A DNA stretch of 64,000 nucleotides from an uncultured Oleiphilus sp. Its GTDB lineage: Bacteria; Pseudomonadota; Gammaproteobacteria; Pseudomonadales; Oleiphilaceae. The stretch is from the NCBI GenBank assembly GCA_913020245.1, contig CAJWAD010000005.1, forward strand, positions 1-64,000, in the 5' to 3' direction. This document shows, one piece after another, positions 1 to 64,000 of the stretch (positions are counted from its first letter, which is position 1; every line of letters begins with the position of its first letter). Under the pieces are notes generated by a model that saw nothing but the letters and a program-made list of their open reading frames with translations, was not told where the DNA came from and searched no databases. The translations under genes were made by a program, and so were the position numbers.

Positions 1-124
1 CTCATGTCTACCAATTTCATCACACTGGCACAGCAGGGGCGAATTATACGTGTCTGCCTTTTACGGTCAATAGTTTCGGATTCTTTTCCGCGAAAAAGAT
101 CAGAGCCGTTTGAATTTTGAGCAA

Positions 125-151
125 TAAAAAACCCCGCATAGCGGGGTTTTT
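125..151 (-). terminator. Rho-independent terminator of the minus-strand lipase gene
   Basis: aaaaaaccccgcatagcggggttttt: 5-6 bp GC stem (ACCCCGC/GCGGGGT) flanked by A and T tracts, about 20 bp beyond the stop at 171. Confidence 0.8.
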
Positions 152-170
152 GTCCGTGTGTTGCTAACGC

Positions 171-2945
171 TTAGGGTGCTACGGCAGAACAACCGCTTAA
201 GTCTGGATCGACGAAGAAATCGTCGATCGGTGCGGCATCAATGTATTCACTTTCAGCCGTAGGGCTCACGGTAACGGCTGGGACACCAGCAAGACCTAGC
301 ATGCCAAGCGCGTAGCCACCAAATTCTAGAGCACCGTCAGCCCCGATTGCAAGGCAAGGTCCACCATGTGAGCCTGCACCGGGTTTAAATCGAATTACGC
401 TTCTCTCGACTGGTATGTTTGCTCCCGCCGCCTCAATTGCCGTAGCGTTCGATTCAACAAGTAATGGCTCAGCGCCAGAAAGGTAAGAGACTGACGCATC
501 TATTTCCGTTACACCTAGCACGCCTGCTGGCACACTCAGCGTGCGGCCCGGTACTTGTGAAACCGGAATAACCTGGTCATTCGATGCAGTATAGTAAAGC
601 ACTTTCGTACCTTGCTCTTCGTAGTCGCCTACGAAGTTAATCGCATCAAAGGCGTCCAAAGAGGCTTGCAAGGTTGAGATGTACGCTTGATAGCTCGACG
701 TATCGGAAGTTAAACCCTGAGCGGCGAGGCCATCCACGATGGAACCCGCGAAGGCAGGTGAGCTTTCAAAGAAGCGCGCAATACCGCCACCTGGCGTCGA
801 GAAAAATGCTGATTTGAAGTCGTCAGTCGTGTCAGCTTGTGCTGTGTCGTTTGCCACGGCGAGCGCTGCTTGGGCGCTAATCGTACCAAGCGAGTAGCCT
901 TGGTAGTAAACGTCAGTCCCATCTAAGCTTGTGCCTGCGCCACTTAAACCGTTCAGATCTATGCCGCCCACTGCTTTACGCAAGGCTAACAAATCTAATG
1001 CGTTTTGACGGTTGTTGTCGCGAGTGGTTAAGAAACTCTCGACATTTACAAATAGCAAAGACAAGTTGTCTTCTTCTGTGAGTGCGCGCGGTGGCAGGCC
1101 TGGGCCTGCTTCTGCATAACCAAAATGACGCTCGTTGGCCGTCTTTGCGATCACGGTGGTGGTCACGTTGTTATCAGTGCTAGGGTCCAAATCTGGATCG
1201 ACAGTTACTTCAAAGTCGCTCTTTAACCCATGCAGAGGCTGGTCGATCGCTAATACAGTGAGATCAACGCTTAATGACTTCGCTTGGGCTACTAATGCTG
1301 CCCCTGTGGCGCTGGCCGCAAAAGCTCTGCTGCCGCCAAGGCCATGGCCAAGAAACATGGTTTTCATGGGACCCGATGCAACTGTTGGGTAAACGGCTAC
1401 GATAGGAATTTCCAAATCATCAACAACATCTGGCGTCGCCACGTTCGCGTCCTGTTGTTTAGGAAATGGAAAGATATAGTTCACTGCTGTGGTTACATTC
1501 GGGTCTGCTTGCGGAATCACTAGCCCCAAAGATGCAAACGTCGTGTTTATAGCGGTCGCTAGGGTATCATCTGCTTCCCAGCTTAAATACTTAATGGGGA
1601 AGCCCGCGCCTTCGTTGTCACCTGGGTTAGCACCTGTACCAATATCCAGAGGTGGCTGTGCGTAATAAGGTATCTTCATCGACCCCTGTTTAACCGAGAC
1701 TAAACCACCATATTCAGGATGTGGAACCGCGGTAGCGCCTGTAAAATCGACGATTGCCGCTTCAGGTGTGGGTAAAAGTGGTCCCAGCGGCGAAAAATCT
1801 TTGTTTGCAAGACTCTTACTAAGGCATGAGATGTAAGCCGGACCAATTTCTGTACCGGTACACCCTACGGCTGGGAATATGGCCTCAAGTCCTGACAATG
1901 CTGCTTGTGCCTCCGCGGAGAGAAAGAGCGGAAATGCTGCAGTAGTAGCAGTGACAGCGCCTGGAATGTCCTCGCTACCAAACAACGATTCATTAAAGTT
2001 AGGGCCATCGGGTCGGTAATCTTCCCCGCCTTCGACCACATTACCATCCGCATCTAGGTCGGCATAACCAATGACAGACTTCACAACAGTGAGACCAACG
2101 AACCGGTTAATTTGATCTTCAAACCATTGCTTGGGATCTGCAATGTAATTTAGAACTTTCTCATCACCTGAGGTGGTGAAACTGTAGGTGAGTGCGATGG
2201 TTGAATCATCAGCGAGACCAAAAGCGACTTGAGCGGTCGGCTCCCATAAGCCATTAATTAAAGCTCTAACCGGCGCGAGGGCTGGGTCAAGTAATGCGGC
2301 CTCTGGATCGGACAATGCACCATAGGCAGTGAGCCCCGGGTTTTTGATAATTGCGTTGCCTTGCTCGTCTTGAATGCCGTTTAGTACCACCACAATATAG
2401 CGTGTGAGTGGGTCAAGTACGGTGATCGGATTGATGCGTATGGTTGAATTACCATCGAGTACTTTGTGCTCGATTGTGTAATCAACACCAGGTACGGGTT
2501 GGTCCGCGGCGGCCGAAGGTGGTTCTGCAATCGAGAGGCCTTGAACTGGGTCGCCACTTGCATAGTTAAGGGCGATTAAAAATACGTTTTGCGCCAATGT
2601 TGCGGGGTCCGGGTCGATCATGCCGCTCATTGCGATATCAATCGAGGCGGCTGTTGAGGCGCCGCTTAGGCCACCCAAAGCACCTGTGACCGGGTTATAA
2701 CCTTCACCTTCTAATGGGTTTGCAGGGCCGAGATCCGCAAATGTACCATCACCTTCAAAAAGTAGGTCATTTGGAATAGGGAAAAGCGTTTCTGCTGGTG
2801 AAAAAATAGGCCAAACACTATCAAGGCCAGGATTCGGATCTGTTTGGGCACCAGCATTTGATGTATCGGGTTCGCCAGAATCTAAACAGCCGCTGAGTGC
2901 AAGAGTGGAGGCGATTGCGGCGCTCATTATCGCTTTTTTGAACAT
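171..2945 (-). CDS. Surface/extracellular lipase lipoprotein, VolA / Pla-1/cef family
   Basis: 924 aa; lipobox ALSGC; bacterial lipase N-terminal-like region; GYSLG nucleophile elbow (YYQGYSLGTISAQ). Confidence 0.8.
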   Translation of the reverse strand: MFKKAIMSAAIASTLALSGCLDSGEPDTSNAGAQTDPNPGLDSVWPIFSPAETLFPIPNDLLFEGDGTFADLGPANPLEGEGYNPVTGALGGLSGASTAASIDIAMSGMIDPDPATLAQNVFLIALNYASGDPVQGLSIAEPPSAAADQPVPGVDYTIEHKVLDGNSTIRINPITVLDPLTRYIVVVLNGIQDEQGNAIIKNPGLTAYGALSDPEAALLDPALAPVRALINGLWEPTAQVAFGLADDSTIALTYSFTTSGDEKVLNYIADPKQWFEDQINRFVGLTVVKSVIGYADLDADGNVVEGGEDYRPDGPNFNESLFGSEDIPGAVTATTAAFPLFLSAEAQAALSGLEAIFPAVGCTGTEIGPAYISCLSKSLANKDFSPLGPLLPTPEAAIVDFTGATAVPHPEYGGLVSVKQGSMKIPYYAQPPLDIGTGANPGDNEGAGFPIKYLSWEADDTLATAINTTFASLGLVIPQADPNVTTAVNYIFPFPKQQDANVATPDVVDDLEIPIVAVYPTVASGPMKTMFLGHGLGGSRAFAASATGAALVAQAKSLSVDLTVLAIDQPLHGLKSDFEVTVDPDLDPSTDNNVTTTVIAKTANERHFGYAEAGPGLPPRALTEEDNLSLLFVNVESFLTTRDNNRQNALDLLALRKAVGGIDLNGLSGAGTSLDGTDVYYQGYSLGTISAQAALAVANDTAQADTTDDFKSAFFSTPGGGIARFFESSPAFAGSIVDGLAAQGLTSDTSSYQAYISTLQASLDAFDAINFVGDYEEQGTKVLYYTASNDQVIPVSQVPGRTLSVPAGVLGVTEIDASVSYLSGAEPLLVESNATAIEAAGANIPVERSVIRFKPGAGSHGGPCLAIGADGALEFGGYALGMLGLAGVPAVTVSPTAESEYIDAAPIDDFFVDPDLSGCSAVAP

Positions 2946-3330
2946 AGTTAGGACCTTTACCTACGTATTATTGTATTGCGTACTTCGGGTAACCTTGGCG
3001 CAATTGCCTTAATTTAGAAGGCTATGCGTGACAAGGTTGACCGCTGCCAAAACTGTGCAATGAGGCACAGCTAGGGAAGCATGATTTATCACTGCATTTA
3101 ACGTTAGTCATGAAACATGTTTTTGTCGAGTTTTCTCTGTGTATTCATTTTCAATTTTTTGTAAGCATTTAATTTCATGTTGGAGAGCCATTTCTCGCGG
3201 TTCATGAGCGCAAGATTTTCGCTACACTCCATGCGCTATAGGGAGTACAATTTGCCGCCAGTAAACGTAAGTATAAAAGGTGCCCATTAGCAGGCACGTG
3301 TTGCAATATAAGTAATTAATAGAGAGATCC

Positions 3331-4842
3331 ATGACTACGATTCGCCAAGCCGATTTAATAGACAGCGTCGCTGATGCTTTACAATTTATTTCTTATTATC
3401 ACCCCGCAGACTTTATTAAAGCGGTGCATGAAGCGTATGAGCGCGAAGAATCTCAAGCTGCTAAAGATGCGATGGCGCAAATTCTGATTAATTCGCGCAT
3501 GTGTGCCGAGGGTAAACGACCTATTTGTCAGGATACAGGCATTGTGACGGTGTTCGTTAAAGTCGGTATGAATGTGCAATGGGATGCCGAGCTTAGTTTG
3601 ACGGAGATGATCAACGAAGGGGTGCGCCGTGCCTATATGCACCCAGATAACGTGTTGCGCGCGTCTATTTTGGCAGACCCCGCCGGCGCACGAAAAAACA
3701 CCAAGGACAATACGCCCGCCGTGATTCATTATGAAATAGTGCCGGGTAATAAAGTAGAAGTGGATGTGGCGGCCAAAGGCGGCGGCTCAGAAAATAAATC
3801 TAAAATGGTGATGTTAAACCCAAGCGATAGCATTGTTGATTGGGTGGTGAAAACCGTGCCTACCATGGGCGCCGGTTGGTGCCCACCGGGCATGCTGGGA
3901 ATAGGGATTGGCGGTACCGCTGAAAAAGCGGCGGTAATGGCCAAAGAAGTTTTGATGGAGCCGATTGATATTCATGAGTTGCGCGCGCGTGGCCCGCAAA
4001 CGCGCGCAGAAGAGCTTCGCCTAGAAATTATGGACAAAGTGAATGAGTTGGGGATCGGTGCGCAGGGCTTGGGCGGTTTAACCACGGTGTTGGATGTAAA
4101 GATAAAAGATTACCCGACCCATGCTGCGTCTTTGCCGGTTGCGATGATTCCAAACTGCGCGGCGACGCGCCATGCGCACTTTGTGCTTGACGGCACTGGG
4201 GCTGCCTTACAGACACCGCCAAGCTTGTCTGATTGGCCAGAAATCACCTGGGACGCGGGTGATAACGTTAAACGTGTTAATTTGAACTCGGTCACGAAAG
4301 AAGAGGTGGCGGATTTGCAGCCCGGCGATACGGTGTTGTTGTCTGGTAAAATGCTGACCGGCCGGGATGCCGCCCATAAGAAGATGGTTGAAATGCTCAA
4401 TAATGGCGAAGAGCTGCCAGTTGATCTAAAGGGTCGCTTTATTTATTACGTGGGCCCCGTCGATCCAGTGCGTGAGGAAGTAGTGGGGCCTGCTGGGCCA
4501 ACCACGGCCACGCGCATGGATAAATTTACGCATACGATGCTTGATAAGACTGGTTTGCTCGGCATGATTGGTAAGGCGGAGCGTGGCCAAATTGCTATCG
4601 ATGCCATTAAAGAGTTTGGCTCTGTTTACTTAATGGCGGTCGGCGGGGCTGCCTATTTGGTTTCGAAAGCGATAAAAAATGCCGAAGTGGTGGCGTTTCC
4701 TGAGTTGGGGATGGAGGCAATTTACGAATTTGATGTGGTGGATATGCCGGTCTCAGTGGCAGTAGATGCGAAGGGCAGTTCTGTGCATCAAACAGCACCG
4801 GCCATTTGGCATGATAAGATTATTGCCGCGAAATCACTGTAA
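3331..4842 (+). CDS. Class I (Fe-S) fumarate hydratase
   Basis: 503 aa; RPICQDTGIVTVFVKVG, GGGSENKSK and GPTTATRMDKFTHTML motifs of iron-dependent fumarases. Confidence 0.93.
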   Translation: MTTIRQADLIDSVADALQFISYYHPADFIKAVHEAYEREESQAAKDAMAQILINSRMCAEGKRPICQDTGIVTVFVKVGMNVQWDAELSLTEMINEGVRRAYMHPDNVLRASILADPAGARKNTKDNTPAVIHYEIVPGNKVEVDVAAKGGGSENKSKMVMLNPSDSIVDWVVKTVPTMGAGWCPPGMLGIGIGGTAEKAAVMAKEVLMEPIDIHELRARGPQTRAEELRLEIMDKVNELGIGAQGLGGLTTVLDVKIKDYPTHAASLPVAMIPNCAATRHAHFVLDGTGAALQTPPSLSDWPEITWDAGDNVKRVNLNSVTKEEVADLQPGDTVLLSGKMLTGRDAAHKKMVEMLNNGEELPVDLKGRFIYYVGPVDPVREEVVGPAGPTTATRMDKFTHTMLDKTGLLGMIGKAERGQIAIDAIKEFGSVYLMAVGGAAYLVSKAIKNAEVVAFPELGMEAIYEFDVVDMPVSVAVDAKGSSVHQTAPAIWHDKIIAAKSL

Positions 4843-4945
4843 AGGCGCTTGGCGCTGTTTTTAAGGTGTGTGCGTCATTACTGTACTGCGCGTGAAGTGA
4901 ATTGATTTGATTTGAAAGTAATTTGCGACCTCAGAGGAAGCCATT

Positions 4946-5287
4946 ATGTTAAGTGATGAAGTATGTGATGCGTGCCGGCCCGATGCGCTTAAAGCAACCG
5001 AGGCAGAGATTGCCGCCATGATGCCGGAAATTCCAGAATGGACGCTGATTACAGAGGATGGCCAGCAGCGCCTAAATCGTGTGTTCACGACCAAGAATTT
5101 TGTTTTAGCCCAAGCGCTTGCGAATGCGATCGCCGACTATGCAGAGCAAGTGGGGCATCATCCGCGGCTTACCATTGAATGGGGGCGCTTAGATGTTACT
5201 TGGTGGAGTCATAAAATTGATGGCGTACACCGCAATGACTTTATCTGTGCCGCGCGTTGCGATGACTTGGCTGCGCGAACGCTGTAA
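4946..5287 (+). CDS. phhB: 4a-hydroxytetrahydrobiopterin dehydratase (pterin-4-alpha-carbinolamine dehydratase)
   Basis: 113 aa; F.F..F....A..AE..GHHP...W..V...W.TH-like pattern (AEQVGHHPRLTIEWGRLDVTWWSHKIDG). Confidence 0.9.
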   Translation: MLSDEVCDACRPDALKATEAEIAAMMPEIPEWTLITEDGQQRLNRVFTTKNFVLAQALANAIADYAEQVGHHPRLTIEWGRLDVTWWSHKIDGVHRNDFICAARCDDLAARTL

Positions 5288-5324
5288 GCCAAACTAATTA
5301 TTGAAATAAGAAGTAGATGTAGAA

Positions 5325-6179
5325 ATGGAACGTACCTACCGCCTCGTTGTATCTTGCCCTGATCGCACTGGAATTGTGGCGAAAGTGAGTAATTTTCTCA
5401 CCACCTATAATGGTTGGATTACGGAAGCGAGTTACCATGCCGACCAAAAAAATGGTTGGTTTTTTATGCGTAATGAAATCAAAGCAAGTTCGCTACCATT
5501 TGATTTAGCTGGGTTTAAAGCCGCCTTTGCGCCGATTGCGACAGAATTTTCGATGAACTGGACAGTCACTGATTCAGCGCAAAAGCCTCGCGTAGTGTTA
5601 ATGGCGTCAAAGGAATCACACTGCTTAGCTGATCTGCTGCACCGTTGGCATAGCAATGAGCTTGATGCTGAGATTGTCGCCGTGATTGCGAATCATGAAG
5701 ACTTGCGACGGATGGTTGACTGGCATGACATTCCTTACCATTGCGTGTCGATAAATAAGGAAAATAAAGCTGCGGCCTTTGCTGAAATAGAGAGTTTAGT
5801 TGACGGCTATGATACCGATTTAGTGGTGCTTGCTCGTTACATGCAGATTTTGCCGGCCGGGTTATGTGAGCGTTATGCGGGGCGCGTCATCAACATTCAT
5901 CACAGCTTTTTGCCTTCGTTTGCAGGGGCCAAGCCATATCATCAAGCTTATGATCGCGGTGTAAAACTGATTGGTGCTACCTGCCACTATGTTACGCAAG
6001 ACCTCGACGAGGGTCCGATTATTGATCAGGATGTGATTCGTATTAGCCACAGCAATACGATCGAAGATATGGTGCGTTTGGGTAAGGATGCTGAAAAAAC
6101 CGTATTGGCACGAGGCGTTCGGCTTCACCTTGAAGGGCGCGTCATTATTCATGAAAACAAGACTGTGGTGTTCGATTAA
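5325..6179 (+). CDS. purU: Formyltetrahydrofolate deformylase
   Basis: 284 aa; N-terminal ACT (CPDRTGIVAKVSNFL) plus formyltransferase domain with INIHHSFLPSFAGAKPYHQA. Confidence 0.95.
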   Translation: MERTYRLVVSCPDRTGIVAKVSNFLTTYNGWITEASYHADQKNGWFFMRNEIKASSLPFDLAGFKAAFAPIATEFSMNWTVTDSAQKPRVVLMASKESHCLADLLHRWHSNELDAEIVAVIANHEDLRRMVDWHDIPYHCVSINKENKAAAFAEIESLVDGYDTDLVVLARYMQILPAGLCERYAGRVINIHHSFLPSFAGAKPYHQAYDRGVKLIGATCHYVTQDLDEGPIIDQDVIRISHSNTIEDMVRLGKDAEKTVLARGVRLHLEGRVIIHENKTVVFD

Positions 6180-6735
6180 TAAATTGCCTTATTCGCTTCA
6201 GTTTTCGCACTTGGTTTGTGTGGTTAAGCCGCGTGCTTGGCAAGGGGAGTGTCATTTGTATTTGCGTTGAAAGCCTCCCATCAACGCTCTGTCTCCCTCA
6301 TTTCTAGACGTTTCTTGTATGCCTCAAGGCGGATAACTCGCGCAAGTTTCGTCACTCTGTGAGCCGCTACCAATTTTTTAAGTAATGCACTTAGATAAAC
6401 TCACTTTTGAAGTGGCTTTATGGTACACTTCGCCCTATAAATAAAGGTTTTGCTTTGTACGAAACCAGAGTCGTAACATTTGGGGTTTAGGGTGGATATG
6501 CGTGCTCGTATAAGCTGAGCATGCGCGTTTAAATTTTCTAAATTTGGCCTGAATAATTTGGGCTGTTTGTTGCGTGTTAGTTGATTGCTTTGTGCTGCGC
6601 AGAATGCGTGGCTAGGACAAGTTCTTGACGATTCTGGTTTGTGCATAGTTGATAATAGTGTGGCATGACGCTGCACCTAAATAGTTAGTCATAGAAGCTA
6701 ATTAGTCACTGAATCGAAATAGGAACGCACTCCTT

Positions 6736-9330
6736 ATGAGTGATCAAGCTAAAGAAATCCTTCCCGTTAATATCGAAGATGAGTTAAAGCAGTCGTACCT
6801 AGACTACGCGATGAGCGTAATCGTTGGGCGCGCCTTACCTGATGCGCGCGACGGTCTGAAACCTGTTCACCGCCGTGTTTTGTTCGCGATGAGCGAGTTA
6901 GGTAATGACTGGAATAAAGCTTACAAGAAGTCTGCGCGGGTCGTTGGCGATGTGATTGGTAAGTATCACCCGCATGGCGATTCTGCTGTTTACGATACGA
7001 TCGTTCGGATGGCGCAACCTTTCAGTCTTCGTTACATGCTGGTGGATGGTCAGGGTAACTTTGGTTCAATTGACGGTGATAACCCTGCCGCCATGCGATA
7101 CACAGAAATTCGCATGCAGAAATTGGCGCATTCGCTACTCGCTGATTTAGACAAAGAAACCGTTGATTTTGTACCGAACTATGACGGTACCGAACAAATT
7201 CCTGAGGTGATGCCGACGCGGGTTCCTAACCTGTTAGTCAACGGGTCTTCGGGTATCGCGGTGGGCATGGCGACTAATATTCCGCCGCACAACCTAAATG
7301 AAGTGATAAATGGCTGTTTAGCACTGATGGATGATAAAGACATCGGTGTGGATGAGTTGATGCAAATTATTCCCGGACCAGACTTCCCGACTGCCGCGAT
7401 TATTAATGGTCGCGCAGGGATTGTGCAAGCCTATCAAACGGGCCGCGGTAAAATTTACATGCGTGCGCGGTATGAAGTGGAAGTAGATAAAAAAGGCAAA
7501 GAGCGCATCGTTGTCACGGAAATACCTTATCAGGTGAATAAAGCGCGATTAATCGAGAAAATCGCGGAATTGGTGAAAGATAAGAAGATTGAAGGCATTA
7601 CCGAATTACGAGATGAATCGAACAAGGAAGGTATGCGCATTGTTATTGAGCTGCGTCGTGGCGAGATGCCCGAGGTTGTTATGAATAACCTGTTTGCACA
7701 AACCCAGTTAGAGAACGTATTTGGCATTAATATGGTTGCTTTGGTTGATGGTGAGCCAAAGATTATCAATCTAAAACAAGCCTTAGAGATTTTCGTTAAA
7801 CACCGTCGCGAAGTGGTGACGCGCAGAACCGTGTATGAATTGCGCAAAGCGCGCGAACGGGGCCATATCCTCGAGGGTTTAACGGTTGCCTTGGCGAATA
7901 TTGATCCGGTCATTGAGCTGATTAAGAAATCACCGAGCTCGGCCGAAGCGAAGGAGCGCCTGTTGGCCGAAGCGTGGGCGCCGGGCCAGGTGACCCAAAT
8001 GCTGGAACGTGCGGGTGAAAATGCGTGCCGACCTGACGATTTAGAGCCACAGTATGGCATGCGTGATGGAAAGTATTATTTGTCGCCTAATCAGGCACAA
8101 GAAATTCTTAACATGCGTTTGCACCGTCTAACGGGCCTTGAAACAGAAAAACTGATTAACGAATACAAAGAGATTCTTGAAAAAATTGCTTATTTGCTTG
8201 GCATTTTGAGTGATCCTGAAAAATTGATGCAGGTGATTCGCGATGAACTCGTTGAAGTGCGCGACGAATATGGAGATGCGCGTCGATCCGAAATTATTTC
8301 ATCACGCCGTGATCTGACCGTGGCGGATCTTATTAACGAAGAAGATCTGGTGGTGACGATTTCACACTCGGGTTATGCGAAAACCCAGCCGGTTGAAGAT
8401 TATCAATCTCAGCGTCGTGGTGGACGTGGTAAGTCTGCAACCTCAATGAAAGATGCAGACTTTATCGAGAAGTTGTTGGTGGCGAACTCGCACGACACTA
8501 TTTTATGCTTTAGCAATCGCGGCAAGGTTTATTGGTTGCGAGTATTTGAAATTCCTCAGGCAAGCCGTGGTGCAAAAGGGCGGCCAATGGTGAATATTTT
8601 GCCTTTAGAAGACGGCGAACGCATCACAACCTTCTTGCCAGTGAACGAGTACACCGAAGATCATTTTGTGTTTATGGCTACCGCTGACGGCACGGTAAAG
8701 AAAACGCCGCTGCAGAACTTTTCGCGTCCAAGAAGCTCTGGTTTAATTGCCTTAGCCTTGGATGAGGGTGATACCTTAATTGGGGCTGCGATTACAGACG
8801 GTTCTCGCGATGTGATGCTGATGAGTAGTTCGGGCAAGATGATTCGTTTTAGAGAAGGCGATGTGCGGGCGATGGGTCGAACGGCGCGCGGTGTGCGTGG
8901 CATTAAACTGGCCGGTGAGCACAAAGTGGTCTCATTGATTCTTCCGGAGGAAGATGGGCTTCTGTTGGTGGGAAGTGAAAATGGCTATGGTAAGCGCACA
9001 CGGTTAGATGAGTTCTCACCGATTAATCGGGGTGGTCAAGGCGTGATTGCTATGCAATGCTCAGATCGTAATGGGGCGTTGGTGTCTGCTGTTCAAGTGT
9101 TTGAGGGGGATGAGATGATGTTGATCTCTGACAAAGGAACGCTAGTGCGAACACGCACAGAAGAGGTGTCTGTGTTGGGCCGTAATACGCAAGGTGTTCG
9201 TTTGATTAAGCTGAGCCAGGCGGATGAAAAACTTGTGGGGGTTGAGCGCATTGAAGAGCCTCAAGGTGAAGAAAATGGAGACGATGTTGACGGTGAAGTA
9301 GGCGCTCCAGAAGGTGAGACGCTGCAATAG
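6736..9330 (+). CDS. gyrA: DNA gyrase subunit A
   Basis: 864 aa; [46 protein letters not shown], GyrA-box QRRGGRGKS. Confidence 0.98.
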
Positions 9331-9345
9331 CTTTGAGGGTTGGCG

Positions 9346-10443
9346 ATGAAAGATGAAGTTCAGGCCTTAGGCGAATTAAGAGAACAGATTGATTTAATCG
9401 ATCGACAGCTACACACGTTATTAAACGAGCGCGCGCGTTGTGCGCAAAAAGTCGCAGATGTAAAACAAGCGGCTTCACCCGGAAAGGAAGTCCAGTACTA
9501 TCGCCCTGAGCGTGAAGCGCAGGTTTTACGTGCGGTGATGGAAAGGAATGAGGGGCCTTTACCCGATGAAGAGGTTGGGCGTTTATTTCGTGAAATTATG
9601 TCGTGTTGTTTGGCATTGGAAAGACCTTTGTCGGTGGCATTTTTCGGGCCGGAAGGGACGTTCACCCATGCCGCGACGCTCAAGCACTTTGGGCACTTTG
9701 TAAAGATGCAGCCGCTCGCTGCCATTGATGAGGTATTCAGAGAGGTTGCATCGGGTCAAGCGCGCTATGGCGTGGTGCCGATTGAGAATTCAACCGAAGG
9801 GGTTGTTAGTCATACCTTAGACAGTTTTGTTGATTCGCCGTTAAAAATTTCGGGCGAAGTAAAGCTTCGAATACATCATCATTTATTGTGCGCTGATTTG
9901 ACCGATCTGAAGTCAATTAAGCGCGTATATGCACATCAGCAAGCACTCGCGCAATGTCGTAAATGGTTAGACTCACATTGCCCGCAGATTGAACGGATTG
10001 CGGTTTCAAGCAACGGTGAAGCTGCGCGCATGGCAAAGGAAGAGGCAGGCGTTGCCGCCATTGCGGGTGAGCTGGCAGCGGAACGGTATTCGCTTGAAAA
10101 GCTGTTTGAAAATATAGAAGACCAGCCGGATAACAGTACACGGTTTTTGATTATTGGCACCGAAGTGGTGCCGCCTAGTGGTGAAGACAAAACCTCGATT
10201 ATGGTGTCGGTTAAAAACAAGCCGGGCGCCCTTTATCATGTACTAGAGCCGTTCCATCGGCATGAGGTAAGCATGACGCGTCTTGAATCTCGTCCCTCGA
10301 ATAGTGGCACATGGGCCTACGTGTTTTATATTGATTTCGAAGGGCATGTGGATGATGGAAATGTCAAAGCGGTCATTGATGAGATCTCGCCCGATGCAGT
10401 TGAAATTAAGCACTTAGGTTCTTATCCAGTCGGCGCATTGTAA
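9346..10443 (+). CDS. pheA: Bifunctional chorismate mutase / prephenate dehydratase (P-protein)
   Basis: ATG 9346 (ORF track uses TTG 9340); AroQ-type mutase, GPEGTFTHAA, ACT domain with ESRPSN. Confidence 0.96.
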   Translation: MKDEVQALGELREQIDLIDRQLHTLLNERARCAQKVADVKQAASPGKEVQYYRPEREAQVLRAVMERNEGPLPDEEVGRLFREIMSCCLALERPLSVAFFGPEGTFTHAATLKHFGHFVKMQPLAAIDEVFREVASGQARYGVVPIENSTEGVVSHTLDSFVDSPLKISGEVKLRIHHHLLCADLTDLKSIKRVYAHQQALAQCRKWLDSHCPQIERIAVSSNGEAARMAKEEAGVAAIAGELAAERYSLEKLFENIEDQPDNSTRFLIIGTEVVPPSGEDKTSIMVSVKNKPGALYHVLEPFHRHEVSMTRLESRPSNSGTWAYVFYIDFEGHVDDGNVKAVIDEISPDAVEIKHLGSYPVGAL

Positions 10444-10508
10444 ATCTAATTTTTTATACATTCCGTATGCTCTCTAGAGTAAATACGTAGAAAGATGGAA
10501 GTGTTTTT

Positions 10509-11624
10509 ATGGGTGATTTAAGTCGCTCCGAAATCGATTATATTGCGCTCGCTTGCGACGGTGTGCGTGGTTTGAGGCCGTATTTGCCTGGCAAACCAAG
10601 TGAAGAGCTAGAGCGTGAGTTAGGTATTTCTAATATTGTTAAGCTCGCTAGTAACGAGAACCCACTTGGGCCAAGTGAACACGCACTGCAAGCAATTGCG
10701 CAAGCGAGTAAAGAATTAACGCGTTACCCGGATGGAAATGGCTTTTCTCTGAAATCGGCGCTGCATAAGCGCTTTGGTATTGACCCGGAATTAATTACGC
10801 TTGGCAATGGTTCTAATGACTTGTTAGACCTGATTACGCGTGCTTACGCAGACGCTGGAAAAGAAGTTATCTTCTCCCAATATGCCTTTGCCGTGTACGC
10901 GCTTTCAACGAGAGCGGTGGGGGCAACCGCCGTGGTAACGCCCGCGAAAAACTGGGGGCATGACCTGGATGCGATGTTGGCCGCGATTACCGACCGCACC
11001 CGTTTAATTTTTATTGCTAATCCAAATAATCCGACCGGTACGGCCCTAGATGAAGCGGCATTACGATTATTCTTAGAGCGCGTGCCCGCGCATATCATTG
11101 TTGTATTAGATGAAGCCTACTCTGAATACAGTTTGGATGATGCATTTCCAGATGGTCTCAAATTGATGGCCGATTATAGTAACTTGGTTGTGACGCGTAC
11201 GTTTTCTAAAGCTTGGGGCTTAGGCGCGTTGCGTGTCGGCTATGCGGTAGCGAATGCTGAGATTACTGATGTGCTCAACCGTGTGCGTCACCCATTTAAT
11301 GTAAATAGTCTGGCGTTGGCGGCCGCGACTGCGGTGTTAGATGACCATGAATACCTAGAGAAAGGGCGAGAAATTAATGCGCTCGGTCTGGTGCAGTTAG
11401 CTGAGGGGTTTGACCGCTTAGGCTTAGATTACATTCCTTCGGTGGGTAATTTTATTTGTGTGGATTCGAAGCAGGACGCTGCTGATTTATACCAGCGACT
11501 GCTGCACGAAGGTGTGATTGTAAGGCCGGTGGGTAATTACGGAATGCCCCAACATTTGCGTGTTTCGGTGGGTTTGCCAGAAGAGAATCAGCGCTTTTTA
11601 GATGCGTTAGAAAAGGTTCTTTAA
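10509..11624 (+). CDS. hisC: Histidinol-phosphate aminotransferase
   Basis: 371 aa; SNENPLGPS, PLP lysine region TFSKAWGLGALRVGY. Confidence 0.94.
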   Translation: MGDLSRSEIDYIALACDGVRGLRPYLPGKPSEELERELGISNIVKLASNENPLGPSEHALQAIAQASKELTRYPDGNGFSLKSALHKRFGIDPELITLGNGSNDLLDLITRAYADAGKEVIFSQYAFAVYALSTRAVGATAVVTPAKNWGHDLDAMLAAITDRTRLIFIANPNNPTGTALDEAALRLFLERVPAHIIVVLDEAYSEYSLDDAFPDGLKLMADYSNLVVTRTFSKAWGLGALRVGYAVANAEITDVLNRVRHPFNVNSLALAAATAVLDDHEYLEKGREINALGLVQLAEGFDRLGLDYIPSVGNFICVDSKQDAADLYQRLLHEGVIVRPVGNYGMPQHLRVSVGLPEENQRFLDALEKVL

Positions 11625-13840
11625 TGCGACAGCGCATTGATAAATTAGCGGTGATTGGGTTGGGCTTAATTGGTGGCTCGCTGACCTTAGCACTAAGAAA
11701 TGACGACTTTGTCGGCGAATCTGTCGGTTACACGCTAGATTATAATAATGCCAAACTCGGTGTTGAATTAGGTGTGGTTGACCGGGCGGTTGAAACCATA
11801 GAAGAGGCGGTTTGTGACGCCGATGTGATCTTGCTTGCTGTGCCAGTAAAAGCGTTCGAAGAAGTGTTGGCGCAAATTAAACCGCATATGAAAACCTGTG
11901 CGGTGCTTACGGACGCAGGCAGTGCGAAAGGTGTTTTTGTAGACGCGGTGCGCAAGGTTTTTGGCGATGTCCCGCCAAATATTGTGCCGGGGCACCCGAT
12001 TGCAGGCTCCGAGAAAAGTGGTGTAACGGCTGCGAAAGCTGATTTGTACGTTAACCACAAAGTCATTCTTACGCCGCTTGCGCACACCGATACTGAGGCG
12101 CTGAGCCTTGTGCGAACGATGTGGCGACGTTGCGGAGCAAACGTTCTGGAGATGTCGGTCCAGCATCATGATGATGTGTTAGCGGCGACCAGTCACTTGC
12201 CACATTTGCTTGCATTTTCGTTGGTCGATACCCTGGCTGGCGATCAAGATAATGAAGATATCTTTCGTTATGCTGCCGGTGGTTTTCGAGACTTCACACG
12301 GATCGCCGCCAGTGACCCAGTAATGTGGCATGATATATTTGTCGCCAATAAACACGCGACCTTGCGTGTATTAGACCGATTTACAGAAGGCTTGGCGAGC
12401 TTGCGTGATGCAGTTGAGTCTCAAGACAGTCAGGCTATGCTTGGGGTATTCACGCGTGCTCGCGGTGCCCGTGAACATTTTACCAAAGTGCTATCAGGAC
12501 AATCATACGTAAAGACTATGAATACAGATAACGTTGTTTTTAAAGCTCAGCCGGGTGGCGAAGTATGCGGCAGCATTCGTGTCGCGGGTGATAAATCTAT
12601 TTCTCATCGCTCAATTATGTTGGGTGCGTTGGCTGAGGGCGTGACCGAGGTTGAAGGTTTTCTCGAGGGAGAGGACAGCTTAGCGACGTTACAAGCTTTT
12701 CGGGATATGGGCGTTGTGATTGAGGGACCAACGCAAGGTCGTGTGCGAATTCATGGAGTAGGTTTAAATGGTTTACAGCCGCCACCGGGGCCTATTTACT
12801 TAGGTAATTCAGGGACTGGAATGCGTTTGTTTTCTGGTCTGTTGGCGGGCCAAGCATTTGATACCGAGCTAATTGGCGATGACTCTTTGTCTAAACGACC
12901 AATGGAGCGTGTGGCTGCGCCGCTTCGCTCAATGGGCGCTGTCATTGACTCTTCTGAGGGCGGCAGACCACCCCTTAAAATTAAAGGTGGGCAACCGCTT
13001 AAAGGTATCCATTACGACATGCCGATGGCGAGTGCGCAGGTCAAATCTTGTTTGTTGTTGGCCGGCATGTACGCCGAAGGTGAAACGCGTGTCACAGAGC
13101 CTGCGCCAACGCGCGACCATACGGAACGCATGCTCAATGGATTTGGGTACAAGGTTTTGCGTGATGGCGCGACCGCGTCATTGCAAGGTAATGGCCAGAT
13201 GATAGGCGGCAAAATTGACGTGCCTTCTGATATTTCCTCCGCTGCATTTTTTATGGTTGCCGCGTCGATCACGCCCCGCGCAGACTTGACGCTTGAACAC
13301 GTCGGTTTAAACCCAACGCGCATCGGCGTGATTAATATTCTTCGTGAAATGGGCGCAGACATTTCCATCACAAATGAGAAAAAGGTCGGTGGTGAGCCGG
13401 TAGGTGATATTCGCGTGCGCCATGCCTCACTCAAAGGCATTCATATTCCTGAAGACCAAGTGCCGCTCGCCATTGATGAGTTTCCAGTGTTATTTATTGC
13501 GGCTGTATGTGCCGAAGGTGAGACGGTTTTGTCAGGCGCCGAAGAGCTGCGCGTAAAAGAGAGTGACCGTATACAAGTGATGGCTGATGGGCTGGCGCAG
13601 CTGGGTGTGCGTACCGACGTGAAGCCCGATGGTATCGTAATTCGTCAATCAAGCATGTCGGGTGGTACGGTGTATAGTCATGGTGATCATCGCATCGCAA
13701 TGGCTTTTTCGGTCGCGGCTTTGCGTGCTCAAGGGGACATTATCATTAACGATTGTGCAAATGTGGCGACGTCTTTCCCTAACTTTGTTGAGCTTGCCTC
13801 GCGTGTGGGTATGAAGGTTTCCGTTGGGGGTGGCGCGTAA
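11624..13840 (+). CDS. tyrA-aroA: Fused prephenate dehydrogenase / 3-phosphoshikimate 1-carboxyvinyltransferase
   Basis: 738 aa; N-terminal GLGLIGGSLTLALR Rossmann; C-terminal EPSPS motifs GDKSISHRSIMLGALAEG and LGNSGTGMRL; 1-nt overlap with hisC (TAATG). Confidence 0.95.
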   Translation: MRQRIDKLAVIGLGLIGGSLTLALRNDDFVGESVGYTLDYNNAKLGVELGVVDRAVETIEEAVCDADVILLAVPVKAFEEVLAQIKPHMKTCAVLTDAGSAKGVFVDAVRKVFGDVPPNIVPGHPIAGSEKSGVTAAKADLYVNHKVILTPLAHTDTEALSLVRTMWRRCGANVLEMSVQHHDDVLAATSHLPHLLAFSLVDTLAGDQDNEDIFRYAAGGFRDFTRIAASDPVMWHDIFVANKHATLRVLDRFTEGLASLRDAVESQDSQAMLGVFTRARGAREHFTKVLSGQSYVKTMNTDNVVFKAQPGGEVCGSIRVAGDKSISHRSIMLGALAEGVTEVEGFLEGEDSLATLQAFRDMGVVIEGPTQGRVRIHGVGLNGLQPPPGPIYLGNSGTGMRLFSGLLAGQAFDTELIGDDSLSKRPMERVAAPLRSMGAVIDSSEGGRPPLKIKGGQPLKGIHYDMPMASAQVKSCLLLAGMYAEGETRVTEPAPTRDHTERMLNGFGYKVLRDGATASLQGNGQMIGGKIDVPSDISSAAFFMVAASITPRADLTLEHVGLNPTRIGVINILREMGADISITNEKKVGGEPVGDIRVRHASLKGIHIPEDQVPLAIDEFPVLFIAAVCAEGETVLSGAEELRVKESDRIQVMADGLAQLGVRTDVKPDGIVIRQSSMSGGTVYSHGDHRIAMAFSVAALRAQGDIIINDCANVATSFPNFVELASRVGMKVSVGGGA

Positions 13841-14509
13841 ATGACGGTGCCTGTTTTATGCATTGATGGACCGAGTGGCTCCGGCAAAGGCACAATTACG
13901 CAGCTTGTTGCACAGAAGCTAGGCTGGACTATTTTAGATAGTGGTGCCTTATATCGTTTAACTGCCTTGTCTGCTGAGCGGCAAGGTATCGCATGTAATG
14001 ACGCGCTATCGTTAGCTTCATTGGCAGCGACCCTGGACATTGAGTTTGTGGCATCGGCCTATGGTGAGCCGGTAAAGGTGCTGCTGGAAAGCGAGGATGT
14101 TACGCAAGCGATACGTCTCGAAACAACGGGCAATAATGCTTCAAAAGTTGCGGTATTGCCGGAGGTAAGAGCAGCTTTATTGCAAAGGCAGCGAGATTTT
14201 CGTCAGGCGCCAGGCTTAGTAGCTGATGGTCGTGATATGGGAACCGTTGTTTTTCCTGATGCGCCATTTAAGGTGTTTTTGACGGCATCGGCACAGGCTC
14301 GAGCTGAGCGACGCTTTCAACAGTTGAAGGCACAGGGCGAAGATGTTAGAATCGCGCACCTTTTGAAGGAGATCGAAGAGCGAGATGCTCGTGATATGGG
14401 CCGCAAAGCCGCGCCATTAAAGGCCGCAGACGATGCAGTGACGATTGACACGACCGCACATTCGATTGAGAAAGTGCTCGAAAACGTATTGGCGATTGTC
14501 AGCCGATAA
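13841..14509 (+). CDS. cmk: Cytidylate kinase
   Basis: 222 aa; IDGPSGSGKGTI P-loop; DGRDMGTVVFPDAPFKVFLTAS; starts directly after aroA stop. Confidence 0.95.
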   Translation: MTVPVLCIDGPSGSGKGTITQLVAQKLGWTILDSGALYRLTALSAERQGIACNDALSLASLAATLDIEFVASAYGEPVKVLLESEDVTQAIRLETTGNNASKVAVLPEVRAALLQRQRDFRQAPGLVADGRDMGTVVFPDAPFKVFLTASAQARAERRFQQLKAQGEDVRIAHLLKEIEERDARDMGRKAAPLKAADDAVTIDTTAHSIEKVLENVLAIVSR

Positions 14510-14640
14510 CATTTTTTCTCCTCCAAAACGAATTAATGAAACTTAGTTGATGCATAGGCTCGCCAGTGGCGCATCGGCTAGGTATTTTTGAACAGACCGT
14601 ATTGGCTGGTGATACGGAGAACCAAACCACAGGAAACATA

Positions 14641-16317
14641 ATGAGCGAGAGCTTTGCTGACTTATTTGAAGAAAGCCTAAAAGAAATAGATATGACCCCA
14701 GGGTCGATCGTTAAAGGTGTCGTTGTAGACATCGACAGTGACTGGGTTACTGTTAATGCGGGCTTGAAATCAGAGGGTGTTATACCTCTTTCACAATTTT
14801 TATCTGATACCGGTGATTTAGAGCTGGCGATCGGCGATACAGTAGATGTGGCGCTAGACGCGGTAGAAAACGGTTTTGGTGAGACACAATTGTCTCGTGA
14901 AAAGGCGAAGCGCGCCGAAGCTTGGATTGAGCTTGAGAAAGCCTTCGAAGCGGAAGAAATTGTTAAAGGAATTATAAACGGGAAAGTGAAAGGCGGCTTT
15001 ACAGTTGACCTAAAAACTATTCGTGCATTCCTGCCTGGTTCATTGGTTGATGTTCGTCCTGTTCGCGATACTTTGCATCTCGAAGGCAAAGAGCTTGAGT
15101 TCAAGGTTATCAAGCTAGACCAAAAGCGTAATAACGTGGTTGTTTCTCGCCGCGCGGTACTTGAAGCAGAAAACTCAGCAGAGCGTGATGAGCTGTTAGA
15201 GAACATGGCTGAAGGTATGGAAGTTAAGGGTATCGTCAAGAACCTTACAGATTACGGTGCATTCGTAGACTTAGGCGGTGTCGACGGCCTGCTACATATC
15301 ACTGATATGGCATGGAAACGTATTAAACACCCAAGTGAAATTGTAAATGTTGGCGACGAGATAAACGTAAAAGTGTTGAAGTTCGATCGTGAGCGTAATC
15401 GCGTATCACTTGGCCTCAAACAATTGGGTGAAGATCCATGGGTATCAATTAAACAGCGCTACCCAGAAAATACGCGTGTAATGGCGCGTGTCACCAACTT
15501 GACTGATTACGGTTGCTTCGCTGAAATTGAGGAAGGCGTAGAAGGACTTGTTCACGTTTCTGAAATGGATTGGACCAACAAGAACATACACCCATCTAAA
15601 GTGGTGCAGCTTGGTGATGAAGTAGAAGTGATGGTGCTCGATATTGATGAAGAGCGTCGTCGTATCTCCTTGGGTATTAAGCAATGTCATGCGAACCCAT
15701 GGGAAGAGTTCTCAAGCAACTTCAATAAAGAAGATAAAATCTCAGGTAAGATCAAGTCGATCACTGACTTCGGTATCTTTATTGGTCTTGATGGCGGCAT
15801 AGATGGTCTCGTGCACTTGTCTGACATTTCTTGGCATGAAGTCGGCGAAGAAGCGGTTCGTAAGTACAAGAAGGGTGATGAGATCGATACGGTTATTCTG
15901 TCTGTCGATCCAGAACGTGAGCGTATTTCACTCGGTATTAAGCAGCTAGAGCGTGATCCGTTTGCTGAATATGTCCAAGTGAACGATAAAGGCACAGTAA
16001 TCACGGGTACGGTCAAGTCAGTTGATGCGAAAGCGGCGATTGTTGAACTAGCAGAAGATGTTGAAGCCGTTCTTAAAGCCTCAGAAATGAGTCAGGATCG
16101 AGTGGAAGACCTCACTACGCAGCTCAAAGAAGGTGATCAAGTGGAAGCTAAGATCATCAACCTTGATCGAAAAAATCGCGTGATCAACTTGTCTGTTAAG
16201 TCGAAAGATATTGACGAAGAGAAGCAAGCGATGAAAGAAGTTCGTGAGAAGCAAGTTGAGTCCTCGGGCCCAACAACGATCGGTGATTTGATCAAAGAGC
16301 AGATGCAGAATCAGTAA
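14641..16317 (+). CDS. rpsA: 30S ribosomal protein S1
   Basis: Six S1 repeats; true start is likely ATG 14641 ([13 protein letters not shown]) rather than GTG 14566. Confidence 0.97.
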
Positions 16318-16338
16318 CTGCTTGTTAAATAATCAAAA

Positions 16339-16366
16339 AAACAGGCCTCTGGCCTGTTTTTTTTTG
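16339..16366 (+). terminator. Rho-independent terminator after rpsA
   Basis: aaacaggcctctggcctgtttttttttg: 9-bp stem, 3-nt loop, T tract. Confidence 0.92.
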
Positions 16367-16421
16367 TCTTTTTTTTTTCCTTGTCTACACTTCTATTGAA
16401 CGGATTTTTTAGGGAAAATCA

Positions 16422-16718
16422 ATGACTAAGTCTGAGTTGGTAGAAATTATCGCCTCAAAACAGACCCAACTTTCAGTGAAAGATGTTGAACTCGCGGTAA
16501 AAACTATTATCGATTTAATGTCTTCGACCCTGGCATCGGGCCAACGCATCGAGATTCGAGGGTTTGGGAGCTTCTGTTTGCACTATCGTGCGCCACGTGT
16601 TGGGCGTAACCCCAAAACAGGTGACTCGGTAACGTTGGATGCGAAGCATGTCCCACATTTTAAACCCGGTAAAGAGTTACGTGATTTGGTGAATGACAGT
16701 TTAAAAGAAGGTTATTAA
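16422..16718 (+). CDS. ihfB: Integration host factor subunit beta
   Basis: 98 aa; [26 protein letters not shown]. Confidence 0.95.
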
Positions 16719-16827
16719 TACGATGCGGCGATGCTTGGTTTGCATTGCTTTAATAAGCCCTTGATAGCTACTTCCCCCCTCATGCTAATATACTGCTTTA
16801 GAAAATCTAGATTTTGGGACTTTTTTA

Positions 16828-17118
16828 ATGTCTAAGGTCCGTTTGCTTGTTGAAACGCTTATTCTTCTGGTCATAGTATGCTTGACGATAGCATTTATAA
16901 TGACTAATCGCTCTGATATTGAGCTTGATCTTTTGTTCGCCGCGTATCAGGTTGATTTGGGTATTGCGTTAGTTGTGGCGTTTGTTATCGGCTCGTTAAT
17001 TGGGTTTCTATTTCGTTTGCCTCAAATGTTCAAGCGTTCTTCGCGACTAAAAAAACCCGCGATATCAAAAGCCTCCTCTTCAAAAAACGCGCAAAAATCG
17101 CTCAATGCTCCTTCTTAA
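16828..17118 (+). CDS. lapA: Lipopolysaccharide assembly protein A-like (DUF1049) membrane protein
   Basis: 96 aa, two TM segments, position between ihfB and lapB. Confidence 0.85.
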   Translation: MSKVRLLVETLILLVIVCLTIAFIMTNRSDIELDLLFAAYQVDLGIALVVAFVIGSLIGFLFRLPQMFKRSSRLKKPAISKASSSKNAQKSLNAPS

Positions 17119-17124
17119 GGGTTC

Positions 17125-18288
17125 GTGAGTGTGGATGGTTTACTGCATCTATCTGCTCTATTGTTGGCTATCGCAATTGGTTGGCTGTTGGGGCGAAATC
17201 CGCTGGCGTTCAAAAAAATTCAGAGTGCTGAGCGGCCTTTAAATAAACACCCCCTGCAATTATTGTTTGATTCGTATAATGATGAAGCGCTCGATGAATT
17301 TATTCATTCTTTAGAGGTGAAACCCGAGACGCTCAACTTGCATTTGTCTATTGGTAAGCACTTTCGACAAGAAGGTGAAGTTGATAAGGCGATTTTGGTG
17401 CATCAGAACTTGCTTGCTCATCCACAGCTTAGCACAAAGAATTCAGCGCCGATTATCTATGAGCTTGCCAAAGACTACAAAGCGGCTGGTTTGTTTGATC
17501 GTGCGGAATCACTGTTACAGCAATTGCTGAACTCGAGGGCCTTCTCGCTGAAGGCTAAGCGCTTGCTGCTTGAGTTGCTGGAGCATGAGAAGGAATGGGA
17601 GCAAGCGATTGAGATTGCAAAGACCATTGATGTTAAGCAATTTGAAACAATAAATTTACGGGTTGCACACTACTATTGTGAAATTGCGGAAGCTGACATT
17701 CGAGAGGGTGGTATTACCGATGCTCGTCGTCATCTGAAAAGAGCAATGTCGGCGAGTAAATTATGCACGCGCGCATATTTAACTCAGGCGCGATTAGAGA
17801 TGCAGTATGGACGCTTCAATTATGCGATAAAAATTCTCAAGCGCATGATTGACAAAGTGCCTGACGATACGGCGATTGCTTTGCCAGTTTTGTTGGAATG
17901 CTCTGAGGCGAGTGACACCCTCGTTGCTTATCAAAAATATCTAATGGAGCGGTACGATCAGACAGGTGACGGGTCAGTTTTGCTATTTTTAGTGGAGGCC
18001 TTGGTCTGTTTAGGTGAGGATTCACGCGCTATTGGGTTGTTAGAGCGTGCGGAGGACGAATCACCGAGTCTAAGTGTACTTGAGCTCTTGATTCAGAAGG
18101 TCGGGGCAAGCGACAATAGCTACCAAGAACGAATCTTGCCTCTTCTGCTAAAAGCGCTTCGCAAAGCAAAGCAGGGTCGCTCAAATTACGTTTGTGGTTC
18201 TTGCGGATTCAGTGGTAAACAATTGCATTGGCGGTGTCCTAGCTGTAAGAGTTGGCAAACGATTAAACCTCAATTAGATCATCCCTAG
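17125..18288 (+). CDS. lapB: Lipopolysaccharide assembly protein B (TPR protein with C-terminal rubredoxin-like zinc ribbon)
   Basis: 387 aa; N-terminal TM, TPRs, C-terminal [23 protein letters not shown]. Confidence 0.93.
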
Positions 18289-18301
18289 GTATTTCAAAGA
18301 C

Positions 18302-19009
18302 ATGCATGTAGCAAACAACGCTTCCTCTCCTATTTTAGTTGCCTTAGATTACCCCGATATGGCGCAAGCCATGGCAATGGCGGAACGTTTAGATCCCTCA
18401 ATTTGTCGGGTGAAGGTGGGTAAAGAGCTCTTTACACGTTGTGGGCCAGCCATTATAGAGGCCCTGCAGAAAAAAGATTTTCAAGTGTTTTTAGATCTGA
18501 AATTTCACGATATCCCAAATACGACGGCAAACGCGGTGGCAGTGGCCGCGGAGCTGGGTGTCTGGATGGTGAATGTGCATGCGTCCGGTGGACGACGCAT
18601 GTTAGAGGCATGTGTTGATAGGCTCTCAACTTACTCGCAGCGACCCCTATTGATTGGTGTCACCGTTCTAACCAGCATGCAGCGTGAAGACTTACAAGGC
18701 ATTGGTTTAGATGCCAGCCCCATCGCGCATGTTGAACGTTTGGCCGCGTTAAGTAAACAAGCTGGCTTGGATGGTGTGGTCTGTTCTTCCCACGAAGTGA
18801 GCTCACTTAAATTGGCGCTAGGCGAACAATTTAAGCTGGTCACGCCGGGTATTCGCCCTTTAGATGCTGCCTTAGGTGATCAAAAGCGAGTGATGACGCC
18901 CGCTCAAGCATTAGCCGCGGGGTCTGATTATTTAGTGATTGGAAGACCCATTACGCAGGCTCACGATCCTGATAAAGCTTTGCGTAATATCTTGGCTGAA
19001 CTCAGTTAA
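18302..19009 (+). CDS. pyrF: Orotidine 5'-phosphate decarboxylase
   Basis: 235 aa; [27 protein letters not shown]. Confidence 0.96.
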
Positions 19010-19037
19010 AAACGTATAAACATTAATCGTTAACCGT

Positions 19038-19550
19038 GTGCCAGAACAGTTTATGGACAGCTTGATTACGTATTATCTCGAAATGCAGACACCGCAAGCA
19101 TTCTCCGAGCAGGCCCATTTTGACTTAAAAGAAATAGAAACGCCGCAATTTCAGTTTAACCGTTTTTTATATCAGCTGGTCGGCAGTGCATGGCAATGGA
19201 CTGATAAATTAAGTTGGAATAGTGAACAATGGCAAGCACTTGTTAACAATCCGTATCACCGCACCTGGGTCGCCTATCAGCAGGGTGCAATCGTTGGGTA
19301 TTATGAGTTGCAGCGAGTTCACGATGATGTTGAGCTCTTGTATTTCGGTTTAAGCCCTCAATTTATTGGTAAGCGTCTCGGCAAGGTATTACTTGAGGCT
19401 GCCATAAGGTCAGCGTGGCAATGGCAGGGCGCGAAGCGCGTTTGGGTGCATACCTGCAATTTAGATCATCCCGCTGCGTTGGCTAATTATCAAGCGAGAG
19501 GGTTTACCCTTTATGATCAAACCGAAGAGAGATTGCCCGCGCCGCTCTGA
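19038..19550 (+). CDS. GNAT family N-acetyltransferase
   Basis: 170 aa; LYFGLSPQFIGKRLGKVLLEAAI acetyl-CoA binding signature. Confidence 0.8.
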   Translation: MPEQFMDSLITYYLEMQTPQAFSEQAHFDLKEIETPQFQFNRFLYQLVGSAWQWTDKLSWNSEQWQALVNNPYHRTWVAYQQGAIVGYYELQRVHDDVELLYFGLSPQFIGKRLGKVLLEAAIRSAWQWQGAKRVWVHTCNLDHPAALANYQARGFTLYDQTEERLPAPL

Positions 19551-19689
19551 ACGAATACTCGTTTGTTAAGTAGATTAGCACTCTATTGTTTCGCTATAAT
19601 GCCGACGCTTTTTTGAGCAAAATGCTTAGTGGCCTGTGAATCATTGTAATGCGTGCAGGGTTAAGCCGAACCGAAGCTGAGTAGCGAAT

Positions 19690-20589
19690 ATGCAATCATT
19701 AATTGGATCTGAAAAATACGAGTTTAATAAACTTCAAAAACGTCTGAGATCAGGCGCTGGAAAAGCTATTGCCGACTATAAAATGATTGAAGCGGGTGAT
19801 CGCATTATGGTGTGTTTATCCGGCGGTAAAGATAGCTATACGATGCTTAGTATTTTAATTGGTTTGCAGAAAAGTGCGCCGGTTGACTTCGAACTGGTTG
19901 CGGTAAACTTAGATCAAAAACAACCGGGATTTCCAGCGCATATCTTGCCTGAATATTTAGAGTCTCTTGGTATTGAATATTACATCGTTGATCGTGATAC
20001 CTACTCAATTGTGAAATCGAAGATTCCTGAGGGTAAGACAACTTGTGGGCTTTGTTCGCGCTTACGACGGGGCACCCTTTACTCCTTTGCAGAAGATATT
20101 CAAGCGACCAAAATTGCCCTGGGCCATCATAAAGACGATATTGTTGAAACCTTATTTTTAAATATGTTTCACGGATCAAAGCTCTCGGCGATGCCACCCA
20201 AGCTCTTATCGGACGATCAACGTAACGTTGTGATTCGACCACTCGCGTATTGTCGAGAAAAAGATATCTCACGCTATTCTGAGGTGATGGAGTACCCGAT
20301 TATTCCCTGCAATTTGTGTGGTTCTCAGGCAAACCTTCAGCGTCAAGCAATTAAAGGAATGTTGTTGAGTTGGGAGCGTGAGCATCCCTCTCGCGTGGAG
20401 GCAATTTTTAGTGCCTTACAAAATATTGCGCCTTCACAACTGGCAGACACCGAACTATTTGATTTTGAAAGTTTACAGGTTGACCGCTCAGGAGAACGAA
20501 AAGCCTATGAGTTTGCATTAGGGCATAACGTCTCTTCATCTCGCCCGAAAACTGATGATAGTTTGGCGCAAATTTTAGAAATCCATTAA
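19690..20589 (+). CDS. ttcA: tRNA 2-thiocytidine(32) synthetase
   Basis: 299 aa; [12 protein letters not shown]-loop, [10 protein letters not shown] and CNLCGSQ cysteine motifs. Confidence 0.95.
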
Positions 20590-20591
20590 AC

Positions 20592-20618
20592 ACCTAGTGT
20601 TAATTAATTAGGTTTTTT
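20592..20618 (+). terminator. Possible terminator after ttcA
   Basis: ACCTAGT-gttaatta-ATTAGGT followed by TTTTTT; weak AT-rich stem with one wobble. Confidence 0.4.
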
Positions 20619-20706
20619 CGGGTCTCGCGTTGATTGGTTCATGTGAGACTGTTGTTACCTATTTTTAATGATGAATGCCTTACGTCTGATCCATAATTTA
20701 AGCTTT

Positions 20707-20725
20707 AAAATGATAATCATTCATA
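20707..20725. promoter_or_regulatory. Candidate Fur box
   Basis: aaAATGATAATCATTcat, 13 nt identical to the core of GATAATGATAATCATTATC, about 50 bp upstream of the AraC-like gene. Confidence 0.6.
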
Positions 20726-20773
20726 AACAATGACTCATTACTTTAAGTACCCGATTTAATCATCAACACGGAT

Positions 20774-21760
20774 GTGAACAGCAAGGTGCAGATTAGTTTA
20801 CAAGATTTACACTTTGACTCGGCAACAGAGCAGGGTGATGCGCACTCCTGGATGAGTATGCGTTACAAGCAATTGAGCTCGGGCAAGTATCAAGGCCGTA
20901 TTCGGGTCATTAATTTTGAAAATTTTAAACTCGTTGCTGAAACACAGAATCAAACTATCCAAAAGCTTGGCGTCTTTTCAGATCAGTATTGTGGTCTAGC
21001 CTACGCCCATAACCAGACCCCTACCGATATCCGCGCGGATGAATATCAACCTTCAGGTGAAGACGTTATGTTTTTGTTTGCGGGTGGAAAACCGTTCGAT
21101 GTGCAAGTTGAGGCGAACACAGACATCGTTTATTTTCTGTTTGAGCACAGCTATCTGATGCAATGGGCTCGCGTTATGAATCCGTCAAAATGGCAGCAGG
21201 TAGCTCTGATTACAGAACCATTTGTCTCGTCAGAACGGAAGTCGATAGAGAGCTATGTTAACTTATTACTCGAGTATATGGGGCAAGAAGGGTTAAATGA
21301 TGAACAGGCGATTGAAGCTATTGGAAATGAATTACTGGATTTAATTCTTGTTTCAATCGCCACTGCCTCCCCCCGCGATTTGGATCAAACGGCTGACTTG
21401 AATGCGCGACGGCTGGATTCCTCATTAGTCAGTGAAGCGATTCAATTTATTGATACGATGCATGCGTCGGAGCGCTCGCCTGGGGTTAAAGACTTATGCG
21501 AACATCTTACGGTAAGTGAGGATACCTTGTTGAAAAGCTTTACAGCCCACTTGGGTCTGTCTACGAAAGCTTATTTGAGGATAAATCGTTTGAATGGCGC
21601 ACGCACGCACTTACTCAAGTCCAACGGCACCGATGACCTGAAAAACATTGCGGCGCGTTGGCATTTTTTGGATATGTCCGAATTCTCGGAAGAATATCAA
21701 CAGATGTTTGGAGAGCTACCGATAGAGACGTTAGGGCGTGGCATCGACGTGAACAATTAA
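20774..21760 (+). CDS. AraC-family transcriptional regulator
   Basis: 328 aa; cupin-like N-terminus, C-terminal double HTH (DLCEHLTVSEDTLLKSFTAHLGLSTKAYLRINRLNGA...). Confidence 0.8.
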   Translation: MNSKVQISLQDLHFDSATEQGDAHSWMSMRYKQLSSGKYQGRIRVINFENFKLVAETQNQTIQKLGVFSDQYCGLAYAHNQTPTDIRADEYQPSGEDVMFLFAGGKPFDVQVEANTDIVYFLFEHSYLMQWARVMNPSKWQQVALITEPFVSSERKSIESYVNLLLEYMGQEGLNDEQAIEAIGNELLDLILVSIATASPRDLDQTADLNARRLDSSLVSEAIQFIDTMHASERSPGVKDLCEHLTVSEDTLLKSFTAHLGLSTKAYLRINRLNGARTHLLKSNGTDDLKNIAARWHFLDMSEFSEEYQQMFGELPIETLGRGIDVNN

Positions 21761-21855
21761 TGCAACATGATACGTTTCCGCTCATTCATTTGTTTTTGTT
21801 AAGGCTATAAATTATCGCCAATAGAAGTCGGCCCTTTCTATACTTATTTGCCCGT

Positions 21856-22542
21856 CTATGTCGTACCCAACTGTTGCATTATTAACTGAACACTATTCTT
21901 TATGCCTGGGATAGACCATAGACCGATAATTACCATCGATACTCCAGCAAGTTGCTTAAAGCGTTTGTGACGCAAGATATGGCTCGCGCGAGCGCTGAGT
22001 AAAGCGCTGCCTAGCATCGATGGCAATGTGCCGAGGCCAAAGCACACCATGACGAGGGTCGAGTTGATCACTGAGGCTTGGGCCGCTGCCCAGATAAGTG
22101 CAGAGTAAACCAGGCCACAGGGTAGCCATCCCCAAACCATGCCAAGTAGAAGTGCTTGTGTTTGTGAGCGGGGTGGAAGATAGCGTTTGCCGAGTGGCTG
22201 AATATATTGCCACGCGCGAGCGCCAAGTTTTTCTGTGAGGATCAACGCGTTGAACCAGCCTCCAATATAGACCCCCAACAAAATAAGCATTACTGCAGCA
22301 AGGAAACGCAGTGATGTGAGCAAGCCAAGGTATTCGCTAAACCAAAAGCCAATCAATCCTACACTGAGGCCAGCGACTGCATAAGAGCTCAGGCGGCCTA
22401 GATGATAACTGAGCAAATAACTCTGGCTTTGATCGCGTGAATTCAAAGCAAAAGCGATGGAAAGCCCACCACACATACCAAGGCAATGTCCTGAACCAAG
22501 AATGCCGAGCATAAACGCGGAGCTTAGTATCGCTATATCCAT
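21856..22542 (-). CDS. TauE/SafE-like membrane protein of the cbb3 oxidase cluster
   Basis: 228 aa; GSGHCLGMCGGLSIAF and WGWLPCGLVYSAL motifs, polytopic; directly downstream of ccoS. Confidence 0.85.
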   Translation of the reverse strand: MDIAILSSAFMLGILGSGHCLGMCGGLSIAFALNSRDQSQSYLLSYHLGRLSSYAVAGLSVGLIGFWFSEYLGLLTSLRFLAAVMLILLGVYIGGWFNALILTEKLGARAWQYIQPLGKRYLPPRSQTQALLLGMVWGWLPCGLVYSALIWAAAQASVINSTLVMVCFGLGTLPSMLGSALLSARASHILRHKRFKQLAGVSMVIIGLWSIPGIKNSVQLIMQQLGTT

Positions 22543-22550
22543 TGCTGGGT

Positions 22551-22766
22551 TTATAGGTCTTGCTTTGCAGAGGACGGTGGCGCATTTTTCCGGGGAGGTG
22601 CATCGTCATGCTTTGGAATCATGTCTTCATCATCATCAAATAAAATGCTATGCCCGGGGCCCTCAAGGTCATCATATTGACCATTTTTAATTGCCCATCC
22701 GAATAATGTGATGGCAAGCGTAATCAGTATCACTGAAATAGGAACCAAAATGTATAGAATTTCCAT
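22551..22766 (-). CDS. ccoS: cbb3-type cytochrome oxidase assembly protein CcoS
   Basis: 71 aa; MEILYILVPISVILITLAITLFGWAIKNGQYDDLEGPGHSILFDDD. Confidence 0.93.
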   Translation of the reverse strand: MEILYILVPISVILITLAITLFGWAIKNGQYDDLEGPGHSILFDDDEDMIPKHDDAPPRKNAPPSSAKQDL

Positions 22767-22772
22767 AAGTGC

Positions 22773-25181
22773 TTAAGCTCGACGCAATCGTAAAGAATTG
22801 AAGACCACTAAGAGTGAGCTTAGTGACATGCCTAATGCAGCAAAGTAAGGAGGCACAAAGCCACTCGCAGCCAAAGGTAGCATGAGCAGGTTATAACTAA
22901 ATGCCCATATCATGTTCTGCTGAATAATCTTACGCGTCTTACGGGAACAATGAAATGCTAGGCTGAGCGCTTGAAGGCTATCGCTTAAGATCAACGCGTC
23001 CGAATTCAGTTTAGTCAGATCACTGGCGTTGTTCATCGCAATAGAAAGACGCGCTTGTGAGAGTACCGGCAGGTCGTTGATCCCATCGCCGACCATCACC
23101 ACATTAGCGCCATGTTTTTGAAGATTGCTTACATAAGCGAGTTTTTGTTCGGGGCTCTGCTCTGCAGCGTAATTTGAAATATTTAACTGATGTGCAATTT
23201 GCGACACGGCGGTGGCATGGTCACCGCTCAATATATGGATGTTCAAGCCAGATTGCTGCAAGGTTGTCACGCAATCAGCCGCATCCTCTCTCAGGCTATC
23301 GGAAAGTTCAAAGTGAGCCAGTAGTCGTGTGTCAGTCGCTAGAAATACCGATGGTCCATTTGCACTCTGTTTAAGGTGCTTGTGATGGCCAATTTGCGTG
23401 GCAATGTACTTTGCACTGCCTAAAAAATAGGTGCTGCCTTGGAAACAGCCGGTGACACCTGAGCCAATCACATTGCTCACCTCACTTGCTTTTGTCTTAA
23501 AATAGTCATTAAAAGCATGGGCGATGGGGTGCGCTGAATCTACTTCTAGGGCGGCCGCAATGCAGAGCGCTTGCGCCTCGGATATTTCTGGCTCACAGAG
23601 GATGCGTTGCACAGATAGTTGGCCTTTAGTTAATGTGCCCGTCTTATCAAAAATGAGATCAGTTGCGCTATAGAACGCCTCCAACGTGTGGCCTTTCGTG
23701 GATAGAAAACCATGCTTACGCAAGAAGCTGGTCACCGCTGTCAGGGCGGTCGGGGTTGCCAGCGATAATGCACAAGGGCAGGTAACGACCAGCACAGACA
23801 GTACGATAGCGAATGCGAGGTCAGCATTGACGTTATACCAGTAAATACCGCTTAAACTGGTTGCCAACAGTACAAAAGCAACGAAGTAACTGGCAACTCT
23901 ATCTGCTAATTGCTGAGTATGAGGCTTGTTAGATTGAGCTCTTTGCAGCAAACGGACAATCGATGCCACGCGACTTTCTTTTGGTATTGCGCAGATTTCA
24001 ACTGTTATGTTTGCTTCAATATTTGATGTACCACCATGCACTTTGTCGCCAACTGATTTGTTGACAGGAAGGTATTCGCCACTGAGTGCAGATTCATCAA
24101 AATGACTTTTTCCAGAGACAATGAAGCCGTCAGCAGCGGCGACTTCGCCTTGTTTCACGAGTAGTAAATCGCCAATGCAAAGACGATGCGCAACGACGCT
24201 TTCCTCTTTATTACCAACGATACGTGTCGCAGTCTCAGGCATTAGTTCGTCGAATTCAGCTTCATCGTTGAGATACTTGTGCCGAGTCTGCATTTCGACA
24301 AAGCGACCCAGCAACAAAAAAAAGGCGAACATTGAAACTGAGTCGAAATAAACGTCGGCATCTATACTTGGTGAGGAAAACATCGTCGTAAAACAGCTCG
24401 CCATATAAGCAATAATGATGGCAATGCTGACAGGGATATCCATACCTAACTGTTTGGCTTTCAGCGAGCGAAGGGCTGCTTTATAGAAAGGCATGGCAGC
24501 AAATAAAACAACTGGGGCTGCCATTAGCATACTTACCCATCTAAACAGTGAGAGCAGATGATTATCGAGCTCGTTATACATACCCAAATAAAGCGGTATC
24601 GAGAACATCATATTTTGCATGCTGGCAATGCCTGCAACCGCGACGCGAAACATTGATAGACGTTTTTCATGTTGTGCGGTGAGTTTTGCTTCCTGATGCC
24701 GGAACGGTTTTGCTTTGTAGCCGATTTCGCGAACTTTGAGTAAGGTTGTGCTGAGGACGGTGACGTCATCTTGCCAAACGATATGGGCTTTGTGTGTGCT
24801 GTGGTTAATGCTGAAATCTACGATACCGGAGATGCGTTTAATCTCTTGCTCCAATAACCAAATACAGGCCGCACAAGTAATACCGGAAATGCTTAGGTAG
24901 GTTTCTTTATTACCGTTTTCTAGTGAATAGACAAACTCTTCTTGAATCAGAGGGTCATCATAAAGGATGAGCTCAGTTTTTTGACTGTCACTGAAATCTT
25001 CAGGTTTAAGGGAGGGTTGACTGCGATGTTTGTAGAAATTATCTAAGCCATCATTAACGATCATCTCGGCGACGGCCATGCAGCCATAGCAGCAAAACTT
25101 CTCCTGCTTTTTGTTGATCTCTATGGTGGCGGAAAAACCGGATGGAATAGACTCTCCACAGTGGAAGCAGGATTCAGGCAT
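22773..25181 (-). CDS. ccoI: Heavy-metal (copper) translocating P-type ATPase for cbb3 assembly
   Basis: 802 aa; N-terminal CFHCGE, GITCAACIWLLE, CPCALSLATP, DKTGTLTKG. Confidence 0.95.
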   Translation of the reverse strand: MPESCFHCGESIPSGFSATIEINKKQEKFCCYGCMAVAEMIVNDGLDNFYKHRSQPSLKPEDFSDSQKTELILYDDPLIQEEFVYSLENGNKETYLSISGITCAACIWLLEQEIKRISGIVDFSINHSTHKAHIVWQDDVTVLSTTLLKVREIGYKAKPFRHQEAKLTAQHEKRLSMFRVAVAGIASMQNMMFSIPLYLGMYNELDNHLLSLFRWVSMLMAAPVVLFAAMPFYKAALRSLKAKQLGMDIPVSIAIIIAYMASCFTTMFSSPSIDADVYFDSVSMFAFFLLLGRFVEMQTRHKYLNDEAEFDELMPETATRIVGNKEESVVAHRLCIGDLLLVKQGEVAAADGFIVSGKSHFDESALSGEYLPVNKSVGDKVHGGTSNIEANITVEICAIPKESRVASIVRLLQRAQSNKPHTQQLADRVASYFVAFVLLATSLSGIYWYNVNADLAFAIVLSVLVVTCPCALSLATPTALTAVTSFLRKHGFLSTKGHTLEAFYSATDLIFDKTGTLTKGQLSVQRILCEPEISEAQALCIAAALEVDSAHPIAHAFNDYFKTKASEVSNVIGSGVTGCFQGSTYFLGSAKYIATQIGHHKHLKQSANGPSVFLATDTRLLAHFELSDSLREDAADCVTTLQQSGLNIHILSGDHATAVSQIAHQLNISNYAAEQSPEQKLAYVSNLQKHGANVVMVGDGINDLPVLSQARLSIAMNNASDLTKLNSDALILSDSLQALSLAFHCSRKTRKIIQQNMIWAFSYNLLMLPLAASGFVPPYFAALGMSLSSLLVVFNSLRLRRA

Positions 25182-25186
25182 AACAA

Positions 25187-25687
25187 CTAGTTGTTATCCT
25201 TGTTAAGCGTGTACTCACTGATCGGCAAGACCACTTCCTCTCGAATGCGCCAGCTATCGTCGAATGCATAAATATCGATGTAGTAACGTCCTGACAGATT
25301 TTCAGGCACACTCGCGAAGAAGCCATTACTAGTAGGCAGTAAACGCACTTCTGTGTCCCGTTCACCCAGGGTTGGGTGCAGAATTTTCAGGGTAACGAAT
25401 GCTTGTGGTGGTAATTTATTCTCTGAAAATTTTAAACGAGCGGTGCCGTCTGCGTTGATGGTTAGTTTGGGCCTTAATTCTAATCGCTCCGCTAGCAGGT
25501 CTTGTTCAATCGTCTGATTAATCTCTAGACCATATTTGTAATAGTTATCACTGACGAGCGTGTCTCTGCCTTTCACCGCAACGGTGACCATAATGCTGCT
25601 CAAAATAACCGAGGTAATAGGGATGCTGAGCAAAAACCAAAGCCAAGGTTGTTTATACCATGGGACGATAGGGGCTGTGTTTGTCAT
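25187..25687 (-). CDS. ccoH: FixH/CcoH family protein
   Basis: 166 aa; WYKQPWLWFLLSIPITSVILSSIMVTVA, position between ccoG and ccoI. Confidence 0.9.
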   Translation of the reverse strand: MTNTAPIVPWYKQPWLWFLLSIPITSVILSSIMVTVAVKGRDTLVSDNYYKYGLEINQTIEQDLLAERLELRPKLTINADGTARLKFSENKLPPQAFVTLKILHPTLGERDTEVRLLPTSNGFFASVPENLSGRYYIDIYAFDDSWRIREEVVLPISEYTLNKDNN

Positions 25688-25717
25688 ATTGTCTCTTAAC
25701 TAACTATCTGGTTACGT

Positions 25718-27169
25718 TTATTCGGGCGAGCCAAGAAAGCGGCTCTCGGTCTCTGCTCGTAGTTTGCTGTTATCAACAGAGATCACTTCAAATACGATGG
25801 TATTACTTGAAGTTGTTAAATTCTCTGGGTTCACCTCAACCGTTGTGGGTAAATTAAAAACCTCGCCAGAAGCAACAGATGCCTCGCTCGTTGTCATTAA
25901 TCGAATACCTTCAAGGCCATAAACATGCAATTTAAAGCGTTGATCTTGCGTATCCATATTCATTATTTTAACGGTATAGGAGTTTTCAATTTGCCCCATT
26001 CCATTTAATTGATAGAGCGCACCTCGGTCACGAATAACGTCTAATTCGACAGGAATACGGGTAATGATGGAGCTCAGAAACGCGCCAATCGCCGTGACGA
26101 GGATCAGGGCATAGGCGGCCGCTTTAGGTCGCAGAATATGGCTGCGTTTACCTTCGAGGCGTTTTTCAGTGGTGTAGCTTATGAGTCCGGGGTCATATTC
26201 CATTTTCTCCATAATGGAGTCACATGCATCTATACAGAGTGCGCAACCAATGCATTCATATTGTAGGCCATCTCGAATGTCGATGCCGGTTGGACATACT
26301 TGCACACACATGCCGCAGTCTACACAATCCCCTAAGCCTTGTTTTTCATAATCACTGTTACGCTTGCGACTGCCGCGTGGATCGCCGCGCTCTTTGTCGT
26401 ACGAGACGATAAGTGTGTCTTCATCAAACATAACTGACTGAAAACGCGCGTATGGGCACATGTACAAACACACTTGTTCGCGCATCCAGCCGGCGTTCAA
26501 ATAGGTGGCTACAGTAAAAAAGCCTACCCAAAAGTAGGTCCATGCATTCACATCAAACGCTAGGATGTCTGGTAAAAGCTCGCGTATCGGATAGAAATAG
26601 CCAATAAAAGTAAGGCCGGTTCCAAAAGCTACTAGCATCCATAGGGAATGCTTCGTCCCCTTTTTGATAACTTTGCTAAGGTCATTATCGGCCTCGTCAA
26701 GTTTCATTCGTTGATTGCGACTGCCCTCTACTTTTTCTTCGATCCACATAAAAATAAACGTCCATGCCGTTTGTGGGCATGTATAACCGCACCAAACACG
26801 GCCAAAAAGGGTGGTGACGAAAAATAAGCCATAAGCGCATATGATGAGTGCGATCGCTAACAAGACAAAATCTTGAGGCCAAAAGGTGATCCCAAAAAGA
26901 TGGAATTGGCGCGCGGGCAGGTCAAAGTGGACGAGTTGTTGGCCATTAATTGAGATCCAGCACACACTGAAATACAGCAGCATGAGTGCCCAAAGTGAAT
27001 ATCTACGTAAGCCTTGGAAAACACCTTTAATTTTTTTAACGTAGATTTTCTTCCGGGATGCGTACAGTTCGACTGTTTTCGTGACGCCTTCTTGTGCAGT
27101 AGAGCTTCCGTAGACCTCCAATTTTTGGGTGCCGGGCTCAATATGCTTGACTGGAATCTTTTCCGTCAT
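25718..27169 (-). CDS. ccoG: Cytochrome c oxidase accessory protein CcoG (FixG family)
   Basis: Ferredoxin motifs CVDCGMCVQVCPTGIDIRDGLQYECIGCALCIDACD; likely start MTEKIPVKH (ATG 27169). Confidence 0.94.
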   Translation of the reverse strand: MTEKIPVKHIEPGTQKLEVYGSSTAQEGVTKTVELYASRKKIYVKKIKGVFQGLRRYSLWALMLLYFSVCWISINGQQLVHFDLPARQFHLFGITFWPQDFVLLAIALIICAYGLFFVTTLFGRVWCGYTCPQTAWTFIFMWIEEKVEGSRNQRMKLDEADNDLSKVIKKGTKHSLWMLVAFGTGLTFIGYFYPIRELLPDILAFDVNAWTYFWVGFFTVATYLNAGWMREQVCLYMCPYARFQSVMFDEDTLIVSYDKERGDPRGSRKRNSDYEKQGLGDCVDCGMCVQVCPTGIDIRDGLQYECIGCALCIDACDSIMEKMEYDPGLISYTTEKRLEGKRSHILRPKAAAYALILVTAIGAFLSSIITRIPVELDVIRDRGALYQLNGMGQIENSYTVKIMNMDTQDQRFKLHVYGLEGIRLMTTSEASVASGEVFNLPTTVEVNPENLTTSSNTIVFEVISVDNSKLRAETESRFLGSPE

Positions 27170-27254
27170 AAAGCGTAAATCCCATACAAAAGCGCCTTGG
27201 CGACACTCTGGTAATTGATAGGAGGGCGATCGCGCCACCCCCCAAACTTGCCTA

Positions 27255-28145
27255 TTACTTCGATAAACTCATTACATAAGCCGTCAATAAGTGTATTTTT
27301 TCTTCACTTAATTTGCCAGTTTGTGAGGGCATTACACCGGCACGACCATAGAGCAATGTGTGAGTAATGCGCTTTTTGGTACCGCCATAAAGCCATACAT
27401 TATCAGTAAGATTAGGGGCGCCGATTGCCTGCATCCCTTTTGCATCCGTACCATGGCAGGCCGCACAAGCGGTCTGGTACATGGTTGCACCGCGTGCTGC
27501 CGCAGTATCATCATCACTGCGACCACTGAATGACAAGAGATAATGTGCTAAGTCATCGACATCACCGTTACTCATGCTTGGATTGAGGCCTTTTACTGGC
27601 ATCGCGCCTTGTCGACCATTAATCAGCGTGGTTCTAATCGTTTCTGGGTCGCCACCGTAAAGCCAATCGTTGTCCGTCAAATTAGGGAATCCAATCGAAC
27701 CGCGTCCGGCTGATCCATGGCAGCTAGCGCAGTTATTCGCGAACAAGCGCTGCCCAACTTTCATTGCGTTTTTATCTTGCGATAGCTCGATCAATGGGGT
27801 TGCTGCAAATTCGGTAAAAATATGGCCATATTTTTCTTCGGCTTGCGCCACTTCTGCTTCCCATTGACCCGTTGAAGTCCAGTCTGCTACGCCTTTAAAA
27901 TTGCCTAATCCAGGGTAGATAATGTAGTACGCAAAGCCGAAGAAGCAGGTAATGATAAACATGTATAACCACCACTTAGGCATGGGGTTGTCGTATTCTT
28001 CGATACCGTCAAAGTTATGGCCTGTGGTATTTTCTGTTTCAACATCAGACGTTTGGCTTTTACGTGTGACGTAAATCAGCCATAGGCAACCAAATATGCT
28101 TCCCAAGCTGATAAATGAAACCCAAAAGCTCCAAAAACTAGTCAT
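27255..28145 (-). CDS. ccoP: cbb3 oxidase diheme cytochrome subunit III
   Basis: Two CxxCH motifs (CASCHG, CAACHG); likely ATG at 28145, overlapping ccoQ by 8 nt. Confidence 0.95.
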   Translation of the reverse strand: MTSFWSFWVSFISLGSIFGCLWLIYVTRKSQTSDVETENTTGHNFDGIEEYDNPMPKWWLYMFIITCFFGFAYYIIYPGLGNFKGVADWTSTGQWEAEVAQAEEKYGHIFTEFAATPLIELSQDKNAMKVGQRLFANNCASCHGSAGRGSIGFPNLTDNDWLYGGDPETIRTTLINGRQGAMPVKGLNPSMSNGDVDDLAHYLLSFSGRSDDDTAAARGATMYQTACAACHGTDAKGMQAIGAPNLTDNVWLYGGTKKRITHTLLYGRAGVMPSQTGKLSEEKIHLLTAYVMSLSK

Positions 28146-28323
28146 TTTTTTCTCTCTCTGTCTCACTCATTGTGCGCTCTGCTATTTCGTCATCATCGAA
28201 AGGCAGGTTGGCGGCCTCGTCAAAATCTTTCTTTTTTTGACCGTCATAAGCCCACCAACAAATCCCTAGAAATACGATCATTACTAGGATGGTTGATAGG
28301 CCGCGCAGCGTATTAATATCCAT
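28138..28323 (-). CDS. ccoQ: CcoQ/FixQ family cbb3 oxidase subunit
   Basis: 61 aa, single TM, between ccoO and ccoP. Confidence 0.9.
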   Translation of the reverse strand: MDINTLRGLSTILVMIVFLGICWWAYDGQKKKDFDEAANLPFDDDEIAERTMSETEREKND

Positions 28324-28331
28324 AATTATTA

Positions 28332-28937
28332 TTACTTGTTGCTTAGGACTGTGCCTAACTGTTGCAGGTAAGCGACAACCGCTTCAATTTCTGTTTTACC
28401 TTTGACAGCGGCAGAGGCACCAGCAATATCTTCATCGGTGTAGGGCACCCCGACTGTGCGTAAAGCTTCCATTTTTTTCGGTGTTATCTTGTGATTGACC
28501 TTGGCAGTAAATAGCCAAGGATAAGATGGCATTTTTGATTCAGGTACAACGTTTCTCGGATTGTACATGTGCGCGCGGTGCCAATCATCACTGTATCGAC
28601 CGCCCACTCGCGCTAAGTCAGGCCCAGTTCGCTTAGAGCCCCAAAGAAATGGATGCTCATAAACGTGCTCTCCGGCAACGGTATAGTGGCCGTAACGTTC
28701 AGTTTCAGCACGGAAGGGCCGAATCATCTGTGTGTGGCATGTGTTACAGCCTTCGCGAATGTAAATATCACGGCCCTCTAATTGCAGCGCTGTGTGCGGA
28801 GTTAAGCCTTCAATGGGTGTTTTCATGTCTTTATGGAAAAAAAGAGGCACGACTTCAACCAAAAAACCAAAACTTATGGCCAAGATGATCAGCGGGATCA
28901 TCAAGCCAAGATTTTTTTCAATCATTTCATGATTCAT
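28332..28937 (-). CDS. ccoO: cbb3 oxidase monoheme subunit II
   Basis: 201 aa; [24 protein letters not shown]. Confidence 0.96.
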
Positions 28938-28949
28938 TGCTTCGACCCT

Positions 28950-30377
28950 TTATGCTGCAGCTGGCACTGAATCCAGTGCTTTGGCGTCACGCTGTTTAAC
29001 GGTTAACCATACGTTTAATGCCATCACGAACATGCCTGACAGGAATATCGCACCACCAACAAAGCGAACCAGGTAGCCATAGTGGCTTGCCTCTAGAGAT
29101 TCGACAAAGCTATAGGTGAGTGTGCCGTCGGTATTCACCGCGCGCCACATCAACCCCTGCATGATCCCGTTCACCCACATGGCTGCGATGTATAACACGG
29201 TTCCTGCGGTGGCGAGCCAAAAATGCACATTGATCATTCTTGTGCTGTACATTTCTGCGATGCCAAACAATTTTGGAATTAAGTGGTAGGTGGCACCGAT
29301 CGAAATCATTGCGACCCAGCCTAATGCACCAGAGTGGACATGGCCGATCGTCCAATCAGTATTGTGGGATAAAGCATTAACTGTTTTGATCGACATCATG
29401 GGCCCTTCAAAGGTAGACATCCCGTAAAATGATAGCGAAACGACAAGGAACCGTAAGATAGGGTCTGTACGCAGTTTGTGCCAAGCGCCTGATAGCGTCA
29501 TCATCCCATTGATCATGCCGCCCCAAGAAGGCGCTAACAAAATGAGAGACATCACCATGCCGGTGCTTTGTGCCCAATCGGGTAGTGCCGAGTAGTGCAA
29601 GTGGTGAGCACCCGCCCAAACATATAGAGAGATCAGTGCCCAAAAGTGCACGATAGACAACCGATACGAATAAACGGGACGCTCTGCTTGCTTTGGCACG
29701 AAATAATACATGATGCCCAGGAAACCCGCGGTTAAAAAGAAGCCTACGGCGTTATGTCCATACCACCACTGCATCATCGCATCGACGGTGCCCGCGTAAA
29801 TTGAATATGACTTAGTGAGTGTCACAGGGACCACTAAACTATTACCAATATGGAGGATCGCGACCGTTAGAATGAAGCCGCCAAAAAACCAATTCGCTAC
29901 ATAAATGTGTCTGGTTTTACGCTTCGTTATTGTACCAAAAAACAAAACGGCGTAACTGATCCAGACGATAGCAAGCAAAATATCAATCGGCCACTCTAGT
30001 TCGGCGTATTCCTTTGAGCTAGTTAATCCCATGGGCAACGTGATGATCGCGGCCACAATTACCGCTTGCCAGCCCCAAAATACAAACGAAGCTAAGGTGT
30101 CTGAAATTAGGCGTGCCTGGCAGGTACGCTGCACAACATACAGCGAGGTAGAGAACAGGGCAGAGCCACCAAACGCAAAAATAACGGCGTTTGTATGTAG
30201 GGGGCGTATACGGCCAAAACTTAGCCAGGCTGTGTCGAAGTTTAGTTGTGGCCAGACTAGTTGTGCGGCAATAAAGACGCCGGCGGCCATTCCAACAATT
30301 CCCCAGACCACCGTCATAATGGCAAATTGTCGGACCACTTTATAATTATAGGTGGTTTGATTGATCTCTGTGCTCAT
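28950..30377 (-). CDS. ccoN: cbb3 oxidase catalytic subunit I
   Basis: 475 aa; heme-copper oxidase histidines ([28 protein letters not shown]). Confidence 0.97.
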
Positions 30378-30442
30378 CGTTAAAGATCCATATTTTTAGT
30401 TTAGAAGCTTGAATACATACTAAGCGGGCTGAAACTACATAA

Positions 30443-30467
30443 TAGCTGTTCATATATTGAACAGCTA
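30443..30467. repeat. Perfect inverted repeat upstream of ccoN
   Basis: TAGCTGTTCA-tatat-TGAACAGCTA, 10-bp arms, 66-90 bp 5' of the ccoN start. Confidence 0.85.
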
Positions 30468-30668
30468 GGAGTGCTTTAAGACTAATATTTCGCCTACTGC
30501 AGCAGCGGGCGGAAGAATACTGATTGAGTCTAGTAAAATCAACCAAATATCTAACTAAATTGATATCGAATAAGGGCTAAGAGCGGACAAATATGTGCCC
30601 TTGCAACTCGTTGATACTGTGTATTCAGACGTTTGAAAGGGGCTTTGTAAAGTTATGAAAAATATGGC

Positions 30669-30956
30669 TTATTCAGGTGAATCAAGAAGTGTTATCTTTT
30701 CCTCTTTTTCAAGCATTAGACTGAGAACTCCCATTAGCAGTTTTCGTTCTTGTGAATTGTTCCAATTATTCCAATCCAGTTCGCTGCGCCATTTACAAAC
30801 GACGAAACGATGGCGAGAATTTTCAATATCGACGAGTGATTCTCCCGAAATAAAGCCTGGTGCCCTTACTGACGCTTGCAGAATCCCGAGCGCCGCATCT
30901 TCGTAATTGCCTTCCATTGTTTCAGCGATATTACGCTCGATGATTACGCGTATCAT
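30669..30956 (-). CDS. Antibiotic-biosynthesis-monooxygenase (ABM)-like small protein
   Basis: 95 aa dimeric ferredoxin-like pattern (PGFISGESLVDIENSRHRFVVCKWRSELDWNNW). Confidence 0.65.
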   Translation of the reverse strand: MIRVIIERNIAETMEGNYEDAALGILQASVRAPGFISGESLVDIENSRHRFVVCKWRSELDWNNWNNSQERKLLMGVLSLMLEKEEKITLLDSPE

Positions 30957-31037
30957 AATGTTCCTGTATTATTTCAATTTACGTTAACGGGTGACGCAGG
31001 TTTTTGGCGGCCCTTCATTTTGTAAGCATAGTTCAGT

Positions 31038-31286
31038 ATGAATAATTTGGAATATCAATACACACTCGATACGACGGGTCTTCTTTGTCCTGAACCGGTA
31101 ATGATGTTGCACGAGAAAGTCGCTGCAATGACTCGCGGTGAAATCTTGCGGGTGTTGGCAACAGATCCCTCGACTCAACGCGACATACCAAAGTTTTGTC
31201 AGATGTTAGGCCATCAGCTTATCGAGTCGTCAGAAGCTGAGGGCGTGTTTATTTTCCGCATTGCCAAGGCTACGGCCTCGGATTAG
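31038..31286 (+). CDS. tusA: TusA-type sulfurtransferase
   Basis: 82 aa; LDTTGLLCPEPVMMLHEKVAAM, C-terminal FRIAKA. Confidence 0.9.
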   Translation: MNNLEYQYTLDTTGLLCPEPVMMLHEKVAAMTRGEILRVLATDPSTQRDIPKFCQMLGHQLIESSEAEGVFIFRIAKATASD

Positions 31287-31308
31287 CACCACACAATACG
31301 CATGCTAC

Positions 31309-32175
31309 TCATGACAGTTGCTTACTTCTCATATTGATCAGTCCAGCACTCACAATGCATAAGCAGCCAAGGGCGACACCGAGCGTGATGGCTTCTTCCC
31401 AAAAGTACCAACCGAGTAAGGATGAAAATATTAACGAGGTGTAAGTGAATTGACCTACTTTTCCAGCTGACTCACGCCTGTACGCGGCCGTGATAAGCAA
31501 TTGCCCAATGGTAGCGACTGCCGCGAGTAGGCAGAGCATGGCCCATTGTGATGAAGAGGGCGGTGTCCAGTTTTGCCAAGCAAAAGGGGCGGATGCAAGT
31601 GAAGCAAAAATACTGAAGTAAAAAACGATACGGAGGCTAGGCTCACTATCCTTCATCCGCCGAATGGTAACCTTTGCGAGTGCCGCCAACCCCGCACCGA
31701 GTAAACCAATAGCAATTAAGTAAAGTTCGCTTGGGTTGGGCGATTGTGGGTCAGCAACAAATACGACCCCTAAAAACCCCACGCAAATTGCTAGTATGGT
31801 GTAGATAGATGAGCGTTCGCCCAACCAAAGTAATGCGATAAGTGGAATAAAAAATGGCGTCGTCAGCTTCAGCAGAATCGCCTTAGTAAAGTGCATATTG
31901 CCAAGTATGTAAAAAAAACAGCTCATCGCTGTGACACCGATCAACCCTCGCAGGGCATGAAAGCGGATGTTTTTTGTTTGAAAGCCTTTTAGGCCGGACG
32001 TCCACCATAGCATTGGAACGATAATGAAAAATGCTAGGGCATTGCGAAAAAACACCATGGTCTCGTTACTCAGATCGGTGCTCATGGTTTTAATTAAACC
32101 GCCCATTACTGCGAAGCAAAGTTCCCCAGTAATGACCGCAAAAATTGGCCAGTAATTTAAACGAGACTGCATCAT
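31309..32175 (-). CDS. DMT (EamA) family transporter
   Basis: 288 aa, ten predicted TM segments in two EamA-like halves. Confidence 0.85.
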   Translation of the reverse strand: MMQSRLNYWPIFAVITGELCFAVMGGLIKTMSTDLSNETMVFFRNALAFFIIVPMLWWTSGLKGFQTKNIRFHALRGLIGVTAMSCFFYILGNMHFTKAILLKLTTPFFIPLIALLWLGERSSIYTILAICVGFLGVVFVADPQSPNPSELYLIAIGLLGAGLAALAKVTIRRMKDSEPSLRIVFYFSIFASLASAPFAWQNWTPPSSSQWAMLCLLAAVATIGQLLITAAYRRESAGKVGQFTYTSLIFSSLLGWYFWEEAITLGVALGCLCIVSAGLINMRSKQLS

Positions 32176-32202
32176 TATTTTATCAGGGCATTCTTTTGGC
32201 TA

Positions 32203-34071
32203 TTAAGGGGATGAAGATGAGAGTGCATCTTGTAAGCGGGCATCGAACTCTTCAGCGCTTACTTCACCAACAATTCGCAGGGCATCCATCTCTTTACCGA
32301 ACTGATCAAAAAACAAATAAGAGGGTGGTCCAAAGATACCAAACGATTCCATTAGTGCGATATTGCCTTGATCGTTTTCTGTCACGTCTGCCTTTACTAA
32401 ATGCATCTTTGATAGCTTTTCGCTGATGTTAGCTAAGGGAAAAATCTCATTTTCCATCACGATACAACTGATACACCAGTCGGCATAAAAATCGACCATC
32501 GTAATTTGATTATTGTTGCCTGCCACAGATAAATTCGAGTTCAGGCCTTGTTCATCATAGATGATTTGGAAAGCGATTTTTTTTGGTGCTTGTTGGTTGC
32601 TTCTGCTCGGTTCAACGACTTGCAGACCATCCAGCGGTTTCAAGGGGGATGAACCATCACTGACTGCACCAATGAGCAGCAGTGCCGAATAAAAAGCGAG
32701 GGCCAGACCAATGCCTTTAAAGAACCGAGGCCATCCTAATCTCGCTGCGTCAAAAGCGCCGAGTTGCACCGCACTCCCTAGTGCCAATAATGACCAAAGC
32801 GCCATGCTAATCGCAGTAGGTAGGAAACGCGCGAGTAGCCAAATGGCAACCGCTAAAAGTAATACCCCAAAGAAGGCTTTAAAACCGTCCATCCATGGGC
32901 CCGATTTTGGTAGGTATTTGCCGCCACCTACTGCAATGAGTATGAGCGGAACGCCCATCCCCAAGCCCAGCGCGAATAGGGCGGTCGCACCGAGAACAGC
33001 ATCGGCTGTTGCACTAATATAAATGAGGGCGCCAGCCAAGGGTGCTGAAACGCAAGGCGATACAACGAGCGCCGATAAAGCGCCAATTGAGAATACGCCA
33101 ATTAACTTTCCGCCCTGCATAGATTGGCTGCCGTCGTTTAAGCGGTTGGTTATGGCGCTTGGCAGGCGGAGTTCATACCAGCCGAACATTGAGAGGGATA
33201 AAAGAATAAAAATGCTTGCAAAGAGACTCAAAAGAGTAGGGTTTTGCAAGGCTGCCTGCACATTAGCGCCGGCACCAAGTATGCCGGTTAGCGTGCCTGC
33301 AATAGAGTAGGTGATGGCCATGCCCAGTACATAGGACAGCGCGAGGATGAAGTTTCTTGCAGTCGAATTTTGTCCTTGTTGTCCCGCGATAATGCTTGTG
33401 ATGATCGGTATCATCGGAAATACGCAAGGCGTAAACGTCAGGCTCAAGCCGAGAACGAAGAAAATACCGACAATTGCGAACAAACTGCTCGAATTCATGA
33501 AGCCGAACACATCATCCGCATTGTCGAAACGGTCCTTTGTTTTCGCTGTGTCAGCGTTTAATAGATTTGTGGTGCTGGATGGCTTTGCCGACACTGGCAA
33601 GTACATCAAGCGTTCGCGTTCGGGTGGGTAGCACAGTCCCGCCTCAGCACAGCCTTGATAACTAAGCTCCAGCTCCCCACTTGACGAACCTGGCACTAAC
33701 TCAATCGGGAGGAAAATCGATAAGTGGTTATGGATGACGTGTACTTCACCGAAGTAAGGGTCCGTCTTTTTTTTACCCCTGTCCGAAAATTGTGCGTTAC
33801 CGAGCGTAATGGTCTCGCTGAGGGCTTGGAATGTGAATCGCTCAAGATAAAGAAAGTAGTCGTCGGCAATGTCCCAAGTCAGCTGGTAGCCACCGTCGAC
33901 TAACTTGGCGTCAAAAACAAAAGCCTCATGAACCTCAAGAAATTCGGCCGATTGAGCGGGGAGGCCAGAAAGTGGGTTGTTATTGACACCGAATATATCA
34001 CTGGCCGATACAAATTGACTCACGAGCAATAATAGTAAGGTGTGCAGGCGAAATATGTTTTTTGACTTCAA
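32203..34071 (-). CDS. dsbD: Thiol:disulfide interchange protein DsbD
   Basis: 622 aa; signal peptide, N-terminal DsbD-alpha (CAEAGLCYPP), TM domain, C-terminal thioredoxin DWCISCIVMEN. Confidence 0.93.
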   Translation of the reverse strand: MKSKNIFRLHTLLLLLVSQFVSASDIFGVNNNPLSGLPAQSAEFLEVHEAFVFDAKLVDGGYQLTWDIADDYFLYLERFTFQALSETITLGNAQFSDRGKKKTDPYFGEVHVIHNHLSIFLPIELVPGSSSGELELSYQGCAEAGLCYPPERERLMYLPVSAKPSSTTNLLNADTAKTKDRFDNADDVFGFMNSSSLFAIVGIFFVLGLSLTFTPCVFPMIPIITSIIAGQQGQNSTARNFILALSYVLGMAITYSIAGTLTGILGAGANVQAALQNPTLLSLFASIFILLSLSMFGWYELRLPSAITNRLNDGSQSMQGGKLIGVFSIGALSALVVSPCVSAPLAGALIYISATADAVLGATALFALGLGMGVPLILIAVGGGKYLPKSGPWMDGFKAFFGVLLLAVAIWLLARFLPTAISMALWSLLALGSAVQLGAFDAARLGWPRFFKGIGLALAFYSALLLIGAVSDGSSPLKPLDGLQVVEPSRSNQQAPKKIAFQIIYDEQGLNSNLSVAGNNNQITMVDFYADWCISCIVMENEIFPLANISEKLSKMHLVKADVTENDQGNIALMESFGIFGPPSYLFFDQFGKEMDALRIVGEVSAEEFDARLQDALSSSSP

Positions 34072-34312
34072 GTGTTAATCCGTCGGGCTGAGCATACCTG
34101 TGCGGGCATGCGATTTACTGGCATCAGGTAGATAGGCGAGTTTTACTTAATGTAAGACCAAACTTTATAGAGATAGTTCACGTGATGACAGGCTTTATCG
34201 TTGCCGTATTTTCATGTTTTCAGGGCGATACTTCAATCTCGATTGACATAATTGGGCGATTTGGCCAACATTTCGAACTCGATCGTTATCGGACGTAGGC
34301 AAATTAGCGAAC

Positions 34313-34861
34313 ATGAGTCCAAACCTTGCTGCTGAATTGGCAACCATTTTTAATCAATGTTTTTTGCAAACAGAACGCACGATTGTTCAGATCGGCGGTG
34401 CAGAGCCCATTTATTTGCCAGCCGACGACGACCATTCCTTCCATCAAATTGTCACGAATCTTGATTACCCCGCAAGTGTATTACATGAGGTTAGCCATTG
34501 GTGTCTTGCTGGCGAAGCGCGTCGAAAATTGGTTGATTACGGGTATTGGTACGCCCCAGATGGACGCACGGTTCAACAACAGAGTGAATTTGAGCGCGTG
34601 GAGGTCAAACCGCAGGCCTTGGAATGGTGCTTGAGTTTGTCTAGCGGCGTCAGATTTCGCTTAAGTGCCGATAATGTGAACAATCCGGATGCCAAATCCA
34701 GTGATGATTTTCGCCATAAAGTATGGCAGCAAGGCTGCTATTATATGGCTTTTGGTTTACCCAGTCGTGCGGGATATTTTGCAAAAGCGTTACGGGCACA
34801 TTTTGGCATTGTTGAAACAGACTGGGTAAAAACGGTTCTGAACAAAGATGAACTGGTCTAA
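34313..34861 (+). CDS. epmC: Elongation factor P hydroxylase
   Basis: 182 aa; LHEVSHWCLAGEARRKLVDYGYWYAPDGRT signature. Confidence 0.88.
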   Translation: MSPNLAAELATIFNQCFLQTERTIVQIGGAEPIYLPADDDHSFHQIVTNLDYPASVLHEVSHWCLAGEARRKLVDYGYWYAPDGRTVQQQSEFERVEVKPQALEWCLSLSSGVRFRLSADNVNNPDAKSSDDFRHKVWQQGCYYMAFGLPSRAGYFAKALRAHFGIVETDWVKTVLNKDELV

Positions 34862-34883
34862 TGCAGCGAAAAACCTTGCATCA

Positions 34884-34943
34884 AGAGGGCGGGATGCATA
34901 AGCTTGCGCGACTAATTATTGTCGCGAGGTAGGCGCGCCCTCT
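34884..34943 (+). promoter_or_regulatory. Nested inverted repeats in the rhlB leader
   Basis: AGAGGGCG (34884-34891)/CGCCCTCT (34936-34943) enclosing CGCGAC (34907-34912)/GTCGCG (34921-34926); ends 1 nt before the ATG. Confidence 0.55.
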
Positions 34944-34944
34944 C

Positions 34945-36330
34945 ATGCTACGTGGGTTATTCGGTAAAAAGTCAGTTAAAAAGCAGGCGTCTAAAAAGGC
35001 GGGTCGGAAGCCTGACGCCGCGAAGTCAAAAGCGACCGCGTCAAAACTCGATTCGCGAGTAAAACAGTCTGCTGCGTCCAAACCCAAAACTCAGCTTAAT
35101 AAACCGCTCGCCAAACCGAAAAAAGTTTGGACACCGGACGAGTATGTTGTAGCACCTCAAGAAGGCAAGACGCGTTTTCATGATCTTGGCTTACAAGATG
35201 CTCTCTTGCATGCAATCGCTGACCTGAACTATGAATACTGTAGTGAAATTCAAGCGGCTTCGTTACCGACTACAATCGATGGCCATGATTTTATTGGTAA
35301 AGCGCAAACCGGAACGGGGAAAACCGCTGCATTTTTGATCACGATCATAAACGATCTGCTTGTGCGGCCGATTCCAGAAGATGAGCGATTCGCGAGCGAG
35401 CCGCGGGCGTTAATCTTGGCGCCAACCCGCGAATTAGCCATGCAGATCGACAAAGATGCTAGGTCGTTAACAAAGCACACGAAGTTATCTGTCTATTCTG
35501 TACTCGGTGGCATTGACTATCAAAAACAGCGCGATTATGTGCGCGATCACAAAATTGATATTTTAGTTGCGACGCCGGGGCGTTTGATAGACTTTTTGAA
35601 CAGCAGCGACCTTTACCTCGATCAGTTGGATTTTCTCGTGATTGATGAAGCTGACCGAATGTTAGATATGGGCTTCATCCCTGATGTGAAACGTATTTTG
35701 AGCCGCTGTCCGAAAGTAGAAGCGCGTCAAACCTTGTTATTCAGCGCAACTTTTAATCAAGACGTTCTCAACCTATGCAAGCGCTGGACGCGTAACCCGA
35801 TTCATATTGAGATTGAAGCGGAACAACAAACAACGGAGCGGGTCGATCAAAAAATATTTATGGTCGCGGCCGACGAAAAGCTCGAGATTATCTGCCGATA
35901 CATTGAGAAAAACGACGTAAAAAAAGCCATTATATTTGGTAATCGTCGCGACGAAACGCGTCGTTTAGAGGCGGTTTTAAAGCAGAAAGGCGTAAAAGCA
36001 GCTTTATTGTCCGGGGAAGTACCGCAACACAAGCGAATCAAAACGCTGGATCAATTTAAAAGTGGGCAGATTGAAATCCTTGTGGCGACAGATGTGGCGG
36101 GACGTGGCATCCATGTGGATGGCGTCAGTCACGTATTTAACTACAACCTTCCTGAAGATCCTGAAGATTACGTTCATCGTATTGGGCGCACAGGTAGAGC
36201 GAACGAAACCGGCACATCTATCTCATTTGCCTGTGAAGATGATGCATTTCTGCTGCCCGAACTGGAACAATTTATCGGAATGAAGTTAAATTGTGAGTAT
36301 CCAGATTACTTGCTCGACAAAAACAATTAG
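34945..36330 (+). CDS. rhlB: DEAD-box ATP-dependent RNA helicase, RhlB type
   Basis: 461 aa; AQTGTGKTAAF, DEAD, SAT, HRIGRTGR; Lys-rich N-terminal tail. Confidence 0.88.
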   Translation: MLRGLFGKKSVKKQASKKAGRKPDAAKSKATASKLDSRVKQSAASKPKTQLNKPLAKPKKVWTPDEYVVAPQEGKTRFHDLGLQDALLHAIADLNYEYCSEIQAASLPTTIDGHDFIGKAQTGTGKTAAFLITIINDLLVRPIPEDERFASEPRALILAPTRELAMQIDKDARSLTKHTKLSVYSVLGGIDYQKQRDYVRDHKIDILVATPGRLIDFLNSSDLYLDQLDFLVIDEADRMLDMGFIPDVKRILSRCPKVEARQTLLFSATFNQDVLNLCKRWTRNPIHIEIEAEQQTTERVDQKIFMVAADEKLEIICRYIEKNDVKKAIIFGNRRDETRRLEAVLKQKGVKAALLSGEVPQHKRIKTLDQFKSGQIEILVATDVAGRGIHVDGVSHVFNYNLPEDPEDYVHRIGRTGRANETGTSISFACEDDAFLLPELEQFIGMKLNCEYPDYLLDKNN

Positions 36331-36365
36331 TTGATTGGAGAGCACAGCCAAACGGTTCGACTGAG

Positions 36366-37520
36366 GTGTGTGTGAAGATCGTCGCTGATGAAAACATTCC
36401 GTTTTTAGAGAAATTTTTTGGTCCTCTTGGCCATGTAACGTGCCTTCCTGGTCGCGAAATAGTGGCTGAGGATTTACGCGATGCTGACGTACTCATCGTT
36501 CGCTCGGTTACCAAGGTTGATAAGCAGTTGCTAGAATATAGCAACCTAAAATTTGTGGGTACCTGCACGATTGGTACCGATCACCTCGATTTAGACTACC
36601 TGAAACAGCGTAATATTCCGTATGCCAGTGCTCCAGGCGGCAACGCCAACTCAGTTGTTGAGTATCTTCTGAGCAGCTTATCTATTTTGAGTGAGAGCTT
36701 GGGCCTAGATTTTGATCAACTCAGTATTGGGATTGTCGGCTACGGCAATATAGGAAGTTTATTAGCGAAGCGCTTACGATTGCTCGGGATTGCCTATAAA
36801 GCATGCGACCCATTATTAAATGAATCGATGCAAGATGACTATGGCCTGGTTTCATTTGAAGAGGTCTTGCAATGTGATGTCGTCACTTTGCATGTCCCCT
36901 TAACCCGCAATGGTGAGCACGCCACCCACCATTTATTAGATGAAGCACGCCTGTTACAACTTAATGCCAAGCAAGTATTGATTAATACCTCGCGCGGAGA
37001 AGTGGTTGATAATAAGGCATTGCGTCAACGCCTGGAGCAACCGGATGCGCCAACCGTCATACTAGATGTTTGGGAAAACGAACCTTGCATTGACCCTGTG
37101 CTGGCACGCCAAGTATTTTTGGGTACACCGCATATCGCCGGTTACAGTTTCGATGGAAAGGTCGCGGGTACGGAAATTATTTATCAGCGGCTCTGCCAAT
37201 GCCTAGGTTTGCCAACGCGTTACAAAGCTGCACAGTTTTTAGAGGAACCGCCACTTTCAACGATGAGCTTTACCTCAACTGCGTCACCTGAATGGTGCTT
37301 GCATACAGCGATTAGAGCCTGTTTTGATGTGCGGCATGATCACAGCCTACTGATGCGCACGATGCATCTAGCGCCAGAAAAACGCGCCTATGCGTTCGAC
37401 CATTTGCGAAAAACTTATCGTTGCCGTCGTGAATTTTCTGGTGTGAAAATTCAGTTAAAAAACGGTGATTCAGCACTGCACTCTCAATTTAAAGGTTTGG
37501 GCTTTAAACTCAAGGCGTAA
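36366..37520 (+). CDS. pdxB: 4-phosphoerythronate dehydrogenase
   Basis: 384 aa; KIVADENIPFLEKFFGPLG, GIVGYGNIGSLLAKRL, VLDVWENEP, DUF3410-like C-terminus. Confidence 0.94.
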   Translation: MCVKIVADENIPFLEKFFGPLGHVTCLPGREIVAEDLRDADVLIVRSVTKVDKQLLEYSNLKFVGTCTIGTDHLDLDYLKQRNIPYASAPGGNANSVVEYLLSSLSILSESLGLDFDQLSIGIVGYGNIGSLLAKRLRLLGIAYKACDPLLNESMQDDYGLVSFEEVLQCDVVTLHVPLTRNGEHATHHLLDEARLLQLNAKQVLINTSRGEVVDNKALRQRLEQPDAPTVILDVWENEPCIDPVLARQVFLGTPHIAGYSFDGKVAGTEIIYQRLCQCLGLPTRYKAAQFLEEPPLSTMSFTSTASPEWCLHTAIRACFDVRHDHSLLMRTMHLAPEKRAYAFDHLRKTYRCRREFSGVKIQLKNGDSALHSQFKGLGFKLKA

Positions 37521-37556
37521 ACACGGTGTTACGCGCGGTAAAAGGTTAATATAAAT

Positions 37557-38249
37557 TTGGACGCACACACGCGCAGAAAGCAAGACAAACCAGAGCATTT
37601 AGAGAGCTTTACCAAATTGCAGCTCTCGATTGGCACCATTTTATATCTTGAAACTCGATTACAAGAGCGTAAATACCAAGTCCAGTTAATTGGCTCTAGC
37701 TCGGATAAAAGCATTCTCATATCGCCGCCTATAAAGTCCGGTAAAAGTATTTTTTTGGATCAAGGCGAGTGGGTCAAAGTAAGTCTATTAGCCAAGACAT
37801 TTGTTTACGCGTTTGAAGCAAAAGTGATATTGCGTGCCACCGCGCCTTATGAATATTTGCATTTGAGTTATCCGAAGCAGGTTGAAGCGCGCAAAGTACG
37901 CAATGCTGAACGAATTTCTACGACTATCGAAACGAATATCGACAACGAGTTCGATAACTATGGTGATTGGCCAAAACATGCGGTCATTACCGATTTGAGT
38001 AAGACTGGCGCGCGTATTATTGCGCGTGAAAAACTTGGCGAGTTTGGTCACGAGTTGGTGTTAAGTTTTCCGGTTAAATTGAGCGATATGGTCCAGCAGG
38101 TCAATCTTTCTGCCATTATTCGTAATGCATACATTCAAGCAGATGCGGCAGAAAATAAATCATATGTGTTTGGTCTGCAGTTTTTGGAAATGAGTGATGC
38201 CGCGCGCTTGGTAATCAGTAATTACATTTATGAGCAGCGCGAACAGTGA
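37557..38249 (+). CDS. PilZ domain / flagellar-brake-like protein
   Basis: 230 aa; RKVRNAERIS...DLSKTGARI (PilZ RxxxR / DxSxxG pattern); TTG start. Confidence 0.75.
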   Translation: MDAHTRRKQDKPEHLESFTKLQLSIGTILYLETRLQERKYQVQLIGSSSDKSILISPPIKSGKSIFLDQGEWVKVSLLAKTFVYAFEAKVILRATAPYEYLHLSYPKQVEARKVRNAERISTTIETNIDNEFDNYGDWPKHAVITDLSKTGARIIAREKLGEFGHELVLSFPVKLSDMVQQVNLSAIIRNAYIQADAAENKSYVFGLQFLEMSDAARLVISNYIYEQREQ

Positions 38250-39406
38250 ACGAAGAGATGCTTCAGCGTGAGAAGAAAGCGGTGTTACGTGTTGGCTTGA
38301 TTGTTAACCCGGTTGCAGGTCTGGGTGGCCCTGCAGCATTGAAGGGCTCGGATGCGCCCGATACCTCTATTAGAGCGGCAGCGCTCGGTTTAACGTCCCA
38401 AGTGCCTGAACGCGTTCTAAACGCCCTAGGCTTGCTCAAGCCTCATGCATCGCAAATAGAATTTTTTTGTGCGTCGGGTGTGATGGGTCAAAATTTATTG
38501 ATTGAGGCGGGTCATCGGCACCGCGTGTGTTACCAGTGCACCGAACCTACCTGTTCAGAAGACACTTTTTTAGCGGCACAAAGTTTATTGGAAGTGGGCA
38601 TAGATATTCTTTTATTCGCGGGAGGTGATGGCACGGCACGAGATGTACAGCGAGCGGTGAAAGATAAGCAAACAGTCCTAGGGATACCCGCGGGCGTGAA
38701 AATGCATTCGGGCGTGTTTGCTGTCACGCCAAAAGCAGTCGCCTCAGTGCTAGAGAGCCTGCTATCGCACCGCCTCGTCGCGGTGCGTTTAGCGGAGGTA
38801 CGTGACATCGATGAGGCCTCCTATGCTCAAGGCAGAGTCATTACACGACACTTTGGTGACGTGCTCATTCCAGATGATCAATTGTTAGTTCAGAGCGTCA
38901 AATGTTCAGGCTTGCAGGATGATGAAATTGCGCTGGGTGAAATAGCCGCTTATATTTCCGAGACCCTAGAAGATGACGTACTTTATGTGCTTGGATCCGG
39001 TGGTAGTTTGCAGAGCATCAAGCGCGCACTTGGAGTAGAGGCATCAACGCTGCTAGGTATTGACCTTTGGTTTAATGGCGAATGTGTCGCAAAAGATGTG
39101 AGTGAGCCGGAGCTATACGCTTCTCTTAAAAAATACCATGACGCACGATTATTAATATCGGTGATTGGTGGGCAAGGCGTGGTGCTAGGGCGTGGCAACC
39201 AGCAATTGAGTGCACGGGTCCTAAATAAAATTGGTATTTCTAATTTGCAGTTTGTCTCAACGCAACAACGTTTGCAGGCGTTAGAGGGTAGGGCTTTGTT
39301 GGTAGATAGCGGCGATGATAAACTCGATGCCGCTATGTCGGGTTATCACAAAGTGCTGTGTGGTTATGAAGACTTCGTGCTGTATGAAGTGCAGTATTTA
39401 AACTAG
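38246..39406 (+). CDS. ATP-NAD kinase (AcoX/NAD kinase-like) family protein
   Basis: 386 aa; GLIVNPVAGLGG and LLFAGGDGTARDV; 4-nt overlap with the PilZ gene. Confidence 0.88.
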   Translation: MNEEMLQREKKAVLRVGLIVNPVAGLGGPAALKGSDAPDTSIRAAALGLTSQVPERVLNALGLLKPHASQIEFFCASGVMGQNLLIEAGHRHRVCYQCTEPTCSEDTFLAAQSLLEVGIDILLFAGGDGTARDVQRAVKDKQTVLGIPAGVKMHSGVFAVTPKAVASVLESLLSHRLVAVRLAEVRDIDEASYAQGRVITRHFGDVLIPDDQLLVQSVKCSGLQDDEIALGEIAAYISETLEDDVLYVLGSGGSLQSIKRALGVEASTLLGIDLWFNGECVAKDVSEPELYASLKKYHDARLLISVIGGQGVVLGRGNQQLSARVLNKIGISNLQFVSTQQRLQALEGRALLVDSGDDKLDAAMSGYHKVLCGYEDFVLYEVQYLN

Positions 39407-39424
39407 TCTCCTCGATCTGCTAAT

Positions 39425-40186
39425 TTAGGCCAAGGCAGCGCGCGTTAAGGTTGACAATGACGACCGCTGCAGGCCATTTTTATCAAAGTTTTTTGCGTCT
39501 AGCCACAATTCGTAAGCGGGGAGCAACTTATCCCAGTCTTCATCGATAATTGAGAACCATGCTGTGTCGCGGTTGCGGCCTTTGAGAACCTGAGCATTGC
39601 GCCATGTTCCCTCATGCGTGAAGCCAAATCGTTTCGCTGCCTGTTTGGAGGCGTCATTAAGCACATTACATTTCCATTCTACGCGTCGATAGCCCAGTAA
39701 AAACGCCGCCTCAATCATTAAGAAAATGCACTCAGTTGCTATGCGAGTTTGTTTCATTTTATCTGAAAAGCTTAAATGACCAATTTCGATTGAGCCGTAC
39801 TCGGGCAAAATACGAGAATAGGCGGTTACGCCAAGCACTTTCTCGGCTCCCTCCCTGTTTGCCGCGCAGATCGCATAAGCAAAACAGTCAAGTTGATTGT
39901 TTTCGGACAATCGCTCTGTCCAGGTCAGATAATCATTTTCTGTCACCAACGGGCCATAGGGAAGATAAGTCCAATGTGATTCTGGTGTGTTTGCAAAGCT
40001 CTCATGCAGTGAACGGCTATGGTGTGTTTTCAAAAGCTTCAGCTGACAATATTGGCCACTTAAATTGTTCGTTAACGCTGCCTGCTGAACCGGTGCTGGC
40101 GGCAGCCAAGCCGTGACCTTGACGCCAAGCGTCTGATTGAATGTTTTGCTTGGTGTTGATATTGGTACTGATGCGGGTTTTGACAT
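39425..40186 (-). CDS. GNAT family N-acetyltransferase (RimJ/RimL type)
   Basis: 253 aa; YSRILPEYGSIEIGHLSFSDKMKQTRIATECIFLMIEAAF...RRVEWKCNVLNDASKQAAKRFGFTHEGTWR. Confidence 0.9.
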   Translation of the reverse strand: MSKPASVPISTPSKTFNQTLGVKVTAWLPPAPVQQAALTNNLSGQYCQLKLLKTHHSRSLHESFANTPESHWTYLPYGPLVTENDYLTWTERLSENNQLDCFAYAICAANREGAEKVLGVTAYSRILPEYGSIEIGHLSFSDKMKQTRIATECIFLMIEAAFLLGYRRVEWKCNVLNDASKQAAKRFGFTHEGTWRNAQVLKGRNRDTAWFSIIDEDWDKLLPAYELWLDAKNFDKNGLQRSSLSTLTRAALA

Positions 40187-40205
40187 CCCATCCCTATTCT
40201 TAATG

Positions 40206-41465
40206 TTATTGTTCTATGGCCAGGCGTTCAGGCGTTATGTCGGCGGTTTGCTCATAGGTAGATAAGAACAAGGCAAAGCGGTCTATGGCGTCTTCAAGTA
40301 TATCTTCACGGGGTAAGAAGACGAAACGGAAATGCTGCGTATCATGCAGGTTGAAGCCCGTACCATGAACAATGAGAATTCGTTGTTGCTTGAGTAGGTC
40401 GAGCACAAATTGCTCGTCGTTATAGATCTTATGCACGTTTGGATCGAGCTTAGCAAACATATAAAGCGCTCCTTGCGGTTTCACACATGAAACGCCCTCA
40501 ATAGCGTTAAGCTTTCGCCATGCAAGCTCACGTTGCTCAAAGAAACGCCCCCCTGGCGCGACTAGGTCATCAATGCTTTGATAACCGCCCAATGCGGTTT
40601 GAATCGCAAACTGCGCGGGTACGTTTGCACACAAGCGCATCGAAGCAAGCATGTCTAAGCCGTCTATAAAATCGGTTGCGATATGTTTAGGCCCGGTTAA
40701 TACCATCCAGCCAGAGCGATACCCAGCGGCCCGATGCGACTTTGATAAACCATTGAAGGTAAGCGTAAATACATCATGTGATAATGATGCGATGGGAATA
40801 TGTTTCGCCTCATCGTACAAAATTTTGTCGTATATTTCGTCAGCCAGCATAATGAATTTGTGTTCACGAGCTAATTCAACAAGCGTATCTAGAAGTGTTT
40901 TTGAGTACACCGCACCTGTAGGGTTGTTTGGATTGATGACGACAATTGCTTTCGTGTTCTCATTGATCTTGTTGCGAATATCGTCAAGGCAAGGTGCCCA
41001 GTCATCCTCTTCTTTGCACTTATAATGTACCGCTTTCCCGCCACTCAATGTGACTGCAGCGGTCCAAAGCGGATAATCGGGTGAGGGAATGAGTACCTCA
41101 TCACCGTTGTTCAGCATCGCTTGCATAGCCATAACAATGAGCTCGCTTGCGCCGTTACCTAAATAGATGTCCTCGATGTCGACGTCTCGAATGTTTAGGC
41201 TTTGATAATGTTGCATAACGGCTTTGCGCGCAGAGTACAAACCCTTTGAATCACAATAGCCTTGCGCATTGGGTAAGTTCCGAATTACATCGGTTTGAAT
41301 CTCTTCTGGGACATCAAATTCAAAGGGCGCCGGATTACCGATATTCAATTTCAGAATCCGGTGGCCTTCTTCCTCCAGGCGACGTGCCTCGCGAGCAACT
41401 TCGCCGCGAATGTCGTAGCAAACGTTGTCGAGTTTGGAAGATTTGTTAATCGGTTTCATGGCCAC
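40206..41465 (-). CDS. Class I/II pyridoxal-phosphate aminotransferase, AlaA-like
   Basis: 419 aa; NIGNPAPFEFD, NPNNPTGAVYSK, SKSHRAAGYRSGW. Confidence 0.92.
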   Translation of the reverse strand: MAMKPINKSSKLDNVCYDIRGEVAREARRLEEEGHRILKLNIGNPAPFEFDVPEEIQTDVIRNLPNAQGYCDSKGLYSARKAVMQHYQSLNIRDVDIEDIYLGNGASELIVMAMQAMLNNGDEVLIPSPDYPLWTAAVTLSGGKAVHYKCKEEDDWAPCLDDIRNKINENTKAIVVINPNNPTGAVYSKTLLDTLVELAREHKFIMLADEIYDKILYDEAKHIPIASLSHDVFTLTFNGLSKSHRAAGYRSGWMVLTGPKHIATDFIDGLDMLASMRLCANVPAQFAIQTALGGYQSIDDLVAPGGRFFEQRELAWRKLNAIEGVSCVKPQGALYMFAKLDPNVHKIYNDEQFVLDLLKQQRILIVHGTGFNLHDTQHFRFVFLPREDILEDAIDRFALFLSTYEQTADITPERLAIEQ

Positions 41466-41614
41466 AGCTCGTCGGTAAAGTAAGTAAAATCATTTTGTTG
41501 CCCTGCATTCTATAAAATTGCGGGCGCTTTAGCATTGCCAATGCACGATTTTAAGCCGATTTAACGCTTTATCTTCGAGGTCAGCGAGAGTCTAGCATGG
41601 CTACCTACCTATAA

Positions 41615-42673
41615 TTAGGCATCTAAGGTAGCCAAATAGCGCTCAAATTTCTTTTCAGGTGTGAGTTTATGAGGCGTTATGACCGGCTCGGGCATCTGAG
41701 CCAAAAATTGGGGCAAGGTCATTTCAAATTCATTTTTAAAGAAGCGACGAAAGCCGGAACTCGTTTGAAAGCCCAATCGCTCCGCTGTTGTGTCAATATC
41801 CGCGCCTTCAAGCATCAGGTAGACGCTGGCAAGTTCACGGCGCGTTTTACTGGCTAAGCTTGAGAATGATTCCCCATTTTTACTTAAACGTTTCTGTAAG
41901 CCACGCACCGAGATGTTGAGTCGGCTAGCAAGGGTTTGCCCACTGAAACAAACAGGGTGGTATTGCATTAAGTATGTTACCACGCGGTATTCGAAGTCCC
42001 AGGACCGCTCAATGGCCCATAAAGTGTCGTTACACTTATTCATGTATAGCTGATGCAGCGTTGGATTCGCTGCTTTGAATGGGAGTGACAGGATTGTTTT
42101 ATCGAACTCAATTACTGATATTGGCGAATTAAAGGTACCAGGATTATTAAACCTTTCTAAATACGTTTCCGCATATTTTGGCGCCTCATAATTAAGATAG
42201 AGCGCTTTAGGGGCAATGTCTTGACCAATAGATTCTTGAAGTAAATTAATAATGTAAGAAAAGGCGGCTTCGGCACAAAACCGGCGTTGTGGCTCGGACA
42301 CTTGATCTTTAAACGGGTAAGTTAACGCGAGTGCGATCGTCTTGTCTTTCTCTACCGCGACGAGAAAGTAGCTTGCGCCCAGCATAGAGTGGAACCGATT
42401 GGCAGCCTTTAAAAAGGCACTGAAGTTGTCTGCGCTCATTAATGCACGAGAAAGATCGCAGAGCGCGTGAGGCCGTAGGTGTTCTCCATAGCGAATGCCG
42501 ATGTCTGAGTCCGCATCATCCTTGTAAACCTGGTTTACTAAATTGCTGTATAACTCGCGCGCAACTGCAGCATCGCCAGATTGTTCGGCAATACGTTTAT
42601 GGCGCATACTAATTTGTCTGTGCTTTTCGGGCACGAGTTCTACAAGAAGTCGAAAATAGATATCGTCTAACAT
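41615..42673 (-). CDS. AraC-family regulator with arabinose-binding/OruR-like N-terminal domain
   Basis: 352 aa; C-terminal HTH (LASRLNISVRGLQKRLSKNGESF...AERLGFQTSSGFRRFFKNEFEMTLPQF). Confidence 0.9.
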   Translation of the reverse strand: MLDDIYFRLLVELVPEKHRQISMRHKRIAEQSGDAAVARELYSNLVNQVYKDDADSDIGIRYGEHLRPHALCDLSRALMSADNFSAFLKAANRFHSMLGASYFLVAVEKDKTIALALTYPFKDQVSEPQRRFCAEAAFSYIINLLQESIGQDIAPKALYLNYEAPKYAETYLERFNNPGTFNSPISVIEFDKTILSLPFKAANPTLHQLYMNKCNDTLWAIERSWDFEYRVVTYLMQYHPVCFSGQTLASRLNISVRGLQKRLSKNGESFSSLASKTRRELASVYLMLEGADIDTTAERLGFQTSSGFRRFFKNEFEMTLPQFLAQMPEPVITPHKLTPEKKFERYLATLDA

Positions 42674-42995
42674 GCTACTTGTCTCTTTAGTCCTGTTTCA
42701 GCGTCCTTATGAAACGTTAACTTTATTATTGTGCGTAAGATTATTGTTGTGCGTTCATCTGCTTATGCTCGATTATGGTTTTCGTTTTTATGAAATCGAT
42801 AAAAGATGATCATGTCTCACATTTTTAGTCTATCGCTTATTCATATCAAAGTGTGTGATCTTTTTCGCGTCTGGAACCGACTTTTAAGTTACTCCCCTCT
42901 AAAACATGTGTCTCTAAATAAAAAGGTTGCGAAATACGCCCTAAAATAACGTGTTATGCGTGATCAGCGTCACATATTTGTGATGTAGGTGATTA

Positions 42996-43026
42996 TTGTT
43001 CGCAATTAGTGACCAAATACGAACAA
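42996..43026. promoter_or_regulatory. Inverted repeat upstream of first SGNH gene
   Basis: TTGTTCG-N17-CGAACAA, perfect 7-bp arms, in the AraC/SGNH intergenic region. Confidence 0.5.
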
Positions 43027-43127
43027 ATGTATAAAAAAGTTCGCCTGCTTGATCGAGCATTAACTTTGCTTAAGTTATCTTCCTAGCCTCCACTCAATTT
43101 AAAAATAAAAAGATGGAGAACTTCAAA

Positions 43128-43859
43128 ATGTTAGAAGTAAAAAAAGTAGTAAGCAGTATTGCTAAGATCGCCACGATGTCGATTGCAGTGACGTCGATGA
43201 TTGCTTGTTCCGGCGGTGGTTATGAGCAATCCGTAAATGGGCGAAATGATGTAGTCACGGTGGGTGACTCAATTTTTGACTTAAATGGTGTGTTGCAGGA
43301 AACACTTGAAAGTTATGCCGGCACTCAGTTCCGCGATTACACGACCTCAGGGGCGGAGTTGCAAGGTGGCTTGTTTGCACCGTCGGTGTATGAGCAGTAC
43401 GAGACCGCCAACAATTTTAATGGCAATATCAACACGATCGTAATGGACGGTGCAGGGAACGATATATTAATCCCCGCTACGTTGTTCGACCCTTACGGTT
43501 GTCGTACGCGTTGGTACCGTCGTAACCCCTCGAATAGCTGTAACAACCTGATCAACCAGCAATATACAGCAGCGGTAAATCTGCTCAATATTATGGATGC
43601 TGACGGTGTTCAAGATGTTGTTTGGTTGGGCTACTATGAATTGCCACGTAGTAATGCAAACCTCACGAAAGCATTGAATCGCGGTGATGATTACCTCGGT
43701 TACGCTTGTGAAGTGGCTTCCGCGGCAAGCTGCTCGTTTGTTGACCCGCGCGGTACCGTTCCTGCTAATCAGGTTGAGAGCGATGACATTCACCCAACGC
43801 CTGCCGGTTCTGTGAACCTCGCAAACCAAGTATGGCCTGTTCTAGCGCCACTACTGTAA
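43128..43859 (+). CDS. SGNH/GDSL hydrolase-like lipoprotein, copy 1
   Basis: GDSIFDLNG (block I), GAGND (block III), DDIHPT (block V); N-terminal lipobox SMIAC; SD GGAGA before ATG 43128. Confidence 0.78.
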   Translation: MLEVKKVVSSIAKIATMSIAVTSMIACSGGGYEQSVNGRNDVVTVGDSIFDLNGVLQETLESYAGTQFRDYTTSGAELQGGLFAPSVYEQYETANNFNGNINTIVMDGAGNDILIPATLFDPYGCRTRWYRRNPSNSCNNLINQQYTAAVNLLNIMDADGVQDVVWLGYYELPRSNANLTKALNRGDDYLGYACEVASAASCSFVDPRGTVPANQVESDDIHPTPAGSVNLANQVWPVLAPLL

Positions 43860-43900
43860 TTAGGTTCTATACCTAAAAAAGGCCCGAACTTAGGGTCGGG

Positions 43901-43929
43901 AACCCTGCCTTTATGGTGGGGTTTTTTTA
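43901..43929 (+). terminator. Rho-independent terminator between the two SGNH genes
   Basis: AACCCTGCC-tttat-GGTGGGGTT + T7 (9-bp stem with two G-T wobbles). Confidence 0.75.
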
Positions 43930-43974
43930 TGCCAATTCTTAAATGTGAATTTTGTCACACTTCGCGATACTAAT

Positions 43975-44004
43975 GATTAGAGTTGATAGCGCTCAACTCT
44001 AATC
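43975..44004. repeat. 12-bp perfect inverted repeat upstream of second SGNH gene
   Basis: GATTAGAGTTGA-TAGCGC-TCAACTCTAATC; no T tract on either side. Confidence 0.9.
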
Positions 44005-44106
44005 GCGAACAAATTAATCGCCTTGGGGCGGTTTCGGAATTCGTTACCAAATTCAAATGTCCTAGTATGTCGCCCCCCAATTAAATAAAAATAACTTGGA
44101 GAAAAC

Positions 44107-44820
44107 ATGAAATCATTACTAAAAGTTTTGGGTGCGTCAGTAGTCGCTGCAAGTGTTGTCGGTTGTACAATTCCTGCAAATTATGAAGAGTCGGTTAACG
44201 GTCGCAATGATGTTGTGACGGTCGGTGATTCTATTTTTGATTTAAACGGTGTGCTACAAGAGACACTAGAAAGCTACGCGGGCACGCAGTTCCGTGACTA
44301 CACCACTTCAGGTGCAGAGCTTCAAGGGGGGTCATTAGCGCCTTCTGTTTACGAGCAGTATGCGGCAGCGAACAGCTTCAATGGCGATATCAACACAATT
44401 GTTATGGATGGTGCGGGTAATGACATTCTTATCCCTGCGTCATTGTTTGATCCTTACGGCTGCCGCACGCGTTGGTACCGTCGTAATCCATCAAACAGCT
44501 GTAATAACTTGATCAACCAGCAATATACTTCGGCAGTTAACTTGCTTAACACGATGGCTGTTGATGGTGTTGAAGAAGTGGTTTGGCTGGGTTATTACGA
44601 GCTTCCTCGTGGTAATGCAAACTTAACTAAAGCACTTAATCGTGGTAATGACTACCTTGGTTATGCTTGTGAGACAGCATCAACAGCGAGCTGTTCATTT
44701 GTTGATCCACGCGGTACCGTCCCCGCTAATCAGGTTGAGAGTGACGACATTCACCCAACGCCAGAAGGTTCTGTTAACCTAGCCAATCAAGTTTGGCCAG
44801 TACTTTCGCCACTCCTTTAG
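44107..44820 (+). CDS. SGNH/GDSL hydrolase-like lipoprotein, copy 2 (tandem paralog)
   Basis: Same GDSI / GAGND / DDIH blocks; lipobox SVVGC; about 90% amino-acid identity with copy 1 over the mature region. Confidence 0.78.
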   Translation: MKSLLKVLGASVVAASVVGCTIPANYEESVNGRNDVVTVGDSIFDLNGVLQETLESYAGTQFRDYTTSGAELQGGSLAPSVYEQYAAANSFNGDINTIVMDGAGNDILIPASLFDPYGCRTRWYRRNPSNSCNNLINQQYTSAVNLLNTMAVDGVEEVVWLGYYELPRGNANLTKALNRGNDYLGYACETASTASCSFVDPRGTVPANQVESDDIHPTPEGSVNLANQVWPVLSPLL

Positions 44821-44861
44821 GTGAGTAGTTCGGCTTAGTTTGTTAAGACAAGCCAGCGATG

Positions 44862-44900
44862 AAAAAGCGCACCACGTATTTTAAGTGGCGCGCTTTTTTT
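44862..44900 (+). terminator. Rho-independent terminator after second SGNH gene
   Basis: aaaaagcgcaCCAC-gtattttaa-GTGGcgcgcttttttt: stem with one mismatch, T tract. Confidence 0.75.
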
Positions 44901-45022
44901 ATTTTGGGTGTGTGATGTGAACTCAATTCCGGCTTTTTTATGCGGCCTCGAATACACTAAACGTCAAATAAAAATAAACGCTTTAGTTCGTCCTGGATAC
45001 GAACGCAAACTACAGGGCTCCT

Positions 45023-46084
45023 ATGTCTATTAAAACAAGTTTTATCTCGATTTTTATCGTCGCAATTTTTGGTAGTTTACTCTGGTATTTGAATATAAGT
45101 ACATCAGAAGATTTAGCGCAAAATAGTTTGCAAAGTAGCGTTTCGGTGTCGACGGATAGCGCCGACATACCCGTGCCACCTTACAGTATCGTTAACACAA
45201 GAAAGGAATCTAACGCAGAGAGCGTTGTAGAAAAATATGCCTTACTGATGCGCGAAACATTCGCCAGTAGTATCCAATTGCTGAAAGTCCAGGTAGGTTT
45301 AAAATCGTTTCGTGATGAGCTGGAAAGTGATTATCCGGGGCAAGGGGCATCGCTTTTCGAGCAGGTTGTCCGTCGTGCTTTTCCAGAACTCGCCGCTGAA
45401 ATTCTCACTTCTGTAGGGAAAATGCAAACCTATGATGAGTGGCTGGTTGCAAATTATCTGGATCTAAATGACAAAGACCCACTCTCTAAAGAGGGGGCTA
45501 TTTGGGCAAAACGCAACGAGATATTTACTGAGGAGGGAGCCAGAGAAATTTGGTCAGAGGAGCTTACACAGGCTCAGGAACGTGAAGAAACCATGCATAA
45601 GGTGCTGGCAACGTTGAATACGGCCGATGATATGCCAATGGAGGACCGTGTTTACATCATGCAATCGGCAATGCAAGAACAATATGGGTCGACTCCTCAG
45701 GGTCTTGCATTGGGCACAACAGGGTTGGCTACGCAGCTCGTTTTCGATTTAGAGTCGGTACAGAAAGAGCTCAGAGACATGTCGGAAGACGATAGACAGG
45801 AATCGATCAATGCCGTACGTCGTCAAATGGGGTATCCGGAGGATCGTATTGAGGCGCTTGAAAAAATGGATCGTGATAATGAAGCGCGCTGGCAGAGAGG
45901 GTATGGTTATATGGAGGAACGCACCGAAATTATCGCGCAGTACGAGGGGGATGCGTTAACGGAAAAATTGGATGAATTGCGCGTTAAACATTTTGATGAG
46001 CGCACAGCCTACAGTATTAAAGTAGAAGAAGAACAAATGAAATTTTTACGTTTTGACGAGCCCAGAATATTTGGACGCAACTAG
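45023..46084 (+). CDS. Membrane-anchored lipase-chaperone (Lif/foldase)-like protein
   Basis: 353 aa; N-terminal TM anchor; helical; INAVRRQMGYPEDRIEALEKMDRDNEARWQRGYGYMEERTEII...LDELRVKHFDERTAYSIKVEE resembles the Lif C-terminal region; canonical RxxFDY(F/C)LSA motif not seen. Confidence 0.55.
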   Translation: MSIKTSFISIFIVAIFGSLLWYLNISTSEDLAQNSLQSSVSVSTDSADIPVPPYSIVNTRKESNAESVVEKYALLMRETFASSIQLLKVQVGLKSFRDELESDYPGQGASLFEQVVRRAFPELAAEILTSVGKMQTYDEWLVANYLDLNDKDPLSKEGAIWAKRNEIFTEEGAREIWSEELTQAQEREETMHKVLATLNTADDMPMEDRVYIMQSAMQEQYGSTPQGLALGTTGLATQLVFDLESVQKELRDMSEDDRQESINAVRRQMGYPEDRIEALEKMDRDNEARWQRGYGYMEERTEIIAQYEGDALTEKLDELRVKHFDERTAYSIKVEEEQMKFLRFDEPRIFGRN

Positions 46085-46175
46085 TTACACTACTTGTCAG
46101 AGACTGCGCCGTCGGGTGTTCGACACAAAAAGTGTGCCGCGAGAGCACACGTCGGTCACGTAACTTTCGCCCGGG

Positions 46176-48362
46176 TTAAGGACTCACTTTCTTCAAGCTT
46201 CCTGCTAACCACTCGTTTATCTCCGACTTGTACCAGGGCGAAAAACGTTGATCAGATGGGCCACCCGCTAAACGAGTATGTAAGGTATGTTCACCCAAAT
46301 CAGCAACCATTCTGAACGCAGCGGCAAAGCTCGTGTCTCGGCCCCCTGCGCTGAATACTTGGCCTTGGTGAGGTGTTGCCCGGCCCCCAATTAGGCTTTG
46401 TTGTTTTACATCGAAACCCGACCAATCTGGTAGCTTGCCTTGTAGCAGGATATTCTTGAAATCGAAGCGGTTTACGTCTCCCCAACTTTTGCCGTCAAAC
46501 TTGGTCTTCGCTTGTTTGAAAGCGGCAATGAAATGTTGTTCTTGATTCGCTTCTTGATACCAGAGTGAGTCGGGGTCGAGTAGGCAAGCATCAAAGTTTT
46601 GGTAAAAATCGATGAATAGTCCTGTGTCATGAGTCAGATGTTCGATTACCTTGGTGTTAAGTTGCTGATCGGCGAAAACGCGCTTGCGCAGTTCACTGTA
46701 AAAAGCCTCAAATAAATTAGCCCCAACCGAGTGTTTGTCATAATGCAGATTCCAATTGAGTAGGCATTTATCTAAATGGTCTTCGTTCGCTTCCTGTTCA
46801 ACTAAGGGCACCAATATCTTCAAAAAAAGTTCTGCCTGCAATGAATAGGTATCCATTTGCAAGGCTGCGTGCTGATCGATATCTAATGCTTGTTGTGTGG
46901 CTAAGCGCTGTTCTATTCGTTTAGCGCGATAGTCGCCCATTGGCATGTTAATTACAGGTACTTTACCCAAGTGATTGAGGTCTTGGTTGGCCGTGACAAT
47001 AAAGCCACACTCAGGATTGTAATCACAAGGCAGTAGTTCCTTGTCGATAAAACCTTGCCAGTCGTAGGCTTTATCCCAGCCCGGTGCTGGCGTGAAGCCA
47101 TTCCAGTCGGGATGACGTTTAGGGCAGAGGCCGGACATTTGATAAGCAATATTGCCTTCGCTATCGGCGATTACCCAATTCCATGCACTTTCAATTTCGC
47201 GAAACAGAGGCATAGCTTGCTCCGCATTCTTTGCTTGAGTCAGGGCATAGTTTGCATTGAGTGATGCAGCGCCATAATCGGCTGGTGACCAGGCTGTACT
47301 GAGGTAAAAGCCCGCCTTATGAGGGTCTCCTTCTAAGGTTCCATGTGCATTTTCATAAAAAGTGATGGTATGCGGTTTATCGTTCTTACGCAGAATCACT
47401 TCGTCTCGCGTTTGGAATGCTTTCCAGCTTTTGCCCCGTCTAAATTTGCCGTTTTTACATTCTTCTACCCAACTGTCTACGGTATCCATAAATGTATACG
47501 TTGCACCCCAGGACATATCTGGCGTTCGACCAATTAAAATGCCTGGCAAGCCTGGCATCGTGAAGCCCATCGTTTGATACTCAGGTGACGACAATACAAT
47601 TTCATAGAAAACGTTTGGCAGGCGATTAACCTCCAAATGCGGATCATTGGCCAGCATGGCATGTCCACTTTGGTTTTTACTCGGGCTTGTGACCCAATTG
47701 TTTGACGCCATCATGCGAGGAATGGCGCCTTCCCAAAGTAAATCACTCGGAATAATGCGCTCGGTTAGATTAATTTTTTCAATGAGTTCGCGATCAAATG
47801 TGTCTACCGAAATAGGGAACAGGCTCGCGAGTTTTTCAGTGCTGACCCCTGCTTGTGTTAATTCAACAAAAAGGCGCTCAATTTCAGCTTGAGATTGCGC
47901 CAGGGTTAGATAGCTACTCATGCGAAAAATAAGTAGCGTATCGGCAAGGGTCCAAGGCTCTGCTTTAACACCTAGAAACTTCAAGACGCTTATGCGTTTA
48001 TTGCGTAAGCCAGCATTTATACCATCGCACAAAGCTTGACACCATTGTAAGGTTGCCGGGGTTAAACTACTTAGTTGTTTTTCGGCACTACGATGCCAAT
48101 TTAAACGTCTAAAAAAGGTATCGATCTTTAAGTTGTCTTCGCTATTTTCAAGGCGTTCACACAAGCGTCCCTGACCGATGATACGCATAAGTTGAAGCTG
48201 CGTGCCGCGATCAATAGCTTGGCAAAAACCCAGTCCCCAATTGAGATCATTTATATTTTCAGCACTCACATGCGGAATGCCATGTTGATCACGTGTGACA
48301 GATAAACCGTGCGGTTTTGGGCTGGGGATAAAAACCTGTTTAGTTTTGAAGAGTGAAACCAT
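46176..48362 (-). CDS. Penicillin acylase family (S45, Ntn-hydrolase) protein
   Basis: 728 aa; DQHGIPHVSAENINDLNWGLGFCQAIDR; nucleophile region SNNWVTSPSKNQSGHAMLANDPHLE. Confidence 0.9.
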   Translation of the reverse strand: MVSLFKTKQVFIPSPKPHGLSVTRDQHGIPHVSAENINDLNWGLGFCQAIDRGTQLQLMRIIGQGRLCERLENSEDNLKIDTFFRRLNWHRSAEKQLSSLTPATLQWCQALCDGINAGLRNKRISVLKFLGVKAEPWTLADTLLIFRMSSYLTLAQSQAEIERLFVELTQAGVSTEKLASLFPISVDTFDRELIEKINLTERIIPSDLLWEGAIPRMMASNNWVTSPSKNQSGHAMLANDPHLEVNRLPNVFYEIVLSSPEYQTMGFTMPGLPGILIGRTPDMSWGATYTFMDTVDSWVEECKNGKFRRGKSWKAFQTRDEVILRKNDKPHTITFYENAHGTLEGDPHKAGFYLSTAWSPADYGAASLNANYALTQAKNAEQAMPLFREIESAWNWVIADSEGNIAYQMSGLCPKRHPDWNGFTPAPGWDKAYDWQGFIDKELLPCDYNPECGFIVTANQDLNHLGKVPVINMPMGDYRAKRIEQRLATQQALDIDQHAALQMDTYSLQAELFLKILVPLVEQEANEDHLDKCLLNWNLHYDKHSVGANLFEAFYSELRKRVFADQQLNTKVIEHLTHDTGLFIDFYQNFDACLLDPDSLWYQEANQEQHFIAAFKQAKTKFDGKSWGDVNRFDFKNILLQGKLPDWSGFDVKQQSLIGGRATPHQGQVFSAGGRDTSFAAAFRMVADLGEHTLHTRLAGGPSDQRFSPWYKSEINEWLAGSLKKVSP

Positions 48363-48448
48363 AAGACGAGTTCTAATGTTGATTTTTGGACTTATTGTGT
48401 AAACGCACTATATTCTGTTTTATCAGCCTCAACAACCAGAGGTCAATC

Positions 48449-49858
48449 ATGTTTATTGCGACACAAGATTTATTCAAAATAGGGATTGGCCCATCAAGCT
48501 CTCATACTATGGGGCCACTCATCGCTGCATTAAATTTTCGGCAGCTTTGTGAAAAAGAAACAGCCGTATCTGCGACGCAAGGCGCAGTTGATCAGCCTTG
48601 TATTTATCGTTTGCAAGTCATACTAAAAGGCTCGCTTGCCCACACAGGTAAAGGTCATAGTACGGATAAAGCGATCCTGATTGGCTTACATGGTTATAAA
48701 ATTTCAGCGCTTATGAATCACGATTTAAGCGCACTTTTTGCGGACTTGGAACCCAAAAAAGTGCTTGCGTTTCCAAATATTGAGGTGCACTTTAAGCTTG
48801 CGGAGCACCTCGTCTTCGACAAAGGGCCGCCCCTACCGCAGCATCCCAACGGCTTACGTTTCAGATTATTAAAAAACGAGGAGGTCATTCTTGAGGAGTG
48901 TTACTTCTCAATTGGTGGTGGATTCGTGTTAACTGAGGCACAAATCGAGTCAGACGATTTACAAGTACTGATGCCCAAACATCCGTTTCCTTTCCCGTTT
49001 GATACAGCTGCAGATATGCTCGCGATGGCGGCTTCATCGGGCCTCAGTATTGCACAGATGAAGATCGAAAATGAGTTAATGAATATTGAGGTCGGTTCGT
49101 TCGATGCAAAACGCGTTGAACTAAAAAATACTATCGCGCGTATTTCTTCCGCCATGTTCGACAGCGTTGATCGGGGTATTGGTGCAAAAGGCATCTTGCC
49201 AGGTGGTATGAACGTTGAACGCCGCGCGAAAGCGCTACATGATAAATTGAGAGCAGCCTCTGTAGAAAGGTTAAACATAGACTGGTTGAGTGTCTACGCG
49301 ATTGCCGTCAATGAAGAAAATGCCGCTGGGCATATGGTGGTCACTGCACCGACCAACGGTGCAGCGGGCGTGATTCCGGCGGTGCTTTATTACTATGTAA
49401 AACATCAGGGTGCGGCGCCTGCTGCGATTGAAACGTTTTTGTTAACGGCGGCGGCAATCGGTGGGTTAATTAAGCATAATAGCTCAATTTCGGGTGCGGA
49501 AGTGGGCTGTCAGGGAGAGGTGGGTTCGGCAGCGGCTATGGCGGCTTCGGGTCTATGCGCAGCAAAAGGTGGTACGCCGGAGCAAGTAGAAAACGCTGCT
49601 GAAATTGCATTAGAGCACCACCTGGGCATGACCTGTGATCCAGTGAGGGGGCTTGTGCAGGTACCCTGTATTGAACGCAATGCGTTTGGGGCAGTCAAAG
49701 CCTATAGCGCGGCGTCACTGGCGTTAATGGGCTCGGGCAAGCATATTATGTCGCTTGATGCCTGTGTTGAGGCGATGCGGCAGACGGGTGTCGAAATGTC
49801 ACGTAATTTAAAAGAAACATCACTGGGCGGTTTGGCCCAGACATGGATTGAATGTTGA
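48449..49858 (+). CDS. sdaA: L-serine ammonia-lyase (dehydratase), single-chain iron-sulfur type
   Basis: [40 protein letters not shown]; likely start 48449 rather than 48386. Confidence 0.94.
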
Positions 49859-50682
49859 GAATAAAAAAAATTCTGCTGGGCTGTATAGTCTTATTTGGTT
49901 TGCATGCATGTTCGACGTTTGGGTTCATTTTTGAACGCTTAGATTGGTTGAATGCGTGGCAGCTCGATAGCATGTTTGACCTGAACAGTGAGCAAGAAGA
50001 GGAGGCGGAGCGACTCGGTGAATATGTCAGAGAATGGTTACGCAACGATGCGTTCCCACGCTGGATTATTCGTGGCCAGTCCATTCAACAGACATGGCGT
50101 GAGGGAGACTTACAAGGCGCGGTCGAAAGCTTTGAAAGTCTTAGCCAGTCGGCTTGGAAAGAAACGTTAGCCGCTATTACGAAAGAAGTTTGGCCCTTGT
50201 TAGGCAGTGTTTCGAAACCGAATACCGACTATTACCGAGAATATACAGAAGACAACTTTTCGGAGTGGTTCGAGCCGCTTGAGTCAAGTGAAGCGAAACG
50301 CGAGCGACTGCTGGAACGACTCGATGAGTGGTTCGGTGATTTGAATGACGAGCAGCTAAGGCTACTAGATAAAAATATTGCAGTGCAGCCAAATGAACGA
50401 AAAATTCGTATCGACAACAGTCGGCACTGGCGAGAACTCTTTATTATCGCAGCTCTCGAAAAAGATAACCAAGCGTTAGCGACGTGGTTGACCGCTCCCG
50501 AGACGTGGTGGCTAGAGGAATATAAACAGCTGCGTGCTCAAAACCGTGCTATGCGTCTGCGCTTTTTTACGGATTTATTGCCTACGCTGAGCGATAAACA
50601 ACGGCAACACGCAGACGATACTATGCAGGAGTGGATTGACGCGATGGCAGGTGTGCTGCCGGTGGCAGAATACACAGAATAG
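49852..50682 (+). CDS. DUF6279-type lipoprotein
   Basis: 276 aa; lipobox GLHAC; RLDWLNAWQLDSMFDLNSEQ; overlaps sdaA stop by 7 nt. Confidence 0.75.
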   Translation: MLRIKKILLGCIVLFGLHACSTFGFIFERLDWLNAWQLDSMFDLNSEQEEEAERLGEYVREWLRNDAFPRWIIRGQSIQQTWREGDLQGAVESFESLSQSAWKETLAAITKEVWPLLGSVSKPNTDYYREYTEDNFSEWFEPLESSEAKRERLLERLDEWFGDLNDEQLRLLDKNIAVQPNERKIRIDNSRHWRELFIIAALEKDNQALATWLTAPETWWLEEYKQLRAQNRAMRLRFFTDLLPTLSDKQRQHADDTMQEWIDAMAGVLPVAEYTE

Positions 50683-50783
50683 TTCATGACGCGCTTTTCT
50701 GTCTTGGGTATCGCCGATTCTTGCGGTGAGCTTACTGAGTTTTAACTGGTGCCTGTTAGCCAAAGCTATAAGCTTGAGCGCTC

Positions 50784-51584
50784 GTGTTTATATACCTTCG
50801 GACCGTTTCTGTGCAGCGATTTTTGATTTCTACTTTATATTTGCTTCTGCTCACGCATGCTGCCGCGGTACAAGCCGACTCTACCACCGCTGAATCTGAC
50901 TTTGATGAGGTTGGTGCAGATGCCTATGTTGATCAAGATAAATTATCGACACAGGCCTTTCCTGAACCTGAAGAATTCTCGACATGGGAATTAATGCTGG
51001 ATCGTGATGGTGTGCAAATTTATACCCAGCCATGGGCTGGCAGTGATTTTGTCGCTTTCAAGACGGTGCAAACGGTATCAGCTGATCTCAAAGATGTGTT
51101 AGCGCATTTTACCGACGTGTCGGGTTTCAATGCATGGATACCTAACTTAAAAAGTGCGCGATTAATTCGTGAGTTTGACGATAGCAATGAGCGCTCTATT
51201 TATCTGCATTTAGGTATGCCATGGCCTTTGTATGACAGAGATTCTGTTATTGGGCAGCGCGTGGGTCAGGATGAAGAAACATTGGTCGTTAAAATTGAAG
51301 AGTGGAGCGAGGCAAGGTCGTTACCCGAACGTGATGGCTTAGTGCGAGTGCCAACGTTAATGGCTGAAATTTTTCTGATGCCGCTCAGGCTTGGTCAAAC
51401 TAAGATCATTTGGCAGGTGCATAATGAGCCCGGAGGCAGTATTCCGTCATTTCTCGTTAACTGGATGGTGGAGAGCATTTTCTTTGAATCTTCAGTCAGC
51501 ACTAAAGCGATCGTTGAAGACGATGCACTTCAACCATCATCTCAACAGTTTGCTTGGTTAAAAGAGCCGATTTCTTCGCCATAA
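50784..51584 (+). CDS. START-domain (SRPBCC) secreted protein
   Basis: 266 aa; signal peptide; DGVQIYTQPWAGSDFVAFKTVQTV...DVSGFNAWIPNLKSARLI. Confidence 0.82.
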   Translation: MFIYLRTVSVQRFLISTLYLLLLTHAAAVQADSTTAESDFDEVGADAYVDQDKLSTQAFPEPEEFSTWELMLDRDGVQIYTQPWAGSDFVAFKTVQTVSADLKDVLAHFTDVSGFNAWIPNLKSARLIREFDDSNERSIYLHLGMPWPLYDRDSVIGQRVGQDEETLVVKIEEWSEARSLPERDGLVRVPTLMAEIFLMPLRLGQTKIIWQVHNEPGGSIPSFLVNWMVESIFFESSVSTKAIVEDDALQPSSQQFAWLKEPISSP

Positions 51585-51605
51585 GATAAATAATTTATAC
51601 GTGCA

Positions 51606-52253
51606 TTAGAGCGAATCACCGACCTCGCTGGCGCTTAATTCTTCCTTCTCCGCGCATGCGGCACGGTACCATTCTTCCATGGCGGGGCAGCTTAACAAGT
51701 GCGTTACGTAGTCTTGGCTTTGGTCAGAAATATTGACGCGATACGTTTGAAAACGCGTTGCGACCGGCGCAAACATACAATCAACGATTGAAAAATCACC
51801 GAATAGCCATTGTCCATTATGGCGGTTTAACGCGTCTTGCCACATCGCGTCTATGCGGTGAATGTCGTTTTCGCAAGCCATGCTATATGTCAGACGCCTT
51901 CTTGCTCGACAGTTCATGGGTAGTTCGTTTCGTAGACTATTAAAGCCTGCATGCATTTCTGCGCAATAGGCGCGCGCGAGGGCTCGGTCTGGTGCGCGTT
52001 TTGGCCAAGCGTCCCCGTTAAGAAATTGTTCATTTATGTATTCGCAGATCGCCAATGATTCCCAAACACTCAGCTCCTCATGACGTAAAACGGGCACCTG
52101 AAATGTTGGGCTGTGTTCTGCTAGCAGTTCACTGGTCTCTCGTTGTCCGAGCGGGATCCGCAGCTCCTCGAAAGCAAGTTTGAAATGCGTTAACAGTAGC
52201 CAAGGCCGCAGCGACCATGAAGAATAGTTTTTATTGCCAATAATTAGCTGCAT
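51606..52253 (-). CDS. Glutathione S-transferase family protein
   Basis: 215 aa; MQLIIGNKNYSSWSLRPWLLL, PVLRHEELSVWESLAICEYI. Confidence 0.92.
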   Translation of the reverse strand: MQLIIGNKNYSSWSLRPWLLLTHFKLAFEELRIPLGQRETSELLAEHSPTFQVPVLRHEELSVWESLAICEYINEQFLNGDAWPKRAPDRALARAYCAEMHAGFNSLRNELPMNCRARRRLTYSMACENDIHRIDAMWQDALNRHNGQWLFGDFSIVDCMFAPVATRFQTYRVNISDQSQDYVTHLLSCPAMEEWYRAACAEKEELSASEVGDSL

Positions 52254-52321
52254 AAATGAATGAGTTCCTTTGTCGCGCTATTAGCTAATGGCTGGATACA
52301 GCGCGATTTGCGTGGCTGGTT

Positions 52322-52678
52322 TTAGCCACCGGCGAGTTTGACCTGATAGCCTCTGTCTTGCAGGAGCTTTTGAATAGCTTGTCGGTGGTCGCCTTGAATT
52401 TCAATATTATGGTCCTTTACTGCACCGCCTACACCACATTTTTTTTTCAGTTCTTTAGCGAGTGTTTTGAGCTCTTCATTCGCTAGGCATAAGCCCGTAA
52501 TTAACGTGACCCCCTTGCCTTTACGCCCTTTTTTATCCATATAAATGCGGACAATACCATCGCCTTCGGGCACGTGTTCATTGGCACATGCACAGGCGTT
52601 TAATTTAGCACCACAGCCTGGACACAATCTGCCTGTTTCGGTCGAAAAAACCAGTCCGCCTAAATTTTTTAGTGACAT
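52322..52678 (-). CDS. yciH: SUI1/eIF1-like translation factor (YciH family)
   Basis: 118 aa; GLCLANEELKTLAKELKKKCGVGGAVKDHNIEIQGDHR. Confidence 0.92.
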   Translation of the reverse strand: MSLKNLGGLVFSTETGRLCPGCGAKLNACACANEHVPEGDGIVRIYMDKKGRKGKGVTLITGLCLANEELKTLAKELKKKCGVGGAVKDHNIEIQGDHRQAIQKLLQDRGYQVKLAGG

Positions 52679-52693
52679 CCGATTTCCTTCATA

Positions 52694-54019
52694 CTAAGCG
52701 ATAAGCAACTTTTTTTGCCACATCAGTGCCAGTGCTCCAACTAAAATGTTTGCGATCGCGCCGGCTAAGTATATGCCCTCTAAACCCAGCATGTCACCGA
52801 GAAGAAATGCAAGTGGCAGATACAAACCGACTAAACGTAAAAATGACATCACCAGTGATGGGGTGGGACGTCCCAAACCGTTTGACATAGATGAAACGAG
52901 CATGATGATGCCAAGAAAAGCATAGGTAATCGGCACCCAAATAAAATAACTCGTCGCTGAGGCTTGAACGAGTGGGTCGTCGGTAAAAGCCCGTGTTATC
53001 GAGTCGCCAAAAACACCCAAGAGTAAGGCGATGCTTAGGCTCCAAACACACACAAAGCGAATGGATATTTTTAAGCCGTATACGATACGGTCATAACGTT
53101 TTGCGCCTAAGTTTTGACCGACAAAGGGCCCCATAATGGACGAGATGCCCATGATGACCACAAGGCAAATTGACTCAATGCGCGAAGCAACACCAAAACC
53201 GGCCACTGCCTCGGCACTATGTTGCGCTACCATCCAGGTGGTGATGGCCACTGAAATGGGGGCAATTAAGTTGGTACCCACAGCAGGGATAGCAATATAT
53301 AAAATATCCTTCCAGCTTTTAATGACGAGCCCTTTGCATGCGGAAAGGCTCAAAAACCGCATTCTAATCATGAGTAAGTAAAGGCTTAAAAGTAACGCGG
53401 CCGAATAGGAAATAACGGTTGCTAACGCCGCTCCAGCTAACTCCATTCTGGGAAAACCAAACCAGCCGAAAATAAGAATCGGGTCCAAGATGATATTAAT
53501 CACTGCGACAAGTACCATAATAAACCCAGGAACTTTTGTGTTGCCTGCTGCGCGTAATGCCGAATTCCCCACCATAGGGATAATGACGACAAAACTGCCT
53601 AAGAACCAAATATCCATAAACTGATGGATCCGTGGCATTAAGCTTTTGGGCGCGCCGAGCGCCATGAAAATTTCATCCATGAAGTGGTAGCCGACGATGG
53701 CAAAAGAAATGGCAATACTTAGCCCAATAAATAATGATTGGGTGGCATAGCTCTTTACAAGCGTCTGCTCGCCCGAACCAATAGCACGTGAAATCACCGA
53801 GGAGACGCCAATTCCGACGCCAAAGGCTAAGCTTAAGAGAATGGAGACAATGGGAATAGTAAACCCCATCGCGGCCAACGGTTCGGTGCCTAGTTGCGCG
53901 ACATAGAAAGTATCGACAAGATTCATTGACATGATCGCCAATATGCCCCAAATCATGGGAACGGTCATCCGTCGCAGGTGCGCCGGTATGGAACCTTGGC
54001 TAAGATCTTGTGATATCAA
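52694..54019 (-). CDS. MATE family efflux transporter
   Basis: 441 aa; polytopic; MSMNLVDTFYVAQLGTEPLAAMGF. Confidence 0.92.
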   Translation of the reverse strand: MISQDLSQGSIPAHLRRMTVPMIWGILAIMSMNLVDTFYVAQLGTEPLAAMGFTIPIVSILLSLAFGVGIGVSSVISRAIGSGEQTLVKSYATQSLFIGLSIAISFAIVGYHFMDEIFMALGAPKSLMPRIHQFMDIWFLGSFVVIIPMVGNSALRAAGNTKVPGFIMVLVAVINIILDPILIFGWFGFPRMELAGAALATVISYSAALLLSLYLLMIRMRFLSLSACKGLVIKSWKDILYIAIPAVGTNLIAPISVAITTWMVAQHSAEAVAGFGVASRIESICLVVIMGISSIMGPFVGQNLGAKRYDRIVYGLKISIRFVCVWSLSIALLLGVFGDSITRAFTDDPLVQASATSYFIWVPITYAFLGIIMLVSSMSNGLGRPTPSLVMSFLRLVGLYLPLAFLLGDMLGLEGIYLAGAIANILVGALALMWQKKLLIA

Positions 54020-54087
54020 TGCTTGTACTTTTATAAAGTTCGAGGGCGCTTTTATTGCCGACTATAAGGGCAGGTAAGTGTTTGCTG

Positions 54088-55095
54088 CTACTTCCCATCG
54101 TTGTCTTGTTTCTGGTTTTTGACTTGAGACTTTAACTGGTCAAGCTCCGCCTGTAGCTGATCGATTTTAGCTTCTTGTTCACCGATAAAATGCAGTGACA
54201 AGTTGAATGCCTGGCGCGTGTATTCAAGTACTTGGTTAAATCCTTCATCGCTTAGGTTTCTCGCATCGTCTCTCGATCGGAAAATATTGATGAATTCGCG
54301 CTCACGCACATACTGTAAGGGTAAGCGACCCGCTCCCCAGTCATGTAAAAGCTTCCAAGTGTCGGGTGAATAAGTGCGGCTATATTGGAGAATAAAAGGA
54401 ATCGGATCATTGCGTGCGAGCAGTGAGCTGAGGCGAAGAATCAGTTCGAATGAGAGCGTTGCCGTGCCATTTTCTACCGCTTCCAATAATGATTGATCTT
54501 TCAGCTGCAACGCCTCAGAGAGTTCACTAACAGTTAAACCGGCAACCTCTCTAAGATCTTTTAGTGATTGGCCTGCAGCAAGCATGACTTTCAGTTGGTC
54601 TTGATTCTGAATAAGCGCTTTGCCAACGCGGTAAGACGTATTGGTTGTTTTTTTTGCAAACCGGAACGCATTTGATGTGGCGGAGCCGACTCGGTTGAAA
54701 AGCGCGCTTATCGTCTCTTCTCTCACCCAGGGCTCTGGTTTATTTGTCTCAAGCTCGTTGTCAGCGTCGATTTGTTTATCAGGCTGTTCGCTTCGCTTGT
54801 TGTTTGATGGGGATTTCCGTGCAGATTTTTGCGTTTCACTGGTTATTTTTCTATCACGCGTTGCCTTGAACTCAACCGTAGCTTGCCCCGGTTCGTTTTC
54901 GGGCATGGTCTTTGTCCCTTCGATGGTCTCAGCTATTTCCTGATGGCGGCGCGTATTTGTGTTGTCAGTAATCTCAGCCTCACCACCAGTTTGGTCTTTA
55001 TTGACGGATTTTTCAGTACCTACGGGCCCTCTAGGATTCGGTTTAGCCGATCGTTTGTTCGTTTTGTTGCCTGACCTGTCTTTGTCATTCGTCAT
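54088..55095 (-). CDS. Helix-turn-helix (XRE-like) protein with long disordered N-terminus and C-terminal coiled coil
   Basis: 335 aa; SLKDLREVAGLTVSELSEALQLKDQSLLEAVENGTATLSFELILRLSSLLARN. Confidence 0.75.
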   Translation of the reverse strand: MTNDKDRSGNKTNKRSAKPNPRGPVGTEKSVNKDQTGGEAEITDNTNTRRHQEIAETIEGTKTMPENEPGQATVEFKATRDRKITSETQKSARKSPSNNKRSEQPDKQIDADNELETNKPEPWVREETISALFNRVGSATSNAFRFAKKTTNTSYRVGKALIQNQDQLKVMLAAGQSLKDLREVAGLTVSELSEALQLKDQSLLEAVENGTATLSFELILRLSSLLARNDPIPFILQYSRTYSPDTWKLLHDWGAGRLPLQYVREREFINIFRSRDDARNLSDEGFNQVLEYTRQAFNLSLHFIGEQEAKIDQLQAELDQLKSQVKNQKQDNDGK

Positions 55096-55129
55096 AATGT
55101 TTTGGCGACCAAACGGCGAGGGTGTTTAA

Positions 55130-57250
55130 TTATGCGGCTTTAGCTACTTTTTGAGCGCTTAGCTCAATGAAATCGAGCAACACTTCAGCACTTTCTTCAA
55201 CGATAAAATCGGGTTCTTTATTCTCATCGGGATCTGATTCGCTTTGCGATGCTTCTATAAACTCATCCCATTCTTCAATCGTTTTGAAGGGTTTTAATTG
55301 ATCCAATTTACGTCGTTTATTTTCCAGCGCAAGTTGCGCTGCTTCGTAGAAATCGTTTTCTTGCATGCGTTCTTTCTTGTTGAGTGACACTTTCGTTCGT
55401 TGACGTTGCTCGTCAAGCAGCGCAATTTCCTCGATCAGTATCTGATACTCCGGCTCTTGGGCGAAGCGCTCCTCGTGGCGTCTCTCTAATTCCTTCTCAA
55501 GGTCTGGGTTACTAATACTGGTTGCGTTCGTATATTCCGCCGAAGCGATGGCATCCCAAGGAAGGGCATTGTCTAGAGCATCTTCACCCACTTTGCTATT
55601 GTCGACGGTATCGGGGATGAGAATATCCGGCATCACGCCCTTATTTTGCGTACTTGCACCCGAAATACGGTAGAACTTAGCCTGGGTGATCTTGAGCTGT
55701 CCGTGATTTAACGGGCGTACTGACTGCACCGTTCCTTTGCCAAAGGTTTGTGAACCCATCACAATGCCTCGGTCATAATCTTGAATCGCGCCGGCAAAAA
55801 TTTCGGATGCTGACGCGCTCAACCGGTCCACTAACACCATCAATGGACCACCATAAACAAGGCTTGGATCCGGGTCAGTCATTACTTGAACACGATCATT
55901 TGCACTACGAATTTGAACGGTTGGCCCTTCATTTATGAACAAGCCAGTTAAACTATTTGCCTCATCGAGTGAGCCGCCACCATTACCACGTAAATCAATT
56001 ACTAGCCCGTCAATTGGATTCTCGTCACGCATTGCGTCTAACAGTTTTAACACGTCGCGTGTCGTACTTTTATAATTGGGGTCACCGGCCTGCATGGCTT
56101 GAAAGTCAGCGTAAAAAGTGGGAATTGAAATCACACCAATACGTTGCTGTTGGCCATTGCGATTCGTTTCAATGATATGGCTGGCCGCGGCTTGATCTTC
56201 AAGCTTTACTTTGTCGCGAACGATAACAATTTCGGTTGTATCGGTATCCACTTTGGCTTCGGCGGGGATGACTTCGAGCCGAACTGTTGATTGCTTGGGG
56301 CCGCGAATCAGGTCAACCACTTCATCGAGGCGCCAGCCTATCACGTTGACAGTTTCTTTATCGCCTTGGGCAACACCCACAATACGGTCAGCGGGCCCCA
56401 GCTGGCCTTGCTTTTGAGCCGGGCCTCCGGTGATTAATCTCACCACTTTTGTGTATTCGTTATCGGCTTGAAGAACGGCACCAATGCCTTGTAGTGAAAG
56501 GCTCATATTGATGTTGAAGTTTTCCGAGGAACGTGGCGAAAAGTAGTTAGTGTGCGGATCATATACCGTCGTAAACGCATTCATATAGGCTTGAAATGCG
56601 TCTTCACTGCGAACTTGCAGCGCTCTTTTAAGCTGATTTTTATAACGCTTCCTAAGACTCTCTGCCGCTTCTTCTTGGCTTTTGCCGCTCAATGTAAGCG
56701 AGAGCACTGCACTTTTTAGACGCCGACGCCAGATGTCTTGAAGTGCATCGTCAGTTGTTGCCCAGCTCTCTTCACTACGATCACTAATGACATATTCATT
56801 TTTGTCGAAGCGCATTTTGTTAAGCTTGGTATCGAGTAAGTCCACCTGAAAAAGTAGTCGGCTAATATAGCGTTCCTGAAAGGTGTTGTAGATTTTGAAA
56901 CCTGGCTCCAATTGCCCTGTTTTTAGAGCCCCATGCAAGCGGAACCGATAGGGTTCAAAGCTCTTGATGTCTGATTCAAGGAAGTATAAGCGTTGTGAAT
57001 CAAGCGAGTTTAAGTAGTTGTCGAAAACTTTTGCAGAAAACGACTTATCTATATTTTGTTTCCGATAGTGACTGAGAAGAAGTTGTCTAGCGATATACAC
57101 ACTGGCTTCTCGTTGTTTCTTTTCTGGTTTCAGATTGTCAATATTCTGCGCTTGAACGACCAGTTCTTTAAGAGAGGCTTGTTGTGTGCTCGATGCACTA
57201 GGAACCAAGGCGGTCAGTAAAATGAAGGCAAACAGTGTCTGGAATTTCAT
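55130..57250 (-). CDS. prc: Carboxy-terminal (tail-specific) processing protease
   Basis: 706 aa; PDZ domain, LVIDLRGNGGGSLDEA, DRLSASASEIFAGAIQDYDRGIVMGSQTFGKGTVQ. Confidence 0.95.
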   Translation of the reverse strand: MKFQTLFAFILLTALVPSASSTQQASLKELVVQAQNIDNLKPEKKQREASVYIARQLLLSHYRKQNIDKSFSAKVFDNYLNSLDSQRLYFLESDIKSFEPYRFRLHGALKTGQLEPGFKIYNTFQERYISRLLFQVDLLDTKLNKMRFDKNEYVISDRSEESWATTDDALQDIWRRRLKSAVLSLTLSGKSQEEAAESLRKRYKNQLKRALQVRSEDAFQAYMNAFTTVYDPHTNYFSPRSSENFNINMSLSLQGIGAVLQADNEYTKVVRLITGGPAQKQGQLGPADRIVGVAQGDKETVNVIGWRLDEVVDLIRGPKQSTVRLEVIPAEAKVDTDTTEIVIVRDKVKLEDQAAASHIIETNRNGQQQRIGVISIPTFYADFQAMQAGDPNYKSTTRDVLKLLDAMRDENPIDGLVIDLRGNGGGSLDEANSLTGLFINEGPTVQIRSANDRVQVMTDPDPSLVYGGPLMVLVDRLSASASEIFAGAIQDYDRGIVMGSQTFGKGTVQSVRPLNHGQLKITQAKFYRISGASTQNKGVMPDILIPDTVDNSKVGEDALDNALPWDAIASAEYTNATSISNPDLEKELERRHEERFAQEPEYQILIEEIALLDEQRQRTKVSLNKKERMQENDFYEAAQLALENKRRKLDQLKPFKTIEEWDEFIEASQSESDPDENKEPDFIVEESAEVLLDFIELSAQKVAKAA

Positions 57251-57480
57251 GCAAGTACTCGGTCTCTAAATCGTCTGTCGATTGTATGTCAATGCTAAAA
57301 GGCTCGCCAGAAAGTCGGCGATTAATTATTCGTTAATTGCGCTAGTTCCTATCGAGCCAACGCTTCGTTACCAACAAAACACATTTGTACTGTTCTTTAC
57401 GAGAAGAATCGCCTTACAGTTTGGTCTATCATTAATGAGTAAGTTTAAAACCAGATTAGTTATCCGGAGCGAATGCAGCG

Positions 57481-57744
57481 ATGTCGGTACTTGATAAGAT
57501 TAGTAATTACAGTGAAGTCCTCGTGCTTGAGATTTTAAGTGAGAAAATCAAAGGCAAAAATATGGATGAGGATACCCTAGCAGATGTTGTGTGTTTGGCT
57601 TTGAATCACTTACCGCCAAAATACATTCGTTATGATGTGGATCTAATGTTCTATACCTCTCCCGATGAACGCAAAGCTCGTTATGACAGAGCGAGAGAGG
57701 CCGTCGAGCAAGCGATCAAATATGTAGAGGAAAATATACGTTGA
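57481..57744 (+). CDS. ComFB-like (late competence development) family protein
   Basis: 87 aa; YSEVLVLEILSEKI...DTLADVVCLALNHLPPKYIRYDVDLMFY, as in the ComFB family. Confidence 0.8.
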   Translation: MSVLDKISNYSEVLVLEILSEKIKGKNMDEDTLADVVCLALNHLPPKYIRYDVDLMFYTSPDERKARYDRAREAVEQAIKYVEENIR

Positions 57745-57760
57745 TCGTGTTTCCCAGAAA

Positions 57761-57797
57761 AGCCGCAGGGCAATACCTATCTTATCACGCTGCGGCT
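57761..57797. repeat. Inverted repeat between convergent comFB-like and DUF349 genes
   Basis: AGCCGCAG-N21-CTGCGGCT, perfect 8-bp arms, no T tract. Confidence 0.6.
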
Positions 57798-57891
57798 GGA
57801 TCTATTGAGAACAATGCGTGAAACGTTACCTAACCAAGGGGGGGCAGGCAAAACTTCAATCGTGACCGCTCCGCTAGCGTTGAAAAAGAAA

Positions 57892-60705
57892 TTAATGCCC
57901 AAACAGTTGCTTCACTGCAGTCTGCATTCTCCGTTCATATTGGGCTAGATTATCGGTTTCTAAACCGATACTGCAGTACCATTGTTCTAAGATGTTATTG
58001 AGTTGTTCTTCTCTGCTCAGATTGTTTGAACTGCTTATACCTTCGGACAGTCTGCTGACTTGGAGCTGCATACGCAGCTCTTGCTCATTTTCTGGCGAAT
58101 CGATACCAGCGGCAATCTCCGCGCGAATGCTTAACTCACGAGCTTTATCTTCATTAAGTATCATGGATTTTGCGATCGAGCCGGCTTTAATTGAAATCCA
58201 CGTGCTGCGTAGCTGCTGCTCTAATTTATTCGGCAGACTTACTTTAGAGTAGAAACTATCTTCTAACGCGTCGTCCACTTCGTCACTGAGATAAGCTAGA
58301 TTAAGAATTTGATGTTTACGTGCGGTCTCTTGCCACTGTGAGAGCTTCGCTTCGCTTTGTGCCTGGTTAGCTTGTGCCTTCAAACAATGCATGGCCTGTT
58401 CGAACCGGTCCTGAAATTTTTCCCTATCCTTATTTGCTAACGTAGGCAGGTCCCTGAACCCTTTACGGAACCGAATAATATGCTCATCTAAGGCGATGTT
58501 ATTTGTATCTTTAATGAAAGATTCAAGTTCTGAGCAAAACGCCTCTGCAGCGTCCTTCGCGGCCGTAAAAGCTTGGTTTTGTTCGGCTTTCTGTTCGTCT
58601 CGTCGTGCGAAGATTGCATCACATGCCGAACGGTATTCTTTCCATAAAACGCGGTCTTTCTTGTGAGCAGTAATACCGATAGTTTGCCATTTATTTTGCA
58701 GATTTTTGGCGTTTTGAATGGCGCTTTTTAAATCTGCATGGGTTATCAAAGATTTGGCTTGTTCGACAATTTCAGCCTTTAACGCAAGGTTTTTGTCACG
58801 CTCACTTTCTAAAAAGGTTTCAAGTGTTTGTAATACGGTGTTGAATTCGTCTTGCAGTTTGTGATTACGCTTGAAATCTACTGGGAACGCGGCTTTCCAT
58901 TCTGATCGCGCTTTTTGATTGATCTTTTCAGTGGCGCGCCAATCTGGCGCCTCCCAGTTGTTTTGGTTAACAAATTCCTGGAGTTGAGTGAGCAGCATTT
59001 CCCGACGGTCCGTGTTACGCTCTTTTAGTATATTTTGTTCTTTAAAATAGGCAGCGCAGGGCTCGAACGCAAGGTCTGAAGCCGCCTTAAAGCGGTCCCA
59101 GAGTGCTTGTTCTGACGTACCGCCTAAGCTCTTCCATTCCGCTTGCATCGTTTTGATCTTTTCTGCTTTCGCTTTGGGCTCGATTTGCTGCTCGGCGAGG
59201 TGTTCCATCAATTCACAAAGTTCGGCTTGGCGTGGTGAAGACGCAAAGCCTTGCCAATCGCGGAGTTCATTCAACTGCTTCAAACGAAGATTCAGGTTGG
59301 CATGCAAGCGCTCCGCCGCCTTCGCTGGTAGTTTTGCCAATATTTGCTGGGCTTGCTTCATATACTTGGTAGATACTTTAATTTGACGGTCTTCAAGCGC
59401 ACCGTCAAGGTCTTGCAAGAGATGTTCAAATTTGAGGCCGAGTTCCTCGGCATTTTGCGCCAAGGCTTGTTTTCTGACCTCGGAAATACCGAGTGCTTTG
59501 TTGGCTTTCTGGATAAGTTCATGTGCACTAAATCCCTCCGGCCAGTCGATTTTTTTAAGTACCTGATTTAGGCTTCTTTCGGCTTGTTTGAACGTGCCAG
59601 TTTCAAGCTGTTTAGCGCTTAGGTGCCGAATGAGTTCTGAAATATTTTCTTGCTCTTCTGATAAGGTTTGCAATGCGCGTAAGCAGTGTTTTAGTGCGCT
59701 CATTTGTAACTGGTAATGTTTCTGCTGAGCTTTGTCTGTGCGGTTAAGTTTGGTTGCTTCTAACCACCTGTTTTCTTGCGTTTTGATTAGCGCATCAATA
59801 GCTGAAATGTCGACAAAAGAAGCGCCTTGTTCACGAAGATGAGTCAAGCTATCTTCAAGCGTAAGAAGGGTCGCATGTTGTTCGTTGCCCCCGGCTTCAG
59901 CCAAACGCTCAGCTTCTTGTGTTTTGTTGGCTTCATCCAGCATCGCTTGAACGCGCGCATTGCATGCTTGCAAAGCCTTGTTCGCCTTTTCTTGCTGGTC
60001 AGTATTTGCTTTGGCATGTATCCCTTGCCATTTTTGCGAAAGACTTTCGAGCTTTGCTTTGTAGAGTTTCGTGTTTTCAGTGGCTGCATGATCCTCTAGA
60101 GCAGCGAGTGTTTCATCGATCGCCTGCTGTTGATCGGCGAGTTGCTTTTGCAGTTCACGGAGCTTAGCCAGTTTTTGTCGAGCTATTTGGTAAACAGATT
60201 TATCTTTCGATTTTGCCTTATTGCTAAGACTCGTCAGTACCGATTCACTTTCAATTAACTCTGCCGCCATTTGACGAATTTTGCTCGTTTTGCCCTCAAT
60301 GGCGATGCTTAGAAGCACGTCTTGGTCTTCAATGCGAGCTAAACCATTTATAAAAGGCTTTGGGTCATCTGATTGAACAATCATGGCTTGCAGTATTTGT
60401 GAATCATTTATTAATTCAAAAATACTAAGTGACTGTTTTTGCGCGAGTTCAATCAACTTCTTATGAGCGGCGGTTCTGTTGTCGTCACTCAGATGTGGAT
60501 GGAGTTTAATCAAGCCATTCGCGTCAGGATAAAGGGCAATCGCTGTTTGCTTTACCTTGTCGCTAGGATCAGAGTTAATGATTGTGGTCAGAGTTCCAAT
60601 CGACTCTTTAGCCGCGAGGTCTAGCGCGTTAATCGCAGCGATACGCACAGGGGCGGAACTGCTCTGCCACTTTGGCTTGAACAGTTTAGACAGAAAGTTT
60701 GCCAT
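57892..60705 (-). CDS. DUF349 domain-containing protein
   Basis: 937 aa, helical; repeated W..IG.-type DUF349 units (LQNKWQTIGITAHKKDRVLWKEYRSACDAIFARR). Confidence 0.88.
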   Translation of the reverse strand: MANFLSKLFKPKWQSSSAPVRIAAINALDLAAKESIGTLTTIINSDPSDKVKQTAIALYPDANGLIKLHPHLSDDNRTAAHKKLIELAQKQSLSIFELINDSQILQAMIVQSDDPKPFINGLARIEDQDVLLSIAIEGKTSKIRQMAAELIESESVLTSLSNKAKSKDKSVYQIARQKLAKLRELQKQLADQQQAIDETLAALEDHAATENTKLYKAKLESLSQKWQGIHAKANTDQQEKANKALQACNARVQAMLDEANKTQEAERLAEAGGNEQHATLLTLEDSLTHLREQGASFVDISAIDALIKTQENRWLEATKLNRTDKAQQKHYQLQMSALKHCLRALQTLSEEQENISELIRHLSAKQLETGTFKQAERSLNQVLKKIDWPEGFSAHELIQKANKALGISEVRKQALAQNAEELGLKFEHLLQDLDGALEDRQIKVSTKYMKQAQQILAKLPAKAAERLHANLNLRLKQLNELRDWQGFASSPRQAELCELMEHLAEQQIEPKAKAEKIKTMQAEWKSLGGTSEQALWDRFKAASDLAFEPCAAYFKEQNILKERNTDRREMLLTQLQEFVNQNNWEAPDWRATEKINQKARSEWKAAFPVDFKRNHKLQDEFNTVLQTLETFLESERDKNLALKAEIVEQAKSLITHADLKSAIQNAKNLQNKWQTIGITAHKKDRVLWKEYRSACDAIFARRDEQKAEQNQAFTAAKDAAEAFCSELESFIKDTNNIALDEHIIRFRKGFRDLPTLANKDREKFQDRFEQAMHCLKAQANQAQSEAKLSQWQETARKHQILNLAYLSDEVDDALEDSFYSKVSLPNKLEQQLRSTWISIKAGSIAKSMILNEDKARELSIRAEIAAGIDSPENEQELRMQLQVSRLSEGISSSNNLSREEQLNNILEQWYCSIGLETDNLAQYERRMQTAVKQLFGH

Positions 60706-61096
60706 GATAGGTTCCTGGTTTTTTGACAGCGATTAGCAATAACTTCGCATGTCGGGCACTACCTTGATTAGTGTTACCTTTTTTTGTTATTTCGTGGCCA
60801 GCACTATTGCTCGCACACCCAAATGCTTATCTCTCATAAGCCGTGTTGTCTGATCGCCATTTTTCAGCATGAAGCTGTCGATGCAAAATGGGCTCAGCAA
60901 ATACTCTTGCGCGTCTGATGCTTTTGCTGTGCAGGTGCCGCACAAAGCACGTCGCGTCAAAGCAAACGAGTGGTTAGTCTACCTACGAATAGAGTTTGGT
61001 GAAATGCTTTTTCAATCAGGAATATGCAAGATGATCTTTTTTATTGGCGACGAAGGGTATTAAATACACTTTTCGTGGGACGACAAGAGGCGTATT

Positions 61097-61582
61097 GTGG
61101 ACAGATCTGAATTAAAAAAATGGCTATGGGGCAAAGCAATTCAAGCGCTATCTCGCCGTGAATATGCGGTTTATGAATTGCACCAGCGTCTGAAAAGAGA
61201 GGCTGAGCAAGACCATGATAATGTTGAGCCGATCATAAGCGAGATCTTGGCAGCCTTGCAGGCAGAAGGCTATATAAGTGATCAACGTTATACCGAAATG
61301 CTGGTGCGTAGTCGCTTCCAAAAAGGACAAGGCCCCATCAAAGTTCGGCAAGAGCTAAAAATGCAACATGTCGATTCCGATTTGGTCTCTCAGCAGCTTA
61401 CTGATGCTGCCTACGACTGGTTTGAGGGCGCTAAAAAAGCCAGAATGAAACGCTTTGGTTTTCAGGCAGTAGACGATACCAAGCAACGTGCGAAGCAAAT
61501 GCGCTTTCTAGCAGGCAGGGGCTTTGATCAAGAACAGATTGATTATGCTTTATCCTGTTCAAGCGACGAGGAATGCCGTTAG
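61097..61582 (+). CDS. recX: Regulatory protein RecX
   Basis: 161 aa; ALSRREYAVYELHQRLKR...GYISDQRYTEMLVRSRFQKGQGPIKVRQEL. Confidence 0.9.
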   Translation: MDRSELKKWLWGKAIQALSRREYAVYELHQRLKREAEQDHDNVEPIISEILAALQAEGYISDQRYTEMLVRSRFQKGQGPIKVRQELKMQHVDSDLVSQQLTDAAYDWFEGAKKARMKRFGFQAVDDTKQRAKQMRFLAGRGFDQEQIDYALSCSSDEECR

Positions 61583-61591
61583 CAAATCAAA

Positions 61592-62164
61592 TTAATCCGC
61601 AGGTTTAAGATGTTTTTTAATAACCTCAAATAAGTCCGGGCGGTGCTTAGCAACCTCTTCGTGACTCAAGCCTTCCAGCGAATGCGGGTATTTTAGCCAT
61701 GCGCTTGTTTCATGTAGATAATAATCTGGTACCAAGTCAGTTTCATTCCGAGCCGGTTTGTAATAGGGGACAGCAATGCGAATATCTTGAGGAGTGTTCA
61801 GGCGTGCTTTGGTCTGTAGCGTCTTTAGCAACGCCTCAATCGTCCGGCCGGTATCGAAAACATCGTCAACGATTAGCAGTCGATCAGTATGTTTGATGTT
61901 TTTAACGACATAACTCAATCCATGAATGCGGATTTCATTAGAACGACCATCGATACCTGAGTATGATGAAGTGCGAATGGCAATGTGATCACTACTAATT
62001 CCGTGGTATTCCAGTGATTCTTGAACCGCAATGCCGATCGGTGTGCCCCCGCGCCAAAGCGCTATAATGACACTAGGACGGAAGCCGTCGTCTAATATCT
62101 TGGCGCCAAGTGCAAACGAATCTTCGAGAAGCTGTTGCGCTGAGATAAACGTCTTTTGAGACAT
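61592..62164 (-). CDS. Phosphoribosyltransferase family protein, paralog 1
   Basis: LLIVDDVFDTGRTIEAL PRPP motif; WRGG; start MSQKTFISAQ at 62164. Confidence 0.88.
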   Translation of the reverse strand: MSQKTFISAQQLLEDSFALGAKILDDGFRPSVIIALWRGGTPIGIAVQESLEYHGISSDHIAIRTSSYSGIDGRSNEIRIHGLSYVVKNIKHTDRLLIVDDVFDTGRTIEALLKTLQTKARLNTPQDIRIAVPYYKPARNETDLVPDYYLHETSAWLKYPHSLEGLSHEEVAKHRPDLFEVIKKHLKPAD

Positions 62165-62260
62165 AATTTGGTAATATTCATGTGAATGTAAGCACATATA
62201 GTTACGTTCATGTGGTATTTTTGCAAGCGCAACGCTCGCGTGTTTCGGGACCTTCTTACT

Positions 62261-62881
62261 ATGCCAGACCTGCTCAACAACGATAAATTGTTACCGCCTC
62301 AGTTGAAAAAATGCTTTGTTGATGAAAAAACGCTCATCAATGACGCGTACAGGCTTGCCTTAAAAGTCTATGAGAGCGGGTTTCGTCCAGATTTCATTGT
62401 GGGTATTTGGCGAGGGGGCGCGACGGTGGGTATTTATGTTCAGGAATGTCTGCAATATTTAGGTGTGAAAAGTGATCACATTGCCATTCGCACCTCTTAT
62501 CGGGGGATGACCGATTATTTGCAGAACTTAGAGCAAGAAAAAGAAATTCGTGTACATGGTACGCAGTACTTACTCGAAAATTTGAATCGAACTGACAAAT
62601 TATTGATTGTTGATGATGTGTTTAGCACAGGCAGGAATATTGAAGCCGTATTGGCGCGTTTACAGCGCAAAGCAAAGCGCAATATGCCAATGGATACGCG
62701 CCTTGCTATGCCGTTTTATAAGCCAGCACAATCAAAAACGAATCGCGTACCCGACTATTATCTCCATGAAACGAATGATTGGTTGGTCTTACCTTACGAA
62801 TTAACAGGTTTGAGTGAAGCTGAAATTCGCGAGCACAAGCCTTGGATTTTGCCGTTTCTACGGTCAGAAATGATGGCCTAG
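62261..62881 (+). CDS. Phosphoribosyltransferase family protein, paralog 2
   Basis: LLIVDDVFSTGRNIEAV PRPP motif; WRGG; start MPDLLNN at 62261, alternative 62210. Confidence 0.88.
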   Translation: MPDLLNNDKLLPPQLKKCFVDEKTLINDAYRLALKVYESGFRPDFIVGIWRGGATVGIYVQECLQYLGVKSDHIAIRTSYRGMTDYLQNLEQEKEIRVHGTQYLLENLNRTDKLLIVDDVFSTGRNIEAVLARLQRKAKRNMPMDTRLAMPFYKPAQSKTNRVPDYYLHETNDWLVLPYELTGLSEAEIREHKPWILPFLRSEMMA

Positions 62882-64000
62882 CTAGCCTTCGGTTGAGGCG
62901 TTACCTATTCGAAGTAAATTTTCCGCAAAATTTTGTCGTACAGGATTAGCCGTGCCTTCGTTTTGTTCCGTCAGCCAGTTAAGAACATCGTAATAGCGTC
63001 GTATATTTTGCACATAGGAAACGGGTTCTTTGCCGCGCGCATAACCATGCTTGGTTTTCGCGTAGTATTGTTTCTTTTCAAGCCAAGGCAGGCATTCTTT
63101 TACATCGGCCCACTTGTCTGGGTTTTTGTCAGCTTTTTCACATAGAATTCTGGCATCTTCCATATGGCCGAAGCCCACATTATAAGCCGCGAGTGCCAAC
63201 CACGTTCTGTCGGGTTCAGGAATGCGGTCAGGAATACGTTTTTTAGTTTTAGCAAAGTATTTAACGCCGCCTTTGATACTTTCAATTGGGTGTAAACGAT
63301 TACTTATGCCCATTTCTTTAGCCGTTGGCTGCGTGAGCATCATCAGTCCGCGAACGCCGGTCGGCGACACTGCTCGCGCACGCCAATGCGATTCTTGATA
63401 GCCCAATGCGGCCATTAGTCTCCAATCTACCCCATATTGCTCGCTAAACTTTTTGAAGCTTTCGGTATATTGGGGAAGACGGCCATTTGCGTGCTTGATA
63501 AACGTGCGTGCGCCGACGTAATTAAGTTGCTTGAGGTGGCCAAAGTAGCGCTCTTTTAAGTACATCAGCGTGCCATCTTCTGCAATTCGATTAAAAAAAT
63601 TGTTGGCTCGACTAATTAAACTCAGATCTGTATTTCGGGGAAAGTACCAAGAAATATTCTGCGGCGCTCCTAATGCAAAGGCCTCCTTTACAATGGGGTA
63701 GAAGGATTGATGTATATCTAATTCAGCACTTGTGACAATCGCAAAATCGATGCTTTTATCTTGAACCATTTTCATTAAATCAATAGTTTCAATGTTCAGT
63801 TTCTGCCAGGTTAGTTCCGGATGATTTTCTGCAAGTGTTGCAAGTTCCTCGCTGTGGTAACTGTCACTCACAACGGCGATACGTTTGCCCATCAAATCTT
63901 CAATTTTACGGGGGCGAGGGCTGCCATAGCGATAGACGACTAAGGGGGCTGTAGACATGTACGGGACCGAATATTGGTAGCGTTCAGAGCGCCCTTCGCT
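62882..64000 (-). CDS. mltF: Membrane-bound lytic murein transglycosylase F-like, partial (N-terminus beyond window)
   Basis: SBP-like N-part plus transglycosylase domain (ALGYQESHWRARAVSPTGVRGLMMLT); frame stays open past ATG 63958 to the window end (SEGRSERYQYSVPYMSTAPL). Confidence 0.92.
   Translation of the reverse strand, partial: SEGRSERYQYSVPYMSTAPLVVYRYGSPRPRKIEDLMGKRIAVVSDSYHSEELATLAENHPELTWQKLNIETIDLMKMVQDKSIDFAIVTSAELDIHQSFYPIVKEAFALGAPQNISWYFPRNTDLSLISRANNFFNRIAEDGTLMYLKERYFGHLKQLNYVGARTFIKHANGRLPQYTESFKKFSEQYGVDWRLMAALGYQESHWRARAVSPTGVRGLMMLTQPTAKEMGISNRLHPIESIKGGVKYFAKTKKRIPDRIPEPDRTWLALAAYNVGFGHMEDARILCEKADKNPDKWADVKECLPWLEKKQYYAKTKHGYARGKEPVSYVQNIRRYYDVLNWLTEQNEGTANPVRQNFAENLLRIGNASTEG

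Follow-up and report, generated by a model that had tools for sequence, protein, structure and literature searches.

A candidate steric foldase of the Lif superfamily encoded beside SGNH-hydrolase lipoproteins

Which protein does a Lif-like gene serve when the enzyme encoded next to it is an SGNH hydrolase and not a lipase? This question is raised by a stretch of DNA of 64,000 nucleotides (the window, meaning here the whole stretch that was analyzed), in which the following features were placed.

41615 to 42673, minus strand: a regulator that we take, from our own reading of the sequence, to be of the AraC type; divergent from the first SGNH gene
43128 to 43859, plus strand: SGNH-hydrolase lipoprotein 1, with lipobox SMIAC, Ser in GDSI, Asn in GAGND, and Asp and His in DDIHP
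43883 to 43907, no strand assigned: hairpins followed by T-rich tracts, terminator-like, between the two SGNH genes
44107 to 44820, plus strand: SGNH-hydrolase lipoprotein 2, 83% identical to copy 1, with lipobox VVGC
45023 to 46084, plus strand: Lif-superfamily protein of 353 amino acids, downstream of both SGNH genes

A preliminary description of this locus proposed that the Lif-like protein may be a foldase for SGNH lipoproteins. Profile homology and gene co-occurrence support that proposal, and we infer, with a probability of roughly 0.7, that the protein acts as a steric foldase for its SGNH lipoprotein neighbor.

Both SGNH copies in the window carry GDSI, GAGND, and DDIHP together with a lipobox Cys. 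The first reading frame is open from position 43113 (43113-43859); the internal ATG at 43128 is the likelier start, since a GATGGAG-type ribosome site precedes it. In an alignment of 85 relatives, C20, G40-D41-S42, G104-N105-D106, D213, and H216 are invariant. The catalytic residues are therefore intact across the blocks that define the SGNH superfamily (the Ser of GDS, the oxyanion Gly/Asn, and Asp-x-x-His), with Ser, Asn, Asp, and His unchanged throughout (n = 85). The proteins have a signal peptide with a lipobox, whose Cys occurs in 85/85 sequences and is the predicted site of lipidation. Cys 119 and Cys 132 are also invariant in the 85 relatives, as are Cys 188 and Cys 196 in a smaller set of 21 sequences. 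The Pfam Lipase_GDSL_2 match of the two window copies is subthreshold (E = 0.0012 and 0.0015), a Pfam GDSL match at E ≤ 0.001 is reached by 12/21 relatives, and NCBIfam has no sensible model for either the SGNH or the Lif-like family. The AF2 model of the second copy (pLDDT 93) has the flavodoxin-like alpha/beta fold of the superfamily; a PDB fold search returned 54 matches at E ≤ 0.001, and the top matches listed are SGNH/GDSL esterases (best E = 2.7e-8). In catalytic blocks and fold the family thus resembles known SGNH/GDSL hydrolases (PF13472 and PF00657; TesA, EstL5, PlaA, and EstA), from which it differs by its lipobox Cys, its conserved Cys pairs, and a near-constant Lif-like neighbor; to our knowledge, no such neighbor has been reported for TesA or EstA. 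A search for a plasmid copy of the SGNH gene found none.

The AF2 model of the Lif-like protein (pLDDT 88, from 71 sequences) comprises an N-terminal membrane helix (residues 2-28), a disordered linker of low pLDDT (about 29-64), and an all-helical body laid out like MD1 (65-150), EHD (153-268), and MD2 (273-339). This predicted architecture resembles that of Lif/LipB/LipH (PF03280; Burkholderia glumae 2ES4), which shares the N-terminal membrane helix and the linker (about 36 residues here; 30 to 55 residues in known Lifs [PMC13381987]) and whose MD1-EHD-MD2 type the helical body appears to follow. A further likeness is the position of the gene beside that of an exported lipolytic enzyme, usually downstream. 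The sequence pattern noted earlier, RIEALEKMDRDNEARWQRGYGYMEERTEIIAQ...LDELRVKHF, is present, and RPRxYGRN is conserved at the C terminus.

Taken alone, the window's Lif-like sequence scores 11.6 bits against PF03280, below the cutoff of 25.7 (E = 0.27, not significant), and a match at E ≤ 0.001 is reached by 6/21 and 8/71 relatives in two sets. Homology to Lif is found at the profile level. Comparison of a profile of 21 Lif-like relatives with one of seven lipase-adjacent Lif-type proteins gave E = 1.6e-55 over 277 columns. These seven, all encoded beside alpha/beta hydrolases, belong mostly to an intermediate subgroup (L020-L025), and a stricter comparison was therefore made with 14 PF03280-type Lifs, most of them from other genomes, which gave E = 1.3e-9 with a probability of 96%. 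A fold search with the Lif-like model placed chains E and D of the B. glumae Lif 2ES4 at ranks 1 and 4 of 350,542 PDB chains; the Foldseek superposition is loose (E = 0.096; probability, 0.96; TM, about 0.25 to 0.3), and the order of the helices fits MD1-EHD-MD2. A PDB sequence search started directly from the Lif-like profile gave no matches; 2ES4 was reached through the lipase-adjacent Lif-type profile and through the fold search. Much of what the preliminary description had read at this locus is upheld by these results, namely, two tandem SGNH proteins with their catalytic blocks, an N-terminally anchored helical protein with a Lif-like pattern, and, with 2ES4 as the top if loosely superposed match, a relation to Lif. 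The PF03280 hit that it called for failed with the single sequence, but the family profile matched PF03280-type Lifs.

The MD1 motif RxxFDY(F/C)L(S/T)A has been described as conserved among all foldase families and as essential, its mutation inactivating known foldases (PMC7046727). This motif was found in 0/71 members of the Lif-like family and in 9/14 of the standard set. Because profile homology and the fold match are accompanied by absence of the motif, we assign the protein to the Lif superfamily but not to the standard Lifs. Standard Lifs differ further in their neighbor, a family I.1/I.2 alpha/beta lipase instead of an SGNH lipoprotein, and in that most members of the Lif-like family fall below PF03280. 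The Lif scaffold is known; the loss of the motif is new, as the client class (SGNH) would be.

Motif loss would also suit a protein that binds the SGNH enzyme without folding it, either as a periplasmic inhibitor or as an escort feeding the enzyme into the T2SS or into lipoprotein sorting. Such a role would be easily derived, since standard Lifs bind their clients with nanomolar affinity (PMC7046727); the expected T2SS marker is present in the window's genome, and the linkage data given below apply identically. However, the entire MD1-EHD-MD2-like body has been retained, not just a binding part, and the known Lifs are foldases. We hold the inhibitor or escort role to be unlikely. Counting against the foldase reading are the failure of the single sequence at PF03280, the loss of RxxFDY in 71/71, the E value of 0.096 for 2ES4, and one orphan Lif-like gene (L168). 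In addition, SGNH enzymes from other families need no Lif to fold.

As a less biased test of linkage, loci were gathered across all GTDB species with the SGNH family alone, the Lif-like gene not being used as a query; the SGNH alignment with which the scan began came from loci first found through the Lif-like gene. The 79 loci examined derive from the best 80/123 SGNH matches, and all locus counts here refer to these. A Lif-like gene adjoins the SGNH gene in 77/79. The two exceptional genomes do contain a Lif-like gene, in one case next to a second SGNH gene and in the other on a different contig. The SGNH gene comes first on the same strand in 72 of the 77 loci, the Lif-like gene comes first in 3, and the two lie on opposite strands in 2; since order and strand vary, the linkage outlasts rearrangement. 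The gap between the two genes has a median of 88 bp. In Myxococcota (L093/L172 and L098), the two ORFs overlap by about 150 bp, perhaps as an artifact of upstream start codons.

Among the best 80/123 matches, the pair was found in three phyla, Pseudomonadota (Gammaproteobacteria), Desulfobacterota, and Myxococcota, in marine and anaerobic bacteria; the Gammaproteobacteria that bear it are Oleiphilaceae, Bermanella, Thalassolituus, Saccharospirillum, Marinobacter, Hahella, Halomonadaceae, and Vibrio. When antisense shadow ORFs are left out (neighbor clusters in 20 and 12 loci, judged by coordinates to be shadows of the two genes), no other neighbor family occurs in more than 14/79 of these loci; the next commonest is a generic ABC ATPase (14/79). 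A homologue of the AraC-type regulator lies about 0.1 to 5 kb from the SGNH/Lif genes in 10/79 loci, all of them the window's nearest relatives, and this protein is a candidate local regulator outside the core pair.

Within 163 genomes of the window's family, the SGNH and Lif-like genes are both present in the same 38 and both missing from the other 125 (presence lines, >260 bits for SGNH and >290 bits for Lif-like). Three further genomes of the 163 hold a distant SGNH relative under the presence line (84 to 114 bits). The Fisher P value for co-occurrence (5e-38) assumes more independence than these related genomes have. Seventeen of the 38 pair-bearing genomes are scattered through one large genus, most species of which have neither gene, and the distribution of the family is patchy, given its presence in only 1/369 genomes of a sparse class-wide sample. 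Chance adjacency was rejected in view of the 77/79 loci (best 80/123 matches), the 38/38 genomes, and the lack of any other conserved neighbor. The orphan Lif-like gene lies in an Oleiphilus genome (L168:10517-11596, minus strand), with no SGNH gene within the 15 kb read and with an apolipoprotein N-acyltransferase-like gene (PF20154 and PF00795) as its neighbor.

Linkage by itself is no proof of contact, and the two proteins could, without touching, act in one pathway, such as the turnover of envelope lipids or wax esters, their linkage reflecting co-regulation only. The spacing of the three window genes, with gaps of 200 to 250 bp and terminator-like sites (about twice as many in the region as in shuffled sequence), can be read in this way. 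Nevertheless, the Lif-like protein is kin to proteins known to fold the hydrolase encoded beside them, and no further pathway gene is linked; we therefore give a contact-free shared pathway little credence.

At the window locus, no alpha/beta lipase lies beside the Lif-like gene, as the preliminary description had stated, and its neighbor is SGNH. Alpha/beta lipases do occur in the genome, with a VolA-like lipase in the window at 171-2945 and a standard lipase (LipA), adjacent to its own Lif, on another contig (G000:C34). The Lif-like protein could accordingly be a spare chaperone for LipA or the VolA-like lipase, the SGNH genes being incidental, and both its superfamily membership and the pairing of one clade subgroup with an alpha/beta hydrolase would fit. 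However, the standard lipase already has its own Lif, co-occurrence is with SGNH (38/38) and not with the standard Lif, and the SGNH linkage spans three phyla, which makes this role highly improbable. Standard Lifs are present in 136/163 family genomes and do not track the SGNH/Lif-like pair, and PF03280 is absent from at least one nearly complete genome that carries the pair (G442). On two grounds, the Lif that LipA already has and the failure of standard Lifs to track the pair, a role as spare chaperone of that lipase was rejected. The preliminary description had looked to conserved SGNH-Lif co-occurrence, which the locus and genome surveys bear out, and had named a lipase partner elsewhere as grounds for refutation; a standard lipase was found, but its own standard Lif adjoins it. 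In three Marinobacter loci (L126, L127, and L128), a standard Lif gene immediately adjoins the SGNH and Lif-like pair in convergent orientation; in L127 and L128 this standard gene is followed by its lipase. Two foldase systems thus stand side by side.

In a quick tree of 53 sequences, with long branches and with the direction of change depending on the root, a fully supported branch divides the standard Lifs from every SGNH-associated protein, the Lif-like family forming a deep branch separate from the standard Lifs. Inside the SGNH-associated clade lies the subgroup L020-L025 with L171 (Pyxidicoccus), which includes Hahella, Pyxidicoccus, and others. Its members score 200 to 240 bits against the SGNH-type Lif-like profile, yet their gene adjoins an alpha/beta hydrolase (weak Palm_thioest/DUF676 similarity), not SGNH. 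Because the neighbor differs within the clade, the foldase-like protein has persisted while the hydrolase beside it was replaced by one with a different fold. This pairing, like the family-wide lack of the standard MD1 motif, goes beyond the preliminary description. Distances in the SGNH tree and in the Lif tree are correlated (r = 0.62, against at most 0.29 in 2000 shuffles), a correlation that shared descent alone could give. In both trees, however, the second pair of an Oleiphilus genome (L077) clusters with one from Hahellaceae, indicating that the two genes travel together.

If the Lif-like protein is a foldase, the three genes would make up a module of clients and their chaperone. Its SGNH proteins would be exported by Sec and then, as predicted, lipidated at the conserved Cys; the residues after the lipobox Cys (S/G and T/I) suggest sorting to the outer membrane. 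The N-terminal helix and long linker would keep the Lif-like protein tethered to the inner membrane, where the protein's predicted helical crescent (MD1-EHD-MD2) would wrap the newly exported SGNH enzyme in the periplasm and help it past the last folding barrier to an active, disulfide-bonded, release-competent form. The enzyme would afterwards be sorted to the outer membrane or exported. Standard Lifs act in this manner on family I.1/I.2 alpha/beta lipases; here, we infer the binding, the folding activity, the localization, and the substrate.

Two classes of steric foldase have been counted, for lipases and for proteases (June 2026, PMC13381987). We lean toward a third, with obligate SGNH-lipoprotein clients in at least three phyla, which would be under-annotated because its scores fall below PF03280. 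The fold of the client served by the Lif scaffold would then have switched one or more times (between SGNH and alpha/beta hydrolase, in either direction), and the scaffold would therefore be versatile, not lipase-specific. A precedent for a membrane-anchored dedicated chaperone with a non-lipase client is CpaB of Acinetobacter, which serves the adjacently encoded protease CpaA, a T2SS client (PMC4713064). As described there, CpaB differs from the Lif-like protein in its SRPBCC-type domain and its protease client, and a table of known and putative T2SS chaperones in the same paper lists no SGNH client (PMC4713064). Our search of the open-access literature found no link of Lif to SGNH/GDSL enzymes, although a subscription paper could exist. 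If the foldase reading is correct, one helical scaffold matures clients of unrelated folds, and natural client-swap pairs are available for learning how a foldase recognizes its client. It would also explain why recombinant screens might miss some GDSL/SGNH esterases from marine bacteria and hydrocarbon degraders, whose adjacent helper gene is unannotated. The module is small and is present in named strains of Marinobacter, Hahella, and Vibrio.

Separately, short proteins in two genomes from another family significantly match PF03280 (E of about 2e-6) and are encoded on the minus strand (L151:1516-2376, L153:2290-3150, and L152:1483-2304) beside PETase-like hydrolases (PF12740, E = 1e-104 and better, checked in L151 and L152). 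Such hydrolases may be yet another class of foldase client, which would be relevant to enzymes that degrade plastic.
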